Shown here: piece after piece, positions 1-64,000 of the stretch
How the letters are laid out: the number at the start of each line of letters is the position of its first letter
How positions within the stretch are numbered: the first letter of the stretch is position 1
Origin: Pseudomonas sp. PSE14
GTDB taxonomy: Bacteria > Pseudomonadota > Gammaproteobacteria > Pseudomonadales > Pseudomonadaceae
DNA length: 64,000 nt
Direction: 5' to 3'
Assembly: GCF_029203285.1 (NCBI RefSeq)
Contig: NZ_CP115669.1
Coordinates: forward strand, 2,728,001 to 2,792,000
The notes under the pieces: model-generated
Seen by the model: the letters and a program-made list of their open reading frames with translations, nothing else
What the model was told of the DNA's origin: nothing
Databases searched by the model: none
Position numbers and translations under genes: made by a program

Positions 1-1004
1 GCGGGGTAGAGATCGGCCACGGCCACGCCGATATTGGCCGTGGCGGCATGCAGCTGGGCTTCGGCGGCGCGGATGTCCGGGCGGCGTCGGGCCAGTTCGG
101 AGGGCAGGCCGAGGCTGAGGTCCGGCGTCTGCGGCTCGGTCTGCGCAACCGGTTTGAGTTCGTCGCGCAGGCTGCCGGGTTCGGCGCCGATCAGCACGCC
201 GATCTGGTTGATCGCCGCGCTTTCGCTGGCCAGCAGTTGCGGCAGGCGCGAGCGCAGGTCGGCCAGTTGGCTGCGCTGGCGTTCGACGTCGAAGTCGTCC
301 ACCAGGCCGCCATCGGCGCGCACCTGGATCAGTTGCAGGGTTTCCTCGGTGGCGGCCAGGTCCTGGCGCGTCACCGCAATCTGCTGCTGCACGCCGCGCA
401 GCTCGAAGTAGGCGCGGGACAGTTCCGCGGCGACGCCCAGGCGCACTTCGTCGAGCATCGCCGCCTGCGCTGCCACGCTGGCGTCGGCGGACTCGATGGA
501 GCGGCGGATGCGGCCCCACAGGTCCGGCTCCCAGGAGGCGTCGAAGCCGGCCTGGTAGAGGGTGAAGGGCTCGGCGAGAACCTTGCTGATCTGCTCGCTG
601 TTCGCGCCGGGGGCGATGCGCTGGATCATCAGCGCGTTGGCGCCGTTCTCGCTCATGCGCTGGCGATTGACTGCCGCCGAGGCGTTGACGTCCACGCCGC
701 GCTGGGACGCCACCATCTGCCGCTGCATGCGGCTCTGGGCGAAGCGCAGCACGGCGGTGTTGAGGTCGGGGCTGGCCTTGTCGGCGCGGCGCTGCAGGTT
801 GTTCAGCACCGGGTCGTTGAACAGCGTCCACCAGTCCTCGGCGAGTTGGGTGGTGCCGGCGCTGGGCGCAAGCGCCGCTTCGCCGGAGTGGGCGGCCTGC
901 CAGCTGGCCGGGCTCTTGGTCTGCGGCGTTTCATAGTCAGGGCCGACGGCGCAGCCGCCGAGCAGGATCAGGCAGCAGGCGAGGGGAGTGAGGGAATGTT
1001 TCAT
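1..1004 (-). CDS. Outer-membrane efflux lipoprotein of TolC/NodT type, 3' end outside the window
   Basis: Outer-membrane channel of a tripartite exporter. The minus-strand frame opens with an ATG at 1004 and runs without a stop to the window edge, so the C-terminus is missing. The N-terminus is a lipoprotein signal ending LLGGC with the lipidated Cys at about residue 18, followed by the typical AVGPDYETP start of NodT-family factors. Heptad-rich helical stretches (EEDWW..FNDPVL region, later ARRRPDIRAAEAQL) match the two OEP repeats. It starts 10 bp after the stop of the preceding permease, so it is the last gene of the same operon and should supply the outer-membrane exit. The family is clear; the substrate is not. 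Confidence 0.85.
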   Translation of the reverse strand, partial: MKHSLTPLACCLILLGGCAVGPDYETPQTKSPASWQAAHSGEAALAPSAGTTQLAEDWWTLFNDPVLNNLQRRADKASPDLNTAVLRFAQSRMQRQMVASQRGVDVNASAAVNRQRMSENGANALMIQRIAPGANSEQISKVLAEPFTLYQAGFDASWEPDLWGRIRRSIESADASVAAQAAMLDEVRLGVAAELSRAYFELRGVQQQIAVTRQDLAATEETLQLIQVRADGGLVDDFDVERQRSQLADLRSRLPQLLASESAAINQIGVLIGAEPGSLRDELKPVAQTEPQTPDLSLGLPSELARRRPDIRAAEAQLHAATANIGVAVADLYP

Positions 1005-1014
1005 GGCGTTTCTC

Positions 1015-2118
1015 TCACGTCAGGCGGTGGCGGAACAGCCACGAGGCGAGTGGCAGGGTGACGGCCGCCACCACCAGCATGGGGATGAGGTTGAACGACA
1101 CGCTGGCGAGGCTGGCGCCTTCCAGGTAGACGCGCTGGATCAGGTCGATGCCGAAGCGCAGCGGGTTGGCGTAGGTCACGATCTGCAGGAACTCCGGCAT
1201 GTTGCGCACCGGCGTGGCGAGGCCGGAGAGCAGCGTCAGCGGCATGATCAGCACGAAGGTGTAGAGCATCGCCTGCTGCATGTTCAGCGAGATGGCGGAA
1301 ATCGACATGCCCAGCCCGACGCAGGCGATGGTGAACACCGCCAGCCCGCCGTACAGGTCCAGCAGCGAGCCGGCCATGGGGATGCGGAACCAGAACAGCG
1401 CCATCAGCAGCACCAGGCTGGCCTGGGCCAGGCCGATCAGAGTCGGCGGTATGGCCTTGCCGAGCATGATTTCCAGCGGCGTGTAGGGCGTCACCAGGAG
1501 CTGGTCGAAGGTGCCCTGTTCGCGCTCGCGGGCCACCGAGAGGGCAGTGAGCATCAGCGTCTGCATCATGCTCAGGGTGGCGATCAGCGCCGGGATCAGC
1601 GGCCAGCGGGTTTCCAGGTTGGGGTTGTACCAGGCGCGGCTGACCACGCTCAGCGGTGGTGCCGCCAGGCCCCGGCTGCGGTTGAAGTCGACCACGATGC
1701 TGGCCAGCCCCGCGGCGGCGGAACCGGCGGTGTTGGAGTTGCGCCCGTCGAGGATGACCTGGATCGGTGCCGGGTCGCCCTGGGCCAGGCGGGTCTGGAA
1801 GTCGGAAGGGATGTGCACCACCAGCAGCGCCTTCTGCTCGTCGATCACCGCCTGGATTTCCTCCACCCGCGTGAGGGTCGCCACCCGGTGGAAGATGCCG
1901 CTGCCGTCCAGGCGCGAGGCGAGCTCGCGGGACGCCTCACCGTTGCTGAGGTCGAGCAGGGCGTAGGGCGCGTCGTTGAGGTCGAAGGTTACCGCGTAGC
2001 CGAACAGCACGCTCTGCAGCAGCACCGGCACCACCAGCACGATGCGGTTGGCCGGGTCCTTGAGGATCACCAGCAGTTCCTTGCGCCAGAGGTTGAGGAT
2101 GCGCCAGAAGAATTCCAT
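1015..2118 (-). CDS. ybhR: ABC-2 type exporter permease (YbhR-like)
   Basis: Inner-membrane permease of an ABC exporter, 367 aa. An N-terminal membrane segment (about residues 20-40) is followed by a large periplasmic domain to about residue 170, then five hydrophobic segments, the ABC2_membrane_3 layout. The sequence EREQGTFDQLLVTP just after the second hydrophobic segment is the family hallmark. Length and position after a second, similar permease match E. coli YbhR (about 368 aa) in ybhGFSR. It starts 6 bp after the upstream permease stop. The two permeases presumably form a heterodimer served by the double ATPase. The ybh symbol is by architecture and length, not by alignment. Confidence 0.85.
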   Translation of the reverse strand: MEFFWRILNLWRKELLVILKDPANRIVLVVPVLLQSVLFGYAVTFDLNDAPYALLDLSNGEASRELASRLDGSGIFHRVATLTRVEEIQAVIDEQKALLVVHIPSDFQTRLAQGDPAPIQVILDGRNSNTAGSAAAGLASIVVDFNRSRGLAAPPLSVVSRAWYNPNLETRWPLIPALIATLSMMQTLMLTALSVAREREQGTFDQLLVTPYTPLEIMLGKAIPPTLIGLAQASLVLLMALFWFRIPMAGSLLDLYGGLAVFTIACVGLGMSISAISLNMQQAMLYTFVLIMPLTLLSGLATPVRNMPEFLQIVTYANPLRFGIDLIQRVYLEGASLASVSFNLIPMLVVAAVTLPLASWLFRHRLT

Positions 2119-2124
2119 CGTGCT

Positions 2125-3251
2125 CTAGTCCAGTCGCTTGCGCGTCACCAGCCGCGCCAGGCCCAGCAGGACCACGGCGTAGGTGGCGAGGATCGCGCAG
2201 TCCTTGAGGATCATCGGCCAGAAGTTGCCGGCCAGGAACAGGGATTTCACCAGTTCCATGAAATAGGTCGCCGGCAGCAGGTCGCCCACCACGCGGATGG
2301 CGGTCGGCACGTTGCGCAGGTCGAAGATGAAGCCCGAGAGCATCATGGCCGGCAGGAAGCTGGCGAGCAGGGCGATCTGGCTGGCGAGGAACTGGTTCTT
2401 GGTCATCGCCGAGATCAGCAGGCCGATGCCCAGGGCCACCAGCATGTAGAGCATGGAGGCGACCACCAGCACCACGAAGGAGCCGTACAGCGGCACGTCG
2501 AACAGGACGCGCGCGGCGATCAGGCACAGCGCCAGGCCGATCATGCCGATGCCGAAGCAGGGGATGATCTTCGCCAGGAGGATTTCCACCGGCCGCACCG
2601 GGGTGACGAACAGCGCTTCCAGGGTACCGCGCTCCCATTCGCGGGCCATCACCAGGGCGGTGAGGAAGGCGCCCACCAGGGTCATGATCAGCACGATCAG
2701 CCCCGGCACCAGATACCAGGTGCTGGTGTTGGCGGCGTTGAACCACATGCGCTGGACGATGGTAACGGCGCCGCCCCGACTCTGGGCACCGGCGCTGCGG
2801 TCGGCCTGCTTCTCGCCCCAGCCGGCCAGGGCGCTGCCGACATAAGTGGCGACGCTGGCGGCGCGGGTGGCGTCCGAGCCCTGCACCAGCACCTGGATCT
2901 GCGCGTTGCCTTCATTCAGGCGGCGGGTGAAGTCGGAGGGCACCTGCACCAGCGCGTCCACCTCGCGGGACTTCATCAGCGCCTCGCCCTCGGCAAGGGA
3001 GCGCACATGATGTGGCACCAGGTAGTCGGTGCGGCTGATGCTGGCGGCGACGTCGCGGGCGATGGGCGAGGGATCGTCGAGGACGATGGCGACGATGGCG
3101 CGCTTCACGTCCAGCGACAGGCCGTAGCCGAAGATCAGGATCAGCGCGATGGGCAGGCCGATGCCGATCAGCAGGTTGCTGCGGTCGCGCACCAGCTGCC
3201 GCACTTCCTTGCGGGTCAGCGAGGCGAGGCGCCGCCAGAAGCCGCCGGCAC

Positions 3252-3255
<4 letters not shown>
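2125..3255 (-). CDS. ybhS: ABC-2 type exporter permease (YbhS-like)
   Basis: Inner-membrane permease, 376 aa, first of a pair. It has the same plan as its neighbour: a cytoplasmic N-terminus (RLASLTRKEVRQLVRDR), TM1 at about 28-48, a periplasmic domain, then five C-terminal hydrophobic segments with EWERGTLEALFVTP, the conserved coupling region. Its ATG overlaps the stop of the ATPase gene by 4 bp (ATGA), so translation is probably coupled. E. coli YbhS is about 377 aa. Known relatives export drugs such as cationic compounds; nothing in the sequence fixes the substrate here. Confidence 0.85.
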
Positions 3256-5038
<1,783 letters not shown>

Positions 5039-5039
<1 letters not shown>

Positions 5040-6040
5040 CAGCGCGGCTCGTCGGCGAAACGTACCGTGGCCGGCATGCCCAGGCGCAGGCGGTTATCGG
5101 GGTCGGCCACCAGCACCCGGACTTCGTAGACCAGGCTGGTGCGCAGCTCTTCGGTCTGCACCGATTTCGGGGTGAATTCGGCGACCGAGGAGATAAAGCC
5201 GACGTGACCGTCGATGGCCTGGTCCGGGTGGCTGTCGGTGAAGACCTCGGCCTTCATGCCGGGCTTGAGCCGCCCCAGGTTGACTTCGCTGACATAGGCG
5301 CGAATCCATTTCGGGTCGGTCAGCGCCAGGGAATACACCGGGCGTTGCGGCGAGGCCATGTCGCCGGGTTCCAGCAGGCGCGAACGCACGGTGGCGTTCT
5401 GTGGCGCCTTGAGGTCGGCTTCGTCGAGGTTGTGCTGGAGCAGGGCGAGGTCGGCGCGGGCGGCGGCGAGCTGCGCCTCGGCCTGGGCGATGTCTTCCGC
5501 GCGCGGGCCGATCCGGGCCAGGCGCAGGGATTTCTGCCGATCTTCCAGCTGGGCCTGGGCGACCTTCTGCTGGGAGGTGGCGCTGTCGATGTCCTGCTGG
5601 CTCACAGCGCGGCCGCCGGGACTGTTGGCGCGGATGTTCTGCAGGCGGCGCAGCTGGGTGTTGGCGAGGTCGAGCTGGGCGCGGGCGGCCTGGTCCTGGG
5701 CGCGGGCGCGGTCGATGTCCTCGGGGCGCGTGCCGTTCTTCAGGCGCAACAGGCTCTGCTCCTGGGCGGCGATCTGCGCCCGGGCCTTGTCGATCTGCAG
5801 GCGCAGGGTGCGGGTGTCGAGGCTGGCCAGCACGTCGCCGGCCTTTACCAGGTCGCCTTCATCGACGTTCATGCGGGCGATGCGCTCGCTGCCGATGAAG
5901 GCCAGCGAAACCTGGCGGATATCGACGTTGCCGTAGAGCACCAGTCCTTTATCTCCGCTTTCGCGGGATTGCAGGTACCACCATGACCCGCCCCCCAGCA
6001 ACAGCACCAGAACGACGACCAGCAACAGCTTCTTCGGCAT
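5039..6040 (-). CDS. ybhG: HlyD-family membrane fusion protein (YbhG-like)
   Basis: Periplasmic adaptor linking the inner-membrane ABC permeases to the outer-membrane channel, 333 aa. I start it at the ATG at 6040 because AGGGAAGG lies just upstream and the protein then opens with a short basic stretch and one membrane anchor (KKLLLVVVLVLLLGG). A barrel-sandwich half (LVKAGDVLASLDTRTL) precedes a long coiled-coil hairpin (about 85-210) rich in Ala, Gln and Arg, then the second half (LKAPQNATV). It is the first gene of the minus-strand exporter operon; a regulator is not adjacent, and the divergent neighbour is a tiny membrane protein. Confidence 0.9.
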
Positions 6041-6218
6041 GTAGACCTTCCCTGTTTCGTGACAGCCCGGTGAAGGATAGCCAGTTATTCGCTCCCGGAG
6101 CAGCAAAATCACGGCTACGGTGCGTCGCAGACGGGTTTGACGATCATTTCGTCAGCTGCGCCACCGTGGTTGCATATTGCTGTTAGCGTGAAGAGGCAAC
6201 CTCAACGGGAGCGCTGTC

Positions 6219-6461
6219 ATGAGCGATCAAGTGAATGGTTCTCAGGCCGCCAAACAGTCCTCTTGCCTGCGTCGCGCGCAGCTGATGCAGTGGTCCGGCA
6301 TGGTGATGTTCGTCCTGGCCATCGGCCTGGCCGCGCTGACGGACTTCCTGACCCACAGCGAGGGCATGACCACCATCGTGCTCTTCGGCGGGCTCGGACT
6401 GCTGGCGATGGTGTCGGCGCGCTTCATCGCGATGGCTTGCCTGCGAAGGCAGCATCCGTAG
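6219..6461 (+). CDS. Small two-helix membrane protein, function unknown
   Basis: An 80-aa protein with a polar N-terminus, two hydrophobic segments (about 25-43 and 51-70) separated by a short loop (DFLTHSEGMT), and a basic C-terminal tail. CGGGAG is placed 8-10 nt before the ATG, which supports real translation. I do not recognise a family. It is divergent from the exporter operon, with about 178 bp between the two starts. The stop codon TAG lies inside the first REP palindrome of the downstream repeat cluster, which may stabilise the transcript end. Confidence 0.6.
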   Translation: MSDQVNGSQAAKQSSCLRRAQLMQWSGMVMFVLAIGLAALTDFLTHSEGMTTIVLFGGLGLLAMVSARFIAMACLRRQHP

Positions 6462-6675
6462 GGCGTATATCGCTCCGCGTTATACGCCGTTTGGCCTGAG
6501 CCTCAGACCGCTCCGGGTTCAGTCATGGCGCCAGCAATAGGGCAAGGAGTATCGGTGTACAACCGCGAACGGTTGTACACCCTACGGACAGCTTTTCGTA
6601 GGAGCGAGCTTGCTCGCGAAGGGAGGCTACCGGCGGCACCGGCGCTGGGCGCTTCGCGAGCAAGCTCGCTCCTGC
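6458..6675. repeat. Cluster of REP-type palindromes
   Basis: Three palindromic families stand side by side. 6458-6489 has GGCGTATA/TATACGCC arms. 6555-6580 has perfect 10-bp arms, GTGTACAACC/GGTTGTACAC. 6598-6620 and 6653-6675 are inverted copies of GTAGGAGCGAGCTTGCTCGC, a REP doublet. All three families recur elsewhere in the window (13.4-14.5, 30.9-31.1 and 36.8-37.1 kb), always between operons. No gene is visible in the cluster. Confidence 0.85.
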
Positions 6676-6691
6676 AATAGAGCCGGCGGTT

Positions 6692-6886
6692 TCAGCGCTG
6701 CGGCGCTTGCGGCTGAATCCGCTGAGGGTCGATTCCCCGGTCGCCGATATTGATGTCGTCGGACATCTGCGGTTTGGGCGGCGGCGCGACGTTGTGGTCG
6801 GCGGGCCCGCTGTGGCCGCTGCAGGACGATCCGCCCAGGGCGAGGGCCAGTACGCCCGCCAGTAGCAGCGCGATGAATCTCGGCAT
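6692..6886 (-). CDS. Small exported protein, possible lipoprotein
   Basis: A 64-aa product with a clean signal peptide (MPRFIALLLAGVLALALGG) followed by SSC at residue 22, a poor but possible lipobox. The remaining 40 residues are Pro-, Gln- and Asp-rich without a recognised fold. I use the ATG at 6886 rather than upstream ATGs because GGGAGGA precedes it at good distance and the signal peptide begins there. It is divergent from the oxidoreductase operon, across about 200 bp that carry candidate regulator sites. Function unknown. Confidence 0.55.
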   Translation of the reverse strand: MPRFIALLLAGVLALALGGSSCSGHSGPADHNVAPPPKPQMSDDINIGDRGIDPQRIQPQAPQR

Positions 6887-6948
6887 GTCCGCGTCCTCCC
6901 GTTGGCTGTCCCACCCTCCAGTGAACGCGCCCTGGCGCCTGTCCCCCC

Positions 6949-6989
6949 AAGTGCCTGACGAACGGCGCCACCTCCCTGTCACGAAATGA
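6949..6989 (+). promoter_or_regulatory. Candidate regulator sites upstream of the BKACE operon
   Basis: Two motifs, AAGTGCCTGACG (6949-6960) and CTGTCACGAAATGA (6976-6989), are each found once more in the window, both in the intergenic region of the AraC gene (15812-15823 and 15599-15612). Exact 12- and 14-base identity between two regulatory regions 8 kb apart suggests a shared regulator, most simply that AraC protein. Inference only. Confidence 0.4.
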
Positions 6990-7066
6990 AAAGCCCCTGT
7001 CGTTCGATGTGAAGCGGCTGTCCGGCCCCCTCCCTAGAGTCCGATCCATGGGCATCCGCCCTCTAA

Positions 7067-7074
7067 AAAAACAA
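7067..7074 (+). promoter_or_regulatory. AAnAAnAA catabolite-activity motif before the oxidoreductase
   Basis: AAAAACAA within an A-rich tract, 20 nt before the ATG at 7095. This matches the Crc/Hfq target AAnAAnAA near a ribosome binding site, so translation of the operon is probably repressed on preferred carbon sources. Confidence 0.5.
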
Positions 7075-7094
7075 GACAAACTGGAGAATCCGGC

Positions 7095-8075
7095 ATGGCC
7101 AAAGCCGTTCGTTTCTATGAAACCGGGGGTCCCGAAGTCCTGCGTTACGAGGACGTGGAGGTCGGCGATCCCGGCCCGGGGCAGGTTCGCCTGCGCCACG
7201 TTGCCGTAGGGCTGAACTACGCGGACACCTACTTCCGTAATGGGACCTACGCGGTGCCCCTGCCCAGCGGCATGGGTGTGGAGGCCGCCGGGGTGGTGGT
7301 GGCGGTGGGCGAGGGCGTGCACAACGTCGTACCGGGCGACCGGGTCACCTACACCGGCTTCATCAATACCCTGGGTGCCTACAGCACCGAGCGCCTGGTG
7401 CCCGCCGCGCCGTTGATCCGCCTGCCCGAAAGCATTGCCTTCGAGACCGCCGCCGCCATGACCATGCGCGGCCTGACCTCGGCCTACCTGATGCGCCGCA
7501 TCCATGACTTCAAGCCCGGCGACAGCATCCTGCTGCACGCCGCCGCCGGTGGCGTGGGCCTGATCGTCTCGCAGTGGGCGCGCCTGCTCGGCCTGCGGGT
7601 GATCGGCACGGTCTCCAGCGAAGCCAAGGCCCAGGTCGCCCTGGCCCATGGCTGCTCGGAAGTCATCGACTACAGCCGCGAAGACGTTGCCTCGCGGGTT
7701 CGCGAGCTGACCGATGGCCGCGGCGTGGACGTGGTGTTCGACAGCGTCGGCAAGGACACCTTCATGTCCTCCCTGGACTCGCTCAAGCGCCGTGGCCTGA
7801 TGGTCTGCGTCGGCACCGCGTCCGGGCCGATCCCGCCGTTCGACCCGGTCCTGCTGGCGATGAAGGGCTCGATCTTCCTCACCCGCCCGGCGCTGGCCGA
7901 CTACATCGCCGACCCGGCGGAGAAGGCCGCGCTGCTGGATGAGCTGTTCACCCACGTCGGCAATGGCGACATCCGCATCGAGATCAACCAGCACTACGCG
8001 CTGGAAGATGCCGTGCAGGCCCACCGCGACCTGGAGTCGCGCAAGACTACCGGCTCGTCGATCTTCGTCATCTGA
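7095..8075 (+). CDS. MDR-family NADPH:quinone oxidoreductase (Qor/zeta-crystallin type)
   Basis: Cytoplasmic NAD(P)H-dependent oxidoreductase, 326 aa, full length for the family. A GroES-like N-terminal half contains NYADTYFRNG and the NADP-binding Rossmann half carries AAAGGVG at 149-155. It lacks the Cys/His zinc ligands of alcohol dehydrogenases, so it belongs to the quinone reductase/enoyl reductase branch. CTGGAG precedes the ATG. The dioxygenase gene follows after 11 bp, so they are co-transcribed. In this operon it may reduce an enone, quinone or aldehyde intermediate; the true substrate cannot be read from the sequence. Confidence 0.85.
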   Translation: MAKAVRFYETGGPEVLRYEDVEVGDPGPGQVRLRHVAVGLNYADTYFRNGTYAVPLPSGMGVEAAGVVVAVGEGVHNVVPGDRVTYTGFINTLGAYSTERLVPAAPLIRLPESIAFETAAAMTMRGLTSAYLMRRIHDFKPGDSILLHAAAGGVGLIVSQWARLLGLRVIGTVSSEAKAQVALAHGCSEVIDYSREDVASRVRELTDGRGVDVVFDSVGKDTFMSSLDSLKRRGLMVCVGTASGPIPPFDPVLLAMKGSIFLTRPALADYIADPAEKAALLDELFTHVGNGDIRIEINQHYALEDAVQAHRDLESRKTTGSSIFVI

Positions 8076-8086
8076 GGTGACTCGTC

Positions 8087-8935
8087 ATGCACGTGGAGCA
8101 ACTGACTTGCAGCATCGGCGCTGAAGTTTCCGGCGTGAACCTGGGCGATGCCGCCCGTGACGATGCACTGTTCGACGAAATGCGCAGCCTGCTGCTGAAA
8201 CACAAGGTGCTGTTCCTGCGCGACCAGGACATCAGCCGCGCCGACCATGTGGCCTTCGCTCGCCGTTTCGGCGAGCTGGAGGACCACCCGGTGGCCGGCA
8301 GCGACCCGGAGCATCCGGGCCTGGTGCGCATCTACAAGACCCCGGACCTGCCCAACGACCGCTACGAGAACGCCTGGCACACCGACGCCACCTGGCGCGA
8401 GTCGCCGCCCATGGGCTGCGTGCTGCGCTGCGTGGAATGCCCGCCGGTGGGCGGCGACACCATGTGGGCGAACATGGCGCTGGCCTACGAAATGCTGCCG
8501 GCCGAGATCAAGAGCAAGATCGCCGAGCTGCGCGCCCGCCACAGCATCGAGGCGAGCTTCGGCGCGGCGATGCCGATCGAGAAGCGCCTGGCGCTGAAGG
8601 CGATGTACCCGGACGCCGAGCACCCGGTGGTGCGCACCCATCCGGAGACGGGCGAGAAGGTGCTGTTCGTCAACGCCTTCACCACCCACTTCACCAACTA
8701 CCACACCCCGCAGAACGTGCGCTTCGGCCAGGACGCCAACCCCGGCGCGCTGGACCTGCTGCGCTACCTGGTGAGCCAGGTCTACATCCCCGAGTACCAG
8801 GTGCGCTGGCGCTGGAAGAAGAACAGCGTGGCGATCTGGGACAACCGCAGTACCCAGCATTACGCGGTGATGGATTACCCACCCTGCGTGCGCCGCATGG
8901 AGCGCGCCGGAATCATCGGCGACAAGCCGTTCTGA
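8087..8935 (+). CDS. TauD/TfdA-family Fe(II)/2-oxoglutarate dioxygenase
   Basis: Non-haem iron oxygenase, 282 aa, the usual TauD length. The iron ligands are visible as WHTD (His98, Asp100) and the distal His258 in STQHYAVMDY; Arg269 or Arg270, 11-12 residues later, would bind 2-oxoglutarate. Related enzymes hydroxylate next to a heteroatom and release sulfite from sulfonates, sulfate esters, phenoxyacetates or betaines. A YeiH-type putative sulfate/sulfite exporter at the end of the same operon makes a sulfur-containing substrate plausible but does not prove it. It follows the oxidoreductase by 11 bp. Confidence 0.88.
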   Translation: MHVEQLTCSIGAEVSGVNLGDAARDDALFDEMRSLLLKHKVLFLRDQDISRADHVAFARRFGELEDHPVAGSDPEHPGLVRIYKTPDLPNDRYENAWHTDATWRESPPMGCVLRCVECPPVGGDTMWANMALAYEMLPAEIKSKIAELRARHSIEASFGAAMPIEKRLALKAMYPDAEHPVVRTHPETGEKVLFVNAFTTHFTNYHTPQNVRFGQDANPGALDLLRYLVSQVYIPEYQVRWRWKKNSVAIWDNRSTQHYAVMDYPPCVRRMERAGIIGDKPF

Positions 8936-8957
8936 TCCTCGGAAAAAAGAGCTCTAC

Positions 8958-8965
8958 AAGAACAA
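8958..8965 (+). promoter_or_regulatory. AAnAAnAA catabolite-activity motif before the BKACE gene
   Basis: AAGAACAA, 16 nt before the ATG at 8981 and just ahead of the CGGAG ribosome binding site. Candidate Crc/Hfq site. Confidence 0.5.
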
Positions 8966-8980
8966 TTTACGGAGACTGAC

Positions 8981-10033
8981 ATGCAATTTTTCGACGATTC
9001 CCTGCACCCGGAGAACCAGGACAAGGTAGTCATCACCGTGGCCCCCTACGGCCCGGAATGGATGCCCGAGGACTTCCCCGAAGACATCCCGGTGACCATG
9101 GACGAACAGGTCCAGAAGGCCGTGGACTGCTACGAAGCCGGCGCCACCGTGCTGCACCTGCACGTGCGTGAGCTGGACGGCAAGGGCTCCAAGCGCCTGT
9201 CCAAGTTCAACGAGCTGATCGCCGGCGTGCGCGAAGCCGTGCCGGACATGATCATCCAGGTCGGCGGCTCGATTTCCTTCGCCCCGGAAAGCGACGGCGA
9301 GGCGGCCAAGTGGCTGTCCGACGATACCCGTCACATGCTCGCCGAGCTGACCCCCAAGCCCGACCAGGTGACGGTGGCGATCAACACCACCCAGATGAAC
9401 ATCATGGAGCTGCTCTACCCGGAGTACCTCAAGGGCACTTCCCTGGAGCACCCGGCCTACCAGGCGGCCTACAGCGAGATGACCGTGCCGGCCGGCCCGG
9501 CGTGGGTCGAGGAACACCTGAAACGCCTGCAGGCGGCCAATATCCAGCCGCACTTCCAGCTCACCGGCATGCACGCCCTGGAAACCCTCGAGCGCCTGGT
9601 GCGCAAGGGCGTCTACAAGGGCCCGCTGAACCTGACCTGGATCGGCATCGGCGGCGGCTTCGACGGCCCCAACCCGTTCAACTTCATGAACTTCGTGCAC
9701 CGCGCGCCGGACGGCGCCACGGTCACCGCCGAGTCGCTGCTCAAGAACGTCCTGCCGTTCAACATGATGGCCATGGCCATGGGCCTGCACCCGCGCTGCG
9801 GCATCGAGGACACCATCATCGGCCAGCACGGCCAGCGCATGACCTCGGTCGAGCAGATCCAGCAGTGCGTGCGCGTCGCCCACGAACTGGGCCGTGAAGT
9901 CGCCAGCGGCCAGGAAGCCCGCGCCATCTACAAGATCGGCGTGCAGTACGACAGCGTCGAGGAAACCCTGCGCATGAACGGCATGGCGCCCAACCGCCAG
10001 CCGGGCCAGAAGTCCGTCCCGCTTCGCGCGTGA
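8981..10033 (+). CDS. BKACE (DUF849) beta-keto acid cleavage enzyme
   Basis: Zinc-dependent TIM-barrel enzyme that condenses a beta-keto acid with acetyl-CoA and splits the product to acetoacetate and a new acyl-CoA. The metal-binding His pair is in LHLHVRE (His59, His61), and the family signatures QVGGS, IGIGGG and GIEDTI are present. At 350 aa it is longer than 3-keto-5-aminohexanoate cleavage enzyme (about 275-310 aa), with an extra N-terminal segment and tail. Known BKACE substrates include dehydrocarnitine and 3-keto-5-aminohexanoate. Placed after a dioxygenase and an oxidoreductase, it probably cleaves the beta-keto acid they produce. Substrate unknown. Confidence 0.88.
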   Translation: MQFFDDSLHPENQDKVVITVAPYGPEWMPEDFPEDIPVTMDEQVQKAVDCYEAGATVLHLHVRELDGKGSKRLSKFNELIAGVREAVPDMIIQVGGSISFAPESDGEAAKWLSDDTRHMLAELTPKPDQVTVAINTTQMNIMELLYPEYLKGTSLEHPAYQAAYSEMTVPAGPAWVEEHLKRLQAANIQPHFQLTGMHALETLERLVRKGVYKGPLNLTWIGIGGGFDGPNPFNFMNFVHRAPDGATVTAESLLKNVLPFNMMAMAMGLHPRCGIEDTIIGQHGQRMTSVEQIQQCVRVAHELGREVASGQEARAIYKIGVQYDSVEETLRMNGMAPNRQPGQKSVPLRA

Positions 10034-10039
10034 CAGGCT

Positions 10040-10076
10040 CCGGTGCGGGTTCTGCCAGTAACCCGCACCGGCTTTT
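10040..10076 (+). terminator. Hairpin with T-run inside the operon
   Basis: Perfect 11-bp stem CCGGTGCGGGT/ACCCGCACCGG (10040-10050 with 10061-10071) followed by TTTT. It lies between the BKACE and MFS genes, so it may partly terminate or trim the transcript and lower expression of the distal genes. Confidence 0.65.
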
Positions 10077-10083
10077 ACCCCAG

Positions 10084-10097
10084 AAGAACAACAAGAA
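10084..10097 (+). promoter_or_regulatory. Extended AAnAAnAA motif before the MFS gene
   Basis: AAGAACAACAAGAA contains overlapping AAnAAnAA units 30 nt before the ATG at 10127. It is the longest such run in the window and a strong Crc/Hfq candidate. Confidence 0.55.
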
Positions 10098-10126
10098 CCC
10101 GATTACTCGCCTGGAGAGGTAGCGTC

Positions 10127-11416
10127 ATGGCCATCCACTCCGTCGCCCTGGGCGACATTTCCGCCACCACGCCCAGCGTGCCGCGTCGTTATGCCTGGGT
10201 CGTGTTCGCCCTGACGTTCGGCCTGCTGATTTCCGATTACATGTCGCGCCAGGTGCTCAACGCCGTCTTTCCGCTGATCAAGGGCGAATGGGCCCTGAGC
10301 GATGCCAAGCTCGGCCTGCTCAGCGGCATCGTCGCCGTCATGGTCGGCCTGCTGACTTTCCCCCTTTCGCTGCTCGCCGACCGCTGGGGCCGGGTGCGCA
10401 GCCTGTCGCTGATGGCCATGCTCTGGAGCCTGGCGACTCTGGGCTGCGCGCTGGCGCAGACCTTCCCGCAGATGTTCGCCGCACGCTTCTTCGTCGGCGT
10501 CGGCGAGGCGGCCTACGGCAGCGTTGGCATCGCCGTGGTGATCTCGGTGTTCCCGGCGCACCTGCGCGCCACCCTGACCGGCGCCTTCATGGCCGGTGGT
10601 ATGTTCGGCTCGGTGCTGGGCATGGGCCTGGGCGGCGTGCTGGCCGCCCACCTGGGCTGGCGCTGGGCGTTCGCCGGCATGGCGCTGTTCGGCCTGTTGC
10701 TGGCGCTGCTGTATCCGTTGGTGGTGAGCGAGAAGCGCATCGCCCCGGTAGCCGCCGCCGAAGCGCCGCGCCAGGTGGGCGGGCGCTCGCTGCGCAGCCT
10801 GTTCGGCAGCCGTTCGGTGATCGCCGCCTACCTGGGCAGCGGCCTGCAGCTGTTCGTCGCCGCCGCCGTGATGGTGTGGATTCCCAGCTACCTGAACCGC
10901 TACTACCACCTGGACACCGACAAGGCCGGACTGATCTCGGCGGTGATCGTGCTGGTGGGCGGCAGCGGCATGGTGCTCTGCGGCATCCTATGCGACCGCC
11001 TGGGTCGCGCCAATCCGCCGCGCAAGATCGTCCTCGCCATCGGTTTCTGCCTGGCCAGCTGCCTGCTGCTGTCGGTGGCGTTCCACCTGCCGCCGGGCAC
11101 GATGCAACTAAGCCTGCTCGCCCTCGGCATGCTGGTGGCGGCCGGCACCTCCGGGCCGTCCGGCGCCATGGTGGCCAACCTCACCAGCCCGGCCGTGCAC
11201 GGCACTGCCTTCGCCACCCTGACCCTGGCCAACAACCTGCTGGGCCTGGCGCCCGGCCCGCTGCTCACCGGCGTGCTGGCCGACGCCGTGGGACTGGACC
11301 GCGCGTTCCAGATCGTCCCGCTGCTGAGCATCTTCGCCGCGCTGGTGTTCATCTACGCCCGGCGCCACTACCACAGCGATATCCGCCGCCTGCGCGGCGA
11401 GGAGGAGGGCGCATGA
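10127..11416 (+). CDS. MFS transporter
   Basis: Twelve-helix major facilitator, 429 aa from the ATG at 10127, chosen because GGAGAGG precedes it and an upstream extension would cross the hairpin at 10040-10076. Signatures are DRWGRVRSL after TM2, the GEAAYGS region in TM4-5 and CDRLGRANPPRK in the central loop of the second half. The family covers sugar-acid, aromatic-acid and lipid carriers. Its stop overlaps the next start (ATGA). As the only recognisable uptake carrier in the operon it is the likely importer of the operon substrate. Confidence 0.85.
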   Translation: MAIHSVALGDISATTPSVPRRYAWVVFALTFGLLISDYMSRQVLNAVFPLIKGEWALSDAKLGLLSGIVAVMVGLLTFPLSLLADRWGRVRSLSLMAMLWSLATLGCALAQTFPQMFAARFFVGVGEAAYGSVGIAVVISVFPAHLRATLTGAFMAGGMFGSVLGMGLGGVLAAHLGWRWAFAGMALFGLLLALLYPLVVSEKRIAPVAAAEAPRQVGGRSLRSLFGSRSVIAAYLGSGLQLFVAAAVMVWIPSYLNRYYHLDTDKAGLISAVIVLVGGSGMVLCGILCDRLGRANPPRKIVLAIGFCLASCLLLSVAFHLPPGTMQLSLLALGMLVAAGTSGPSGAMVANLTSPAVHGTAFATLTLANNLLGLAPGPLLTGVLADAVGLDRAFQIVPLLSIFAALVFIYARRHYHSDIRRLRGEEEGA

Positions 11417-12075
11417 TGCCGACGCTGAACCTGGACATGACCTTCGACTTCATCTGCCCCTGGTGCCTGATCGGCAAGCGCAACCTGGACACCGCGCTGC
11501 GCCTGCTGGCCCGGCAGCGTCCGGAACTGGACGTGCGGGTGAACTGGCTGGGGCTGCAACTGCTGCCCCAGGTACCGATGGAGGGCGAACCCTTCGCCGC
11601 GTTCTACCAGCGCCGCCTGGGCGGCAAGCGGGCGGTGCGCGCACGCCAGATGGAAGTGCGCGACGCCGCGCGCCAGGCCGGGGTCGAGATCGACTTCGAG
11701 CGCATCCGCAGCATGCCCAATACCACCTACGCCCACCGCGTGTTCCAGCGTGCCGCCCAGCTGGGCAGCCAGTCGCAGCTGGAGCGCCTGCTGGAACTGC
11801 TGTTCCGCGCGCATTTCCAGCTCGGCGAGGACATCGGCCAGCGCGACACCCTGCGGCGCCTGCTGCGCGCCTGCGATTACATTCCCGAGCAGTTCGAGGA
11901 GGCACTGACCGACGGCGCTCGCGCTTTCATCGGCCGCCGCGTGGGCCTGGCCGACTCCAGCGTGCCGCTGTTCCTGCTCGACGGGCGCGCCTTCGCCCTT
12001 GGTGGGCAGAGCCCGGACCAGCTGCTGGTGGCCCTGCTGCGGGCCTTCGATCGGCAGGAGGCGCTGTCGGCATGA
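11413..12075 (+). CDS. DsbA/FrnE-like thioredoxin-fold oxidoreductase
   Basis: Cytoplasmic thioredoxin-fold protein, 220 aa, no signal peptide. The active site FICPWC (Cys15, Cys18) comes early, as in FrnE and 2-hydroxychromene-2-carboxylate isomerase relatives, with the DsbA helical insertion in between and the cis-Pro region SSVPLFLLDGRFA-like near residue 195. Two consecutive ATGs (11413, 11416) are possible starts; the first overlaps the MFS stop. These proteins act in glutathione- or thiol-linked isomerisation or dithiol exchange. A link to sulfur chemistry in this operon is inference. Confidence 0.8.
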   Translation: MMPTLNLDMTFDFICPWCLIGKRNLDTALRLLARQRPELDVRVNWLGLQLLPQVPMEGEPFAAFYQRRLGGKRAVRARQMEVRDAARQAGVEIDFERIRSMPNTTYAHRVFQRAAQLGSQSQLERLLELLFRAHFQLGEDIGQRDTLRRLLRACDYIPEQFEEALTDGARAFIGRRVGLADSSVPLFLLDGRAFALGGQSPDQLLVALLRAFDRQEALSA

Positions 12076-12407
12076 GTGGCGCGTTGCACATTCCGAGCGA
12101 ACGGCTGCCCGCACGGGGCGGCCGCAGCCTGTTCCACCATGACAAGGGCATCGTCCTGCTGTTCGACGTGGAAGGCTGCCTGTACGCCATCGACGACCGC
12201 TGCCCGCATGCCGGGGCCTCGCTGTTCACCGGCCGCCTGGACGGCCGTTGGCTGCAGTGCCCGGCGCACGGGTTGAAGTTCGACCTGGACACCGGCTGCC
12301 CGGCGGGCATCAAGGGTTTCGGCGTGCGTCGCTATCCCATCGAGTGGCGCGCCGACGAGTGCTTCCTGCTGCTCGACGAAACGATCGCCGAGGGAGTTTC
12401 CGCATGA
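12072..12407 (+). CDS. Rieske [2Fe-2S] ferredoxin-like protein
   Basis: Small electron-transfer protein of 111 aa with both Rieske motifs: CPHAG (Cys44, His46) and CPAHG (Cys63, His66). It has no signal or membrane anchor, so it is a soluble Rieske ferredoxin or NirD-like protein. It overlaps both neighbours by 4 bp (ATGA junctions). No terminal oxygenase large subunit or ferredoxin reductase is encoded in the operon; electrons might go to or from an enzyme elsewhere, or the protein may be a redox sensor. Confidence 0.88.
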   Translation: MSGALHIPSERLPARGGRSLFHHDKGIVLLFDVEGCLYAIDDRCPHAGASLFTGRLDGRWLQCPAHGLKFDLDTGCPAGIKGFGVRRYPIEWRADECFLLLDETIAEGVSA

Positions 12408-13414
12408 GCACCGCCGTCATCTCCGCGCTCGGCACCCGCAGCCGCACGCTGCTGCCGGGGCTGCTGGTCAGCGCCATGGTCGCCGCCGCGGCGACCTTCC
12501 TCTCCGAACACTACGGCGCGCCGGTGATGCTGTTCGCGCTGTTGCTGGGCCTGGCGCTGAACTTTCTCGCCACCGACAGCGTGTGCAAGGCCGGAATCGA
12601 ATTTACTGCCCGCGAGATCCTGCGTTTGGGCGTGGCGCTGCTGGGCATCCGCATCACCTTCGGGCAGATCGCCGAGCTGGGCTGGCAGCCGGTGGTCATG
12701 GTGGTTGTGCTGGTGACGGTGACCATCCTGGTCTCCATCGCTGCCGCCCGCGCCATGGGCTTCAACTTCCTGTTCGGCCTGCTCACCGGCGGCGCCACGG
12801 CCATCTGCGGCGCCTCGGCGGCCCTGGCCCTGGCGGCGGCGCTGCCGGCCCATACGCAGAAGGAAAAGGCCACGCTGTTCACCGTGCTCGGTGTCTCGGC
12901 CCTTTCGACCCTGGCGATGATCCTCTACCCGATGATCGTCCATGCCCTGGGCCTGCCGCCGTTGCAGGCGGGCATCTTCCTCGGCGGCACCATCCACGAC
13001 GTGGCCCAGGTGGTCGGCGCCGGCTACAGCATTTCGCCGGAAGTCGGCGACAGCGCCACGGTGGTCAAGCTGATGCGCGTGGCCATGCTGCTGCCGGTGA
13101 TCCTCTGCGCGGCAATGATCACCCGCGCCCGCGGTGTCGAGCCGGGCGACAAGCGACCGCCGCTGCTGCCCTGGTTCGCCGTGGGCTTCGTGCTGCTGGC
13201 GGCGGTCAACAGCACCGGAGTCCTGGCGCCGGTGGTACAGCAGGCGGGCAGCAAGCTGTCGCAATGGTGCCTGGTGATCGCCATCGCGGCGCTGGGCATG
13301 AAGACCCAGCTGCGCGCCCTGGCCACGGTGGGGATCAAGCCGATCCTGCTGATGGTGGGGGAGACGGTGTTCCTGGCGGGGCTGGTGTTGGGGATGTTGC
13401 GCCTGGCGGGTTGA
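12404..13414 (+). CDS. YeiH/UPF0324-family putative sulfate exporter
   Basis: Inner-membrane protein of 336 aa with about ten hydrophobic segments. The family stretches GGATAICGASAA (about 128-139) and GGTIHDVAQVVGAG (about 189-202) are clear. The family is annotated as putative sulfate exporter, largely from its occurrence next to sulfonate-degradation genes. It ends a seven-gene operon containing a TauD-type oxygenase, which is consistent with sulfite or sulfate export during sulfonate use. ATGA overlap with the Rieske gene. Confidence 0.85.
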   Translation: MSTAVISALGTRSRTLLPGLLVSAMVAAAATFLSEHYGAPVMLFALLLGLALNFLATDSVCKAGIEFTAREILRLGVALLGIRITFGQIAELGWQPVVMVVVLVTVTILVSIAAARAMGFNFLFGLLTGGATAICGASAALALAAALPAHTQKEKATLFTVLGVSALSTLAMILYPMIVHALGLPPLQAGIFLGGTIHDVAQVVGAGYSISPEVGDSATVVKLMRVAMLLPVILCAAMITRARGVEPGDKRPPLLPWFAVGFVLLAAVNSTGVLAPVVQQAGSKLSQWCLVIAIAALGMKTQLRALATVGIKPILLMVGETVFLAGLVLGMLRLAG

Positions 13415-13452
13415 TTGGTCGGCAGCTGGTCGTTGTGCCTTATTGGCACCAA

Positions 13453-13510
13453 GCGCGGGCATGGCCCGCTCCTACGGGAGAACCGTTGTAGGAGCGGGCT
13501 ATGCCCGCGA
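13453..13510. repeat. Inverted REP pair downstream of the exporter gene
   Basis: Two inverted copies of GTAGGAGCGGGCTATGCCCG (13453-13475 and 13488-13510), followed by CTTTT. This variant of the REP core probably also ends the seven-gene transcript. Confidence 0.75.
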
Positions 13511-13559
13511 TGCTTTTGGGCTGTTGGGTTGGGTGTTTCCGCGCCGCTTCGGCGTGTGC

Positions 13560-14517
13560 TGAGAGATTTTGTTTCGCCCCCTCGGGCGACCTACTTTGGC
13601 AAACGCCCCAAAGTAGGCAAAAGTCTCTGCCCCATCATTCGGCCCCGGCTTCGCCGGGGTTCCCTCCTTCCATCGAAGTTTCAGGGGCCCGCCGCGAAGG
13701 GCCATCCCTGGCCCATCGCGGCTCTCGCGGCATCCATGCCGCTCAACCCCTGAAACTCCGATTCCACTCGGCCTCCTGAAGGGGCGCTCCGGTGCGTGCG
13801 GATATTTCTCTGGAAATCTTCAAGAGCCAGAGCGGTCATGCTCTTCGTAGGAGCGGACCTTGTCCGCGAAATCTATAGCGGCGGAATTTGCGCTTCCAGG
13901 AAAGCGCAGATGTTTGCCGCCAACTTGTAGGAGCGAGCTTGCTCGCGAACCGCCCAACACCGATGCGGCCGGATAATTCTGTTCGCGAGCAAGCTCGCTC
14001 CTACGAAAAGCCAGGAGCCTCGCGCGGGCCGTATTCCGTAGGGCGAATAACGCGCAGCGTTATCCGCCGTGATGGGTATCGCTTCGCTCCACGCCATCCT
14101 ACGAAGAGCAATCCAGCATGAAGCAGCCAAAGTTCCAGGCGCGCGCAGAGTCCCGTCAGGAGGCCGAGTGGAGGTATTGCGCAGAGGGGCGAGCGGCATG
14201 GATGCCGCGAGAGGACTAGGCGTCCCCGCTAAGAGGGCCATGGATGGCCCTTCTACGCCGACCCTCGGAGCGATGCCGGAGCGAGGGAAACGGAGCGAAG
14301 CGAAGTAACAGCCGAAGGCTGACCCGAAGGGTGAGCGAAGCGAATCACCCCCGGCGAAGCCGGGGCCGGATGCCGGGACGGGCCCTTTTGGTTCCTTTTG
14401 GGGCCCCAAAAGGGACTCGCCCGAGGGGGCGAAACAAGAAACATCCGAGCATGCCTACGCGGCGCAGAAATACCGAACTCCAAAACGGCGGATAACGCTT
14501 CGCGTTATCCGCCCTAC
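13560..14517. repeat. Gene-free block of two inverted long repeats with embedded REPs
   Basis: No credible gene lies between 13415 and 14539. The left part (about 13567-13790) and the right part (about 14120-14440, inverted) are diverged copies of one element: both start from TTTCGCCCCCTCGGGCGA, then a short palindrome, then CCCCGGCTTCGCCGGGG, a stretch reading GGGCCATC.(C/A)TGGCCC, CGCGGCATCCATGCCGCTC and CACTCGGCCTCCTGA. Between and beside them lie REP sequences at 13847-13870, 13927-14004 (doublet), 14038-14069, 14068-14103 and 14487-14517 (12-bp arms, loop TTC). The open frames here are low-complexity and have no signals. Confidence 0.7.
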
Positions 14518-14539
14518 GAAAGCCCGCCCTGGCGAGATC

Positions 14540-15553
14540 TCACTCCAACTCCCGCCCCGTATGCTCCCGCCGCCACGCCGCCGGCGACATGCCGTACTGA
14601 ATGGTGAACCAGCGGGTGAACGAACTGGGCATCCCATACCCCAGCAGGTCGGCAATCCGGCTGAGCGAGTAGCGCGGGTTTTCCATGTAGCGCAGCACCA
14701 GCTCCCGGCGCACTTCGTTGATCAGGTCGGAGAAGGTCACGCCGTTCTCCTCCAGGCGGCGCTGCAGGGTGCGTACGTTCAGGCCCAGCGACTGGGCGAT
14801 CTGCTCGATGGTGGCGCGGCCCATGGGCAGCAGCAGGTAGATGGCCTTGCGCACCTCGTTCAGGGTGCTGCCGTCGGTGGCGCCGGGCAGCGAGTCGACG
14901 AAGCTGCGCGCGTGGCGGGCCATGGCCGGGTCGGCCATGGGGTTGGCCGCGTCGAGGTCGGCCGCCGGGATCACGATGCCGTTGAATTCGCTGCCGAACT
15001 CGATCTTGCAGCCGAACAGGCGCTTGTGCACCTGCAGGTCGGCCGGCGCGTCGTGGGTGAGGTTCACGCTGATCGGCCGCCAGTGCGGGCCGAGGAGGGC
15101 GGCGCAGAGGCGGTAGAGGGTGCCGATGGCCAGTTCGATGCCCTGGCGCATGGGCATCGGCGGCACGGTGATGATCTCTTCGCGCAGGATTGCGGTCTTG
15201 CCTTCCTGGTCCACGTACAGGGCCAGCGATTCGTTGATCAGGTGGCGGTACTGGACGATGGTGTCGATGGCTTCGCGCAGGGTCGCCTGGTGGGTGATCA
15301 GCAGGCTGATCACGCCGAAATCGGCGAGCTGGCGGGACTCGGCCATGCGCAGGCCGAAGGTCTCGCAGCCGCAGGCGCGGGCCGATTCCTCCAGCAGGCT
15401 GACGACCGGGGTGATGGGCACGCGCTGCTCGGGGTGCTCCAGCATGGACAGGCTCAGACCCACCCGGCTGAGCTGTTGCTGGGGGTTCAAGCCGAGGTGG
15501 CGGGCCACCTCCAGGTAGTTGGTCAGGGCCGCAATACGAACCATTGGGGTCAT
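14540..15553 (-). CDS. AraC-family regulator with arabinose-binding-like N-terminus
   Basis: Transcription regulator of 337 aa from the ATG at 15553, chosen because AGAAGG lies 8 nt upstream. The N-terminal 200 residues match the PF12625-type sensor domain found in OruR/SphR-like proteins; the C-terminal 100 hold two helix-turn-helix units (TIEQIAQSLGLNVRTLQRRL and SRIADLLGYGMPSSFTRWF). Regulators of this class often sense amino acids or lipids and act on neighbouring genes. It is divergent from the hydrolase/DUF1302 operon and convergent with the BKACE operon, whose promoter shares motifs with this gene's upstream region. Confidence 0.88.
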   Translation of the reverse strand: MTPMVRIAALTNYLEVARHLGLNPQQQLSRVGLSLSMLEHPEQRVPITPVVSLLEESARACGCETFGLRMAESRQLADFGVISLLITHQATLREAIDTIVQYRHLINESLALYVDQEGKTAILREEIITVPPMPMRQGIELAIGTLYRLCAALLGPHWRPISVNLTHDAPADLQVHKRLFGCKIEFGSEFNGIVIPAADLDAANPMADPAMARHARSFVDSLPGATDGSTLNEVRKAIYLLLPMGRATIEQIAQSLGLNVRTLQRRLEENGVTFSDLINEVRRELVLRYMENPRYSLSRIADLLGYGMPSSFTRWFTIQYGMSPAAWRREHTGRELE

Positions 15554-15564
15554 GCCGATCGCCT

Positions 15565-15576
15565 TCTTGTTCTTGT
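15565..15576 (-). promoter_or_regulatory. AAnAAnAA motif upstream of the AraC gene
   Basis: Minus-strand CAAGAACAAGAA runs directly into the AGAAGG ribosome binding site, about 12-23 nt before the ATG at 15553. Candidate Crc/Hfq site on the regulator mRNA itself. Confidence 0.5.
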
Positions 15577-15598
15577 GGCTGCGTCGCGCCGGTGGGGC

Positions 15599-15823
15599 TG
15601 TCACGAAATGACAGGTGCCGAACTCTCACCGGAGCGCGTTTGGCTTGTTCGATGACGACAGATTCTATCGGCGAGTTCAGTAAAGCGTGTACGAACTTTT
15701 GTATATCACCCAGCGCCGTTTAGCGCCACCGGGAGGCCCTAGCTCGCGTGGTGCGTGGGATTCGCCTGATGAATCGCATGCCGGATGACGTCCGAGCTGT
15801 CATCAATTGCGAAGTGCCTGACG
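15599..15823. promoter_or_regulatory. Divergent regulatory region with motifs shared with the BKACE promoter
   Basis: The 346 bp between the AraC start and the hydrolase start carry no gene. CTGTCACGAAATGACAG (15599-15615) is a perfect 6-5-6 inverted repeat close to the AraC start; AAGTGCCTGACG (15812-15823) is close to the hydrolase start. Both recur upstream of 7095. They are candidate binding sites for the AraC protein; the promoters themselves I cannot place. Confidence 0.4.
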
Positions 15824-15899
15824 TTCTATGCAAAGCAACGCCGCCGGGCTGCCTCTACTGTCTAGTCCAACAAGTTCGAAATAGCTGCAAGGTGACCCG

Positions 15900-16463
15900 G
15901 TGAAACACAACAACTCCACCACCGTTCTCATCGTTCCCGGCCTGCGCGATCACGTGGCCGAACACTGGCAGACCCATCTTCAGGCCCGCCTGCCGAATGC
16001 GCGCAGTGTTCCGCCGCTGACCGAGGACAAGCTTGACCTCGATGCCCGCGTCGCTGCCATCCAGCACGAGCTGGCGCAGATCGATGGCCCAGTGATCCTG
16101 GTCGCTCACAGCGCCGGCACCCTGATGGTGGCGCACTGGGCCGCCCGCCACGACCGTCCGATCAAGGGCGCGCTGCTGGTGACCCCGCCGGACCTCGAAG
16201 GCCAATGGCCGGAGCACTACCCGAGCCCGGCGAGCCTCGCCGAGCGTGGCTGGGCACCACTGCCGCAGCAACCTCTGCCGTTCCCGACCCTGGTGGCATC
16301 CAGCGACAACGATCCGCTCGCCACGCCAGAGGCGGTGCAGCGCATGGCCAGCGCCTGGGGCGCAAGCCTGGTGGAGCTGGGGCGCGTCGGCCACATGAAC
16401 CCGGCATCCGGCTTCGGTGACTGGCCGGAGGCGGACAACCTGATCCAGATGCTGGATCGCTGA
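15900..16463 (+). CDS. RBBP9/YdeN-family serine hydrolase
   Basis: Small alpha/beta hydrolase, 187 aa, with a GTG start preceded by AAGGTG. The family motif VPGLRDHVAEHW is at the N-terminus, the nucleophile elbow is AHSAG, the Asp is probably in SSDNDP, and the catalytic His is in GHMNPASGFGDWP. Such enzymes are esterases of unknown physiological substrate. It lies between the AraC regulator and the DUF1302 operon, in the same direction as the latter with a 133-bp gap that holds its own AAnAAnAA motif. Confidence 0.82.
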   Translation: MKHNNSTTVLIVPGLRDHVAEHWQTHLQARLPNARSVPPLTEDKLDLDARVAAIQHELAQIDGPVILVAHSAGTLMVAHWAARHDRPIKGALLVTPPDLEGQWPEHYPSPASLAERGWAPLPQQPLPFPTLVASSDNDPLATPEAVQRMASAWGASLVELGRVGHMNPASGFGDWPEADNLIQMLDR

Positions 16464-16572
16464 TCCCTGACAGGAAGTTCACGTTCCGGTGCCTGGCGCC
16501 GGGGCGGGCTCGCGTACGCCCTGAAGGCGGCGTGGGCGGGGGCCGCGGGACGGGCCCGGATAGCGTCCCGAT

Positions 16573-16583
16573 AACAACAAGAA
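16573..16583 (+). promoter_or_regulatory. AAnAAnAA motif before the DUF1302 gene
   Basis: AACAACAAGAA, 14 nt before the ATG at 16597 and adjacent to the TGGAG ribosome binding site. Strong Crc/Hfq candidate, comparable to the amiE-type leader. Confidence 0.55.
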
Positions 16584-16596
16584 ATGGAGCACACGC

Positions 16597-18441
16597 ATGC
16601 ACTACCAGAGCAACTCACCGCGGCTGCGCCGCTGCCTGCTCGCCACGGCAATCATCAGCGCCTTCGGCGGCACCTCGGCCCAGGCGTTCGAGCTGAACAC
16701 CGGCAACCCCGACATCGCCGTCCGCTTCGACAACACCGTCAAGCTCAGCTATGGGCAACGGGTTGAAGCAGCCAACAGCAAGATCGCCGGCACCGCCAAC
16801 ACCAACGATGGTGACCGCAATTTCTCCTCCGGCAGCCCGGTGACCCAGCGCTTCGACCTGCTCAGCGAGCTGGACTTCGTCTACCGCGACAGCATGGGCT
16901 TCCGCGTCAGCGCCGCCGGCTGGTACGACAACGCCTACGAAGACGTTGGTTCGAGCAACCCGTTCCCTGGCCAGAAGGGCAACGCCGGCCACCTGGTCAC
17001 CAAGAACGGCACCGTGATCGCTCCGCCGGGCGCCAAGGCGTCCACCCACGGCCTGAGCAACTTCGCCGACCGCTACTACAACGGTCCCTCCGGCGAACTG
17101 CTCGACGCCTTCGTCTTCGCCAGCCACCAGGTCGGTGACGACATGCTGCTCAGCGGCAAGCTCGGCCGCCACACCGTGTACTGGGGCGAGACCCTGTTCA
17201 GCGCCGCCAACGGCATCAACTACGGCCAGTCGGCCCTGGACCTGGGCAAGCTGTACAACGTGCCGGGCACCGAGGCGAAAGAGCTGTTCATGCCGCGCAA
17301 CCAGCTTTCCGCGTCGTTGACGGTGAACCCGGAGCTGACCCTGGCTGCGCAGTATTTCCTCGAGTTCGAGAACTCGCGCTTCCCCGAAGGCGGCACCTAC
17401 ATGGGGCCGTACGACATGCTCAACGATGGCGGCAACGTGTTCTGGCTGCCGCTGCCCGCGCTCAATGCCTTCTACGGCGCGCCGCGCGGTCACGACCGTG
17501 AGCCGGACAACACCGGCGACTTCGGCCTGATGGCCAAGTGGAGCCCGGAGTGGCTCGACGGCACCCTCGGCTTCTACTACCGCAACACCTCCGACACCCT
17601 GCCGGCGGTGCTGGTAGATGCGCCGAACCTGCAAAAGCCGGGTCTGGCCGGCCTGAAGGGGATGAACTACTTCACCGCCTACGCCGACGACATCGACATC
17701 TATGGCATCAGCCTGTCGAAGGAAGTCGGCGGGGTGAGCGTCGGCATGGACCTGAACTACCGCGAGAACATGCCGCTGGCGAGCAACTTCACCACCGTCA
17801 ATTCCACGCTCTACAACGCCGCGCAGAAAGGGCTGATCAATGGCGCCAACCTGATCGGTTCGCTGCCCAGCGACGGCGACACCGGCCTTGCCCGCGGCAA
17901 GACCTTCCATGTGGTGCTCAATGGCCTGGTGACCTTCGGCGCGACCCCGCTGTGGGACGCCTCGTCGCTGGCGGTGGAGGGCACCCTGACGCACCTGATC
18001 GACGTCACCGAAGGCGAGCAGACCTTCAAGGGCGACTCCAGCTACCACGGCGTGGACAAGGTCACCACCAATGCCTACGCCATGTCCGCCAACTTCACCC
18101 CGACCTGGTACCAGGCTTTCCCCGGCGTCGACCTGTCCATGCCGATGGCCTACAACGTCGGCCTGCACGGCAACTCGGCGGTGCAACTGGGCGGCAACGA
18201 AGACGCCGGCAGCTACTCGATCGGGGTGGCGGCGGACTTCCACCAGAAGTACCGCGTCGATCTGAAGTACGTCGACGCATTCGGTCCCTTCGATACCTGC
18301 GAAAGCGGACACGACAACAACACCCCCGGGGCTAATGGGCAGTACCAGTGCATCCCCGGGCAGATCACCTCGCAGGGCGGCCTCGCACCCCTGCTGAAGG
18401 ACCGCGGCATGGTGACCGCGTCCCTCAAGGCGACCTTCTGA
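16597..18441 (+). CDS. DUF1302 family outer-envelope protein
   Basis: Exported protein of 614 aa with a signal peptide ending TSAQA (about residue 29). The body is full of alternating aromatic and polar strands (RFDLLSELDFVYRD, LGFYYRNTSD, VSVGMDLNYRENM) and ends ASLKATF, a C-terminal Phe typical of outer-membrane beta-barrels. DUF1302 proteins are usually followed by DUF1329, as here. The cluster is often found near genes for hydrophobic compounds such as steroids, terpenes or aromatics, so a channel for an apolar substrate is plausible. Experimental roles are scarce. Confidence 0.85.
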   Translation: MHYQSNSPRLRRCLLATAIISAFGGTSAQAFELNTGNPDIAVRFDNTVKLSYGQRVEAANSKIAGTANTNDGDRNFSSGSPVTQRFDLLSELDFVYRDSMGFRVSAAGWYDNAYEDVGSSNPFPGQKGNAGHLVTKNGTVIAPPGAKASTHGLSNFADRYYNGPSGELLDAFVFASHQVGDDMLLSGKLGRHTVYWGETLFSAANGINYGQSALDLGKLYNVPGTEAKELFMPRNQLSASLTVNPELTLAAQYFLEFENSRFPEGGTYMGPYDMLNDGGNVFWLPLPALNAFYGAPRGHDREPDNTGDFGLMAKWSPEWLDGTLGFYYRNTSDTLPAVLVDAPNLQKPGLAGLKGMNYFTAYADDIDIYGISLSKEVGGVSVGMDLNYRENMPLASNFTTVNSTLYNAAQKGLINGANLIGSLPSDGDTGLARGKTFHVVLNGLVTFGATPLWDASSLAVEGTLTHLIDVTEGEQTFKGDSSYHGVDKVTTNAYAMSANFTPTWYQAFPGVDLSMPMAYNVGLHGNSAVQLGGNEDAGSYSIGVAADFHQKYRVDLKYVDAFGPFDTCESGHDNNTPGANGQYQCIPGQITSQGGLAPLLKDRGMVTASLKATF

Positions 18442-18482
18442 TTTCACCCCAGGCTCCTTACCCGGAGCAGGAGAAAAACAGC

Positions 18483-19841
18483 ATGAACTTCAAACCTACC
18501 CTGATCGCCACGGCCCTCGGTCTGGCCCTGTGCGGCGCGGCCCAGGCCGCCGTCTCGCCCCAGGACGCCGCCCAGCTGGGCACCACCCTGACCCTGGTCG
18601 GCGCCGAAAAGGGCGCCAGCAGCGACGGTTCGATTCCCGCCTACACCGGTGGCCTGACCAGCGCCCCGGCCAGCTTCAAGGCCGGCGACAGCATGCGCCC
18701 GGACCCTTTCGCCGGGGAGAAGCCGCTGCTGGTGATCGACGGCAAGAACGTCGACCAGTACAAGAACCAGCTCTCCGCCACCACCGTCGAACTGGCCAAG
18801 CGCTACCCGAGCTTCCGCGTCGACGTCTACCCGACCCACCGCACCGCAGCCTTGCCTGATGCGGTGCTGGAGAACAGCAAGAAGAACGCCGTCGCCACCC
18901 AGTCCCTGGAAGGCGGCACCGCCATCGACAACGCGTTGCCGGGTGTGCCGTTCCCGATGCCGAAGACCGGCGCCGAGGCCATGTGGAACTTCCTGCTGCG
19001 TTACCAGGGGGTGAACATCAAGGCCAAGTACGACTCCTGGAACGTCGACGCCTCGGGCAGCGCCAACCTCGCCACCACCGGCCAGGCCTTCATCAACTAT
19101 CCGATCTACGAGAACCTCACCCAGCCGGTGAAGGGCTCCGAGGTCTACTACCAGATGAAGCTGTACTACAGCGGCCCGGCCCGCCGCGCCGGCGAGGCGA
19201 TGATGCTCAAGGACGCCGCCAACCCGCTGCAGCAGCCGCGCCGCGCCTGGCAGTACCTGCCCGGCCAGCGCCGCGTGAAGCTGGCGCCGAACCTGGCCTA
19301 CGACACCCCGAACCCCGGCATGGCCGGCGCCGGCACCTACGACGACGTGTTCGTCTTCAATGGCGCGCTGGACCGCTACGACTGGAAGCTGGTGGGCAAG
19401 CAGGAAATGATCGTGCCCTACAACACCTACCGCCTGACCTACACCAGCGACATCAAGCCAGTGGTCACGCCCAATCACCTGTCGCCGGACTACGTGCGCT
19501 GGGAGAAGCACCGCGTGTGGGTCGTGGAAGGCACGCTGAAGTCCGGTGCGCGGCACATCTACGCCAAGCGCCGCTTCTACCTCGACGAGGACAGCTGGGT
19601 GGCCCTGGCCTCCGACCAGTATGACGCCCGTGGCCAGCTCTATCGCGGCTCCTTCGCTTTCCTCAGCCAGAGCTACGACAAGCGCATCCCGGACGCCACG
19701 CCGTTCATGATCTACGACCTGACCGCCGGCTCCTACAACATCAACGGCGTCGTCGGCCCGTACGGCGGCATCACCTACATCGATCCGCTGGCCGCTACCC
19801 AGTGGTCGCCTGAAGCCCTTGCCGGCAGCGGTATTCGCTAA
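18483..19841 (+). CDS. DUF1329 family exported protein
   Basis: Exported protein of 452 aa. I start it at the ATG at 18483, which is preceded by CAGGAG and begins a signal peptide cleaved after QAA (about 22). DUF1329 proteins resemble LolB/LolA-like lipoprotein carriers in fold and share conserved stretches such as RRAWQYLPGQRRV and YEWKLVGKQEM-like (here YDWKLVGKQEM), FYLDEDSW and GSYNINGVVG. It sits 41 bp after the DUF1302 gene. Likely a periplasmic partner of the DUF1302 barrel and the downstream MMPL transporter. Confidence 0.85.
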   Translation: MNFKPTLIATALGLALCGAAQAAVSPQDAAQLGTTLTLVGAEKGASSDGSIPAYTGGLTSAPASFKAGDSMRPDPFAGEKPLLVIDGKNVDQYKNQLSATTVELAKRYPSFRVDVYPTHRTAALPDAVLENSKKNAVATQSLEGGTAIDNALPGVPFPMPKTGAEAMWNFLLRYQGVNIKAKYDSWNVDASGSANLATTGQAFINYPIYENLTQPVKGSEVYYQMKLYYSGPARRAGEAMMLKDAANPLQQPRRAWQYLPGQRRVKLAPNLAYDTPNPGMAGAGTYDDVFVFNGALDRYDWKLVGKQEMIVPYNTYRLTYTSDIKPVVTPNHLSPDYVRWEKHRVWVVEGTLKSGARHIYAKRRFYLDEDSWVALASDQYDARGQLYRGSFAFLSQSYDKRIPDATPFMIYDLTAGSYNINGVVGPYGGITYIDPLAATQWSPEALAGSGIR

Positions 19842-19899
19842 GCGGATGAGTTCGCGGCGGCCCACAAGGCCGCCGTGCATTTCAGATCGAGGTAGCCGT

Positions 19900-20964
19900 A
19901 TGCAATTTCCCTTCAAGCTCGCCCTGGCCTCCGCCGGGCTGGGGCTGGCGCTGCTCGCCGGTCACGCCGACGCCGATGAATTCGTCGACGTGCTGGACCT
20001 GCCCTCGCAGCCCACCGCACTGGCCATGAGCAGCCCGCTGGCGGCCATCGCCCGTGCCGACAAGCGCCTGGTGGTGGTCGGCCAGCGCGGCCACATTCTC
20101 TATTCCGACAACGACGGCAAGGACTGGCGGCAGGCCGAGGTACCGGTCAGCTCCGACCTCACCGCCGTGCGCTTCCCCACGCCGCGCGACGGCTGGGCAG
20201 TGGGCCACGACGGCGTGGTGCTGCACAGCGCCGACGGCGGCGAGCACTGGATCCGTCAGCTCGATGGCCGCGCCATCGGCCAGCTGATGCTGGATTACTA
20301 CACGGCCAACCCACAGGCGGATAACGAAACCCTGCTGGAGCAGTCGCGGCGCATGAAAGAGGAGGGGGCGGACAAGCCGTTCCTCGACCTCTGGTTCCGC
20401 AACGCCCAGGAGGGTTTCGTCATCGGTGCCTTCAACCTGATCCTGCACACCACCGATGGCGGGCGCAGTTGGGAGCCCTGGAACCATCGCATCGACAACC
20501 CGCAATCGCTGCACCTGACCGCCATGTCGGCGGTGGGCGGGGACCTGTTCATCGTCGGCGAGCAGGGCCTGCTGCTCAAGCTCGACCCGGCGGACCAGCG
20601 CTTCGTGGCGCTGAACTCGCCCTACAAGGGCACCTTCTTCGGCGTGCTCGGCAAGCCCGGCCTGCTGTTCGCCTACGGCCTGCGCGGCAACGCGGTGCGC
20701 AGCGTCGACGGCGGCGCGAACTGGAGTGCGGTGGCCACCGGCCTGCCGGTCAGCCTCACGGCGGCCAGCGAGGGCGCCGACGGCGGCCTCTACCTGTTCA
20801 GCCAGGCCGGCCAGGGGCTGGTCAGCCGCGACGACGGCGCCACCTTCAGGCCGCTGACCCTGGCCCAGCGCACGCCCGTCAGCGGCGCCCTGGTCAGCGG
20901 CGACAGCCTGCTGCTGGTGGGCAACCGCGGCCTGCAACGCAGCGCGTTGCCGCTCTCCCAATAA
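19900..20964 (+). CDS. YCF48/BNR-repeat exported protein
   Basis: Exported beta-propeller of 354 aa from the ATG at 19900 (GAGG upstream; signal peptide to about HADA, residue 24). It contains repeated YCF48/sialidase-type units: DNDGKDWRQ, SADGGEHWIRQ, TTDGGRSWEPW, VDGGANWSA, RDDGATFRPL, each about 45-60 residues apart. The name comes from the photosystem II assembly factor, but in non-photosynthetic bacteria it accompanies DUF1302/DUF1329 and MMPL genes. A scaffold or substrate-chaperone role in the envelope is inferred. Confidence 0.85.
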   Translation: MQFPFKLALASAGLGLALLAGHADADEFVDVLDLPSQPTALAMSSPLAAIARADKRLVVVGQRGHILYSDNDGKDWRQAEVPVSSDLTAVRFPTPRDGWAVGHDGVVLHSADGGEHWIRQLDGRAIGQLMLDYYTANPQADNETLLEQSRRMKEEGADKPFLDLWFRNAQEGFVIGAFNLILHTTDGGRSWEPWNHRIDNPQSLHLTAMSAVGGDLFIVGEQGLLLKLDPADQRFVALNSPYKGTFFGVLGKPGLLFAYGLRGNAVRSVDGGANWSAVATGLPVSLTAASEGADGGLYLFSQAGQGLVSRDDGATFRPLTLAQRTPVSGALVSGDSLLLVGNRGLQRSALPLSQ

Positions 20965-20970
20965 GAACAA
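20963..20970 (+). promoter_or_regulatory. AAnAAnAA motif before the MMPL gene
   Basis: AAGAACAA overlapping the stop of the YCF48 gene, 20 nt before the ATG at 20990. Candidate Crc/Hfq site. Confidence 0.5.
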
Positions 20971-20989
20971 GACGAAGAGACAGCCTCCT

Positions 20990-23425
20990 ATGGTCGACCT
21001 CAAGCAAGGGCAGCTGCCCGTCATCAGCGATCTGCGGGACTTCGACGCGCACAGCGGCAGCCTGCTGGAGCGCCTGGTGTTCAACCATCGGCTCCTGTTC
21101 ATCAGCCTGATCGCCCTGGTCACGCTGCTGCTCGGCTGGATGGCGGTGACCCGCCTGGAGATCAAGCCCAGCTTCGAGAAGATGATCCCGCAGAGCCATC
21201 CCTACATCCGCAACTACCTGGAGAACCGTGGGGCGCTGCGCGGCCTGGGCAACTCCGTGCGAGTGGTGGTGGAGAGCCGCGAGGGCGACATCTTCGCGCC
21301 GGCCTACCTGGACACCCTCAAGCAGATCAACGACCAGCTGTTCCTGAGCCCCGGCGTCGACCGCGCCTGGATGAAGTCGCTGTGGTCGCCGGCGGTACGC
21401 TGGACCGAAGTGACCGAGGAGGGCTTCCAGGGCGGCCCGGTGATGCCCGACGGCTATGCCGGCGACGCCCCGAGCATCGCTACGTTGCGCCAGAACATCG
21501 CCCGCGCCGGCATCGTCGGCAGCCTGGTGGCCAATGATTTCCGTTCGAGCATGCTGGTGGTGCCGCTGCTGGACCATGACTCGGCCACCGGCAAGGGCAT
21601 CGACTACCAGCAGTTCTCCCACCAGCTCGACGCGCTGCGCCTGAAGTACGAGTACCTGGGCGACCAGCGTGCCTTCGACGCCGGCGAGCCGGGCAAGGGC
21701 GCCGTGCGCATCCACGCGATCGGCTTCGCCAAGCTGGTCGGCGACCTGATCGACGGCCTGCTGCGGGTGATGATGTTCTTCGGCCTGGCGGTGGTCTCGG
21801 CCTTCGTCATCATCCTGCTCTACACCCGCTGCCTGCGCAGCAGCTTGCTGGTGATCGTCTGCTCGCTGCTCGCGGTGATCTGGCAGCTGGGGCTGATCGC
21901 CTGGCTGGGCTATGCCCTGGACCCGTACTCGATCCTGGTGCCATTCCTGATCTTCGCCATCGGCGTGTCCCACGCCACGCAGAAGATGAACGGCATCATG
22001 CAGGACATCGGCCGCGGCACGCACCGCCTGGTGGCGGCGCGCAACACCTTCCGTCGCCTGTTCCTCGCCGGGGTCAGCGCGCTGCTTTGCGACGCCGTGG
22101 GTTTCGGTGTGCTGATGCTGATCGACATCCCGGTGATCAAGGCCCTGGCGATCACCGCGAGCATCGGCGTGGCGGTGCTGGTCTTCACCTCGTTGCTGCT
22201 GATGCCGGTGGCGCTGTCCTTCATCGGCGTCAGCCCGCGCGCCGCCGCCCGCGCCCTGCGCGAGGAGCAGCAGGAAGCCCGCGAGCAGGGCCTGGGCCGC
22301 CTGTGGAGCCTGCTCGACCGCTTCACCGAACGGCGCTGGGCGAGCATCGCCCTGGCGGTCGCCGCGCTGATCGGCGCCGGCAGCTTCCTGGTCAGCCAGC
22401 GCCTGCAGATCGGCGATCTCGACGCCGGCGCGCCCGAGCTGCGCGCGGACTCGCGCTACAACCGCGACAACGCCTACATCACCAGCCACTACGCGCTCTC
22501 CAGCGACCTGTTCGCGGTGATGGTGAAGACGCCCGCCGAAGGCTGCCTGAACTACAAGACCCTGATCCTCGCCGACCGCCTGGGCTGGGCGCTGCAACAG
22601 CATCCGGGCGTGCAGGCGAGCGTTTCGCTGGCCGACGCGGTGCGCCAGATCACCGCCGGCACCTACGAGGGCAACCCCAAGTTCGCCAGCCTGCAGCGCA
22701 ACCAGGACGTGCTCAACTACTCGGCGCAGCAGGCCTCGGTGAATACGCCGGAACTGTTCAACACCGATTGCTCGGTGATGCCGGTGATCGCCTTCCTCAA
22801 GGACCACAAGGCCAGGACCCTGGAGGAAGTGACTACCATTGCCGAAGACTTCGCCAAGGCCAACAGCACGCCGGACCGCCAGTTCCTCCTCGCCGCGGGC
22901 AGCGCCGGCATCGAGGCCGCCACCAACAGCGTGGTGCACCAGGCCAACCGCACCATGCTGCTGTACATCTACGGGGCGGTCAGCCTGTTCTGCCTGATCA
23001 CCTTCCGCAGCTGGCGCGCAACCCTGGTGGCCATGCTGCCGCTGGTGCTGACGTCCATGCTCTGCGAGGCGCTGATGGTGTTCCTCGGCATCGGCGTGAA
23101 AGTGGCGACCCTGCCGGTGATCGCCCTGGGCGTGGGCATTGGCGTGGACTATGCGCTGTACCTGCTCAGTGTGCAGTTGCAATTGCAGCGTGCTGGCTTC
23201 CCGCTGGCGCTGGCCTACCGCCAGGCGGTGATCTTCACCGGCAAGGTGGTGGCACTGGTGGGCGTGACCCTGGCCGCCGGGGTGATCACCTGGGCCTGGT
23301 CGCCGATCAAGTTCCAGGCGGACATGGGGATTCTGCTGACCTTCATGTTCCTGTGGAACATGCTGGGGGCGCTGTTGCTGATCCCGGCGCTGTCGCACTT
23401 CCTGTTGAATGAGCGGAAGGGCTGA
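20990..23425 (+). CDS. MMPL/RND-family transporter
   Basis: Inner-membrane transporter of 811 aa with twofold RND symmetry: TM1 (about 33-54), a periplasmic loop, a five- to six-helix bundle (about 255-425), TM7 (about 450), a second loop, and a second bundle (about 660-800) with GVGIGVDYALYLL. It lacks the length of HAE-type drug pumps and matches the predicted exporters/lipid transporters of the MMPL group. It ends the DUF1302-DUF1329-YCF48 operon and probably powers movement of a hydrophobic compound across the envelope; direction is unknown. Confidence 0.87.
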   Translation: MVDLKQGQLPVISDLRDFDAHSGSLLERLVFNHRLLFISLIALVTLLLGWMAVTRLEIKPSFEKMIPQSHPYIRNYLENRGALRGLGNSVRVVVESREGDIFAPAYLDTLKQINDQLFLSPGVDRAWMKSLWSPAVRWTEVTEEGFQGGPVMPDGYAGDAPSIATLRQNIARAGIVGSLVANDFRSSMLVVPLLDHDSATGKGIDYQQFSHQLDALRLKYEYLGDQRAFDAGEPGKGAVRIHAIGFAKLVGDLIDGLLRVMMFFGLAVVSAFVIILLYTRCLRSSLLVIVCSLLAVIWQLGLIAWLGYALDPYSILVPFLIFAIGVSHATQKMNGIMQDIGRGTHRLVAARNTFRRLFLAGVSALLCDAVGFGVLMLIDIPVIKALAITASIGVAVLVFTSLLLMPVALSFIGVSPRAAARALREEQQEAREQGLGRLWSLLDRFTERRWASIALAVAALIGAGSFLVSQRLQIGDLDAGAPELRADSRYNRDNAYITSHYALSSDLFAVMVKTPAEGCLNYKTLILADRLGWALQQHPGVQASVSLADAVRQITAGTYEGNPKFASLQRNQDVLNYSAQQASVNTPELFNTDCSVMPVIAFLKDHKARTLEEVTTIAEDFAKANSTPDRQFLLAAGSAGIEAATNSVVHQANRTMLLYIYGAVSLFCLITFRSWRATLVAMLPLVLTSMLCEALMVFLGIGVKVATLPVIALGVGIGVDYALYLLSVQLQLQRAGFPLALAYRQAVIFTGKVVALVGVTLAAGVITWAWSPIKFQADMGILLTFMFLWNMLGALLLIPALSHFLLNERKG

Positions 23426-23446
23426 GATCCCCATCGGCTCATTGGA

Positions 23447-23475
23447 GTCCGCTCCTGCGTAGGAGCGGACTTTGT
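23447..23475 (+). terminator. Terminator hairpin after the MMPL gene
   Basis: GTCCGCTCCT/AGGAGCGGAC, a perfect 10-bp stem with a GCGT loop, followed by TTTGT. It overlaps a REP-like core (GTAGGAGCGGACTTTGTCCG), so it serves both as repeat and as probable terminator. Confidence 0.7.
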
Positions 23476-23508
23476 CCGCGATTGAATCTGCGCCGTGCCC
23501 GCAGCCCC

Positions 23509-24402
23509 TCAATCAAACGCCGGAATCGCCTCCAGCTCATGCAGCAGCCAGTCCGCGAACTCCCGCGCCAGGGCCTGGTTGCCGTGGGGCGGGATGATCA
23601 GGAAGTAGGGGTGGGGCGCCGGGAAGTCGATGTCGAACAGGCGCACCAGCCGGCCCTGGTGCAGTTCCTCGCCGGCAAGGATATGGTCGCTGATGGTCAC
23701 GCCACCGCCGGCCAGTGCGGCGCGGATGGTCAGGTAGGCGTCGGGCAGGAAGACGTTCTGCCGTGCCTGCAAACCGGGCACCCCGGCGGCGAGGAAGTAG
23801 CGGCTCCAGTCGAAACCATCGTCCTCGTGCAGCAGCACCTGGCGTGCCAGGTCGCGGGGTTTGCGTAGGTGTTCCTGGGTGTTGAGCAGGCGCGGGCTGC
23901 ACACCGGGAAATAGCGGATGTCGCCCAGCGCGGCGAAGCGCTGGCCCTCGATGTGCGTCTCGCCGAAAGAAATCACCATGTCCACTTGGCCCAGGTCACT
24001 GCTCATCGGCATCAGGTGCAGAGCGACCTCCTGGTAATTACGCAGGAATTTCTCCAGCAGCGATGACACCCGTGCCAGCAATGCGGGAGCGCAGGCGATG
24101 CGCAGCTCGCCGGCGGGCTCCTCGTTGGGCAATGCGCGGCGGATGTCGCGCAGCTGGTCGAAGGCGCTGCTGATCTGCTGGCTCAGCTGGCGCCCGGCCG
24201 GAGTCAGCTTGACGCCCTTGCCCTGGCGCTCCACCAGCGCCATGCCCAGTTCTTCCTCAAGCTTCTTCACCTGGTGGCTGACCGCGCCGTGGGTGACGTG
24301 CAGCTCCAGTGCCGCGCGGCTGATGCTGCCCTGGCGGACCAGTGCCTCGAAAGCGCGCAGGGCGATGAGGGAGGGCATTCGGAACGCACTGTTCTGACGC
24401 AT
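23509..24402 (-). CDS. LysR-family regulator (GcvA-like)
   Basis: Transcription regulator of 297 aa. The winged helix-turn-helix is at about 10-68 (LIALRAFEALVRQGSISRAA, HGAVSHQVKKLEEELG), followed by the substrate-binding domain with GGGVTISDHILAGEEL, the GcvA/TrpI branch pattern. It is divergent from the ABC importer operon, separated by 130 bp that contain a 14-bp-arm inverted repeat, a good LysR operator candidate. It presumably activates the importer/M24/deacetylase operon in response to the imported compound. Confidence 0.9.
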   Translation of the reverse strand: MRQNSAFRMPSLIALRAFEALVRQGSISRAALELHVTHGAVSHQVKKLEEELGMALVERQGKGVKLTPAGRQLSQQISSAFDQLRDIRRALPNEEPAGELRIACAPALLARVSSLLEKFLRNYQEVALHLMPMSSDLGQVDMVISFGETHIEGQRFAALGDIRYFPVCSPRLLNTQEHLRKPRDLARQVLLHEDDGFDWSRYFLAAGVPGLQARQNVFLPDAYLTIRAALAGGGVTISDHILAGEELHQGRLVRLFDIDFPAPHPYFLIIPPHGNQALAREFADWLLHELEAIPAFD

Positions 24403-24419
24403 GAGAGACCTTTTCCGTG

Positions 24420-24471
24420 AATTTGGCTAACGATTCAGGTGGAAATCTATTGAATTGTCGTTAGTTAAATT
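24420..24471. promoter_or_regulatory. Inverted repeat, probable LysR operator
   Basis: AATTTGGCTAACGA (24420-24433) and TCGTTAGTTAAATT (24458-24471) are inverted arms matching at 12 of 14 positions, with 24 bp between. It lies in the divergent region next to the LysR start at 24402, and is much more AT-rich than its surroundings. Confidence 0.65.
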
Positions 24472-24507
24472 TGCACGGAAGATGACTCCAAGCCAACACC
24501 CAAACAC

Positions 24508-24515
24508 AAGAACAA
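24508..24515 (+). promoter_or_regulatory. AAnAAnAA motif before the ABC ATPase gene
   Basis: AAGAACAA, 18 nt before the ATG at 24533 and just ahead of the CTGGAG ribosome binding site. Candidate Crc/Hfq site for the whole importer operon. Confidence 0.5.
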
Positions 24516-24532
24516 ACGGCTGGAGACCCGCC

Positions 24533-25612
24533 ATGCAGCATTTCGTCGACTTGCTCGGCCTGGGCAAGCGCTATGGCAACCTGCAGGTCCTGAGCGACCT
24601 CAGCCTGAGCATCCGCCAGGGCGAATTCCTCACGCTTCTGGGGCCTTCGGGCTCGGGCAAGAGCACCACGCTGATGATGCTCGCCGGCTTCGTCGAGCCC
24701 AGCGAAGGGCATATCGAGATGGACGGCCGCGACATCACCCAGCTGTCGCCGGACCAACGCGATTTCGGCGTGGTGTTCCAGGGCTACGCGCTGTTCCCGC
24801 ACATGAGCGTGGCGCAGAACGTGGCCTACCCGCTGCGCATCCGCAAGGTGCTGGGCGCGGAGATCGAGCGCCGGGTGGCGGACGTGCTGGAGCGCGTCGG
24901 CCTGGCCGGCATGGGCAATCGCGGCATCGCCCAGCTTTCCGGCGGCCAGCAGCAGCGCGTGGCGCTGGCCCGTGCATTGGTGTTCAAACCCAAGCTCTTG
25001 CTGCTCGACGAACCGCTGTCCGCCCTCGACCGCCGTCTGCGCCAGGAAATGCAGGGCGAGCTGGCGCGCATGCACAAGGATTTCGGCACCACCTTCGTCT
25101 TCGTCACCCACGACCAGGAGGAAGCGCTGGCGCTGTCCGACCGCATCGCCGTGTTCAACAAGGGCCGCCTGGAGCAGGTCGGCACACCGCGCGAAGTCTA
25201 CGAACGTCCGGCCAGCCGATTCGTCGCCAACTTCCTCGGCGATACCAATCTGCTGGAGGTCGGCGTGGTGGGCCGCGAGGCAGAAGCCACGCTCTGTGAT
25301 TTTCGCGGCCAGCACCTGCGCGTGGCCCACTCGGCCCAGGCGAGCCAGGGCGGCAAGAGCTGGCTGGCAGTGCGCCCGGAGCACATCGACCTGCGCCCGC
25401 TGCAGGACGCCGGCCGCGACAACGGCCTCTGCGCCACCGTCGGCAACGCCACTTACCAGGGTGCCCACGTCAACCTCGAACTGACCCTGGAGCAGGGCGA
25501 GCGCCTCGACCTGCGCCTGCCGGTCGCGCACCCGCTGCTGGCCGATCTGCGCAGCGGCCAGCGCTACTGGTGCAGCTGGTCGCCGCAGCACTGCCACCTG
25601 TTGTCCGCCTGA
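24533..25612 (+). CDS. ABC importer ATPase, PotA-type
   Basis: Cytoplasmic ATPase of a type I ABC importer, 359 aa. Walker A GPSGSGKST (about 41-49), signature LSGGQQQR, Walker B LLLLDEP and the following SALDRRLR are intact; the C-terminal third is a TOBE_2 domain (residues 280-355). The start at 24533 has CTGGAG upstream; an earlier in-frame start would lie across the putative operator. Family members import spermidine, putrescine, 2-aminoethylphosphonate, iron or mannopine-like compounds. First gene of a six-gene operon. Confidence 0.88.
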   Translation: MQHFVDLLGLGKRYGNLQVLSDLSLSIRQGEFLTLLGPSGSGKSTTLMMLAGFVEPSEGHIEMDGRDITQLSPDQRDFGVVFQGYALFPHMSVAQNVAYPLRIRKVLGAEIERRVADVLERVGLAGMGNRGIAQLSGGQQQRVALARALVFKPKLLLLDEPLSALDRRLRQEMQGELARMHKDFGTTFVFVTHDQEEALALSDRIAVFNKGRLEQVGTPREVYERPASRFVANFLGDTNLLEVGVVGREAEATLCDFRGQHLRVAHSAQASQGGKSWLAVRPEHIDLRPLQDAGRDNGLCATVGNATYQGAHVNLELTLEQGERLDLRLPVAHPLLADLRSGQRYWCSWSPQHCHLLSA

Positions 25613-25652
25613 CACACGCATAACGAAAACAAACGATCGGGGAGCAATCACA

Positions 25653-26774
25653 ATGAAAGAACGCCAAGGCTTCATCGAAGACGCCATCGAAATCGCCGCC
25701 GAGAAAAGCGAGCGCGCCGGCATCAGCCGTCGCGATTTCAACCGCAGCCTGCTGCTGCTCGCCGCCGCCAGTGCCTTGCCATTGGGCTCCGGCAGCCGTG
25801 CCTTCGCTGCTGGCGACAACCTGGTGCTGGCCAACTGGGGCGGCGATGCGGTGCCGGCTTTCGAGAAGAGCTTCGGCGGCTTCGACCAGGCGTCCGGCCT
25901 TACCCTGAAAGTGGACGGCAGCGGCCCCACCGAGGGCGCGCTGAAGACCCAGGTCAGCAGCGGCGCGGTGCGTTGGGATGTGTGCGACGGCGAGATGTAT
26001 TCGTCCTATCGCCTGGGCAAGGACAAGTTCCTCGCACCCATCGACTTCGGCATCGTCGACAAGTCGCTGATCGGCTACGGCGACGTGCATGATTTCGGCC
26101 TCGCCAACTACACCTACAGCTACGTGATCGGCTACGACCACGAGCAGTTCGGCAAGAACCCGCCCAAGTCCTGGGCCGACTTCTGGGACGTGAAGAAGTA
26201 CCCGGGCAAACGCACCCTCTACAAATGGATGAGCGCCAACCTCGAATGCGCGCTGCTGGCCGACGGTGTGCCGCCGGAGCAGCTCTACCCGCTGGATGTG
26301 GACCGCGCCCTGCGCAAGATCGAGGAACTGTTGCCGCACATCGCCACCCACTGGTCCACCGGCGCCGAGTCGCAGCAGCTGATCCGCGATGGCGAGGTGA
26401 GCATGGCGCAGATGTGGCACACCCGCGCCGAGCTGGTGAAGAACGACACTGGCGGCAAGATCGACTGGGGCTTCGACGGCGGCATCGTCTCGCCTTCGGT
26501 GTGGATGGTGCCCAAGGGCAACCCGGCCGGCGCCAAGGCGGCCATGGAGTTCATCGCCTACGCGCTGCGCCCGGAGGTGCAGGCCAAGCTCATGGAGGTC
26601 TACAACATGGGCCCGGTGAACCTCAAGGCCAACGACCTGCTCAGCGCCCAGCTGCAGGCGATCAACCCCACCGCGCCGGACAACCTGAAGAAACAGGTGT
26701 CGCTCAACAACAAGTGGCACGCCGAACACTACGGTGAAACCCTGGAGCGCTACCTCGCGCTGATCGGTGGCTGA
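25653..26774 (+). CDS. ABC importer periplasmic binding protein (PotD-like, Tat-exported)
   Basis: Substrate-binding protein of 373 aa, extracellular-solute-binding family 6/8. The N-terminus is long and has a twin-arginine motif ISRRDFN at about residues 24-30 before a hydrophobic stretch, so Tat export in folded form is likely. The mature protein begins near AAGDNLVLANWGG; this start and the KSWADFWDVKKYPGKR segment are typical of polyamine/betaine-like binders. It follows the ATPase by 40 bp. The ligand is probably a small cationic or acyl-amine compound, judged only from the enzymes encoded downstream. Confidence 0.85.
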   Translation: MKERQGFIEDAIEIAAEKSERAGISRRDFNRSLLLLAAASALPLGSGSRAFAAGDNLVLANWGGDAVPAFEKSFGGFDQASGLTLKVDGSGPTEGALKTQVSSGAVRWDVCDGEMYSSYRLGKDKFLAPIDFGIVDKSLIGYGDVHDFGLANYTYSYVIGYDHEQFGKNPPKSWADFWDVKKYPGKRTLYKWMSANLECALLADGVPPEQLYPLDVDRALRKIEELLPHIATHWSTGAESQQLIRDGEVSMAQMWHTRAELVKNDTGGKIDWGFDGGIVSPSVWMVPKGNPAGAKAAMEFIAYALRPEVQAKLMEVYNMGPVNLKANDLLSAQLQAINPTAPDNLKKQVSLNNKWHAEHYGETLERYLALIGG

Positions 26775-26775
26775 G

Positions 26776-27627
26776 ATGCGACGTTTCGCACCGGGCGTGC
26801 TGCCGGTCTACGGCCTGCTGATCCTGCCCCTGCCATTACTCGTGGTGGTCGGCTACCTGCTGCCGACCCTCGGCGTGCTGGGCTGGAGCTTCAGCCTGCC
26901 GGAGTGGGGCACGCAGAACTACGCGGCGATTGCCGACAACGCCAACCTGCAGGCGGTGATCTGGCGCACCCTGCGCATCTGCCTGCTGACCACCGCGATC
27001 AGCGTTGCCATCGCCTACCTGATCGCCTACCGCTGGCGTTTTGCGACGCCGCGTGGCCGGCAACTGATCGAACTGTTCGTGCTGTTGCCGTTCTGGCTGT
27101 CGATGCTGATCCGCGCCTTCGCCTGGCTGGTGCTGTTGCGCAACGGCGGCCTGGTCAGCCAGGGGCTGATGGCCACCGGCTGGTTCGACGCGCCGCCGCC
27201 GCTGGTACGCAACGAACTGGGCGCGCTGATCGGCATGGTGCACTTCATGGTGCCCTACGCGGTGCTGCCGCTGCTGTCGTCGCTCAAGCAAGTGGACGAC
27301 AGCCTGCTGCGGGCGTCCAGCAGCCTGGGCGCCAGCCACTGGCAGACGCTCAAGGACATCTTCATTCCGCTGACGCTGCCCGGCGTGGTCGCCGCATCGG
27401 CCATCGTCTTCGTCTTCAGCCTCGGCTGCTTCGTCACCCCGGCGCTGCTGGGCGGCGGCAAGGCGGCGATGCTCGCGGAGTACATCTACGTGCAGATGTT
27501 CCAGCTCTCCAACTGGGGCCTGGGCGCCGCACTGAGCATCGTGCTGATGCTGCTGGTGGTGGGCTGTGCGCTGCTGTTCGGACAACTCATCGGCTACCGC
27601 CGCCTGCTCGGGAGGGCTGAGCTGTGA
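26776..27627 (+). CDS. ABC importer permease, PotB-type
   Basis: Inner-membrane permease of 283 aa with six hydrophobic segments and the EAA-type coupling loop at about 178-197 (RASSSLGASHWQTLKDIFIPL). I use the ATG at 26776, one base after the binding-protein stop; a GTG at 26767 is possible but overlaps. It pairs with the next permease. Confidence 0.87.
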   Translation: MRRFAPGVLPVYGLLILPLPLLVVVGYLLPTLGVLGWSFSLPEWGTQNYAAIADNANLQAVIWRTLRICLLTTAISVAIAYLIAYRWRFATPRGRQLIELFVLLPFWLSMLIRAFAWLVLLRNGGLVSQGLMATGWFDAPPPLVRNELGALIGMVHFMVPYAVLPLLSSLKQVDDSLLRASSSLGASHWQTLKDIFIPLTLPGVVAASAIVFVFSLGCFVTPALLGGGKAAMLAEYIYVQMFQLSNWGLGAALSIVLMLLVVGCALLFGQLIGYRRLLGRAEL

Positions 27628-28466
27628 CTCCGCAGGGAACCTATCTCTCCGCCATGCCCAAGGGCGTGAAAAAGCCGCAACTCCCACGCCCGCAGGTCGG
27701 CCGCTGGCTGTCCTGGGCCGCCCTGGCGCTGTCCGCGCTGTTCCTGCTGCTGCCGATCCTGGTGATCGTGCCGCTGTCGTTCGGCAACCAGCGCTACCTG
27801 GCCTTCCCGGACGGCGGCTGGTCGCTGCGCCATTACGCGACGCTGTTCGATGGCGCCTGGCTGGTGTCGATCCTGCAGAGCCTCGGCCTGGCGCTGGTGG
27901 TCGGCGCGTTGTCTACGGCGCTGGCCTTCCTGTTCGCCACCGGCATCTGGCTGCAGCGCCGGTACCGCACCTTGCTGACCGCCATCGTGCTGTTGCCGAT
28001 GATCGTCCCGCAGGTGGTCTCGGCCATGTCGATCTACTACCTCGATGCACGCCTGGGGGTGCTCGACAGCCTGCTGGGCGTGGGCTTCGGCCATCTGCTG
28101 ATGGCGCTGCCGTACTCGGTGATCGCCCTGCTGGTGGCCTACGCACGGCTCGACCAGAGCCTGTACAAGGCCTCGCGTTCCCTCGGCGCCGGGCTCTGGC
28201 CGACGCTGTGGAACGTGCTGCTGCCCAATGTGCGCGGTGGCGTCGCCGGCGGTTTCTTCATGGGCTTTGTGATGAGCTGGGAAGAGGTGGTGGTGACGCT
28301 GTTCACCAGCGGCCTGAACGTGGTGACGTTGCCCAAGCGTATCTGGGACGGCCTGCGCTACAACCTCGACCCGGCGATTGCCGCCGTGTCCACCCTGATG
28401 ATCGTCCTCACCCTGGTGGTGATGCTGGTGCGCCTGTACCTGGCGCGCCAGCAACCACCCAGCTGA
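27624..28466 (+). CDS. ABC importer permease, PotC-type
   Basis: Second permease, 280 aa, six hydrophobic segments with coupling loop KASRSLGAGLWPTLWNVLLP. A GTG start overlaps the previous stop by 4 bp and has GGGAGGG at 7 nt; an ATG at 27654 is an alternative that would remove ten polar residues. The charged N-terminus (MPKGVKKPQLPRPQVGR) precedes TM1. Confidence 0.87.
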   Translation: MTPQGTYLSAMPKGVKKPQLPRPQVGRWLSWAALALSALFLLLPILVIVPLSFGNQRYLAFPDGGWSLRHYATLFDGAWLVSILQSLGLALVVGALSTALAFLFATGIWLQRRYRTLLTAIVLLPMIVPQVVSAMSIYYLDARLGVLDSLLGVGFGHLLMALPYSVIALLVAYARLDQSLYKASRSLGAGLWPTLWNVLLPNVRGGVAGGFFMGFVMSWEEVVVTLFTSGLNVVTLPKRIWDGLRYNLDPAIAAVSTLMIVLTLVVMLVRLYLARQQPPS

Positions 28467-28506
28467 CTGTTTCAACCCCGCATACGGCCGCCCGATGGCG
28501 GCCCCA

Positions 28507-28514
28507 AACAAGAA
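28507..28514 (+). promoter_or_regulatory. AAnAAnAA motif before the M24 gene
   Basis: AACAAGAA, 43 nt before the ATG at 28557. It is farther from the start than the others in the window, so the case is weaker. Confidence 0.4.
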
Positions 28515-28556
28515 CACCTGTGTCGCTTGCACCTTGTCCCTGAGGAGGGAATCCCC

Positions 28557-29708
28557 ATGCTTACTGCTTTCCCCGCTCGCACCTACCGTCAACGCGTCGA
28601 AGCCGTCAAACGCCGCATGGCCGACCGAGGCCTGGATGCCCTGGTGGTCAATTACCCGGACAACATCAACTACCTGAGCGGCTTCGACAGCCTGGGCTTC
28701 CTCTGGTACCAGGCGCTGATCATCTCGCCCAAGCTGGCCGAGCCGGTGTTCCTCACCCGCACCAGCGAAGAGCCCTGCACCTGGGAGCTGTCGTGCATCA
28801 ACGAGGCGATCTTCTATGACATCGCCAAGCAGGACCCGCTGAAGATCGTTGCCGACGTGCTGGCCCAGGCGGGTTTGAGCCAGGCGCGCATCGGCCTGGA
28901 AATGACCGCCTCGACCTTCTCCCCGGCGCAATATAACGCGCTGCTGGGCTACATGCCCGAGGCGCGCTTCGAAGACGCCGGCCCCCTGGTCGCCGAGAAC
29001 CGCCTGATCAAGACCGCCGAGGAAATCGAATACCAGCGCAGCGCCGCGCGCATGGCCGACCAGGGCATGCTGGCCGCCTTCGAGGCGCTGCGTCCGGGCA
29101 TCTCCGAGGTGGAAGTGGCCGGCATCGTCGCCAACGCCCTGGGCCGTGCCGGCAGCGAGTACTCGGCGATCAGCCCGATGTGCGCCACCGGCCGCCGCAG
29201 CACCATGACCCACGCCATGCCGCACCGCCAGACCATCAGCCACGGCGACGTGGTGATCCTCGAACACGCCGGCGTGTGCAACCGCTACCACGCCATCCTC
29301 ATGCGCACCGCGGTGATCGGCAAACCCAGTCCGCGCGTGAAGGAAGTCGCGACCCTGCTCACCGAGGCCTTCAACGCCGCCATCGACATCGCCAAGCCGG
29401 GCACCCCGGTGGGCGAGGCCAACCGCGTGTGCAACCAGATCCTCGACCGCATCGACCTCTCGCGCACCCGCGTGCACCGCATCGGCTACAGCCTCGGTCT
29501 TGCCTACCCGCCGACCTGGCTGGAAGCGATGATGGTGGACGAGGCCGACGACCACGTGTTCCAGCCGAACATGTCGTTCTCCATCGAGCCCAACCTGTCC
29601 TTGTACAACGAAGGCTTCGGCATCAAGCTCGGCGACACCGTGCTGTGCGGCGAGAAGGGTTCGGCGAGCCTGTCGGAGCTTGCGCCGGAACTGACGATCA
29701 TCGACTGA
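28557..29708 (+). CDS. M24 (pita-bread) hydrolase, creatinase/ectoine-hydrolase-like, metal ligands lost
   Basis: Cytoplasmic enzyme of 383 aa with a creatinase N-terminal domain (about 12-150) and a pita-bread C-terminal domain. The start at 28557 has GAGGAGGG upstream. Four of the five M24 metal ligands are replaced: the first Asp becomes Glu236 (VILEHAG), the second Ala246 (YHAILMRT), the usual GHG His becomes Tyr311 (IGYSLG), and the last Glu is gone (KLGDTVL); only Glu344 (SIEPN) remains. This is the pattern of metal-independent creatinase and of ectoine hydrolase relatives, not of prolidase. It should hydrolyse a C-N bond in an imported small molecule, not a peptide. Confidence 0.85.
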   Translation: MLTAFPARTYRQRVEAVKRRMADRGLDALVVNYPDNINYLSGFDSLGFLWYQALIISPKLAEPVFLTRTSEEPCTWELSCINEAIFYDIAKQDPLKIVADVLAQAGLSQARIGLEMTASTFSPAQYNALLGYMPEARFEDAGPLVAENRLIKTAEEIEYQRSAARMADQGMLAAFEALRPGISEVEVAGIVANALGRAGSEYSAISPMCATGRRSTMTHAMPHRQTISHGDVVILEHAGVCNRYHAILMRTAVIGKPSPRVKEVATLLTEAFNAAIDIAKPGTPVGEANRVCNQILDRIDLSRTRVHRIGYSLGLAYPPTWLEAMMVDEADDHVFQPNMSFSIEPNLSLYNEGFGIKLGDTVLCGEKGSASLSELAPELTIID

Positions 29709-29801
29709 TGGAGGTTCGCCCCCGGTCCGCGTACTGCCGGGGGCGAAGCCGTGTTGCGTGTCTGCGCCTGCGGGCGCAGTGATGGAAACCGAGGGCTTCT
29801 G

Positions 29802-30908
29802 ATGAGTCACACGATGGATGTTTTCTGGCACGACGACGTGCTGCGCCACGACACCGCCGCCGGCGTGTTCGAGGCGCCACCCAGCGACCTGCTGGCCGAA
29901 CAGCTGCAACACCCGGAGAGCAATCCCCGGCTGCTCAACATGCGCGCCATCCTCCAGCGCGGGCCGGTGGCGGGCTCCCTGCGCTGGCACGAAGGCCGCC
30001 ACGCCAGCGAAGAAGAACTGCTGCGCTTCCATGACGCCGACTACCTGCGCGGCATCTTCCAAGCGGACGCTGCGGGCAAGCGCTTCAGCAGCACCACGCT
30101 GATGTCCGCCGGCAGTCTCGCCGGGCTGCTGGCCGCTGCCGGTACCAGCCTGGCGGCGCTGGAGAGCGTATTGGCCAGCGGCCATCCGGCCATGGCGCTG
30201 GTGCGCCCGCCGGGTCACCATGCTGCGCCCGCCATGGCGGACGGCTACTGCTTCTTCAACCATGCCGGGATTGCCGCGCGTGCAGCCCAGGCGGCCGGTC
30301 TGGAGCGCGTCGCCATCGTCGACTGGGACGTGCACCACGGCAATGGCACCCAGGAAGGTTTCTACGACGATCCGTCGGTGTTCACCGTATCGCTGCACAT
30401 GGACCACGGCGCCTGGGGCCCGAGCCATCCGCAGACCGGCGCGGTGGACGAGCGCGGCTACGGCGCGGGGTTGGGCAGCAACCTAAACCTGCCGCTGCCC
30501 ATGGGGTCGGGCGACCAGCTCTACGAGATGGTTTTCGCTCGCTTCGTCGAGCCGGCGCTGCGCGCGTTCAAGCCGGATCTGCTGATCATCGCCAACGGCC
30601 TGGATGCCTCGCAGTTCGACCCCAACGGCCGCCAACTGGTGACCATGCAGGGCTTCAACCGCCTGGCCCGCCGCGCCCGCGCGCTGGCCGACGAGCTCTG
30701 TCAGGGGCGTCTGCTGGTGGTGCAGGAGGGCGGCTATAACCCGGCCTACAGCGCGTACTGCCTGCACGCGGCGACGGAAGGCTTACTGGGTCAGCCGTCC
30801 ACGTTGCCCGATCCGCTGGCCTACATGCCGGAACCGGTGGCGCGGGTCGAAGCCGATCTCGCCGCGCTGGATACGCGGCTGGCGACGGCGGGGTGGACGT
30901 TCGGCTGA
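29802..30908 (+). CDS. HDAC-family (class II-like) deacetylase/acetylpolyamine amidohydrolase
   Basis: Zinc amidohydrolase of 368 aa. The catalytic His pair is in RPPGHH (139-140), zinc ligands are Asp176 and His178 (DWDVHHGNGT) and Asp268 (ANGLDAS), and the catalytic Tyr312 is in EGGYN. Bacterial members deacetylate acetylpolyamines or related N-acyl amines rather than histones. The ATG at 29802 is preceded by GAGGG. It is the last gene of the importer operon, 93 bp after the M24 gene, so an acyl amine released or left by that hydrolase is a sensible substrate. Strong family call, inferred substrate. Confidence 0.88.
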   Translation: MSHTMDVFWHDDVLRHDTAAGVFEAPPSDLLAEQLQHPESNPRLLNMRAILQRGPVAGSLRWHEGRHASEEELLRFHDADYLRGIFQADAAGKRFSSTTLMSAGSLAGLLAAAGTSLAALESVLASGHPAMALVRPPGHHAAPAMADGYCFFNHAGIAARAAQAAGLERVAIVDWDVHHGNGTQEGFYDDPSVFTVSLHMDHGAWGPSHPQTGAVDERGYGAGLGSNLNLPLPMGSGDQLYEMVFARFVEPALRAFKPDLLIIANGLDASQFDPNGRQLVTMQGFNRLARRARALADELCQGRLLVVQEGGYNPAYSAYCLHAATEGLLGQPSTLPDPLAYMPEPVARVEADLAALDTRLATAGWTFG

Positions 30909-30948
30909 GCCTGCGGCGCGACGTGTTCGCGCAGGGCTAACCGCCTGT

Positions 30949-31115
30949 GTAGGGCGTATAACGCGCCAGCGTTATACGCCGTGGATGGCCCGGCGGATAA
31001 CCTGTTCCAGGTTTTGCGCCCTACGTCCCTTCAAATGCGGTTCGCGAGCAAGCTCGCTCCTACAGCCAGGGGAAACTCCGGCGTGCTCTTTTGTAGGAGC
31101 GAGCTTGCTCGCGAA
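30949..31115. repeat. REP cluster between convergent genes
   Basis: 30949-30981 is the GTAGGGCGTATAACGC-type palindrome; 31041-31063 and 31093-31115 are an inverted pair of GTAGGAGCGAGCTTGCTCGC. The cluster separates the convergent deacetylase and transglycosylase genes. Confidence 0.85.
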
Positions 31116-31135
31116 CCAACGCCGAATCAGACCCT

Positions 31136-31960
31136 TCAGCGATGGTTGCGATAACGCTCGGTCAGGGACTGCACGCGGGACACGTAGTAGCGCGTTTCAG
31201 CGAAGGGCGGCACGCCGTTGTACTCGTCCACGGACGCTTCCCCGGCGTTGTAACCGGCCAACGCCAGCGTCTGGTTGCCGTTGAAACGCTTGAGCAGCCA
31301 GGCCAGGTAGCGCACGCCGCCACGGATGTTCTGCCGTGCGTCGAACGGATCAGCCACGTTGAAGCGCTCCGCAGTGTCGGGCATCAACTGCATCAGGCCC
31401 TGTGCGCCGGCCACGGAAACGGCGTTGGGCTGAAACGCCGACTCGGCATGGATTACCGCGCGGACCAGCGCCTGGTCGACACCGTAAAGCGTCGAAGCGG
31501 CCTCGATCTCCCGGCGATAGGAACGGGTGTCCAGGCGCAGTGAGGCGACGTTGAAGTCCTTTGGCGCCATGCACAGGTAGCAGCCCTTGACGTAATACAC
31601 CTCGATGACATCGACCCGCTCGGAGATACCGACAGGGCGTCGGCTCACATATTGACGAATACCCTTGTGAACGAAGGTGTAGATCCGAATCGGCACTGCC
31701 CTTGGAGCGTTGCTCCGCTCGAACCTTGGCGCGCCCTGTGACCGGGCGCCGATACCGGTTCCAGCCTTTCCGTTCTGGCTAACCTCGCCTTTCTGGAGAG
31801 TACAGCGGGCGCCGGGAATGGCATGGCTGGTGTGGCTGATGGTTCCGTCCCGGGCCTGGCACTTGAACAGGGCGTTGGCGTGAATCGGAGCGACCAGCAG
31901 CGCCAGCACGATGCAGCCAGGAAGGCTCCTGCGAGCCCATCGCCATGCTCTGGAAGTCAT
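31136..31960 (-). CDS. Lytic transglycosylase (SLT family 1) with DUF4124-like N-terminus
   Basis: Periplasmic murein-cleaving enzyme of 274 aa. It has a signal peptide (cleavage after HANA, residue 30), a short Cys-containing DUF4124-like segment (LFKCQARDGTISHT, to about 53), a linker, and a C-terminal SLT domain from about 145. The catalytic Glu173 is in HAESAFQPNAVS, followed by GAQGLMQLMPDTA and NAGEASVDEYNGVPPF. I use the ATG at 31960 because the signal peptide starts there. Monocistronic; possible role in cell-wall turnover or assembly of an envelope machine. Confidence 0.88.
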   Translation of the reverse strand: MTSRAWRWARRSLPGCIVLALLVAPIHANALFKCQARDGTISHTSHAIPGARCTLQKGEVSQNGKAGTGIGARSQGAPRFERSNAPRAVPIRIYTFVHKGIRQYVSRRPVGISERVDVIEVYYVKGCYLCMAPKDFNVASLRLDTRSYRREIEAASTLYGVDQALVRAVIHAESAFQPNAVSVAGAQGLMQLMPDTAERFNVADPFDARQNIRGGVRYLAWLLKRFNGNQTLALAGYNAGEASVDEYNGVPPFAETRYYVSRVQSLTERYRNHR

Positions 31961-32157
31961 CACACCGCTCCGCGCGCGGGCGCCAATCAGGCTGAGGAGG
32001 CCTGATCTGGACAAGGGGAACGCCAACAGGGGCGGTCGATGCAGGGGTGTCCTGGCCGACCAGCCGCTTTGTTCGGGTAGTTATAGCCCTTTCAACTCGC
32101 CGTGGAATTTGCGCAGACGTACGGCCTGCAGGCGCTTGATGCCTATGCCTGTGGTTT

Positions 32158-32320
32158 CCCTCACCCCAGCCCTCGGCTTTGGCATCCTGCGTCGCCCTAC
32201 CTCCTGCATCCCTGCAGTCGTCTCCCTGAGGGAGAGGGAGCAGTCCTTACCGGCTGACGCGACAGTGTCATCCTGCTTCGTACGGTCCCCTCTCCCCTGG
32301 GGAGGGGGTTAGGGTGAGGG
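32158..32320. repeat. Short element with terminal inverted repeats
   Basis: A 163-bp non-coding element bounded by CCCTCACCCC at the left and GGGTTAGGGTGAGGG at the right, with internal hairpins (TCTCCCTGAGGGAGA; CCCCTCTCCCCTGGGGAGGGG). It looks like a small MITE- or REP-like repeat. No gene lies in 31961-32337. Confidence 0.6.
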
Positions 32321-32337
32321 CAGCCTGAGCGCTGAAC

Positions 32338-32697
32338 TCACCCGAGGATGAAATACACCTTGCGCACCGGCGTGAGATTTTCCCAGGTGCCCTTGAAGCC
32401 CGCCGCCACCACGAAGGAATCTCCGGGCCCGAAGGTCTTCGCCACGCCGTCGGCGTCGGTCAGGCGCACGGTGCCTTCGAGGATGTGGCACAGCTCATCG
32501 TAATCGCACTCGCAGCGCTCCAGGTGCACACCGGCTTCCCAGATGCCGGCGATGGCGTTCTTTTCAGGGGCGCTGAAGTGCCGCCAGCTGCGGCTCTGGT
32601 AGGGCGCATCGACGATGGCCGGGTCGTTGATTTCGCGCTCTTGGGGCGCGAGGTCGGGGTTGGCGAAGTCGATGACGTGGCGGGGCAAGGTGGACAT
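32338..32697 (-). CDS. Cupin (DUF861-type) protein
   Basis: Small cytoplasmic cupin of 119 aa. The DUF861/cupin_3 core is visible: WEAGVHLERCECDYDELCHILEG-type motif 1 and FGPGDSFVVAAGFKGTWENL motif 2, ending in KVYFILG. I start at 32697 (ATG with GGAGAA 8 nt upstream); an ATG at 32709 overlapping the previous stop is also possible. It is translationally coupled to the amine oxidase gene, a pairing common in amine catabolism loci. Enzymatic role unknown; it may be an isomerase, a sensor, or a metal-binding accessory. Confidence 0.82.
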   Translation of the reverse strand: MSTLPRHVIDFANPDLAPQEREINDPAIVDAPYQSRSWRHFSAPEKNAIAGIWEAGVHLERCECDYDELCHILEGTVRLTDADGVAKTFGPGDSFVVAAGFKGTWENLTPVRKVYFILG

Positions 32698-32708
32698 GAA
32701 GTTCTCCA

Positions 32709-34094
32709 TCAGGAATCGAAACCGACGCCGAAGGCATCGAAGGTCTTGAGCAGCAGGTCGCGGCGGCCGGTGCGGTCTTCCTTGGCTAGTGAGCGCTGGG
32801 CCAGGCGCACGCCGAGGTAGCGCAGCGGTTCGGGCGGGAAGGGGAAGGGCTTCTGCGAGGTCATGCGCAGCTGGGTGCGTTCGGTGCGTTCGCCGCCCAA
32901 CTGGTCGAGCATGTTCAGGGCCGCGAAGCGACTGGCCGACACGCCCTGGCCGGTGAAGCCCAGCGCGTAGGCCACGCGCCCGCCGAGCACGCAGCCGGTG
33001 AACAGCGTGGTGCGCGCCGAGGTGTCGATGATGCCGCCCCAGGCGTGGCTGAACTGCACCGGGCCGAGCTGCGGGAACGCCTCGCGGAACTGGCCGGCCA
33101 GGCGCTCGAAGCTTGCCGGACGCTGGGTCAGGGCTTCGTCACGGCGGCTGCCGAAGTGGTAGATGGCGTCGAAGCCGGCCCAGAGAATGCGGTTGTCGGC
33201 GGTCTTGCGCAGGTAGTGGAACTGGTTGCCGGCATCGGCGATGCCGTAGCGGTCGACCCAGCCGATGGCGCGCAGCTGATCGTCAGTCAGCGGCTGGGTG
33301 ACCAGCGAGTAGTCGTACACCGGGATCACGCTGGAATTCAGATGGCCGAGCAGCGGCGGGGCGATGTTGGTGGCCAGGGCGATCTGCCCGGCTTCCAGCT
33401 CTCCACGGTCGCAGCGCAGCATCAGTCGGTCGCCGCGTTGGTGCAGTTCGTGGACCGGCGTGTTCTCGAACAGCTCGACGCCCTGTTCCAGGCACACCCG
33501 GCGCAGCTCGGCGGCCATCTTCGCCGGGTTGAGCAGCGCGTAGTTGGGCTCGAAGACGCCGGCCTGGTAGGCGGGGGAATCCAGCCTGCCGGCCAGTTCC
33601 GCTTTGCCTAGAAATTCGCACTCGATGCCGAAACGTTCGTAATTGCGCTGCATGCCGCGCAGGCCGTCGATCTGCCAGGGCTGGGCGGCGACGTTGAGTT
33701 TGCCGCGGCGTTCGAACTCGACGTTCATGCCGAAGCGCTTGAGGTCCGCCTCGAACTCATCGAGGTTCTGTCGGCCCAGGCGTACCAGGGTTTCGGCTTC
33801 TTCCGGCCAGCGGCGCAGGGCGTTGCCTACGCCGTGGGAAATGCTTGGAGCGCAGAAACCGCCGTTGCGCCCGCTGGCCTCGCCACCGCAACGACGCGCC
33901 TCGACCACCGCGATGCTCGCGCCGGGCCGGCGCTGACGGGCGTGCAGGGCGGTCCACAGGCCGGTGAAGCCGCCGCCGACCACCACCAGATCGAAGCTGC
34001 GATCGGCCTCCAGTGCAGGGGCAGCAGGAGCGGGATCCAGGGTGTCGAGCCAGAAGGGTCTGGGAGTGGTGCGTGCAAGTGAGGCGGATGTCAT
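32709..34094 (-). CDS. FAD-dependent amine oxidase/oxidoreductase (DAO family, PuuB/PauB-like)
   Basis: Flavoprotein of 461 aa with the ADP-binding GGGFTGLW motif near residue 37 and the DAO-family continuation ARRCGGEASGRNGGF. C-terminal family patterns SHAWGGIIDTS and LGFTGQGVSASRFAA are present, as in gamma-glutamylputrescine oxidase. The ATG at 34094 is used; an upstream extension would overlap the divergent AraC gene. With the aldehyde dehydrogenase encoded at 35295 it would give amine to aldehyde to acid, as in polyamine breakdown in pseudomonads. Exact substrate unproven. Confidence 0.88.
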   Translation of the reverse strand: MTSASLARTTPRPFWLDTLDPAPAAPALEADRSFDLVVVGGGFTGLWTALHARQRRPGASIAVVEARRCGGEASGRNGGFCAPSISHGVGNALRRWPEEAETLVRLGRQNLDEFEADLKRFGMNVEFERRGKLNVAAQPWQIDGLRGMQRNYERFGIECEFLGKAELAGRLDSPAYQAGVFEPNYALLNPAKMAAELRRVCLEQGVELFENTPVHELHQRGDRLMLRCDRGELEAGQIALATNIAPPLLGHLNSSVIPVYDYSLVTQPLTDDQLRAIGWVDRYGIADAGNQFHYLRKTADNRILWAGFDAIYHFGSRRDEALTQRPASFERLAGQFREAFPQLGPVQFSHAWGGIIDTSARTTLFTGCVLGGRVAYALGFTGQGVSASRFAALNMLDQLGGERTERTQLRMTSQKPFPFPPEPLRYLGVRLAQRSLAKEDRTGRRDLLLKTFDAFGVGFDS

Positions 34095-34246
34095 CGGAAA
34101 ACTCCGGCAGAATGTCGGAAGAAAAAGCGGCCAGCGGGCCGCGTCCGAAATCTTGTAACGCTCACGGGGGCCAGGCATACGGTCCGCCGCTCTTTGCGGG
34201 CACGCCCGGAGCAGGAAAAGCCGGCCGAGACCGGCAGGGGAAAACA

Positions 34247-35074
34247 ATGAGTGACGAACAGGTCTGGAGCGCCACCCTCGAAGGCGCGACCTACCAGCCT
34301 GACCCGGCCAGCGCCGCCACCCATGCGGTGGTGATGCGCTACCACCAGGCGTGGCGCCGGCATGACATCGACGCGCTGATGGCGCTGTTCGACCCGCAGG
34401 TGGAATACAACGACTTCTTCCAGGGCCGGCGCATCGCGCCGGAGGAACTGCGCGGCTATCTGCAGTCGAGCATGCCGGCGGCGGGGGACGAGTCGCAGGT
34501 CTACACCGACCGCCTGCGGGTGGATGGCGACACGGCGTTCCTGCAGTACCAGGTGACCTTGCGCGGCACCCAGGGGCTGGTGTCCTACCGCGCCACGGAG
34601 GCGTACACCGTGCGTGACGGGCGGATCATCCGGGTCAACGAGCACACGGCCCTGGTCGGCCAGCCGCAGAAAACCGCCAGCGAGGCGCCGGAGCGCATGG
34701 CCGGTAGCCGCCTGGGACTTTCCGCGCGGCAACTGAGCCAACTGGGTGGCGACATCCAGCAGTACTTCCAGCAGAGCCAGCCTTTCCTCAATCCCGACCT
34801 GGACATGCCCCAGGTGGCGGCGGCCACCGGTTACACGCGCAACCAGATTTCCTACTTCCTCAACCAGGTGCTGGGCCTGAGCTTCTACCAGTACCTGAAC
34901 CAGTTGCGCCTGCGCCATCTGCTGAGCCAGTTGGGCGGCGCCACCAGCGTCACCCGTATCGACGAACTGGCGCGGGCAGCGGGGTTCCGTTCGCTGTCGA
35001 CCTTCTACCGCTGCTTCCGCGAGGAGACGGGACTGTCGCCAAAGGCGTATCTGGAGCAGAAGGCGGCTTCGTGA
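34247..35074 (+). CDS. AraC-family regulator fused to a SnoaL/NTF2-like domain
   Basis: Protein of 275 aa with two parts. Residues about 20-135 form an NTF2/SnoaL-like alpha+beta cone (VVMRYHQAWRRHDIDALMALFDPQVEYNDF-type start, HTALVGQ end), a fold that binds small hydrophobic or polar ligands. Residues about 170-272 are an AraC helix-turn-helix (QVAAATGYTRNQISYFLNQ; ARAAGFRSLSTFYRCFR). The ATG at 34247 has GGGGAAAACA upstream. It is divergent from the amine oxidase and just upstream of the aldehyde dehydrogenase, so it probably controls both, with the SnoaL domain as the ligand sensor. This domain pairing is unusual for AraC proteins. Confidence 0.82.
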   Translation: MSDEQVWSATLEGATYQPDPASAATHAVVMRYHQAWRRHDIDALMALFDPQVEYNDFFQGRRIAPEELRGYLQSSMPAAGDESQVYTDRLRVDGDTAFLQYQVTLRGTQGLVSYRATEAYTVRDGRIIRVNEHTALVGQPQKTASEAPERMAGSRLGLSARQLSQLGGDIQQYFQQSQPFLNPDLDMPQVAAATGYTRNQISYFLNQVLGLSFYQYLNQLRLRHLLSQLGGATSVTRIDELARAAGFRSLSTFYRCFREETGLSPKAYLEQKAAS

Positions 35075-35088
35075 TCGGATCGTTCTCG

Positions 35089-35171
35089 TAGGATGGCGTG
35101 GAGCGAAGCGATACCCATCAATCGCTGGCGACCCCGGCGATGGGTATCGCAAGCTCCACCCATCCTACGGG
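35089..35171. repeat. Palindromic intergenic repeat (TAGGATGG type)
   Basis: Inverted arms GTAGGATGGCGTGGAGCGAA and, at the right, GCTCCACCCATCCTAC with an internal CGATACCCATC/GATGGGTATCG pair. An inverted partial copy is at 14068-14103. No gene in 35075-35294; the promoter of the aldehyde dehydrogenase must lie in its right part. Confidence 0.7.
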
Positions 35172-35294
35172 GTGCCATGTGCCCGAATGGCCGCTCCGCG
35201 CGTGCCCGCATGCATGGCGCCCGCGTTATCAATCCCGCGCCCATTTCCCTATGCTCGGCCGACAAGTATTCCAATACGCTCAGGAGACCTTCGC

Positions 35295-36767
35295 ATGCGC
35301 GACCAGCTCTATATCGACGGCCAATGGCAGGCACCCGCGAAAGGCGGCCGCTTCGAGGTGTACGAACCGTCCAGCGAAGCGGTGCTGACGGAAGTCGCCG
35401 CCGCCACCGGCGAGGACGTGGACCGTGCCGTGCAGGCCGCGCGCCGGGCCTTCGATGAGGGCGAGTGGGGGCGCAGCACGGGCAAGGAGCGCGCGGTTTA
35501 CCTGCGCGCCATCGCCGACAACCTGCGTGGTCGCCGCGAGGACCTGGCCCGTCTGGAAGTGCAGGACAACGGCAAGCCGCTGCCCGAGGCGCAGTGGGAC
35601 ATCGACGACGCCATCGGCTGCTTCGACTATTACGCCGAGCTGGCCGAGGGGCTGAACGGCGAGGGTGAAGTGGTCGCGCTGCCCGACGAGCGTTTCGCCT
35701 GCCGTGTGCTGCGCGAACCGGTGGGCGTCGCCGGGCAGATCATTCCCTGGAACTACCCGCTGCTGATGGCTTCGTGGAAGGTTGCACCGGCGCTGGCTGC
35801 CGGCTGCACCGCCGTACTCAAGCCTTCCGAACTGACCCCGCTGACTTCGCTGGAGCTGGCCGCTGCCGCCGATGCAGTCGGCTTGCCGAAAGGTGTGCTG
35901 AACGTGGTCACCGGCCTGGGCCGTGACGCCGGCTCGTCGCTCTCGGCGCATCCGGGGGTGGACAAGCTGGCCTTCACCGGCAGCGTGCCGACCGGGCGCG
36001 CGATCATGCAGGCGGCCGCCCAGGACATCAAGAACGTCAGCCTGGAGCTGGGCGGCAAGTCGGCCTTCATCGTGTTCGACGACGCCGATGTCGAGGCCGC
36101 CGTGGAGTGGATTCTGTTCGGCATCTTCTGGAACCAGGGCCAGGTGTGCAGCGCCACCTCGCGCCTACTGGTACAGGACGGCCTGCATGATCGGCTGATC
36201 GAGCGCCTGGTGGAGGAAACCCGCCGCATCACCATCGGCAACGGCCTGGAGCCGGGCGTGCTGCTCGGCCCGCTGGTCAGCGCCGGGCAGCATGCCAAGG
36301 TGCTGCAAGCGATCGAAGCCGGCGTGCGCGACGGGGCGAAGCTGGCCACCGGCGGCAAGCGTCCGGCGCATCGCGATAAGGGCTGGTTCGTCGAGCCGAC
36401 CGTGTTCGTCGACTCGCCGCTGGAGAGTGCCCTGTGGCGCGAGGAGATCTTCGGTCCGGTGCTCGCGGTGCGTCGCTTCAAGGACGAGGCCGAGGCGCTG
36501 CGCCTGGCCAATGACAGCCAGTTCGGCCTGGCGGCGGCGGTGATGTCCACCGACCCGGCGCGCTGCCAGCGCGTCAGCCGCGGCCTGCGCGCCGGTATCG
36601 TCTGGGTCAACTGCTCGCAGCCGACCTTCACCCAGGCGCCCTGGGGCGGCTACAAGCAGAGCGGCATCGGCCGCGAGCTGGGCGTGTGGGGGCTGGATAA
36701 TTACCTGGAGACCAAGCAGGTCACCGAGTACCTCAGCGACCAGCCGTGGGGTTGGTACATCAAGTAA
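35295..36767 (+). CDS. Aldehyde dehydrogenase, aminoaldehyde/betaine-aldehyde type (ALDH9/10-like)
   Basis: NAD(P)-dependent aldehyde dehydrogenase of 490 aa. PWNYP holds Asn153, SLELGGKS the general base Glu251, and NQGQVCSATS the nucleophile Cys285. The C-terminus ends QPWGWYIK, resembling plant-type ALDH10 aminoaldehyde dehydrogenases and the pseudomonad KauB/PauC enzymes. CAGGAG precedes the ATG at 35295; an in-frame GTG at 35172 would add 41 improbable residues. It likely oxidises the aldehyde produced by the FAD oxidase encoded at 32709. Confidence 0.88.
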   Translation: MRDQLYIDGQWQAPAKGGRFEVYEPSSEAVLTEVAAATGEDVDRAVQAARRAFDEGEWGRSTGKERAVYLRAIADNLRGRREDLARLEVQDNGKPLPEAQWDIDDAIGCFDYYAELAEGLNGEGEVVALPDERFACRVLREPVGVAGQIIPWNYPLLMASWKVAPALAAGCTAVLKPSELTPLTSLELAAAADAVGLPKGVLNVVTGLGRDAGSSLSAHPGVDKLAFTGSVPTGRAIMQAAAQDIKNVSLELGGKSAFIVFDDADVEAAVEWILFGIFWNQGQVCSATSRLLVQDGLHDRLIERLVEETRRITIGNGLEPGVLLGPLVSAGQHAKVLQAIEAGVRDGAKLATGGKRPAHRDKGWFVEPTVFVDSPLESALWREEIFGPVLAVRRFKDEAEALRLANDSQFGLAAAVMSTDPARCQRVSRGLRAGIVWVNCSQPTFTQAPWGGYKQSGIGRELGVWGLDNYLETKQVTEYLSDQPWGWYIK

Positions 36768-36795
36768 GCTGAGGCTCGCCGGCAGGGGTTTCTTG

Positions 36796-37076
36796 TTCGC
36801 GAGCAAGCTCGCTCCTACAGCATGACAAGTCGAGGGCTCTTTGTAGGAGCGAGCTTGCTCGCGAACCGATCTGGCGCAGGCCTTGCCGGCGAAATCCAGC
36901 GCGGATGACTCCATTCTCACAGGTGGACGATGGAGTCTCATGCCGACGTAGGGCGCATAACGTTCGACGTTATACGCCGTTTGACCTCGGTATCAGGGGG
37001 CTCCAGGTTCAACGTCGAAGCGGGAGGCGGCGCATGATGCAACGGCGTACAACCGCGAACGGTTGTACGCCCTACG
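36796..37076. repeat. REP cluster between the dehydrogenase and LysR genes
   Basis: An inverted REP pair at 36796-36818 and 36843-36865 (GTAGGAGCGAGCTTGCTCGC), a GTAGGGCGCATAACG palindrome at 36948-36979, and a third palindrome at 37044-37071 (GGCGTACAACC/GGTTGTACGCC, 11-bp arms). The order mirrors the 6.5 kb cluster. No gene in 36768-37083. Confidence 0.85.
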
Positions 37077-37083
37077 GGGTCGC

Positions 37084-37998
37084 TCAGATCAACCCTTTCC
37101 CCTGCAAATGCTCCCGCAGGTACTCGATGAACACCCGCACCTTGCGCGTGCTCCTGCGGTGCGGCAGGTACAGCACATGCACCCAGGGCCCGAAGGCGCT
37201 CTGGTCGCGCCAGCAATCCGGTAGCAGCTCCACCAGCTCGCCGCGCTCGATATAGGGCAGCGCGCTCCATTGCGGGAGGAACTGCAGCCCCTGGCCGTCC
37301 AGCAGGCAGGACAGCAGGAAGTCGTAGTTGTCGCTAGACAGCCGTGGCACCGGCTGGCGGATGCGTATGCGCTCGCCGTCGCGCTGCACCCACCAGAAAT
37401 TCCGGTTCAGCAGCGGGTGGCGGAAGATCAGCCAGTCGTGCTGCTCGTAGTTGTCCAGGGTCACGTCCATGCCCTTGCTGGCCAGGTAGGCCGGGCTTGC
37501 ACAGAGCATCAGGCGGTTCTCGATCAGCGGCTGGGCGATGACGTCGGGCAGGTCGATGGGCCCGTCGCGCAGGGCGAGGTCGTAGCCGCCTTCCACCAGG
37601 TCAGCGAATTCGTCAGCCAGGTCCACTTCCAGGCGCACCTGCGGATGTTCGCGCAGGAAGCGGCAGCACACGGCATTGAAGAACGCCGGGGCGAAGGAGG
37701 GCGGAGCGGCGATGCGCAGGCTGCCGCGCAGCTCGGTCTGCAATTGCTCGACTTCCTCGCTGGCGCGCTGCAACTGCATCAACGCCTGGCGCGCACCCTC
37801 CAGATAGATATGCCCGGCTTCGGTCAGCGCCATGCGTCGCGTGGTGCGTTCGAACAGGCGCTGGCCCAGTTCGGCCTCCAGTTGCGCCACGCCCTTGGTG
37901 ATCGCCGAGGGCGTCTTGCCCAGCTGCTCCGCGGCGCGGCTGAAGCCGCCGTGGTCGGCGGTGGCGACGAACATGGTGAGCGCAGTCATCTTGTCCAA
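37084..37998 (-). CDS. LysR-family regulator (PA0477/DmlR-like group)
   Basis: Transcription regulator of 304 aa with the winged helix-turn-helix at about 3-62 (MTALTMFVATADHGGFSRAA, TPSAITKGVAQLEAELG) and a LysR substrate domain (LRIAAPPSFAPAFFNAV; GQGLQFLPQWSA). It is divergent from the exported amidohydrolase across 106 bp, so it most likely controls the amidohydrolase/C45/transporter group. Confidence 0.9.
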   Translation of the reverse strand: MDKMTALTMFVATADHGGFSRAAEQLGKTPSAITKGVAQLEAELGQRLFERTTRRMALTEAGHIYLEGARQALMQLQRASEEVEQLQTELRGSLRIAAPPSFAPAFFNAVCCRFLREHPQVRLEVDLADEFADLVEGGYDLALRDGPIDLPDVIAQPLIENRLMLCASPAYLASKGMDVTLDNYEQHDWLIFRHPLLNRNFWWVQRDGERIRIRQPVPRLSSDNYDFLLSCLLDGQGLQFLPQWSALPYIERGELVELLPDCWRDQSAFGPWVHVLYLPHRRSTRKVRVFIEYLREHLQGKGLI

Positions 37999-38083
37999 GG
38001 ATTACTTCCTGATGGGAATAGAAGTTGTGCGGGAAGTCAGTGTTAAAGCCGCAAGGGCTTTTGCTTAACCTTCGTTACAGATC

Positions 38084-38091
38084 AACAATAA
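38084..38091 (+). promoter_or_regulatory. AAnAAnAA motif before the amidohydrolase
   Basis: AACAATAA directly ahead of the AAGGAT ribosome binding site, 14 nt before the ATG at 38105. Candidate Crc/Hfq site. Confidence 0.5.
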
Positions 38092-38104
38092 CTAAGGATC
38101 TGCG

Positions 38105-39829
38105 ATGAAACTACTGATTCCGACGCTGCTGTCCGCGGCCTGCGCTTTTTCCTCGATGGAAAGTATGGCGGCCGCCGACCTTATCCTCCATGGCGGCAAG
38201 GTCTATACCGCCGAGCCGGGGCAATCGCTGCAGCAGGCGGTGGCGGTGGAGAACGGCCGCATCCTCGCGGTCGGTTCCGATGCGCAGATCCTCAAGCTCA
38301 AGCAGGCCGGCACCCAGGTCATCGACCTGCACGGCAAGGTGCTGATGCCGGGTTTCATCGATTCCCACACCCACCTCGTCAAAGGCGGCCTGCAGATGCT
38401 CCAGGCCAACCTGAACAACGAGGACATGCCGATCACCGAGCTGGAAAGCAAACTGCGCCAATGGCGTGACGACGGCCGCGCGCGTCGCGGCAAATTCCTC
38501 TATATCGGTGGCATTCCGACCCAGTACTGGGACCGGATCGACGAACTGCAGCAGCGCTTCAACCAGGGCGAATGGGCCAAACAGCCGATCCTGCTGGCTG
38601 GCGGCGACTACCACACCGGTTGGGCCAACCAGGCGCTGCTGGACCTGGCCGGGGTCGATGTCGCCAAGGTCAAGTCGCTGCAGGGCGAGGAGCAGGCCAC
38701 CATCGGTCACGCTGCCGACGGCACCCCTAACGGTTTCCTGGTGGATGCCGGCCTCTACCCGGTACAGGCATTGCTGCCGCTGCCGACCAATGACGAACTG
38801 GTCGACGCCCTGAAAGGTGCCCAGCGCTACTACCACGAACTGGGCATCACTGCCTGGATGGAGCCGCTGGCGAACGAGAACCCCGGCGGCGACATTCACA
38901 ATGACTCCGTCGGCGTGCTGCCGGCCTACAAGGCGCTGTCGCAGAGCGGCGAGCTGACCGCCCACGTGGCTGCACTGCTGATGGCTGACTCCAAGGCCAC
39001 ACCGGCCGACCTCGACGAGCTGGACAAGGTTCGCCAGCAGTTCCAGGGCGTGAACAACCTGACCCTGCCGGGCATCAAGATCTTCGCTGACGGCGTGGCC
39101 GAGATGCCGGCGCAGAGCGCGGCGATGCTTGAGCCCTACAGCAACTCGAAGAAATCCGGCGAGCTGCTGATCGACCCGAAACACTTCGGCGAACTGGTCA
39201 GCGCCGCCGACGCCCGCGGCTGGCTGGTGCACATCCATGCCATCGGCGACCGCGCGGTGCGCGAATCTCTCAATGGCATCGAGCAGGCGCGCAAGGATCG
39301 CCACAGCGGCATCCCGCACTCCATCACCCACCTGGAAGTGGTCAACCCGAAAGACTACCCGCGCTTCAAGCAACTCGACGTGATCGCTTCGATGCAACTG
39401 TTCTGGGCCGCCGCCGACGAAATGAGCGTCGACCTGCTCAAGCCCTACGTCAGCGCCGCGACCTTCAAGACCCTGTACCCGGCTCATTCGCTGCTGAAGA
39501 ACGGCGCGACCATCGCCGGCGCCAGCGACTGGCCGATCACCACGCCCGACCCGTGGAAGGCCATCTACCAGGCGCTGGAACGCGTAGGCCCCAAAGGCGT
39601 ACTCAACGCCGGCGAAGAGGTCGACCGCATGACCATGTTCCAGGCCTACACCCTCAATGCCGCGCGCACCCTGCGTCTTGAAGACAGCATCGGTTCGCTC
39701 AAGCCGGGCAAGCAGGCCGACCTGATCCTGCTCGACCGCGACGTGTTCAAGGTCAAACCCGAGGCCCTGCGGGATACCCAGGTGCTCAAGACCTGGTTCG
39801 CCGGCCGCGAAGTCTATAGTCGCCCATAG
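38105..39829 (+). CDS. Exported YtcJ-type amidohydrolase (Amidohydro_3)
   Basis: Metal-dependent amidohydrolase of 574 aa with a signal peptide (about 1-23, cleaved near SMAAA), hence periplasmic. The metal-binding FIDSHTHL (His88, His90) follows the beta-sandwich segment; further metal ligands fall in VHIHAIGDRAV and SITHLE, and the terminal Asp in ASDWPI. YtcJ-like enzymes hydrolyse amide, formamide or cyclic amide bonds. Together with the C45 Ntn-hydrolase and the MHS symporter it suggests uptake and breakdown of an N-acyl compound, with the first step outside the cytoplasm. Confidence 0.88.
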   Translation: MKLLIPTLLSAACAFSSMESMAAADLILHGGKVYTAEPGQSLQQAVAVENGRILAVGSDAQILKLKQAGTQVIDLHGKVLMPGFIDSHTHLVKGGLQMLQANLNNEDMPITELESKLRQWRDDGRARRGKFLYIGGIPTQYWDRIDELQQRFNQGEWAKQPILLAGGDYHTGWANQALLDLAGVDVAKVKSLQGEEQATIGHAADGTPNGFLVDAGLYPVQALLPLPTNDELVDALKGAQRYYHELGITAWMEPLANENPGGDIHNDSVGVLPAYKALSQSGELTAHVAALLMADSKATPADLDELDKVRQQFQGVNNLTLPGIKIFADGVAEMPAQSAAMLEPYSNSKKSGELLIDPKHFGELVSAADARGWLVHIHAIGDRAVRESLNGIEQARKDRHSGIPHSITHLEVVNPKDYPRFKQLDVIASMQLFWAAADEMSVDLLKPYVSAATFKTLYPAHSLLKNGATIAGASDWPITTPDPWKAIYQALERVGPKGVLNAGEEVDRMTMFQAYTLNAARTLRLEDSIGSLKPGKQADLILLDRDVFKVKPEALRDTQVLKTWFAGREVYSRP

Positions 39830-39883
39830 TTACAAGGACGGACGACAAACCCTGATCCACCCGGAGCGCTCCGGCGCTCCTGT

Positions 39884-39943
39884 TCATTGAAACAGCAGTC
39901 GTTGAAACAGCAGTCATTGAAATACCCGTCGTTGAAATAGCAA
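39884..39943 (+). repeat. Four tandem 15-bp repeats before the C45 gene
   Basis: Units at 39884-39898, 39899-39913, 39914-39928 and 39929-39943, consensus TC(A/G)TTGAAA(C/T)AGCAG; the third unit is the most diverged. The array ends 16 nt before the GTG start. It could be a direct-repeat regulator site or a leader element. Confidence 0.8.
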
Positions 39944-39959
39944 TTGCAGGAGCCTTGCC

Positions 39960-41039
39960 GTGATTCTTCATACCTTCACCACCGACATCCGCGACCCGCT
40001 GCAGCGTGGCCGGCAGATCGGCGAAACCTTCGCCGAGCAGATCCGCCAGACCGTGGCGCTGTACCTGGACTTCTTTCCGCGCGCAGGTGTGGAGATCGAC
40101 AAGGCCCGTACCATCGGTGAAGGCAGCCTGGCTGCGCTGGCCGACTGGTGCCCGGCGCTGGCGCAGGAAGTCGAAGGCCTCGCCCTGGGCGTCGGCCTGC
40201 CGCTGTGGCAGTTGGCCGCGCTGAACGCACGCACCGAAGTACTGGCGGTGATGCCGCAGCAGCCGGTGGAAGGCGAGTGCTCCACCTCCATCCATGCACC
40301 CGCCGGCGCCGCCGCGCCGCGCAGCCTGCAGACCTGGGACTGGCACGACAGCCTGGTGCCCCAGGGCCTGCTGCTGCAGTTCCCCGGCGCCACCGGCCTG
40401 ACCGCCAAGCTGTTCACTGAGTTCGGTATGCTCGGCAAGATCGGCGTGAACAGCGCGGGCCTGGGCGTGCACTTCAACATCCTGCACCACGCCAGCGACA
40501 ACGGCAGCGCCGGCGTACCGGTCCACGCCATCGCCCGCCGCGTGCTGGAGGAAGCCACCAGCGTCACCGAGGCCGTCGAGATGGCGCGTTCGGCGCGGGT
40601 CAGCGCGTCCACCGTGCTCAGCGTGTTCACCCGTGAAGACGTGCGCGCCCGTGCCGCCAGCATCGAGATGAGCCCGGCGCACACCTCCGTGGTGGTGCCT
40701 CGCGAGGATGGCTGGCTGCTGCACACCAACCACTTCCTCGACGGCGAACTGAGCTGGGGCGAGCGCACCGCCGACGTGTCCACCACTTACGCGCGCCTGG
40801 ACCACCTCAAGGCCGGCACCGCCGGGATGACAGGCGTAGGCCTGCGCGAACGCGCCGCCGCCTTCTGCGGCGCCGAGGGCGACCAGGCCATCGTGTGCTT
40901 CCACCCGGATATGTCCGAGCCGGACACCGAGCGCTGGGAAACCCTGCTGAGCGTCGGCATCGACACCGTGGGCTGTGCCCTGGAGTACGTCGCCGGTACG
41001 CCGAAGAAGCTGGCGGACGAAGGTTTCCTGCGCTTCTGA
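39960..41039 (+). CDS. C45-family Ntn-hydrolase (isopenicillin N acyltransferase-like)
   Basis: Autoprocessing N-terminal nucleophile hydrolase/acyltransferase of 359 aa. The predicted nucleophile is Cys107 in EGECSTS, preceded by Glu rather than the Gly seen in fungal acyltransferase; bacterial members vary here. Downstream family stretches LQTWDWHDS, EFGMLGKIGVNSAGLGV and LLHTNHFL are intact. There is a GTG start with AGGAG at 7 nt. The enzyme cleaves or forms amide bonds of N-acyl amino compounds. It lies 130 bp after the exported amidohydrolase and 92 bp before the MHS transporter. Confidence 0.85.
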   Translation: MILHTFTTDIRDPLQRGRQIGETFAEQIRQTVALYLDFFPRAGVEIDKARTIGEGSLAALADWCPALAQEVEGLALGVGLPLWQLAALNARTEVLAVMPQQPVEGECSTSIHAPAGAAAPRSLQTWDWHDSLVPQGLLLQFPGATGLTAKLFTEFGMLGKIGVNSAGLGVHFNILHHASDNGSAGVPVHAIARRVLEEATSVTEAVEMARSARVSASTVLSVFTREDVRARAASIEMSPAHTSVVVPREDGWLLHTNHFLDGELSWGERTADVSTTYARLDHLKAGTAGMTGVGLRERAAAFCGAEGDQAIVCFHPDMSEPDTERWETLLSVGIDTVGCALEYVAGTPKKLADEGFLRF

Positions 41040-41111
41040 CGTTTTCCTTCCCGCTCCACCCTTGCGCCCCGTGGCGGCCCTCCGGCCGCTGCGCGGGTTT
41101 CGTGTTGCCAC

Positions 41112-41119
41112 AAAAACAA
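41112..41119 (+). promoter_or_regulatory. AAnAAnAA motif before the MHS symporter
   Basis: AAAAACAA, 13 nt before the ATG at 41132, overlapping where the ribosome would sit; no good Shine-Dalgarno sequence is otherwise visible. Candidate Crc/Hfq site. Confidence 0.5.
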
Positions 41120-41131
41120 GAGTGAACCGCC

Positions 41132-42469
41132 ATGATCGATCACACACCCGCCGCACCGGGGTCCCGTTCGGCCTTTCGCACCTTCTGCGTCTCCGGCATG
41201 GGTACCGCGCTGGAGTTCTACGATTTCATCATCTACGGCTACGCCGCCGCGCTGGTCTTCCCGCAGCTGTTCTTCCCCGGCATGGATCGCCTCACCGCCG
41301 TACTGATCGCCTTCGCGGCCTTCGGCGCGGGCTTCTTTGCCCGTCCCCTGGGCGGCGTGGTGTTCGGCCACCTGGGCGACCGCTACGGCCGGCAGAAGGC
41401 GCTGGTCGCCACCCTGGTGCTGATGGGCACCAGCACCTTGCTGATCGGCTTCCTGCCGACCCATGCGGCGCTCGGCGCCGCCGCCCCCATCCTGCTGGTG
41501 CTGCTACGCCTGGTGCAGGGCTTCGCCGCCGGCGGCGAGTGGGGCGGGGCGGCGCTGTTCGGTATCGAGGTGGCGCCCAAGGGTCGTCGCGGCCTGTGGG
41601 GCAGCTTCACCAGCATGGGCATCGGTATCGGCGGCATCTTCGGCTCGGCCGTGTTCGCCATCGTCAGCTTCGCCTTCAACGACGACCTCACCGGCATCGG
41701 CTGGCGCATCCCGTTCTGGCTCGGCGGCGTGCTGGTGCTGATCGGCCTCTACGCGCGCCTGCAGAACAGCGCAGAGCCGCAGCCCAAGGCCGCAGCCAAG
41801 GTCCAGGCGCGCATGCCGCTGATGGAAGCCTTCCGTCGTCGCCCGCGCGAGCTGCTGCTGTGCATCGGCATCGCTTTCGGCTACGTCACCATCGCCTATA
41901 TCGGCAGTACCTTCTTCCTCGCCTACGCGACCGATATCGGTTACAGCAGCAGCGAAGCCTTGTTGTTCGACTTCTCCCTGTCGGTGGCCATCGTCGTCTC
42001 GGCGCCGTTCTTCGGGCATCTGTCGGACCGTTTCGGCCGTCGTAACGTGATGATCTTCGGTGCGGCCATCATGGCCCTGGGGCTGTTCGCCTTCTTCCCC
42101 ATGATCGGTGCGCACAACCTGGCTCTGGCGCTGCTGGCCTACATTGCCGTGGGCTTCTTCATGGGCGCGACCCAGGGGCCGATCCCGGCGTTCCTGGCCG
42201 AGCAGTTCCCGCGTGAGATGCGTTACTCGGGGATCTCCTTCAGCTACCAGATCGGCGCTGCAGTGGGCGGCGGCACGGCATCGAGCATCGCCACCGCCAT
42301 CCTCATCGCCACCGGGCGCAATCCCTTCGGCGTGGCGCTGTATGGCGCGGCGGCCCTGGCGCTGGTGGCGTTCTGCTCCTGGATGCTGCGTGAAACCTCG
42401 CGCTTGCCGATGGAAGAGATCGACCGTGACGACGCGGCGCCGGGCGCCGCGCAAGTGCAGGTGGGTTAA
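41132..42469 (+). CDS. MFS metabolite:H+ symporter (MHS family)
   Basis: Inner-membrane symporter of 445 aa with twelve hydrophobic segments. The MHS opening GMGTALEFYDFIIYGYAA, the FFARPLGG motif of TM2-3, GHLGDRYGRQKAL and RLVQGFAAGGEWGGAA are textbook for the family that includes ShiA, KgtP, ProP and CitA. It would import the compound handled by the C45 enzyme. The stop codon overlaps the stop of the convergent EamA gene. Confidence 0.9.
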   Translation: MIDHTPAAPGSRSAFRTFCVSGMGTALEFYDFIIYGYAAALVFPQLFFPGMDRLTAVLIAFAAFGAGFFARPLGGVVFGHLGDRYGRQKALVATLVLMGTSTLLIGFLPTHAALGAAAPILLVLLRLVQGFAAGGEWGGAALFGIEVAPKGRRGLWGSFTSMGIGIGGIFGSAVFAIVSFAFNDDLTGIGWRIPFWLGGVLVLIGLYARLQNSAEPQPKAAAKVQARMPLMEAFRRRPRELLLCIGIAFGYVTIAYIGSTFFLAYATDIGYSSSEALLFDFSLSVAIVVSAPFFGHLSDRFGRRNVMIFGAAIMALGLFAFFPMIGAHNLALALLAYIAVGFFMGATQGPIPAFLAEQFPREMRYSGISFSYQIGAAVGGGTASSIATAILIATGRNPFGVALYGAAALALVAFCSWMLRETSRLPMEEIDRDDAAPGAAQVQVG

Positions 42470-43350
42470 CGGGCTGCGCGCGGTCTGGCGCCGGGCACCA
42501 GCCCCAGGACCAGGGCGCAGCCGGCCAGGATGGTCAGCGCGCCCAGGCCCTGGACCAGCGACAGGCTTTCGCCCAGCACCAGCGCGCCGACCAGCACGGC
42601 TACTACCGTGACCACGAATTCCACGCTGATGGTGCGCGTCGCCCCGATTCGCGCCACCAGCTGGAAATACACCACGTAGTTCACCGCGCTCAGCACGCAG
42701 CCGCACAGCAGCAGGTAGAGGAAGTCCATCAGCTGCGGCGTGCCGGGCACCGGCACCCAGACCAGCAGCGGTAGGGTCAGCAGGCCGCCGATGAGGAAGG
42801 CCCCGCAGGTTACTTCCCAGGGACCCGCCGTGCGCAGGCGCAGGCTCGCATAGTTGCTGCCGAAGGCCGCACAGATGGCGCCGAACACGGATGCCGCACA
42901 ACCGAGGATGAACTCATGGGTCACCGGCACCGCCGGGAAACCCACCAGCAGCACCATGCCGAAGAAGCCCAGCAGCAACCCGCCGAGGCCACTCCAGGTG
43001 ATCCGCTCCAGCCCCCAGACGCGCCCGATGAGCATGGAGAACAGCGGGATTCCGGCAACGAAGATCGCCGCCATGGCGGTGCCGATGCGCGGGGTGGCGT
43101 AGGTCATGCCGATCAGCTGGCCGGCCACCGTGGTGGCGCCCACCACGCACAGCGGCTTCCACAGCCCTTCGAAGTTCATCCTGCGCCCGGATAGCTTCGC
43201 CACTGCCAGCAGCGTGAAGCTGGCGATCAACGCACGGAAGCTCACTGCGCCGACCCAGCCGAATCCGGCAATGGCCTTTAGCAGCACCAGAAAGGACAGC
43301 CCCCAGCCGATCGCGAGGAACAGGTAGGCGGCAAGGTCGCGCGGTTGCAT
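42466..43350 (-). CDS. EamA/DMT-family transporter
   Basis: Ten-helix drug/metabolite transporter of 294 aa built of two EamA repeats (about 5-140 and 155-288). Polar residues are few and the C-terminus ends PGARPRAAR. Family members often export amino acids or metabolites. It is convergent with the MHS symporter and shares stop-codon bases with it; no partner gene is obvious. Confidence 0.87.
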   Translation of the reverse strand: MQPRDLAAYLFLAIGWGLSFLVLLKAIAGFGWVGAVSFRALIASFTLLAVAKLSGRRMNFEGLWKPLCVVGATTVAGQLIGMTYATPRIGTAMAAIFVAGIPLFSMLIGRVWGLERITWSGLGGLLLGFFGMVLLVGFPAVPVTHEFILGCAASVFGAICAAFGSNYASLRLRTAGPWEVTCGAFLIGGLLTLPLLVWVPVPGTPQLMDFLYLLLCGCVLSAVNYVVYFQLVARIGATRTISVEFVVTVVAVLVGALVLGESLSLVQGLGALTILAGCALVLGLVPGARPRAAR

Positions 43351-43659
43351 GGAGTTTCCAAGGCAGGAAGTTGGGCCACCGAAGCGCGGCAGCGAGTCGG
43401 ACTATCTTGCCGGTCGTCCGTGATCCTTGGGAAGGTGGAGGATCGACGTTTCTCTGCCTGCCTGCGTCGCTTTACTCACGCTTGCAAAGCCATTGCACTG
43501 GCGAGTCGTCCAGTTCTGCCGCACCTTTCTGCGAACCGTCCGCCTTTGTCGGGGGATTTCTTCTTCGCCGAGCTGCCGGGTGCTTCTCGAATGGCTGTTC
43601 ATGGCCCAGGTGTTTTGCTATCAATCGCCATACCTTCACACTGCTGCCGAAGCTCCCGC

Positions 43660-44691
43660 ATGGATCAGATTCTGTCGTTCCTGTCCGAGACCGTCCCTAA
43701 AGCCAAAACCGTAGAGCAACTCACACGTCCATTGCTGGCCCTGCTCGAAAGGGTGACGGGAATGGAGTCCACCTACCTGACGACCATCGACATCGAGCAC
43801 GGCGTGCAGCGGGTGGAGTTCGCGCGCAACATTGGCAAGATGGAAATTCCCGAGGGGCTGGTGGTGCCCTGGGAAGACACCTTGTGCAAGCGCGCGCTGG
43901 AGGAGAAGCGTCTGTACTCCGACGACGTTGCGCAGTGCTGGGGGGATTCGGATGCCGCCAAGGCGCTGGGCATCAAAACCTATGTGAGCGCCCCGATCAC
44001 CGCCCAGGATGGCCGGGTGCTCGGGACGGTTTGCGCTGCCAGTTCATCGAAGATCGCCCGTACGCCAGAGGTGGAGCCGATCCTGAGGCTGCTTTCCGGA
44101 CTGTTGGGGTATTCCCTGGAGCGGGAGCTGCTGGTCGAACGGCTGCAAACCGCGAACGCGGAACTGGCGAAGCTGGCGCTGACGGACTCCCTGACGGGGT
44201 TGCCTAACCGGCGCGCCATCCTGGGCGAACTCGAGCGTACGTTCGCGCTGGCCAGGCGCGAGCGGATGTACGTGCTGGTCGGCGTCGTGGATCTGGATGG
44301 GTTCAAGTACATCAACGATACCCATGGTCATCACGCCGGAGATGCCTTTTTGCAGGGCGTTTCCGGCCGGCTGCAGGACAGCCTGCGTTCCAGCGACATT
44401 CTGGGGCGTACCGGTGGCGATGAGTTCATCGTGATCGCGCTCGGCTCGTTCGACCCGCGGCAGGCCCCCGAGAACGACATGCTGCATGCAGCCCATCTGC
44501 TGCAGGATCGATTGGCGAACGCGACCATCGGGCGTTACCAGTTGGGGGTTGGACACGGGGACATCCAGTACAGCGGCGCCAGCGTCGGCGTCGTTGCGGT
44601 GCAACCCGATAACGTGGACGTGGATGAGGCCATCAAGCTGGCCGATCGGGAAATGTACAAGGTGAAGCAGCAGCGAAAGGTGGCCGGGTAG
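43660..44691 (+). CDS. GAF-GGDEF diguanylate cyclase
   Basis: Predicted cyclic-di-GMP synthase of 343 aa. A GAF sensor domain (about 20-155, with GKMEIPEGLVVPWEDTLC and YVSAPI) is joined by a short helix to a GGDEF domain. The active site is canonical GGDEF (252-256), and an allosteric I-site RSSD (243-246) lies five residues before it, so product inhibition is expected. No membrane segment, thus cytosolic. I use the ATG at 43660, although its ribosome binding site is weak; the 309 bp before it hold no recognisable gene. The GAF pattern resembles light- or redox-insensitive small-ligand sensors; ligand unknown. Confidence 0.87.
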   Translation: MDQILSFLSETVPKAKTVEQLTRPLLALLERVTGMESTYLTTIDIEHGVQRVEFARNIGKMEIPEGLVVPWEDTLCKRALEEKRLYSDDVAQCWGDSDAAKALGIKTYVSAPITAQDGRVLGTVCAASSSKIARTPEVEPILRLLSGLLGYSLERELLVERLQTANAELAKLALTDSLTGLPNRRAILGELERTFALARRERMYVLVGVVDLDGFKYINDTHGHHAGDAFLQGVSGRLQDSLRSSDILGRTGGDEFIVIALGSFDPRQAPENDMLHAAHLLQDRLANATIGRYQLGVGHGDIQYSGASVGVVAVQPDNVDVDEAIKLADREMYKVKQQRKVAG

Positions 44692-44827
44692 TAACGGTCT
44701 GCCTGGAGGTCATGCAGGCCGGCCGGGCCTGAGAAGGGACAGGCTCCCAGCGAATCACCCACCCTGGCAATGGCGCAAATGGCGAAAAGAGGGGAGCCAG
44801 GCGGCAAGCTCCTGGCTCCCGCGCCTG

Positions 44828-45658
44828 TCAGCCGCGCACGAAGGCGAGCAGATCGGCGTTGATGGTGTCGGCGTGGGTGGTTGGCATTCCGTGGGGGAAG
44901 CCGGAGTAGGTTTTCAGCGTGCTGTTCCTGAGCAGCTTCGCCGACAGCAGGCCCGAGTTCTCATAGGGCACTATCTGGTCGTCATCGCCGTGCATCACCA
45001 GGACCGGGATGGTCACGCTCTTCAGGTCTTCGGTGAAGTCCGTCTGCGAGAAGGCGACGATGCCGTCGTAGTGTGCCTTGGCGCCGCCCATCATGCCTTG
45101 CCGCCACCAGTTCCGGATGATGCCTTCCGAAGGTTTGGCACCCGGGCGGTTGTAGCCATAGAAGGGGCCGGCGGGGATGTCGTGATAGAACTGTGCGCGG
45201 TTGGCCGCGAGCTGGGCCTGGAGGTCATCGAAGACCTCCTTGGGCAGGCCGCCGGGATTGCTCGCGGTCTTCACCATCAGCGGCGGAACGGCGCTGATGA
45301 TGGCGGCCTTGGGCACAGGGTCCTCGCGGTGACGGGCGATGTAGTGGATGACCTCGCCGCCGCCGGTGGAGTGGCCGACATGAATGGCCCCCTGGGTGCC
45401 GAGATGCTGGACCACCGCGGCCACGTCATCGGCGTAGTGATCCATGTCGTGTCCGTCCCACACCTGGCTCGACCGACCATGTCCGCGACGATCGTGTGCG
45501 ACCACGCGGAAGCCATTGGCCAGGAAGAACAGCATCTGGGCATCCCAGTCGTCGGCACTGAGTGGCCAACCGTGGTGGAAGTGGATCACCTGGGCATCGC
45601 GCGGGCCCCAGTCCTTGTAGAAGATTTCTACGCCGTCCTTTGTCGTGACGTATCCCAT
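44828..45658 (-). CDS. Alpha/beta hydrolase, non-haem chloroperoxidase type
   Basis: Cofactor-free haloperoxidase/esterase-like enzyme of 276 aa. The nucleophile Ser97 is in GHSTGGGE, the Asp in MHGDDDQIVP and the His in GFPHGMP; the oxyanion motif HHGWPLS is typical of the family. I start at 45658 because AGGAG precedes it. A MerR-type promoter lies 295 bp upstream (45953-45983). In related bacteria such genes belong to oxidant or aldehyde stress regulons; the physiological substrate is unknown. Confidence 0.87.
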   Translation of the reverse strand: MGYVTTKDGVEIFYKDWGPRDAQVIHFHHGWPLSADDWDAQMLFFLANGFRVVAHDRRGHGRSSQVWDGHDMDHYADDVAAVVQHLGTQGAIHVGHSTGGGEVIHYIARHREDPVPKAAIISAVPPLMVKTASNPGGLPKEVFDDLQAQLAANRAQFYHDIPAGPFYGYNRPGAKPSEGIIRNWWRQGMMGGAKAHYDGIVAFSQTDFTEDLKSVTIPVLVMHGDDDQIVPYENSGLLSAKLLRNSTLKTYSGFPHGMPTTHADTINADLLAFVRG

Positions 45659-45952
45659 GTTTGCATCTCCTGTGGTGGGTGGAGTTCGGCACGCAGCAAT
45701 CAACAGTGCTGGTCATTGCCGCTCGTAACGGGAGTTCTTTTCCGCTCTCGCCGGACAGGTGGCGGTTCGATCGAGGCGACGGGCCGCAGTGGCATTGACG
45801 CCTGCGCTGCGAACGGCCTTGTCCAGGCTCCCCCGGGAACGGCGCGCCTTCCGGGGCGTTGCCGGTCGGCGCTTGTCGGGGCCTCTTCCATGAGCGGCGG
45901 TGGCGTTGTCGGTCGTACTGCGCAAGGCGCCCCAACGCTGAGCCGTTAGATC

Positions 45953-45983
45953 ACTCTAGGATTAAAGTAAGCTTTAAGGTCAA
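45953..45983 (-). promoter_or_regulatory. MerR-type promoter with 19-bp spacer (hydrolase side)
   Basis: On the minus strand, TTGACC (45978-45983) and TAGAGT (45953-45958) are 19 bp apart, the long spacer that MerR-family activators correct. The spacer region carries CTTAAAG-CTTA-CTTTAAT, a 7-4-7 inverted repeat. The same layout recurs at 47141-47171 and 47319-47349. 45659-45952 holds no clear gene. Confidence 0.75.
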
Positions 45984-46027
45984 TGCTTTTTGTGGGGCGG
46001 CATGAGGATTGGGGGGGCTTGCCCTGG

Positions 46028-46050
46028 AAAACCAGGCCCGATGGGCCTGG
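46028..46050 (-). terminator. Rho-independent terminator of the ADC-fold gene
   Basis: Minus-strand stem CCAGGCCC/GGGCCTGG with a 3-base loop, followed by TTTT, 18 bp after the stop at 46068. Confidence 0.75.
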
Positions 46051-46067
46051 CTTCATCCGCCGGACGT

Positions 46068-47075
46068 TCAGTCCTTGCCGATCAACGTGGCAAGCGGCCT
46101 GGGGGCATACAGCGCGCTCTGGAATTCCGGAACGTACTCGTACTTCATCATTTTCCCCAGTTTCAGCGGCTTGATGTACTCCGAGAGACTTCCGTCGCCG
46201 AGGATCAGTGTCGCCGCGTCGCCATCGGTGCTGCTTGCATGGCTGAGTTGTCGCGAAACCGCGTATCCATAGGTCAACTCGCCGTTCCTGTCGGTATTGG
46301 TAAAGCTGTTGGTTACCAGCTCGTCGTCCTTCGAGAGACCGGAGAGTTTGTCGGCCTTGAAGACGACATCCACTTTGCCGGTCTGGCTATCGATGATGTC
46401 GTAGGAGACCGTGTGGTCGTCTTCCCTGACGTTGATACCGGTAAGCCACTTGGGCAGGTTGTAGCCCACGACCCCGCGGACCCTTGCCAGTTCGGTGTTC
46501 ACCGGGAGCTTGAGTACATACCCCCAGTAATCCTTGGACATCGACTGGCCGATCAGCGTGATGGGACCAAGATTGGCATTGCCGGGCTTGCTGGTGACCA
46601 CGGAGAGTGCGACTTCGTTGTAGCTGTCATTGTCGCAGTAGTGATAGGAGTATGCAGTGAAGGCGACCAGGCCGCGCCCCGGCCATACCTGGAGTGGCTG
46701 CACTTTCTCCAGGACCCTGGCCGGCATCAGTTCCTTCAGCTTCTCGATGTCCGCCGTAAAGACAGCCGTCACCCTGCTGTTCCGGTAGTAGAAGTTAGGC
46801 GAATAGGACTCGAAGCCGATATCCACCCTGGTCTTGGTCAGCCCCTTGAACCAGCTCAGGTCGACATCCGGAGCTTCGGCGGCAATTACCGAGAGCGGTG
46901 GGTTTGAACGGTATCGGTCATACAGGCCGCCCTTGACCACAGGCACTTCATGGCCGGCGATAGTGATGATCGTACTTTCCGCCTGGCTGTTCGTTGCCGG
47001 GACCTCAGCCCATGCGTGGGCCGCCAGGGCATTCACGAAAAGTCCGGCTATTGCGACAACACTTCCGAGTTTCAT
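46068..47075 (-). CDS. Exported acetoacetate-decarboxylase-fold protein
   Basis: Protein of 335 aa with a signal peptide (cleaved near AHAWA, residue 23), hence periplasmic, followed by an acetoacetate decarboxylase (ADC)-like domain (about 45-325). ADC-family patterns are visible: YYRNSRVTAVFTADIEKLKELMP-type N-terminal strand pair, VAFTAYSYHYCDNDSYNEVALSV, and a C-terminal GKMMKYEYVPE. Cytosolic ADC enzymes decarboxylate via a Schiff-base Lys; whether that Lys is kept here needs alignment. An exported member is unusual. Its promoter has the MerR-type architecture shared with both neighbours, and a terminator follows at once. Confidence 0.8.
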   Translation of the reverse strand: MKLGSVVAIAGLFVNALAAHAWAEVPATNSQAESTIITIAGHEVPVVKGGLYDRYRSNPPLSVIAAEAPDVDLSWFKGLTKTRVDIGFESYSPNFYYRNSRVTAVFTADIEKLKELMPARVLEKVQPLQVWPGRGLVAFTAYSYHYCDNDSYNEVALSVVTSKPGNANLGPITLIGQSMSKDYWGYVLKLPVNTELARVRGVVGYNLPKWLTGINVREDDHTVSYDIIDSQTGKVDVVFKADKLSGLSKDDELVTNSFTNTDRNGELTYGYAVSRQLSHASSTDGDAATLILGDGSLSEYIKPLKLGKMMKYEYVPEFQSALYAPRPLATLIGKD

Positions 47076-47140
47076 GGTTCAAGTATCTCCAGAGTCATGC
47101 GTGGCACTTGCGGCACGCTATTGAGCGGCTTGCCGGTGGC

Positions 47141-47171
47141 ACCCTAACCTTGAACTGAACTTTAAGGTCAA
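47141..47171 (-). promoter_or_regulatory. MerR-type promoter with 19-bp spacer (ADC-fold gene)
   Basis: Minus-strand TTGACC (47166-47171) and TAGGGT (47141-47146), 19 bp apart, enclosing CTTAAAG-TTCA-GTTCAAG (7-4-7). The -10 box lies 66 bp before the ATG at 47075. Confidence 0.78.
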
Positions 47172-47318
47172 GGTCGCCAGGACATGGCTTTTCGTTTCTG
47201 GAGAATCGGGCGGCGAGGCGCGTGGATCAGGGAATTCGAGGCGATTTCCGGGTTTTTGAGTCATGCATGGGGCGGCCTCGATAAATCCCGTGAATGTCCG
47301 CAATAAGGAAACGCAGCC

Positions 47319-47349
47319 TTGACCTTGAAGTTGAGTTCAACCTTAGAGT
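47319..47349 (+). promoter_or_regulatory. MerR-type promoter with 19-bp spacer (DJ-1/PfpI gene)
   Basis: Plus-strand TTGACC (47319-47324) and TAGAGT (47344-47349), 19 bp apart, enclosing CTTGAAG-TTGA-GTTCAAC (7-4-7). It drives the DJ-1/PfpI gene starting at 47469 and is divergent from the promoter at 47141-47171. Confidence 0.78.
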
Positions 47350-47468
47350 GATTGTGGCTGGCGAGGAGCGGCGCGGTCCGCAGGCAGGGATGCGCGGATC
47401 GCATCGAACCCGCCGACTCCGTGGACGATTCAAGGCACAAGCTGGGGAAACAGAGGGCACTCGAGAAC

Positions 47469-48155
47469 ATGAGCAAGCGCATTCTTCACGTCGTTACCAA
47501 CGTCGCCCACTACGCTGACCCGTCCAAGCCGACCGGATTGTGGTTGGGCGAGCTGACCCATGCGTACCACGTCTTTGCCGCAAACGGGTATGAACAGCAC
47601 CTGGTGAGCCCCAAGGGGGGCGTATCGCCCCTGGAGCCGCGCTCGCTGAAATGGCCGCTTCTCGACCGCACGGCCAAGGCGTGGTTGAACGACGAGGCGA
47701 GCATGCGGCGCCTGGCGACGACCGCGCGACCGGAGGAGATCGACTCCGCTGACTTCGATGCCATCTATTTCACCGGCGGCCATGCCGTGATGTGGGACTT
47801 TCCCGACGACTCCGGATTGCAGAGGCTCACTCGCGAAATCCATGAGCGAGGAGGCGTCGTCTCTTCCGTTTGCCATGGTTACTGCGGGTTGCTGAATACC
47901 AGGTTGTCGGACGGTAGCCTGCTGGTCGCCGGTCGGCGGCTCACCGGTTATTCCTGGAACGAGGAAGTGCTGGCCGGTGTTGCCAGGCAAGTGCCCTACA
48001 ACTCCGAAGCGGAGATGAAGCGCCGGGGCGCCCGCTACGAGAAGGCTTTGCTGCCATTCGTCTCCAATGTCATCGTCGACGGTCGACTGGTTACGGGGCA
48101 GAACCCTCAGTCCGCGAAGGCGACGGCGGAGCAGGTGGTGGCGCTACTGAAATGA
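47469..48155 (+). CDS. DJ-1/PfpI-family protein (Hsp31-like)
   Basis: Cytosolic protein of 228 aa. The nucleophile elbow is SVCHGYC (Cys135, His136), and the acidic partner is Glu28 in GLWLGELTHAY, as in the Hsp31/YajL/type-1 glutamine amidotransferase clan. Members act as glyoxalase III, deglycase or peptidase-like repair proteins against reactive carbonyls. GAGGG precedes the ATG at 47469. In Bacillus a DJ-1/PfpI gene (yraA) belongs to the aldehyde-responsive AdhR (MerR/NmlR) regulon; the MerR-type promoter here makes the parallel attractive. A GC-rich hairpin follows the stop. Confidence 0.87.
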   Translation: MSKRILHVVTNVAHYADPSKPTGLWLGELTHAYHVFAANGYEQHLVSPKGGVSPLEPRSLKWPLLDRTAKAWLNDEASMRRLATTARPEEIDSADFDAIYFTGGHAVMWDFPDDSGLQRLTREIHERGGVVSSVCHGYCGLLNTRLSDGSLLVAGRRLTGYSWNEEVLAGVARQVPYNSEAEMKRRGARYEKALLPFVSNVIVDGRLVTGQNPQSAKATAEQVVALLK

Positions 48156-48344
48156 CCGCGCAGCGCGCCGTCGCGGTATCTGCCGGCGCGCTGCAGTCGG
48201 GTCCTCGGGGCCTGGGTTGCCGGGAGGCAAGGGCGGCAGGCCCGGCGATGGGTTTTCCTGCTGTCCCCTTTAACCCCCTTCGCTGTCCGCCAATGCCCTC
48301 CGCCACGATTGGCGCCTGACTTAACGTTGCTCCCTGCCCATGAC

Positions 48345-48352
48345 AACAAGAA
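48345..48352 (+). promoter_or_regulatory. AAnAAnAA motif before sphD
   Basis: AACAAGAA, 40 nt before the ATG at 48392. Candidate Crc/Hfq site, weaker because of its distance. Confidence 0.4.
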
Positions 48353-48391
48353 TCCGTGCCGCCGCCCGGCGCGGTAGAAGAGGGGAGCACT

Positions 48392-48760
48392 ATGCCAAAA
48401 CCCGGAACACCGCTGCTGCCGGCTGCCTTGCTGGCCCTGGCCGGACTGCTCGCCGGCTGCGGAGAAGACGCCGCGCCACCCACTCCTCGCAACACCGCCA
48501 CCCTGGTTCCCGCCGACCCCGCCCTGGCGAAGATTTACGACAGCAGCTGCAAACTGTGTCACGCCAACCCGGCCTCCGGGGCGCCGCTGGTTGGCGATGC
48601 CAAGGCCTGGAGCCCCCGCGTCGCCCAGGGCGCGGACAGCCTGCTGGACCACAGCATCAATGGCTACAAGGGCATGCCGCCGATGGGGATGTGCATGCAG
48701 TGCTCGGAGGACGAGTTCCTCGCGCTGATTTCCTTCATGTCCGGCCAGCCAATCCAATAA
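48392..48760 (+). CDS. sphD: Cytochrome c5-type lipoprotein of the sphingosine locus
   Basis: Membrane-anchored monohaem cytochrome of 122 aa. The signal ends LLAGC (lipid Cys23), the haem site is CKLCH (53-57), and GMPPMGMCMQC holds the axial Met plus the Cys pair typical of cytochrome c5. GAGGGGAG precedes the ATG. It is first of three co-directional genes (16-17 bp gaps) matching P. aeruginosa PA5328-PA5326. It probably takes electrons from the periplasmic FAD enzyme encoded next. Confidence 0.85.
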   Translation: MPKPGTPLLPAALLALAGLLAGCGEDAAPPTPRNTATLVPADPALAKIYDSSCKLCHANPASGAPLVGDAKAWSPRVAQGADSLLDHSINGYKGMPPMGMCMQCSEDEFLALISFMSGQPIQ

Positions 48761-48776
48761 GTACAGGGTCCTCTCG

Positions 48777-50171
48777 ATGGCAATTCATCTCACCCGCCGC
48801 CAACTGCTGCAGCGTGCTGGCGTTGCCGGCGCGTTCGCGGCGCTTTCCACCACTCCGATGGCGGCGGAGCTGGCCCGCACGCCACGCCTGATCCCCTGGC
48901 GCAACTGGTCCGGCGCGCAGAGCTGCCTGCCCCAGGCGCGCCTGGCGCCGCAGAACCTGGACGAACTGGTGCAGGTCATCCGCCAGGCCCAGGGCAAGGT
49001 GCGCCCGGTGGGCTCGGCGCACTCCTTCAGCGCCCTGGTGCCTACCGACGGCACGCTGGTGTCGCTGAGCTACTTCAACGGTCTGCTCGGCCACGACACC
49101 AGGACGCTGCAGGCGGAATTCGCCGCCGGCACGCCGATGTCGCAGATGGGCGCGGCGCTGAAGGCGGTCGGTCAGGCGCTGCCGAACATGGCCGACATTG
49201 ACTACCAGACCCTGGCCGGGGCGATCTCTACCTCGACCCACGGCACCGGCGTTGGCTTCGGCTCCTATTCCTCCCACGTCACCGGACTGCAACTGGTGAC
49301 CGCCAGCGGCGAAGTGCTGGACTGCGACGCCCAGCGCCACCCTGAGGTATTCAATGCCGCGCGGGTGTCCCTCGGTGCCTTCGGTGTGGCCACCCGGGTA
49401 CGCCTGCAGAACCGCGAGGCCTATCGCCTGCGCGAGCGGCAGTGGATTGCGAAGACCGAGGAGCTGCTGGAGGACGTGGAGAAGAACACCCGCGAGAACC
49501 AGCACTGGGAAATGCTGGTGATCACCCATTCCGATTACGCGCTGTCCGTCGCCCTGAACGAGACCACCGACCCGGCCACACCGCCGCTGGACCCTGCCGA
49601 GGAGGGCGGCAACGAGTTCGTCAGCATCATCGAGGACCTCGACAAGTACGGCAGCGATTTCCCGGCCGCGCGCCGGGCTCTGCTCAACAGCCTGCGCCAC
49701 ATCGCCAGCTTCGACGACCGCGTCGGCGACTCCTACGAGATCTACGCCAACGTGCGCAACGTGCGCTTCAACGAGATGGAATACTCGGTGCCGGCGGAGC
49801 ACGGCCCGGCCTGCCTGCGGGAAATCCTCAAGAAAATCCGCGACAAGGACCTGCGCACCTGGTTCCCCATCGAGTACCGCTACGTGAAGGCCGACGACAT
49901 TCCCCTGAGCATGTTCGAGGGCCGCGACAGCTGTTCCATCTCCGTGCACCAGCACTACAGCATGGACCACCACAACTTCTTCGCGGCGATCGAACCGATC
50001 TTCTGGAAGTATGCGGGGCGGCCGCACTGGGGCAAGCTGCACACCTTGAACGCGCGGACCCTGCAACCGCTCTACCCGCGCTGGAAGGAATTCACCGAGG
50101 TACGCCAGGCGCTGGACCCGCAGGGCAAGTTCCTCAATGCCCACCTGGCCTCGATCCTGGGTGTGGCCTGA
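48777..50171 (+). CDS. sphC: Tat-exported FAD-linked oxidoreductase (lactone/alditol oxidase family), SphC
   Basis: Periplasmic flavoenzyme of 464 aa. The twin-arginine signal TRRQLLQ is at 6-12. The FAD-binding PCMH domain contains PVGSAHSFS, with His82 in the position used for covalent FAD in alditol oxidases, and GAISTSTHGTG. The C-terminal half is the ALO-type substrate domain ending LDPQGKFLN. The known P. aeruginosa sphBCD operon is induced by sphingosine through SphR and needed for its use. Oxidation of a sphingoid hydroxyl, with electrons passing to SphD, is my inference from gene order. Confidence 0.85.
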   Translation: MAIHLTRRQLLQRAGVAGAFAALSTTPMAAELARTPRLIPWRNWSGAQSCLPQARLAPQNLDELVQVIRQAQGKVRPVGSAHSFSALVPTDGTLVSLSYFNGLLGHDTRTLQAEFAAGTPMSQMGAALKAVGQALPNMADIDYQTLAGAISTSTHGTGVGFGSYSSHVTGLQLVTASGEVLDCDAQRHPEVFNAARVSLGAFGVATRVRLQNREAYRLRERQWIAKTEELLEDVEKNTRENQHWEMLVITHSDYALSVALNETTDPATPPLDPAEEGGNEFVSIIEDLDKYGSDFPAARRALLNSLRHIASFDDRVGDSYEIYANVRNVRFNEMEYSVPAEHGPACLREILKKIRDKDLRTWFPIEYRYVKADDIPLSMFEGRDSCSISVHQHYSMDHHNFFAAIEPIFWKYAGRPHWGKLHTLNARTLQPLYPRWKEFTEVRQALDPQGKFLNAHLASILGVA

Positions 50172-50187
50172 CAAGGAAGGAGAGTGC

Positions 50188-51465
50188 ATGAAGCGACGCC
50201 ACTTCATCGTCGGCGCGGCCGGAGCGGGCGTCCTGCTCGCCGGTGCCGGCGCCTGGCTACGCCCCACTGACAAGGGGGCCCCGTATAGCGACTACTTCGC
50301 CCGGCTGAACCGCGAGTTGCGCGAGCACGGGCCGATGCGCCCGGTGATGCTGATCGACCTGGACCGGCTGGATCACAACGTCGACGTGGTGATGCAGTCG
50401 GTTCGCCGCGCCGGCAAGCAGCTGCGGCTGGTAGAGAAGTCCCTGCCATCGCCACAACTGCTCGATTACATCGCCAGGCGCGCCGGCACCCGCCGGCTGA
50501 TGTCGTTCCACCAGCCTTTCCTCAACCACGATGCCGAGCGCTTCCCCGACGCCGACCTGTTGCTGGGCAAGCCGCTGCCGGTGCGCTCGGCGCAGGAGTT
50601 CTACCAGAACCTTCGCGGCCCGTTTGATCCGACGACCCAGCTGCAATGGCTGCTGGACACCCCCGAGCGCCTGCAGCAGTACCTGGCCCTGGCGCAGGGA
50701 TTGAACACCCGGATGCGGATCAATATCGAGCTGGACGTCGGCCTGCACCGTGGCGGCGTGGCTGATCACGCAACCCTGGGGCGGATGCTCACGCTGATCG
50801 GCGCCAACCCGCAGCACCTGGAGTTCGCCGGCTTCATGGGCTACGACCCCTTCGTCGGCATGGGCGTGCCCGGCATCCTCGGCTCGCCGGAAGAACTCTT
50901 CGCCAAAGTCATGAAGCTCTACGATGGCTTCGTCGATTACGCCCGCACGCAACATGCCGCGCTCTGGAAACCGGGGCTGACGCTCAACACCGCCGGCAGC
51001 CCGAGCTACCGCATGCACGAGCACGAGCGCACCAGCAGCGAGGTGTCGGTGGGGTCGGCGCTGGTCAAGCCGACGCACTACGACCTGCCGTCGCTGGTGG
51101 ACCACCAGCCCGCAGCCTTCATCGCCACGCCAGTGCTCAAGAGCACCGGCGCGGTGGAGATTCCGGCGCTGGACGACAGGTCGGCGCTGTTCTCCTGGTG
51201 GGATCCGAACCAGCGCGGGACCTTCTTCATCTACGGCGGCAACTGGCTGGCCGAGCCCGAGTCGCCTGCTGGCCTGCAATTCAACGGCCTGTACGGGCGC
51301 AGCTCCAACCAGGAGATGGTCAACGGTTCCAGCGCCGTGGGGCTCAAGGTGGACGACCAGGTGTTCCTGCGGCCGACCCAGTCCGAATCGATCCTGCTGC
51401 AGTTCGGCGACCTGCTGGCGGTGCGCGGCGGCCGCATCGTCGAGCACTGGCCGGTCTATAGCTGA
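50188..51465 (+). CDS. sphB: Exported PLP fold-type III enzyme (alanine racemase N-terminal/D-threonine aldolase-like), SphB
   Basis: PLP-dependent enzyme of 425 aa with a twin-arginine start MKRRHFIVG and a hydrophobic stretch, so probably Tat-exported. The N-terminal barrel contains MLIDLDRLDHN and the likely PLP Lys84 in VEKSLPS; the C-terminal part matches the DSD1 domain, whose zinc/His residues occur in retro-aldol enzymes. AAGGAAGGAGAG precedes the ATG. As a putative aldolase acting on a 2-amino-3-hydroxy or 3-oxo compound it fits sphingoid-base breakdown. A strong terminator follows. Confidence 0.83.
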   Translation: MKRRHFIVGAAGAGVLLAGAGAWLRPTDKGAPYSDYFARLNRELREHGPMRPVMLIDLDRLDHNVDVVMQSVRRAGKQLRLVEKSLPSPQLLDYIARRAGTRRLMSFHQPFLNHDAERFPDADLLLGKPLPVRSAQEFYQNLRGPFDPTTQLQWLLDTPERLQQYLALAQGLNTRMRINIELDVGLHRGGVADHATLGRMLTLIGANPQHLEFAGFMGYDPFVGMGVPGILGSPEELFAKVMKLYDGFVDYARTQHAALWKPGLTLNTAGSPSYRMHEHERTSSEVSVGSALVKPTHYDLPSLVDHQPAAFIATPVLKSTGAVEIPALDDRSALFSWWDPNQRGTFFIYGGNWLAEPESPAGLQFNGLYGRSSNQEMVNGSSAVGLKVDDQVFLRPTQSESILLQFGDLLAVRGGRIVEHWPVYS

Positions 51466-51483
51466 ACGCCGGCTCCGCCCAAT

Positions 51484-51517
51484 AAAAAACCTCAGGTCGA
51501 TGACCTGAGGTTTTTTT
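51484..51517. terminator. Bidirectional terminator between sphB and sphA
   Basis: Perfect 9-bp stem CCTCAGGTC/GACCTGAGG with a GAT loop, flanked by A6 on the left and T7 on the right, so it can end both convergent transcripts. Confidence 0.92.
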
Positions 51518-51532
51518 CTGTCCGCGAAGAAC

Positions 51533-52480
51533 TCAGAGGGTGAAGGGCAGGTTCAGCTTGGCCCACAGCATCTCGCCCTCGGGGCGGTTTTCCACGGCAT
51601 ATTCCTTGGCCCAGCGCACCTCGAAGCTGGCGTACTTGAGGAAGGTCAGGTGCAGGGCGGGGCCGATGGCGAACACCTGGCCGCGTACGCCGTCATCCAC
51701 TTTCTCGCCCATGAAGGTCACCGTCTTGCCGTACTGCTCGTCGTCGGTGGTCTGCTTGAGGTAGTAGCCGTTCACGCCCAGGCGCAGGTTGTCGGTCACC
51801 CGGTAGCTGGCCGAGTAGTCGAAATGGAAGAGCTGGCCGGAGCGGTAGTCGGTGTCGGGGTTTTCCTCGTTGAAGCTGTAGGTGGCCTTGACCGACAGCT
51901 CGGTGCGCTCGCTGGGCAGCCAGGTCGCCGAAAGCAGTGGCTTGTAGGTGTAGAAGTTGTTGCTGGTGTTGGCCAGGCGCGTGGCGTCGTAGTCGCCGGT
52001 GGGCAGGGTGATTTCCAGCGCGGCGCCGATGGTCAGGTCCTTGCCCATGTCCCAGAGGATGATCGGCGCCACCGTGGTGTCGCCCTGGCTCTCGCGCCGG
52101 TCCTGCATGCCGAACATCTCGACCTGCTGGCGCATGTAGGGCTGCGCGACGTAGCCACCGAGGCGCCCGCCGAATACCCGCAGGGGGCTCAGGTAGTCGA
52201 GGCGGGGGATGATCGCGTCGGAGGTGATCTTGACCCCCGGCACCTTGCCGCCGAGGGAGCTGATGTCCAGCTTCTTCGCCTCGTAGTGGTTGTAGTAGAG
52301 GTTGAAGGCGAACATGTGGTCCGGCAGCTTGTTCACGTCCAGCGGCAGGACGAAGAAACCGTCGGTGCCGGGGCCGATGTTGTCGACGCCGTTTTCGGTG
52401 GCCTGGACCGGCAGCGAGAGGGACGAGGCAATGAAGAGGGAGGCCGCCAGCGGCAGCCTGGGGAGACGGATAGTGTTCAT
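51533..52480 (-). CDS. sphA: Outer-membrane protein of MetA-phenol-degradation family, SphA
   Basis: Predicted outer-membrane beta-barrel of 315 aa with a signal peptide (cleaved after VQA, about 27). Alternating strands (FNLYYNHYEAKKL, LTIGAALEITLPTGDYD, FHFDYSASYRV) and a terminal Phe-rich end (LNLPFTL) match PF13557. SphA in P. aeruginosa is sphingosine-induced. I use the ATG at 52480, where the signal peptide begins; an ATG at 52492 would add four residues. Divergent from sphR, its expected activator, across 243 bp. Confidence 0.85.
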   Translation of the reverse strand: MNTIRLPRLPLAASLFIASSLSLPVQATENGVDNIGPGTDGFFVLPLDVNKLPDHMFAFNLYYNHYEAKKLDISSLGGKVPGVKITSDAIIPRLDYLSPLRVFGGRLGGYVAQPYMRQQVEMFGMQDRRESQGDTTVAPIILWDMGKDLTIGAALEITLPTGDYDATRLANTSNNFYTYKPLLSATWLPSERTELSVKATYSFNEENPDTDYRSGQLFHFDYSASYRVTDNLRLGVNGYYLKQTTDDEQYGKTVTFMGEKVDDGVRGQVFAIGPALHLTFLKYASFEVRWAKEYAVENRPEGEMLWAKLNLPFTL

Positions 52481-52491
52481 GCGTGAGCTCA

Positions 52492-52502
52492 TTGTTCTTG
52501 TT
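52492..52502 (-). promoter_or_regulatory. AAnAAnAA motif before sphA
   Basis: Minus-strand AACAAGAACAA, 12-22 nt before the ATG at 52480 and in the ribosome-binding position. Candidate Crc/Hfq site. Confidence 0.55.
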
Positions 52503-52684
52503 GGCGGACGGCTCCGGGGCGTGGCCCGGACCGCGCCATAGAAATAAGCGCTGGCGGCTCGATGAAGCAGGGCATTGCCGGACAATCAGGGGGGCTTTGC
52601 CGGACAGCCTGCAATATTCTGTTACGCCCGGTCCTGGCATCCCCGCGAACGCGTTATGATGGCCGCGCCGCGCGCCACCCCCAG

Positions 52685-52692
52685 AACAAGAA
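52685..52692 (+). promoter_or_regulatory. AAnAAnAA motif before sphR
   Basis: AACAAGAA, 32 nt before the ATG at 52724. With the sphA and sphD motifs it puts regulator and targets of the locus under the same probable catabolite control. Confidence 0.45.
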
Positions 52693-52723
52693 CTCCCGGC
52701 GCCCGCATTCGGGAACAGCCTTC

Positions 52724-53767
52724 ATGCCCAGCACACCCATCGACACCCAGCTCGACGTGGCCCTGGTTTCGCCCTTCCTGCTGCAGACCCTCGCCGAGGT
52801 CGCCAGCGAAAAGGGCGTGAGCAGCGAGCGCCTGTGCCTGGGGCTCGGCTTCACGGTCGAGGAACTGCAGGACCCGGCCCAGCGCATCTCCTACCGCCAG
52901 GCCGTAAGCATGATCCAGCGCGCGCTGGCGGCGCTGCCGGAGCGCGGCCTGGGACTCTGGGTGGGCAACCACAACGTGCTCGGCACCCTCGGCCTGCTCG
53001 GCCACGTGCTGTCCCTGTGCAAGACCCTGCGCGATGCCTTCGAGATCGGCCGGCGCTTCCAGCACACCACCGGCAGCATGGCGGTGTGCAACCTGATCGA
53101 AGGCCCCGCGGAGAGCTTCGTCGAAGTCGAATGCCGCCTGCCCTATGCCGATGTCCAGGTGTTCGCGGTGGAGGAGTTCTTCGCCAGCCTGCTGGTCTAC
53201 AACCGCACGCTGATCGGCAGCGAGTTCCAGCCCCTGCGCTTCGAGTTCACCCATGCCGCGCCGAGCTACGAGGACGAGTACCGGCGCCTGCTGGGGCCGA
53301 ACCTGCGCTTCGGCTGCCTGCACAACCGCATGGTGATCGCCAGCCACTGGCTCGACCTGCAACTGCCCAGCCACCAGCCGGTCGCCCTTCGCCAGGCGCT
53401 CAACCTGCTTGAGGTGGAGTGCGCCCAGGTGCAGCAGAAGATGGACCTGCTGGAAACGGTCGAGCGCGCCATCGCCCGAGACCTGGCTCATGGCAGCCAC
53501 ATCGACAAGGTCGCCGCCGACCTCAACATGAGCAGCCGCACCCTGCGCCGGCGCCTGGGCGAACACGAGACGACCTTCGACGCGCTGCAGGAGCGGGTGC
53601 GCCGGGCGCGGGCCATGAGTCTGCTGAGCAACCCGGACTTGCCCATCGAGCGCATCGCCGAGGCCCTCGGCTACAGTGACGTGCGCGGCTTCCGCCGGGC
53701 CTTCAAGCGCTGGACCGGCCGCAGCCCGTCCGCCTGCCGCGACGAGGTGGCGGGAACGGCGCACTGA
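52724..53767 (+). CDS. sphR: AraC-family sphingosine regulator, SphR
   Basis: Transcription activator of 347 aa: arabinose-binding-like N-terminal domain (about 10-205) and a C-terminal AraC helix-turn-helix (HIDKVAADLNMSSRTLRRRL; RIAEALGYSDVRGFRRAFK). It is divergent from sphA and next to sphBCD, the layout of P. aeruginosa PA5324. Known SphR binds sphingosine and activates sphA and sphBCD. I use the ATG at 52724; the frame is open further upstream but without signals. Confidence 0.87.
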   Translation: MPSTPIDTQLDVALVSPFLLQTLAEVASEKGVSSERLCLGLGFTVEELQDPAQRISYRQAVSMIQRALAALPERGLGLWVGNHNVLGTLGLLGHVLSLCKTLRDAFEIGRRFQHTTGSMAVCNLIEGPAESFVEVECRLPYADVQVFAVEEFFASLLVYNRTLIGSEFQPLRFEFTHAAPSYEDEYRRLLGPNLRFGCLHNRMVIASHWLDLQLPSHQPVALRQALNLLEVECAQVQQKMDLLETVERAIARDLAHGSHIDKVAADLNMSSRTLRRRLGEHETTFDALQERVRRARAMSLLSNPDLPIERIAEALGYSDVRGFRRAFKRWTGRSPSACRDEVAGTAH

Positions 53768-53874
53768 GTCGCAGCCCATCATGCAGTGGATACCGCTGCG
53801 CGTTGCTGACAGCCTGCAACGCGCGGTCATCGCCTATGCTTTGAGCACTTGAAGGACGAGCCGGGAAGGATGCT

Positions 53875-55479
53875 ATGGCTACGGTGCTGCTCGCCGACGC
53901 CACGCCCATTGTGCGTAGCGCGCTGCGTGATCTGCTGGAGGATATGGGGCACGAGGTCGTGCAGGAAGCAGCCGACGTGCCGACGGCGCTCAGCCTGACG
54001 CGCGAGTGCAAGCCGCAACTGGTGATCCTGGAGATCGCACTGCCCGGTTCCGACGGGCTCGACCTGCTGCGCCGCCTGCGCGCGCGCGATGCCTCGCAGA
54101 AGGTGCTGGTCTACAGCCGCCAGAACGCCGCGCACTTCGCCCCCCTGTGTTTCCAGTCGGGCGCCAGCGGCTTCGTCAGCAAACAGGAGGACATGGCGAT
54201 CCTGCGCAAGGCGATCGCCGACGTCCTCGCGGGGCGCGGCCATTTCGCCCGCGAGCACATGCAGCCAGGCGGTGGCAACGAGCTGGATTGCCTGACGCGG
54301 CGCGAGTCCGCCGTGCTGCAGCTGATCGCCGAAGGCAAGACCAATCTGCGCATCGCCGAAGAGCTGCGCATCAGCTTCAAGACGGTCAGCACCTACAAGG
54401 CGCACCTGCTGGAAAAACTCCATGTCAGTTCGAACGTCGAACTGGCCGAAGTGGCTCGGCGCAATGGCCTGGTGGCCGGCCATGAGCCCGCGGGGGGCGC
54501 CGTGGTGGCCGCTGCGCTCCCGGCGGAGCTGGGCCTGTTGCGCCACCTGGTGGACGCGGCTCCCAACCCGATGTTCGTACGATCGACAGAGGGGCAACTG
54601 CTGTTCTGCAACCAGAAATTCCTCGACTACTACCGCATCAGTGCCGAGGAGGCACTGGGCTCGGGATTCGCCGATGCCCACTGGTTCCCTCCCGCCGTGC
54701 GCAAGACGCTTCCCGACGGCTTTGCCCGCGTCGCCCGTGAAGGCGTGCCGATGGCGGTCACCACGCGCGTGGAAATATTCGGCGAGGCCAGGGTCATGCA
54801 TTACTGGATGGTGCCGTACCGCGATGACCAGGGGCGGGCCAGTGCGATCCTCGGCGGGTTGCAGGACGTCACCGAGAGCGAGGGGCAACTGGTGACGCTG
54901 CGCGATCAGTTGCTTGCCGCCGAGGCGCATGAGCGCCGTCAGGCAGAATTCTACGAGGCTTCGCTGCAGGAGCTGGCTGGGCGTGTCGCCGCGCTCGGGC
55001 TGCACCCGGCCACGCCTGGACTCTCCGCGCTGAACGTCCGCCTGGAACGGTTGCGACGCCTGTGCCAGTTGCCGGAAAAATCGGTCGCCACGGCCACCCA
55101 GGCCTGCGACCTGCCAGCCCTCATCGAGCGCTGCCTGGCCGGCCAGCCGGAAACGCTGTTCGGCGTTCAACGCATCGATGCACGGCGCGTCTGGCTGGAC
55201 ACCGGCGCGTTCACCGAATGGATGGCGACCGCGCTCGGTCTGCTGCAACCCGATATCGACCATCCGGCGCTGATCCACCTCGACATGCGCGTCCGTGAAC
55301 AGGGCCGGGTCCACGCAAGGATGGAGCTGAGCGGCCAGCCCGCACCGGAAAGCATCATCGATCTCAACCACTGCAGGCGGATGGCGGAGTACCTGGAGGG
55401 AAGCTTCGCCCACGGGCGGCATGATGATCGCGTGGAAATCGAGCTCGAACTGATGCTGCCCCAGGCAGGCCCGGCATGA
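53875..55479 (+). CDS. Atypical REC-LuxR-PAS protein with degenerate kinase C-terminus
   Basis: Regulator of 534 aa with an unusual order: receiver domain (1-118), LuxR-type helix-turn-helix (about 139-197, LTRRESAVLQLIAEGKTN, ISFKTVSTYKAHLLEKLHV), PAS domain (about 222-335), then a helical stretch and a C-terminal segment resembling the end of a histidine-kinase ATPase domain (NHCRRMAEYLEGSF, ELELMLP) without its N- or G-boxes. The phospho-acceptor Asp of the receiver is replaced by Glu53 (VILEIALPGSDG), a change that often mimics phosphorylation. GGGAAGGA precedes the ATG. It sits upstream of the adhesin operon in the same direction and may control it. Confidence 0.8.
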   Translation: MATVLLADATPIVRSALRDLLEDMGHEVVQEAADVPTALSLTRECKPQLVILEIALPGSDGLDLLRRLRARDASQKVLVYSRQNAAHFAPLCFQSGASGFVSKQEDMAILRKAIADVLAGRGHFAREHMQPGGGNELDCLTRRESAVLQLIAEGKTNLRIAEELRISFKTVSTYKAHLLEKLHVSSNVELAEVARRNGLVAGHEPAGGAVVAAALPAELGLLRHLVDAAPNPMFVRSTEGQLLFCNQKFLDYYRISAEEALGSGFADAHWFPPAVRKTLPDGFARVAREGVPMAVTTRVEIFGEARVMHYWMVPYRDDQGRASAILGGLQDVTESEGQLVTLRDQLLAAEAHERRQAEFYEASLQELAGRVAALGLHPATPGLSALNVRLERLRRLCQLPEKSVATATQACDLPALIERCLAGQPETLFGVQRIDARRVWLDTGAFTEWMATALGLLQPDIDHPALIHLDMRVREQGRVHARMELSGQPAPESIIDLNHCRRMAEYLEGSFAHGRHDDRVEIELELMLPQAGPA

Positions 55480-55586
55480 GTGATTGAGGAATAACTCTGA
55501 TGGCGGTACCCGGAGGACTCTGAGTTCGCTCGCGCGGAGCGCTTAATAGCATGTGTGCAACTCGAAAACTTTCAGGAGTTGCCACC

Positions 55587-56453
55587 ATGAACCGCTTCTC
55601 GAATGCCTCCGTTACCCGCCGCCCCGGCGTGCTTTCCGCGCTGGCGCTGGCCCTGCTGGTCGCCACCGGTTCGGCCCTGGGCGCCCCGGCCAGCGCACCG
55701 CAGAAAACCGCTCCGACGTCCCAGACCAGCCCCGCCCGCGAAGTGATCCAGCCCCTGGTGCTGCTGGCCCATCAGCAGCTGCTGGAGGGCGACCTTGCCT
55801 CCGCCCAGGCCTTGCTCCGCCAGGCCGGCGCCCAAGGGCAGGGCGGCTCCCGCGCCCTGGCCGAGCAGGCCTTCATCGAAGACGCCAGCGGCCGTCACAT
55901 GCGCGCCCGACAGTTCTATGACGCCCTCAAGGGCAGCGACCAGGCGGCGGTCATTGCCGTCCCCGCTGCGGTGAACCTGGCCGAGCTCGGCCGCTTCGAG
56001 TCATCGCGCAAGGCCTTCGATCAACTGCAACGGCAATCGGCCAATGCGCAGGTGAAGGCCTATGCGGGGCTCTGGAAACTCTGGCTGGCCGCCCGCACCG
56101 CCAGTGATGCCGGGGTGAAACCCGAAACCACCAAGGCACGGGTGCAGAAGCTGGCCCGCGCCATCCAGCCGGCCACCGCGCAGCAGCGCGCACTGCTGGC
56201 CCTGTATCAGGGCAAGACCGACGTCTCCGCGGTCTTCGCCGAAATCGACGCCCTGCAAGCCCCCGATGCGGTGAAGCGCGACCTGCGCACCGAAGCCGGG
56301 CTGTTTGCCGGCGCCTATCTCGATTACGTCCGCCAGGACCACGCCTCTGCGCTGCGCACTTACCAGCGAGCCCTTCAGCAGTCCCGCCCCACGGCAATGG
56401 AGCGCCCCCTGCTGATCCAGACCAGCCGCGCCCTGCAGCTGTCCTCGCGCTGA
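55587..56453 (+). CDS. Exported TPR-like protein upstream of the adhesin
   Basis: Exported protein of 288 aa, signal peptide cleaved near LGAPA (about 33), otherwise Ala/Gln/Arg-rich helices in about 34-residue pairs (HQQLLEGDLASAQALLRQAG; FESSRKAFDQLQRQ; DHASALRTYQRAL), consistent with tetratricopeptide repeats. AGGAG precedes the ATG at 55587. No exact family recognised. It is 58 bp before the trimeric autotransporter, so a periplasmic chaperone or assembly role is likely. Confidence 0.78.
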   Translation: MNRFSNASVTRRPGVLSALALALLVATGSALGAPASAPQKTAPTSQTSPAREVIQPLVLLAHQQLLEGDLASAQALLRQAGAQGQGGSRALAEQAFIEDASGRHMRARQFYDALKGSDQAAVIAVPAAVNLAELGRFESSRKAFDQLQRQSANAQVKAYAGLWKLWLAARTASDAGVKPETTKARVQKLARAIQPATAQQRALLALYQGKTDVSAVFAEIDALQAPDAVKRDLRTEAGLFAGAYLDYVRQDHASALRTYQRALQQSRPTAMERPLLIQTSRALQLSSR

Positions 56454-56511
56454 TTCATTCCCCCGGATTCTCACTACCCGCCCCAGGGTTGCCCCCTGGA
56501 AGGAGCCCCTC

Positions 56512-59500
56512 ATGAACAGGATTTATCGTGTCGTCTGGTCCAAAGCCCAGCATTGCTGGCATGTGGCCTCGGAATTCGCCCGCAGCGCCGGCAAGGGAGG
56601 GCGCGCACTGGCCGTGCTCAGCCTCGGCGCACTGGGTGGACTGTATGGCATGGATTCCCAGGCTGCCGCCGGTTCCGCCACGGAACGGGCCATCGCCGGG
56701 AATGCCGGCCTGTACGTCAACGACAGCACCGACTCGGGCTGCGTGTTCGTGCATGACACCGGTGTCAGCGGCGACATGGGCTGGAAGTACGACGGCAACA
56801 ACACCAACTGCAAGTCCAACGACAAGGCGACCCAGACCGGCCGGGTGCTGTTCTACGGCACCGGTAGCCAGGCCGACGGCACCAACTCGCTGACCCTCGG
56901 TAACGAGCTGTACGTCAACGGTGGCCGCATCGGTCTGAACAACAAGATCGACGGCAGCAACTCCCTGGCAATCGGCAACGTAGGCACCGATGCGCTGGGC
57001 AATCCCACCGGCACTCGCGCCACCGCTGTCGACTCGGTTGCCATCGGCAACAACGCGGTGGCCAGCCAGCAGAACGCGTTGGCACTGGGCACCGGTGCTC
57101 AGGCGCAAGCCCAGGATGGCGTCGCCATCGGTTCCGGCTCGATTGCCCAGACCAAAGCCGGCGTGGCCGGCTATGTCCCTGTAGGTGCATCACAGGCTCA
57201 GGCCGACGCCATCAATGCCACCGGCAGTACGCTGGGCGCCGTGGCCGTCGGTGATGCCGCCAGCGGCAAATTCCGCCAGATCACCGGCCTTGCCGCCGGT
57301 ACCCAGGACAGCGATGCGGTCAACGTGGCGCAACTCAAGGGCCTGGTCGGCAGTGCCACCGCCGACGGGGTGATGTATGACGACGGCAGCCACAACACCG
57401 TGACCCTGGGTGGCAACACCTATGACAACAGCACCCACACCGGCGGCACTACCATCACCAACCTGGCCAATGGGGTGAACGACAGCGATGCGGTGAACGT
57501 CTCGCAACTCAACGACCTGGCCAATACCCCGCTGACCTTTGTCGGCAACGCCGGTTCGGTGGAGAAGAAGCTGGGTGAGGCAATGGTCATCCAGGGTGCC
57601 GCCAGCACAACGGGCAACTACTCGGGCAACAACCTGCGGACCGAAGTGGATGGCGCCGGCAACCTGCAACTGCTGATGGCCGATGACCCCGTGTTCAACT
57701 CGGTGACCACCGGCAATACGCTGATCGACGGCAACGGCCTGACCATCAATGGCGGTCCGAGCGTGACCTTCAATGGCATCGATGCCGGTAACCGGAAGAT
57801 CATCAACGTCTACCCCGGCGACCTCAGCGCCAACTCGTCCGAAGCGGTCAATGGTTCGCAGCTGTATGCAACCAACCAGCAGGTGGAGCAGAACACCAGT
57901 GACATCAGCAATGTCACCAACACCATCAACAACTACAGCAATGGCACGGCCGGCCCGGTGCAGCGCACGGGCACCGACCAGCTCTCGCTGATCGCCTCCG
58001 GCGGCGATGCTCTCAACCCTGGCAACGCCCAGGTACTGAACAATGTGGCCAACGGTGCGGTCAACTCGAGCTCCCTCGATGCGGTCAACGGTTCCCAGTT
58101 GTATGGCCTGGCCAGTTCCACCGCCAACGCCATGGGGGGAGGTTCGACGGTCAACCCGGACGGCTCGATCTCCGCCCCGACCTATTACGTCGATGGCATG
58201 ACGGTCAACAACGTCGGGGATGCCATTACCCACATCGACGGCCGCGTAACCCAGAACACCACCAACATCACCAGCCTGCAGCAGGATGCGCTGCAGTGGA
58301 GCGATGCACTGGGCGCCTACGATGCCAGCCATGGCTCGGGCGATGCGCAGAAGATCACCAACGTAGCCGCAGGCGACATCAGCGCTGACTCGACCGACGC
58401 GGTCAACGGCTCGCAACTGAACGCGACCAACCAGCAGGTGGATGCCAATACCAACAAGATCACCAACCTGGATGGCCGGGTGACGAACGTGGAAGGCGAC
58501 GTGACCAACCTTGACGGTCGTGTCACCAACATCTACGACACCGGCACCAAGTACTTCCACGCCAACTCCACCGGCACCGATTCGATCGCCTCTGGCGTGG
58601 ACTCGGTGGCCATCGGCATGGGCGCGATCGCCAGCCATGACGGCAGCGTTGCCCTGGGCGCCGGCTCCATCGCCAACGGCAGCACCCTGGGCCACGAAGC
58701 CTACCTGGTGGGCGGTACCGCCACGGGCGAAGTCAACATCGGCGACCGCCGCGTGACCGGCCTGTCGGCCGGTGCCGACGACACCGATGCGGTCAACGTC
58801 GCCCAGCTCAAGGCCATCACCAGCGGTGCAGTGGCTGATGCGGTGATGTACGACAACAGCAGCCACGACAGCATCACCCTGGGCGGCCCAACCTATAACA
58901 GCCTGACCAAAAATGGCGGTACCAGGATCACCAACGTCGCTCGCGGCGAGAACGACAGCGACGCGGTGAACATGTCCCAGCTCAACGAGACCAACGCCCA
59001 GGTCAGCAACATCGATGGTCGCGTCACCAACGTCGAGGGCAGCATCACCAGCATCAACAATGGTGGCGGCATCAAGTATTTCCACGCCAACTCGACCAAG
59101 GCCGACTCGGTTGCCAGTGGTGCCGATTCCGTCGCCGTGGGTCCGAACGCCCAGTCCAGCGGCAATGGCTCCGTCGCCATGGGCGAGGGCGCCAGTGCCA
59201 CGGCCGATGGCAGTGTGGCCCTGGGGCAAGGCGCCAGCGACAACGGCCGTGGCGCGGAAAGCTACATCGGCAAGTACTCCAACGCGGCCAACGCCAGCGT
59301 CGGCACCGTTTCGGTGGGCAATGCCGCCACCGGTGAAACCCGTACCCTCAGCAACGTCGCCGATGGCAAGCAAGCCACCGATGCGGTCAACCTGCGCCAG
59401 CTCGACGGCGCCGTGGCCGAGTCCAAGCAGTACACCGACGACTCCATCCAGAACGTCAACACCCAGGTCGCCAACGTCACGACCAACGTCAGCAAGCTCG

Positions 59501-60201
59501 ACAACCGGGTGACCAACGTCGAGGGCGACGTGAGCAAGGTGCAGAACGGCACCGACGGCATGTTCCAGGTGAACAACACCAGCCACCTGCCCAAGCCGAA
59601 GTCCACCGGGGCTGATTCGGTTGCCGGCGGTGCCGGCGCCGAGGCTGCCGGCGCCAACAGCGCGGCCATCGGCACCCGCTCGCGGGCGAGCGGCCAGAAC
59701 GCCACGGCACTGGGCAATGGCGCCAAGGCTGGGGCAGACAACTCGGTGGCGCTGGGTGCGAACTCGACGGCCGATCGCGCCAACAGCGTGTCCGTCGGCA
59801 GTGCCGGCAACGAACGGCAGATCACCAACGTGGCCGCAGGCACGGCGCCGAGCGATGCGGTGAACGTCAGCCAGTTGCAACAGAGCATGGGTGACATCTC
59901 CAACCAGTTCTACGACTACACCGACTCCCGCTACAACGCGCTGCGCCACGACCTGAAGAAACAGGACGACATCCTCAGCGCCGGCATCGCCGGGGCCATG
60001 GCCATGGCGACCTTGCCGCAACCCTACGTACCGGGCGCGAGCATGGCCGCCGTCGGCCTGGGCAACTACCGCGGACAGGGCGCGCTGGCCGTCGGCGTCT
60101 CGCGGATATCCGACAACGGCAAGTGGGTGACCAAGCTGCAGGCCACTTCCAGCACTCAGGGTGATGCCGGCATTGCCGCCGGTGTCGGTTACCAGTGGTG
60201 A
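56512..60201 (+). CDS. Trimeric autotransporter adhesin (YadA family)
   Basis: Surface adhesin of 1229 aa. It opens with an extended signal peptide (MNRIYRVVWSKAQHCWHV). The passenger alternates YadA-head motifs (SVAIGNNAVASQQNALALG, SVALGAGSIA) with HIM/stalk connectors of the type ATQDSDAVNVAQL, repeated about eight times, and coiled-coil stretches of the type NLDGRVTNVEGDVTNLDGRV. The last ~75 residues form the YadA anchor (IAGAMAMATLPQPY...GVGYQW), whose strands would build the trimeric 12-stranded pore. Followed after 50 bp by its OmpA-like partner. Binding target unknown. Confidence 0.92.
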   Translation: MNRIYRVVWSKAQHCWHVASEFARSAGKGGRALAVLSLGALGGLYGMDSQAAAGSATERAIAGNAGLYVNDSTDSGCVFVHDTGVSGDMGWKYDGNNTNCKSNDKATQTGRVLFYGTGSQADGTNSLTLGNELYVNGGRIGLNNKIDGSNSLAIGNVGTDALGNPTGTRATAVDSVAIGNNAVASQQNALALGTGAQAQAQDGVAIGSGSIAQTKAGVAGYVPVGASQAQADAINATGSTLGAVAVGDAASGKFRQITGLAAGTQDSDAVNVAQLKGLVGSATADGVMYDDGSHNTVTLGGNTYDNSTHTGGTTITNLANGVNDSDAVNVSQLNDLANTPLTFVGNAGSVEKKLGEAMVIQGAASTTGNYSGNNLRTEVDGAGNLQLLMADDPVFNSVTTGNTLIDGNGLTINGGPSVTFNGIDAGNRKIINVYPGDLSANSSEAVNGSQLYATNQQVEQNTSDISNVTNTINNYSNGTAGPVQRTGTDQLSLIASGGDALNPGNAQVLNNVANGAVNSSSLDAVNGSQLYGLASSTANAMGGGSTVNPDGSISAPTYYVDGMTVNNVGDAITHIDGRVTQNTTNITSLQQDALQWSDALGAYDASHGSGDAQKITNVAAGDISADSTDAVNGSQLNATNQQVDANTNKITNLDGRVTNVEGDVTNLDGRVTNIYDTGTKYFHANSTGTDSIASGVDSVAIGMGAIASHDGSVALGAGSIANGSTLGHEAYLVGGTATGEVNIGDRRVTGLSAGADDTDAVNVAQLKAITSGAVADAVMYDNSSHDSITLGGPTYNSLTKNGGTRITNVARGENDSDAVNMSQLNETNAQVSNIDGRVTNVEGSITSINNGGGIKYFHANSTKADSVASGADSVAVGPNAQSSGNGSVAMGEGASATADGSVALGQGASDNGRGAESYIGKYSNAANASVGTVSVGNAATGETRTLSNVADGKQATDAVNLRQLDGAVAESKQYTDDSIQNVNTQVANVTTNVSKLDNRVTNVEGDVSKVQNGTDGMFQVNNTSHLPKPKSTGADSVAGGAGAEAAGANSAAIGTRSRASGQNATALGNGAKAGADNSVALGANSTADRANSVSVGSAGNERQITNVAAGTAPSDAVNVSQLQQSMGDISNQFYDYTDSRYNALRHDLKKQDDILSAGIAGAMAMATLPQPYVPGASMAAVGLGNYRGQGALAVGVSRISDNGKWVTKLQATSSTQGDAGIAAGVGYQW

Positions 60202-60251
60202 GTTTATCCATCCGGGCCCGGCTTCGGCCGGGCCGTCCCCAGGAGATCAAG

Positions 60252-61073
60252 ATGAACACTTTCAAATCCCCCGTCGTACGTACCCTGGCCATGGCCTGCG
60301 CCGGCCTGCTTCTGGCGGCCTGCGGCAACCTCAGCACCGTCGACCAGCAGGGCCACAGCAGTGCACCGAAGTTCCCCGCCATCGGTGATTCCTATCGTCC
60401 GCAGGGTAGCTACGTGAACCTGGAAAACCTGTTCAAGGTTCAGCCGGGCATGGCGAAGGCGCAGCTCTACGAACTGCTCGGCGCCCCTCACTTCAACGAA
60501 GGCCTGTTCGGCGTACGTGAGTGGGACTACATCCTGCGTTTCCGTCGTGCCAATCAGGCTGACCTGGTCTGCCAGTACAAGGTGCTGTTCGACAAGGACA
60601 TGCAGGCGCAGAGCTTCCTGTTCCTGCCCGCCGACTGCCTCGGCCAGCTCAAGCCCGCGCCTGTTGCCGAGCCCGCCGTCCAACCGGCGCAGCGCGTCAC
60701 TCTGGCCGGCGACGCCACTTTCGCCTTCGGCAGCGCCAGCCTGAGCGACGCCGGCCGCGACAGCCTCGGACGCCTGGCCACGCAGCTCAAGGCGCAGCAT
60801 CCGCAACGGATCAGCATTACCGGACACACCGACCGCCTCGGATCGCCGGCCTACAACCTCGACCTGTCCCGCCGGCGCGCCGAGGCCGTGCGCGACTACC
60901 TGGCCGCTGCCGGCGTGCCGGCGGCGCTGATGCAGGTACGTGGCGTCGGTGCGGCCGAGCCGCTTGCAGCCTGCCCGGATGCACCGCGTGCCGAGTTGAT
61001 CCGTTGCCTGGCGGCGGACCGCCGGGTCGTCGTCGAATCCAGCGCCAGCCTGGCGCAAACCCATCAAGAATGA
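60252..61073 (+). CDS. BamE-like/OmpA-like lipoprotein, adhesin partner (TpgA-like)
   Basis: Outer-membrane lipoprotein of 273 aa; lipobox LLAAC (Cys24). An SmpA/BamE-like segment follows (YVNLENLFKVQPGMAKAQLYELLG, to about 130) and then an OmpA peptidoglycan-binding domain (about 150-265) with TGHTDRLGSPAYNLDLSRRRA. This pairing is that of Acinetobacter TpgA, which supports the trimeric autotransporter Ata. AGGAG precedes the ATG. It likely anchors or stabilises the adhesin at the cell wall. Confidence 0.87.
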   Translation: MNTFKSPVVRTLAMACAGLLLAACGNLSTVDQQGHSSAPKFPAIGDSYRPQGSYVNLENLFKVQPGMAKAQLYELLGAPHFNEGLFGVREWDYILRFRRANQADLVCQYKVLFDKDMQAQSFLFLPADCLGQLKPAPVAEPAVQPAQRVTLAGDATFAFGSASLSDAGRDSLGRLATQLKAQHPQRISITGHTDRLGSPAYNLDLSRRRAEAVRDYLAAAGVPAALMQVRGVGAAEPLAACPDAPRAELIRCLAADRRVVVESSASLAQTHQE

Positions 61074-61083
61074 GGAACGAGCC

Positions 61084-61965
61084 ATGACTACCCACAGCAA
61101 ATGGCTGACCGCGATGCTCCTGCCGCTTTGCCTGCTGTCCGGCTGCAAGGGCAGCGACCAGACCGCCGCAACCACCGTCACACCCGCCAAGGCCCTCGGC
61201 ACGCTGGAATACCCGGCGCTGCCGGTGATCCGCAACGCCCTGTTCAGCATGACGCCCCTGGTGGACGGCAAGCGCAATCCGGCGGTGATGCAGCATATCT
61301 GCGGCCTGGCCCGCGGCGAGACCAGCCAGGCGGAGGTCGATCGCTTCGTCGCGGCCAGCGGTGAAAACAGCGAGAACCTGAAGAAGAAGGGCGGCGTGAC
61401 CGCATTACTGGTCAGCGGCAACCGTACCGGGCAGCAGATCGCCTGTGCCGCCTACCTGGCGACCGCGCCGCTGATCCAGGTCGACGGCAACGAGTTCCTC
61501 GCTGCCGGCAAGGGCGCCGACGGCAAGCTGCGGATCGACCAGGCGCGGCTGGCCGAGGTCATGGCGGTGCGTATCGCCCTGGCCCGTACCGACGCCGAGT
61601 ACTTCAGCCTGATCGCCGACAAGCTGCAGCAGACTCCGGGCCTGACCGACGCCCAGTACCAGGCGCGCACCCGCGAGCTGTTCTCCGAGCTCGCGCCGGC
61701 GTTCCTCCAGCGCGTCAAGCAGCAGATGCCCTTGCCGGGTACGCGCTTCGATATCAAGCGCCTGGACAACCAGCGGTTCGCCTTCGGCACTTCCAATGGT
61801 GGGGAGTACGAGTACAGCAACGATGGTATGACCCTGCGCCAGGACAACATCACCTGGTACGGGGAGGGCCAACTGATGGGGCAGCGTCGCACGCTGAAGA
61901 TCGCCTACTACCCCGAGGCGGTCACCCAGCGCATGGACTCGCGGTCAGCCACCAACATGCCTTGA
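61084..61965 (+). CDS. Lipoprotein of unknown function, last gene of the adhesin operon
   Basis: Lipoprotein of 293 aa with lipobox LLSGC (Cys21). The rest has no motif I recognise: an Ala-rich helical middle (about 120-210) and a C-terminal beta-rich part (RFAFGTSNGGEYEYSNDG, RRTLKIAYYPE). It begins 10 bp after the OmpA-like gene and ends at a terminator, so it belongs to the adhesin unit. Confidence 0.72.
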   Translation: MTTHSKWLTAMLLPLCLLSGCKGSDQTAATTVTPAKALGTLEYPALPVIRNALFSMTPLVDGKRNPAVMQHICGLARGETSQAEVDRFVAASGENSENLKKKGGVTALLVSGNRTGQQIACAAYLATAPLIQVDGNEFLAAGKGADGKLRIDQARLAEVMAVRIALARTDAEYFSLIADKLQQTPGLTDAQYQARTRELFSELAPAFLQRVKQQMPLPGTRFDIKRLDNQRFAFGTSNGGEYEYSNDGMTLRQDNITWYGEGQLMGQRRTLKIAYYPEAVTQRMDSRSATNMP

Positions 61966-61984
61966 TCGGCCATTGTTGGCCGCG

Positions 61985-62030
61985 GACTCACGGTGAGGAG
62001 CACCCGCTCTTCGCCGTGAGTCATTTCTTT
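61985..62030 (+). terminator. Terminator after the adhesin operon
   Basis: Long stem GACTCACGGTGAGGAGC/GCTCTTCGCCGTGAGTC (two mismatches) followed by ATTTCTTTT. The last base pairs overlap the stop codon of the convergent sulfatase gene. Confidence 0.8.
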
Positions 62031-63493
62031 TCCGGCTTCTGCGCGGGCGCCGGTGGGATGTAGGGATCGGGTGCGCCGTTCTCGATGGGCGGATACTGGG
62101 CCAGGCTGGTCTTGAGGCGCCCGACGATGCCCATCATTGGCTTGAGCAGCCAGGTGTTCTCGATGGCGACATCGTCTTCTTCACGCAGGTCGGTCAACAG
62201 GTTGTAGATGCGTGGAATCGCCAGCGGTTGGGGCGGATCGAACATCTCGTCCTGCTGGATGAAGTGCATCTTCCAGTTGCGCCACTTGACAGCGGTAAGA
62301 CGGTCGGCGACGTAGATCGGGAAGCCCTGGCGATTGGACTCCGCCTGCTTTCCGGTCAGGAAATCCTGCTGGTCGACTCCGTCCACCGCGCGGTCCTGCG
62401 GCACTTCGGCGCCGGCCACGTGGGCGAGGGTGGTGTAGAGGTCGACGATATGCACGATCTCGTTGCTGACCCGGCCCGCCGCCGCGTGGTTCGGCCAGCG
62501 CAGGATGAAGGGCGCGCGGATGCCGCCTTCCATGGCGGTGAAGTAGGTCCCGCGCCAGGGTCCGTTGGCGCCGCGCCAGGGACGCCGCGCTTCGCCGCCG
62601 TTGTCGCTGGTGAGTATCACCAGGGTGTTGTCGGCGACACCGGCCTCCTGCAGCGCATCGAGGACCTGCCCGGCGCGGTAGTCCATCTCGGCCAGGGAGT
62701 CCGCCCAGGAGCCGTTGCCGGTCTTGCCGGCGAAGGCCGGGTTGGGCTGCGTCGGCATGTGCGGCAGGGAAAACGGGATGTAGGCGAAGAACGGCTTGCC
62801 CGCCTGGGCGTTGCGCTTGATGAAGGCGCTGGCCTTGGCGGTGAGTTCCTCATCCAGCGTGCGCTTGCTGGCCAGGTCCAGGGGCTTGACCTTGCGTGGC
62901 GGCTCGCCGCGCCGGGACTCGTAGATGTACTGCGGGGGCACCAGGTTGGCGTCCCAGCCTTGCTTGCTACCGGGAGCCGGAGTGAGGTCGGTGGCTATGT
63001 CCGTGGCGGACCACATCGCCTCGTCGAAGGTGCGCGGCGTGCCATACCACTCGTCGAAGCCCTGCTGCGTGGGCAGCCGCCCGTCGCTGCTGCCCAGGTG
63101 CCACTTGCCCCAGATGCCGGTGGCATAGCCGCGCGCGGAGAGCAGCTCGGCGAGGGTGACCTCCCATTGGGTCAGGCCATCCGGCTCGCCGATGCGCGGT
63201 ACGCGGTAGGTGCCGGAGCGGATCGAGAAGCGCCCGGTCATCAGCGCCGAGCGCGACGGGGTGCACTGGGCCTCGACGTTGAAATTGGTCAGGCGCACGC
63301 CTTCGCGCGCCAGTTCGTCGATGCGCGGTGTCTCGGCTCCGCGCAGGGGGCCGCCGCCATAGACGCCCAGTTCGCCGTAACCGAGGTTGTCGTAAAGCAT
63401 GATGACGATGTTGGGCGGTGTCGCCTGGGCGAAGACCGGCGGGGCCAGCAGCAGGGCGCCGAGAAGGGCCATAGGGGCGAAGCGGGGTTTCAT
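62021..63493 (-). CDS. Exported type I sulfatase (arylsulfatase family)
   Basis: Periplasmic sulfatase of 490 aa. The signal peptide is cleaved near VFAQA (23). The formylglycine site CTPSRSALMTGR begins at Cys77, so a maturase must act. Metal-binding residues include Asp35-Asn36 (MLYDNLGYGELG) and SDNGGEARR; the first ligand pair is DN, as in many arylsulfatase A/B-like members. GGAGGA precedes the ATG at 63493. It would free sulfate from sulfate esters when sulfur is limiting. The divergent AraC gene (301 bp away) may control it. Confidence 0.88.
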   Translation of the reverse strand: MKPRFAPMALLGALLLAPPVFAQATPPNIVIMLYDNLGYGELGVYGGGPLRGAETPRIDELAREGVRLTNFNVEAQCTPSRSALMTGRFSIRSGTYRVPRIGEPDGLTQWEVTLAELLSARGYATGIWGKWHLGSSDGRLPTQQGFDEWYGTPRTFDEAMWSATDIATDLTPAPGSKQGWDANLVPPQYIYESRRGEPPRKVKPLDLASKRTLDEELTAKASAFIKRNAQAGKPFFAYIPFSLPHMPTQPNPAFAGKTGNGSWADSLAEMDYRAGQVLDALQEAGVADNTLVILTSDNGGEARRPWRGANGPWRGTYFTAMEGGIRAPFILRWPNHAAAGRVSNEIVHIVDLYTTLAHVAGAEVPQDRAVDGVDQQDFLTGKQAESNRQGFPIYVADRLTAVKWRNWKMHFIQQDEMFDPPQPLAIPRIYNLLTDLREEDDVAIENTWLLKPMMGIVGRLKTSLAQYPPIENGAPDPYIPPAPAQKPEKK

Positions 63494-63758
63494 CGATGTT
63501 CCTCCAGTGACGCCAATGGGCCGGAAAGCCCGCCGGCAACCGTAACGCTGACCTTCGCAGACTTGTTCGCCGCCTGAATCGCTATGACGCGCCATCGGCT
63601 TGTCATCTGACGCCATTCGCCGCGCCGCAGCGGCATTGCCAGAGGCATGCCCGCGACATATTGTCGGGATTTTCCGGCTTTGCTAGCTTGCCCCTCCGGC
63701 CGGCGATATTCGGCCGGAGAACCAAGAAGCAGGCGGGGCTCGGCCACGCGCCAGCGAT

Positions 63759-63766
63759 AACAAGAA
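63759..63766 (+). promoter_or_regulatory. AAnAAnAA motif before the last AraC gene
   Basis: AACAAGAA, 29 nt before the ATG at 63795. Candidate Crc/Hfq site. Confidence 0.45.
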
Positions 63767-63794
63767 CCTCTGACGCCAGGAGGCCGTGTACCCC

Positions 63795-64000
63795 ATGTCC
63801 AGACTCAAGCACACAGTCTTTACCGAAGCCCTCATGCAGCGCCATGGTGCCGCCTTCAAGCCGCACCTGGCGGCCGTCGGCCTGAGCGAGGAAGTCCTGC
63901 AACGGCCGGATGCGAAGATTCCACTCGGCCAGTACAACGCACTGCTGGAGCGGACCGCGGCGCAGGGCGACCCTTTCTTCGGCCTGCGGCTGGGGTTGGG
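63795..64000 (+). CDS. AraC-family regulator, N-terminal part only
   Basis: The first 68 residues of a regulator cut by the window edge. The pattern VFTEALMQRHG, HLAAVGLSEEVLQRP, PLGQYNALLERTAA, FFGLRLG matches the arabinose-binding-like N-terminus of SphR/OruR-type AraC proteins. CAGGAGG is 11 nt before the ATG. Divergent from the sulfatase; the region 63494-63794 between them holds no gene. Confidence 0.75.
   Translation, partial: MSRLKHTVFTEALMQRHGAAFKPHLAAVGLSEEVLQRPDAKIPLGQYNALLERTAAQGDPFFGLRLGL

Follow-up and report, generated by a model that had tools for sequence, protein, structure and literature searches.

Three MerR-type promoters in a Pseudomonas gene cluster lacking its own MerR gene, and their probable control by a distant MerR paralogue

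The window analysed here is a stretch of 64,000 nucleotides of the Pseudomonas sp. PSE14 genome (contig positions 2,728,001 to 2,792,000), and it contains three matched promoters whose regulator seems to be encoded elsewhere in the genome. From sequence comparison, we infer with a probability of roughly 0.75 that OyeR (a provisional label coined here), the only remaining member in this genome of one MerR subfamily, controls the three promoters in trans, since the operators have been kept, the stretch containing the recognition helix is identical to that of the related cluster regulator, and the sole subfamily MerR gene is distant in 14 of 20 genomes that carry one of the target genes. On this evidence, the system is a new MerR subfamily regulon working on ordinary MerR machinery, with an instructive loss of the local regulator, and is mostly explained. 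About one third of the family genomes sampled (71/198) carry a MerR of this subfamily, for which a defined operator and target set can thereby be predicted. Moreover, the window represents a natural deletion experiment, with the regulator gone, the operators kept and a paralogue at hand, and shows why a regulon can appear regulator-less in one genome.

Operators and genes of the window cluster

The pattern TTGACC-N19-TAGRGT occurs exactly three times in the window, the mean over 100 shuffles being 0.00, and one type of 31-bp site is common to all three promoters. In the whole genome (5,977,163 bases), a looser pattern, TTGACYTTRAAGNNNANTTNAANNNTANNNT with at most two mismatches, recovers the three window sites and one more, four in total, and the reversed pattern gives no match in the same scan. 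Thus, the three matched MerR-type promoters described in the initial annotation are real. Operator 1 (45953..45983, minus strand; TTGACC-19-TAGAGT) lies in the hydrolase promoter and is identical at 31 of 31 positions to its counterpart in the relative G020, where it is placed between the hydrolase gene and a MerR gene. Operator 2 (47141..47171, minus strand; TTGACC-19-TAGGGT) belongs to the promoter of the ADC-like gene and shares 29 of 31 positions with G020, and operator 3 (47319..47349, plus strand; TTGACC-19-TAGAGT), in the promoter of the DJ-1/PfpI gene, shares 31 of 31. In each site, a spacer in the 19-20 bp range carries a dyad between the -35 and -10 elements, as is typical of MerR-type promoters. 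The 7-4-7 dyads reported earlier are indeed present in the spacer but imperfect, with 6/7, 5/7, and 5/7 complementary positions when judged by eye; the dyad core TTRAA-N6-TTYAA, also scored by eye, pairs at 5/5, 4/5, and 5/5. Both 19-bp spacing and a dyad are found in 141 distinct sites across genomes, the spacing having been fixed by the search pattern.

Operator 1 precedes a gene for a haloperoxidase-type alpha/beta hydrolase of 276 aa from its ATG (44828..45658, minus strand; Pfam Abhydrolase_1), which matches the esterase 1zoi (E 9.7e-164) and the non-heme chloroperoxidase 4dgq in the PDB and is 95% identical to its G020 counterpart. The ADC-like protein (46068..47075, minus strand; 335 aa) seems, on inspection by eye, to begin with a signal peptide. 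It matches Pfam ADC weakly (20.6 bits against a cut-off of 29.8; E=3.5e-4), the same Pfam family is hit by 13 of 21 of its homologues (best 9.7e-7), and its predicted structure is a moderate model (pLDDT 73.9, pTM 0.77); a PDB sequence search with it gave no match at E<=1, and it is 88% identical to the G020 protein. From motif resemblance, Lys209 and Glu154 may correspond to residues of the ADC active site. The DJ-1/PfpI protein (47469..48155, plus strand; 228 aa from its ATG; Pfam DJ-1_PfpI), with 91% identity to its G020 counterpart, has PDB matches that include ThiJ/PfpI, glyoxalase III, and Hsp31 chains. The start codons of the hydrolase (ATG at 45658) and DJ-1 (ATG at 47469) genes were corrected from the sequence, all three genes are still open frames, and their identities are as first described, namely, a haloperoxidase-like hydrolase, an exported ADC-type protein, and a DJ-1/PfpI protein. 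This gene set is widespread and probably detoxifying.

With the hydrolase ATG at 45658, the hydrolase leader is about 294 nt long. This leader (window 45659-45952) is 80% conserved with G020, and that of P. citronellolis measures about 82 nt; a search for structured RNA between 43000 and 49000 of the window gave no Rfam match at gathering-score level.

Loss of the cluster MerR gene and the remaining regulator

None of the 11 MerR-domain matches of the genome (10 over the cut-off) falls within 2728001-2792000, in agreement with the earlier remark that no MerR gene was in sight, because the cluster has lost its own MerR gene by deletion (about 455 bp gone, first 11 bp left), as shown by comparison with G020. 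There, the hydrolase, ADC-like, and DJ-1 genes have the same order and orientation as in the window, and the cluster contains two further genes. One, for a MerR protein of 154 aa (L076:8795-9259), separates the hydrolase promoter from the ADC-like gene; the other, which follows DJ-1 and has a site of its own, encodes an OYE (Old Yellow Enzyme). In the BLAST alignment, window positions 44789-46012 correspond to L076:7584-8805 and 46022-47368 to L076:9261-10583. The first 11 bp of the deleted gene (ATGAGGATTGG; 46002..46012, plus strand), with the old leader still before them, thus coincide with the end of the first aligned piece (46012 = L076:8805), and at the deletion junction (46013..46021) 9 bp stand against 455 bp in G020 (L076:8806-9260, the rest of the MerR gene). 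A GC-rich hairpin after the ADC-like gene, seen by eye at 46032..46050, is kept across the deletion, so that the MerR gene has left behind its leader, its start codon, and the hairpin that followed it. A MerR gene beside the ADC-like gene is also found in G009, G011, G034, G064, G189, G193, and P. carbonaria, which makes its presence likely ancestral and the state of the window a loss. In Pseudomonas sp. BN102 and BN417 (G189 and G193), both MerR types are present with the same operator type, the state to be expected before the loss of the cluster MerR.

Several variants were observed in relatives. In P. citronellolis (G009), a MerR remnant (residues 79-145; L070:11656-11868) lies beside one ADC-like gene, about 30 kb from an intact MerR in L069. 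In P. delhiensis (L083:9829-10065), the hydrolase is reduced to fragments and the -10 element of its promoter is changed to TGCAGT. In G023 and G003, the genes that flank the region corresponding to window 43454-48260, which contains a GGDEF gene and the cluster, are only 51 and about 69 bp apart; with these two genomes taken as the empty site, the window cluster is an insertion relative to them. The genome of the window (G000) and G020 are both inside the same 16-genome rpoB clade, and the cluster may have arrived either by transfer or have been lost repeatedly in relatives.

The initial annotation called for a genome scan for further sites and for a MerR gene carrying the same site, and the scan yielded one further site, beside the OyeR gene. 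This fourth site (G000:C1:1695233-1695263, plus strand), about 1.08 Mb from the window sites, lies between the divergent genes of a 139-aa MerR protein, OyeR, and an OYE, at distances of 19 bp to the start codon of the former and 30 bp to the latter gene. OyeR (L004; G000:C1:1694795-1695214, minus strand) contains the MerR HTH domain (PF00376, 51.4 bits, cut-off 28.2), and its residues 11-26, which include the predicted recognition helix, are identical to those of the G020 cluster MerR; the SRIRFYE helix was found in none of the other MerR proteins of the genome. The single cysteine of OyeR, C121, is C-terminal. Among 80 named members of the subfamily, 79 have a cysteine in the C-terminal stretch (the exception is from Solimonas), 35 have one cysteine in all, and 42 have a cysteine somewhere in residues 45-60. 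In the tree, a single clade (support 97/87) unites the cluster MerRs, and OyeR falls among the MerRs linked to OYE genes in the P. nitroreducens group, where several deeper forks are poorly supported.

At the OyeR-OYE locus (G000:C1:1694795-1696529), the OYE is closest to that of G015 (96%) and the MerR to that of G022 (94%), mixed affinities that suggest recombination.

Co-occurrence of the operator with the MerR subfamily and its targets

Across 198 genomes of the family, site and subfamily MerR occur together in 68, MerR alone in three (G042, G181, and G185), the site alone in two (G129 and G215), and neither in 125. Thus, the site is present in 68 of 71 genomes that have the subfamily and in 2 of the 127 that do not (Fisher 1e-46, with no correction for kinship), and in G042 and G181 sites with one mismatch lie before OYE genes. 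Within the genus (25 genomes), exactly one subfamily MerR is present in 23, all of them with sites, and the other two have neither; 51 sites were found there and none with the reversed-pattern control. In a survey of 114 relatives, with thresholds of at most one mismatch for sites and E<=1e-18 for the subfamily, 32 genomes have sites, 32 have the MerR, and 30 have both; G070 and G086 have the site only, and G042 and G068 the MerR only. In G070, a more distant MerR (E 8e-18) adjoins the site, and the site of G086 looks like a chance match. Exactly one subfamily MerR per genome was counted in 32/32 of these relatives, 23/23 genus genomes, and 69/71 family genomes, at most 20 candidates having been scored per genome in the family sample.

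The same arrangement as in PSE14, with the site at the divergent promoter of the regulator gene, is found at 72 of 80 named MerR loci, where a site lies no more than 400 bp upstream of the MerR start, in almost all cases near -50 and directed away from the MerR gene. Several of the eight loci without a site show a degenerate copy by eye, and the 1.55 Mb covered by the named loci contain 103 sites and none with the reversed control. These 80 MerRs were retrieved with a pattern that includes SRIRFYE, and, therefore, their common helix is not independent evidence. The earlier proposal that the promoters form one regulon with its regulator elsewhere is upheld by the fourth site beside a MerR gene and by the co-occurrence of site and regulator across genomes.

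The genes downstream of the 141 sites fall into groups headed by OYE (83), ADC-like (23), hydrolase (10), and DJ-1 (6) genes, followed by two small dehydrogenase-like groups, named by eye (4 and 3), and 12 others, several of which are wrong-frame calls; these shares are biased by the retrieval of loci by MerR, ADC, and site. All 23 ADC-like matches in relatives have a site 63-174 bp upstream and all 23 of the closest OYE genes also have one, the range for both together being 27-174 bp in the same direction; none of 10 second, more distant OYE paralogues in the genus has a site upstream. OYE is the constant partner of the subfamily MerR, and, as judged from these neighbourhoods, the usual targets of the predicted activator are an OYE ene-reductase, the ADC-like protein, the haloperoxidase-type hydrolase, and the DJ-1/PfpI protein. 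Their recurrence as joint targets points to a common chemical stress. Moreover, control in trans seems to be common in genomes with the ADC-like gene, 14 of 20 of which have their sole subfamily MerR on a different contig or at a distance of over 0.7 Mb.

A branch of ADC-like proteins of about 300 aa, with no signal peptide and about 33% identity (L066, L068, L196, and others), also has the site upstream. In Paraburkholderia sediminicola (L196:10001-11905), a single cluster combines four sites with two MerR genes of the subfamily.

Control in trans, alternatives, and related systems

The three window promoters are operators of one subfamily of MerR-family activators, and OyeR would bind to them in trans; once activated, OyeR would twist the over-long 19-bp spacer and the window cluster would be co-induced with the OYE gene beside OyeR. 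More speculatively, the trigger might be an electrophile or reactive carbonyl sensed via C121. Evolutionarily, we lean slightly towards a detoxification cluster, transferred or inserted, from which the MerR and OYE genes disappeared and which then came under a resident MerR that reads the same operator but belongs to another subclade, so that two formerly separate loci became one regulon with a single regulator copy; the subfamily would then be an unnamed, electrophile-sensing branch of MerR proteins. Some observations count against control by OyeR, since eight of the 80 named MerRs have no site within 400 bp, and G129 and G215 have a site and no MerR.

The operators could be orphans, with the local MerR lost recently, OyeR reading the sites too poorly, and the genes left at an uninduced basal level, promoters with a 19-bp spacer being weak without their activator. 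We consider this reading, the main rival, unlikely, although it deserves some weight. Operators 2 and 3 have G at site position 17, typical of the cluster type, unlike the C of the operator of OyeR itself; G17 sites also occur in G037 and G061, whose sole subfamily MerR, about 60% identical to OyeR, is OYE-linked. The deletion may also be recent, one genome of the species having been compared, and in that case the intactness of the operators says nothing about whether they are still used. However, 91 of 93 operator bases are identical to G020 vs. 235/295, 53/65, and 99/158 in the flanks (15/91 in the flank beside DJ-1, through an insertion), and the three genes have remained open. The ADC-like gene, moreover, keeps its site with no MerR nearby in the 14 genomes mentioned above, and the loss of the hydrolase in P. 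delhiensis came with the change in its operator.

It is very improbable that the sites belong to an NmlR/AdhR-type aldehyde regulon, as the initial annotation proposed, even though their form resembles the operator given there and AdhR, according to PMC4776306, induces decarboxylase-like and 'cysteine proteinase' genes with methylglyoxal or formaldehyde. With the NmlR model NF041849 (cut-off 175 bits), OyeR scores 42.1 and the G020 MerR 48.2 bits, and the cysteine at 52/54, described in the same source (PMC4776306) as absolutely conserved in the NmlR clade, is replaced by Ser in OyeR and Gly in the G020 MerR, neither of which has a cysteine at 52-54; their constant partner is OYE and not alcohol dehydrogenase. 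There is just as little reason to assign the sites to another MerR of the genome (CueR-, CadR-, or SoxR-like; L008 and others), ten MerR-domain matches over the cut-off notwithstanding, since SRIRFYE is in none of the others, the operator of the SoxR-like gene is of another kind, and the site tracks only the subfamily of OyeR. An assembly error, with the MerR gene present in the living strain, is equally improbable in a single-contig, 100% complete genome with a clean junction, terminator and leader kept, and MerR decay also in P. citronellolis.

OyeR falls below the equivalog cut-offs of CueR, NmlR, SoxR, and other families. No description of a MerR-operator-OYE/ADC/DJ-1 regulon was found in the literature outside subscription journals and preprints. 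OYEs reduce activated alkenes, and an electrophile or carbonyl is a plausible inducer considering the OYE, the DJ-1 resemblance, and the C-terminal cysteine; an aldehyde could be the inducer even without NmlR/AdhR membership.

NmlR/AdhR regulators (Haemophilus, Neisseria, Bacillus) are likewise small MerR proteins with suspected cysteine sensing and reactive-carbonyl enzymes as targets; OyeR, however, lacks Cys52/54 and has the C-terminal Cys121, and OYE takes the place of alcohol dehydrogenase (adhC/adhA) as divergent partner, so that membership was rejected. The metal sensors CueR/ZntR/CadR are similar in length and show the best sequence similarity to OyeR (CueR as best family match, 74.1 bits; PDB 1q05, E 1e-16), whereas OyeR has a single cysteine, no two-cysteine metal loop, and no adjoining metal genes, and falls short of the CueR cut-off (TIGR02044) of 147.4 bits. 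SoxR, too, is a MerR protein and activates a redox-type regulon from promoters with 19-bp spacers, but OyeR reaches 44.2 bits with the SoxR model (TIGR01950, cut-off 116.9), its one cysteine rules out an iron-sulphur cluster of the SoxR kind, and the SoxR-like gene of the genome is separate (L003), with the operator TTGACCTCAACTTAAGTTGAGGT. Membership of the metal sensors and of SoxR was therefore rejected as well.

In P. aeruginosa, PA2718 presumably adjoins cpo (PA2717), and from this synteny we take it to be probably an orthologue of the cluster-type MerR. Strain PA7 of P. aeruginosa (G012 = NC_009656) shows such an arrangement, in which the hydrolase, OYE, and DJ-1 genes surround a cluster-type MerR and each has a site. 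PA2718 does not appear in the main text of the 2021 HT-SELEX atlas (PMC8041468), and another study describes it by 2480 ChIP-seq peaks and by co-binding (PMC13086498). Such a number is far above the strict-site prediction and, if PA2718 is comparable, would count against a narrow regulon. The window cluster resembles that of PA7 in its hydrolase and DJ-1 genes with their sites, and differs from it in having lost the MerR and the OYE gene.
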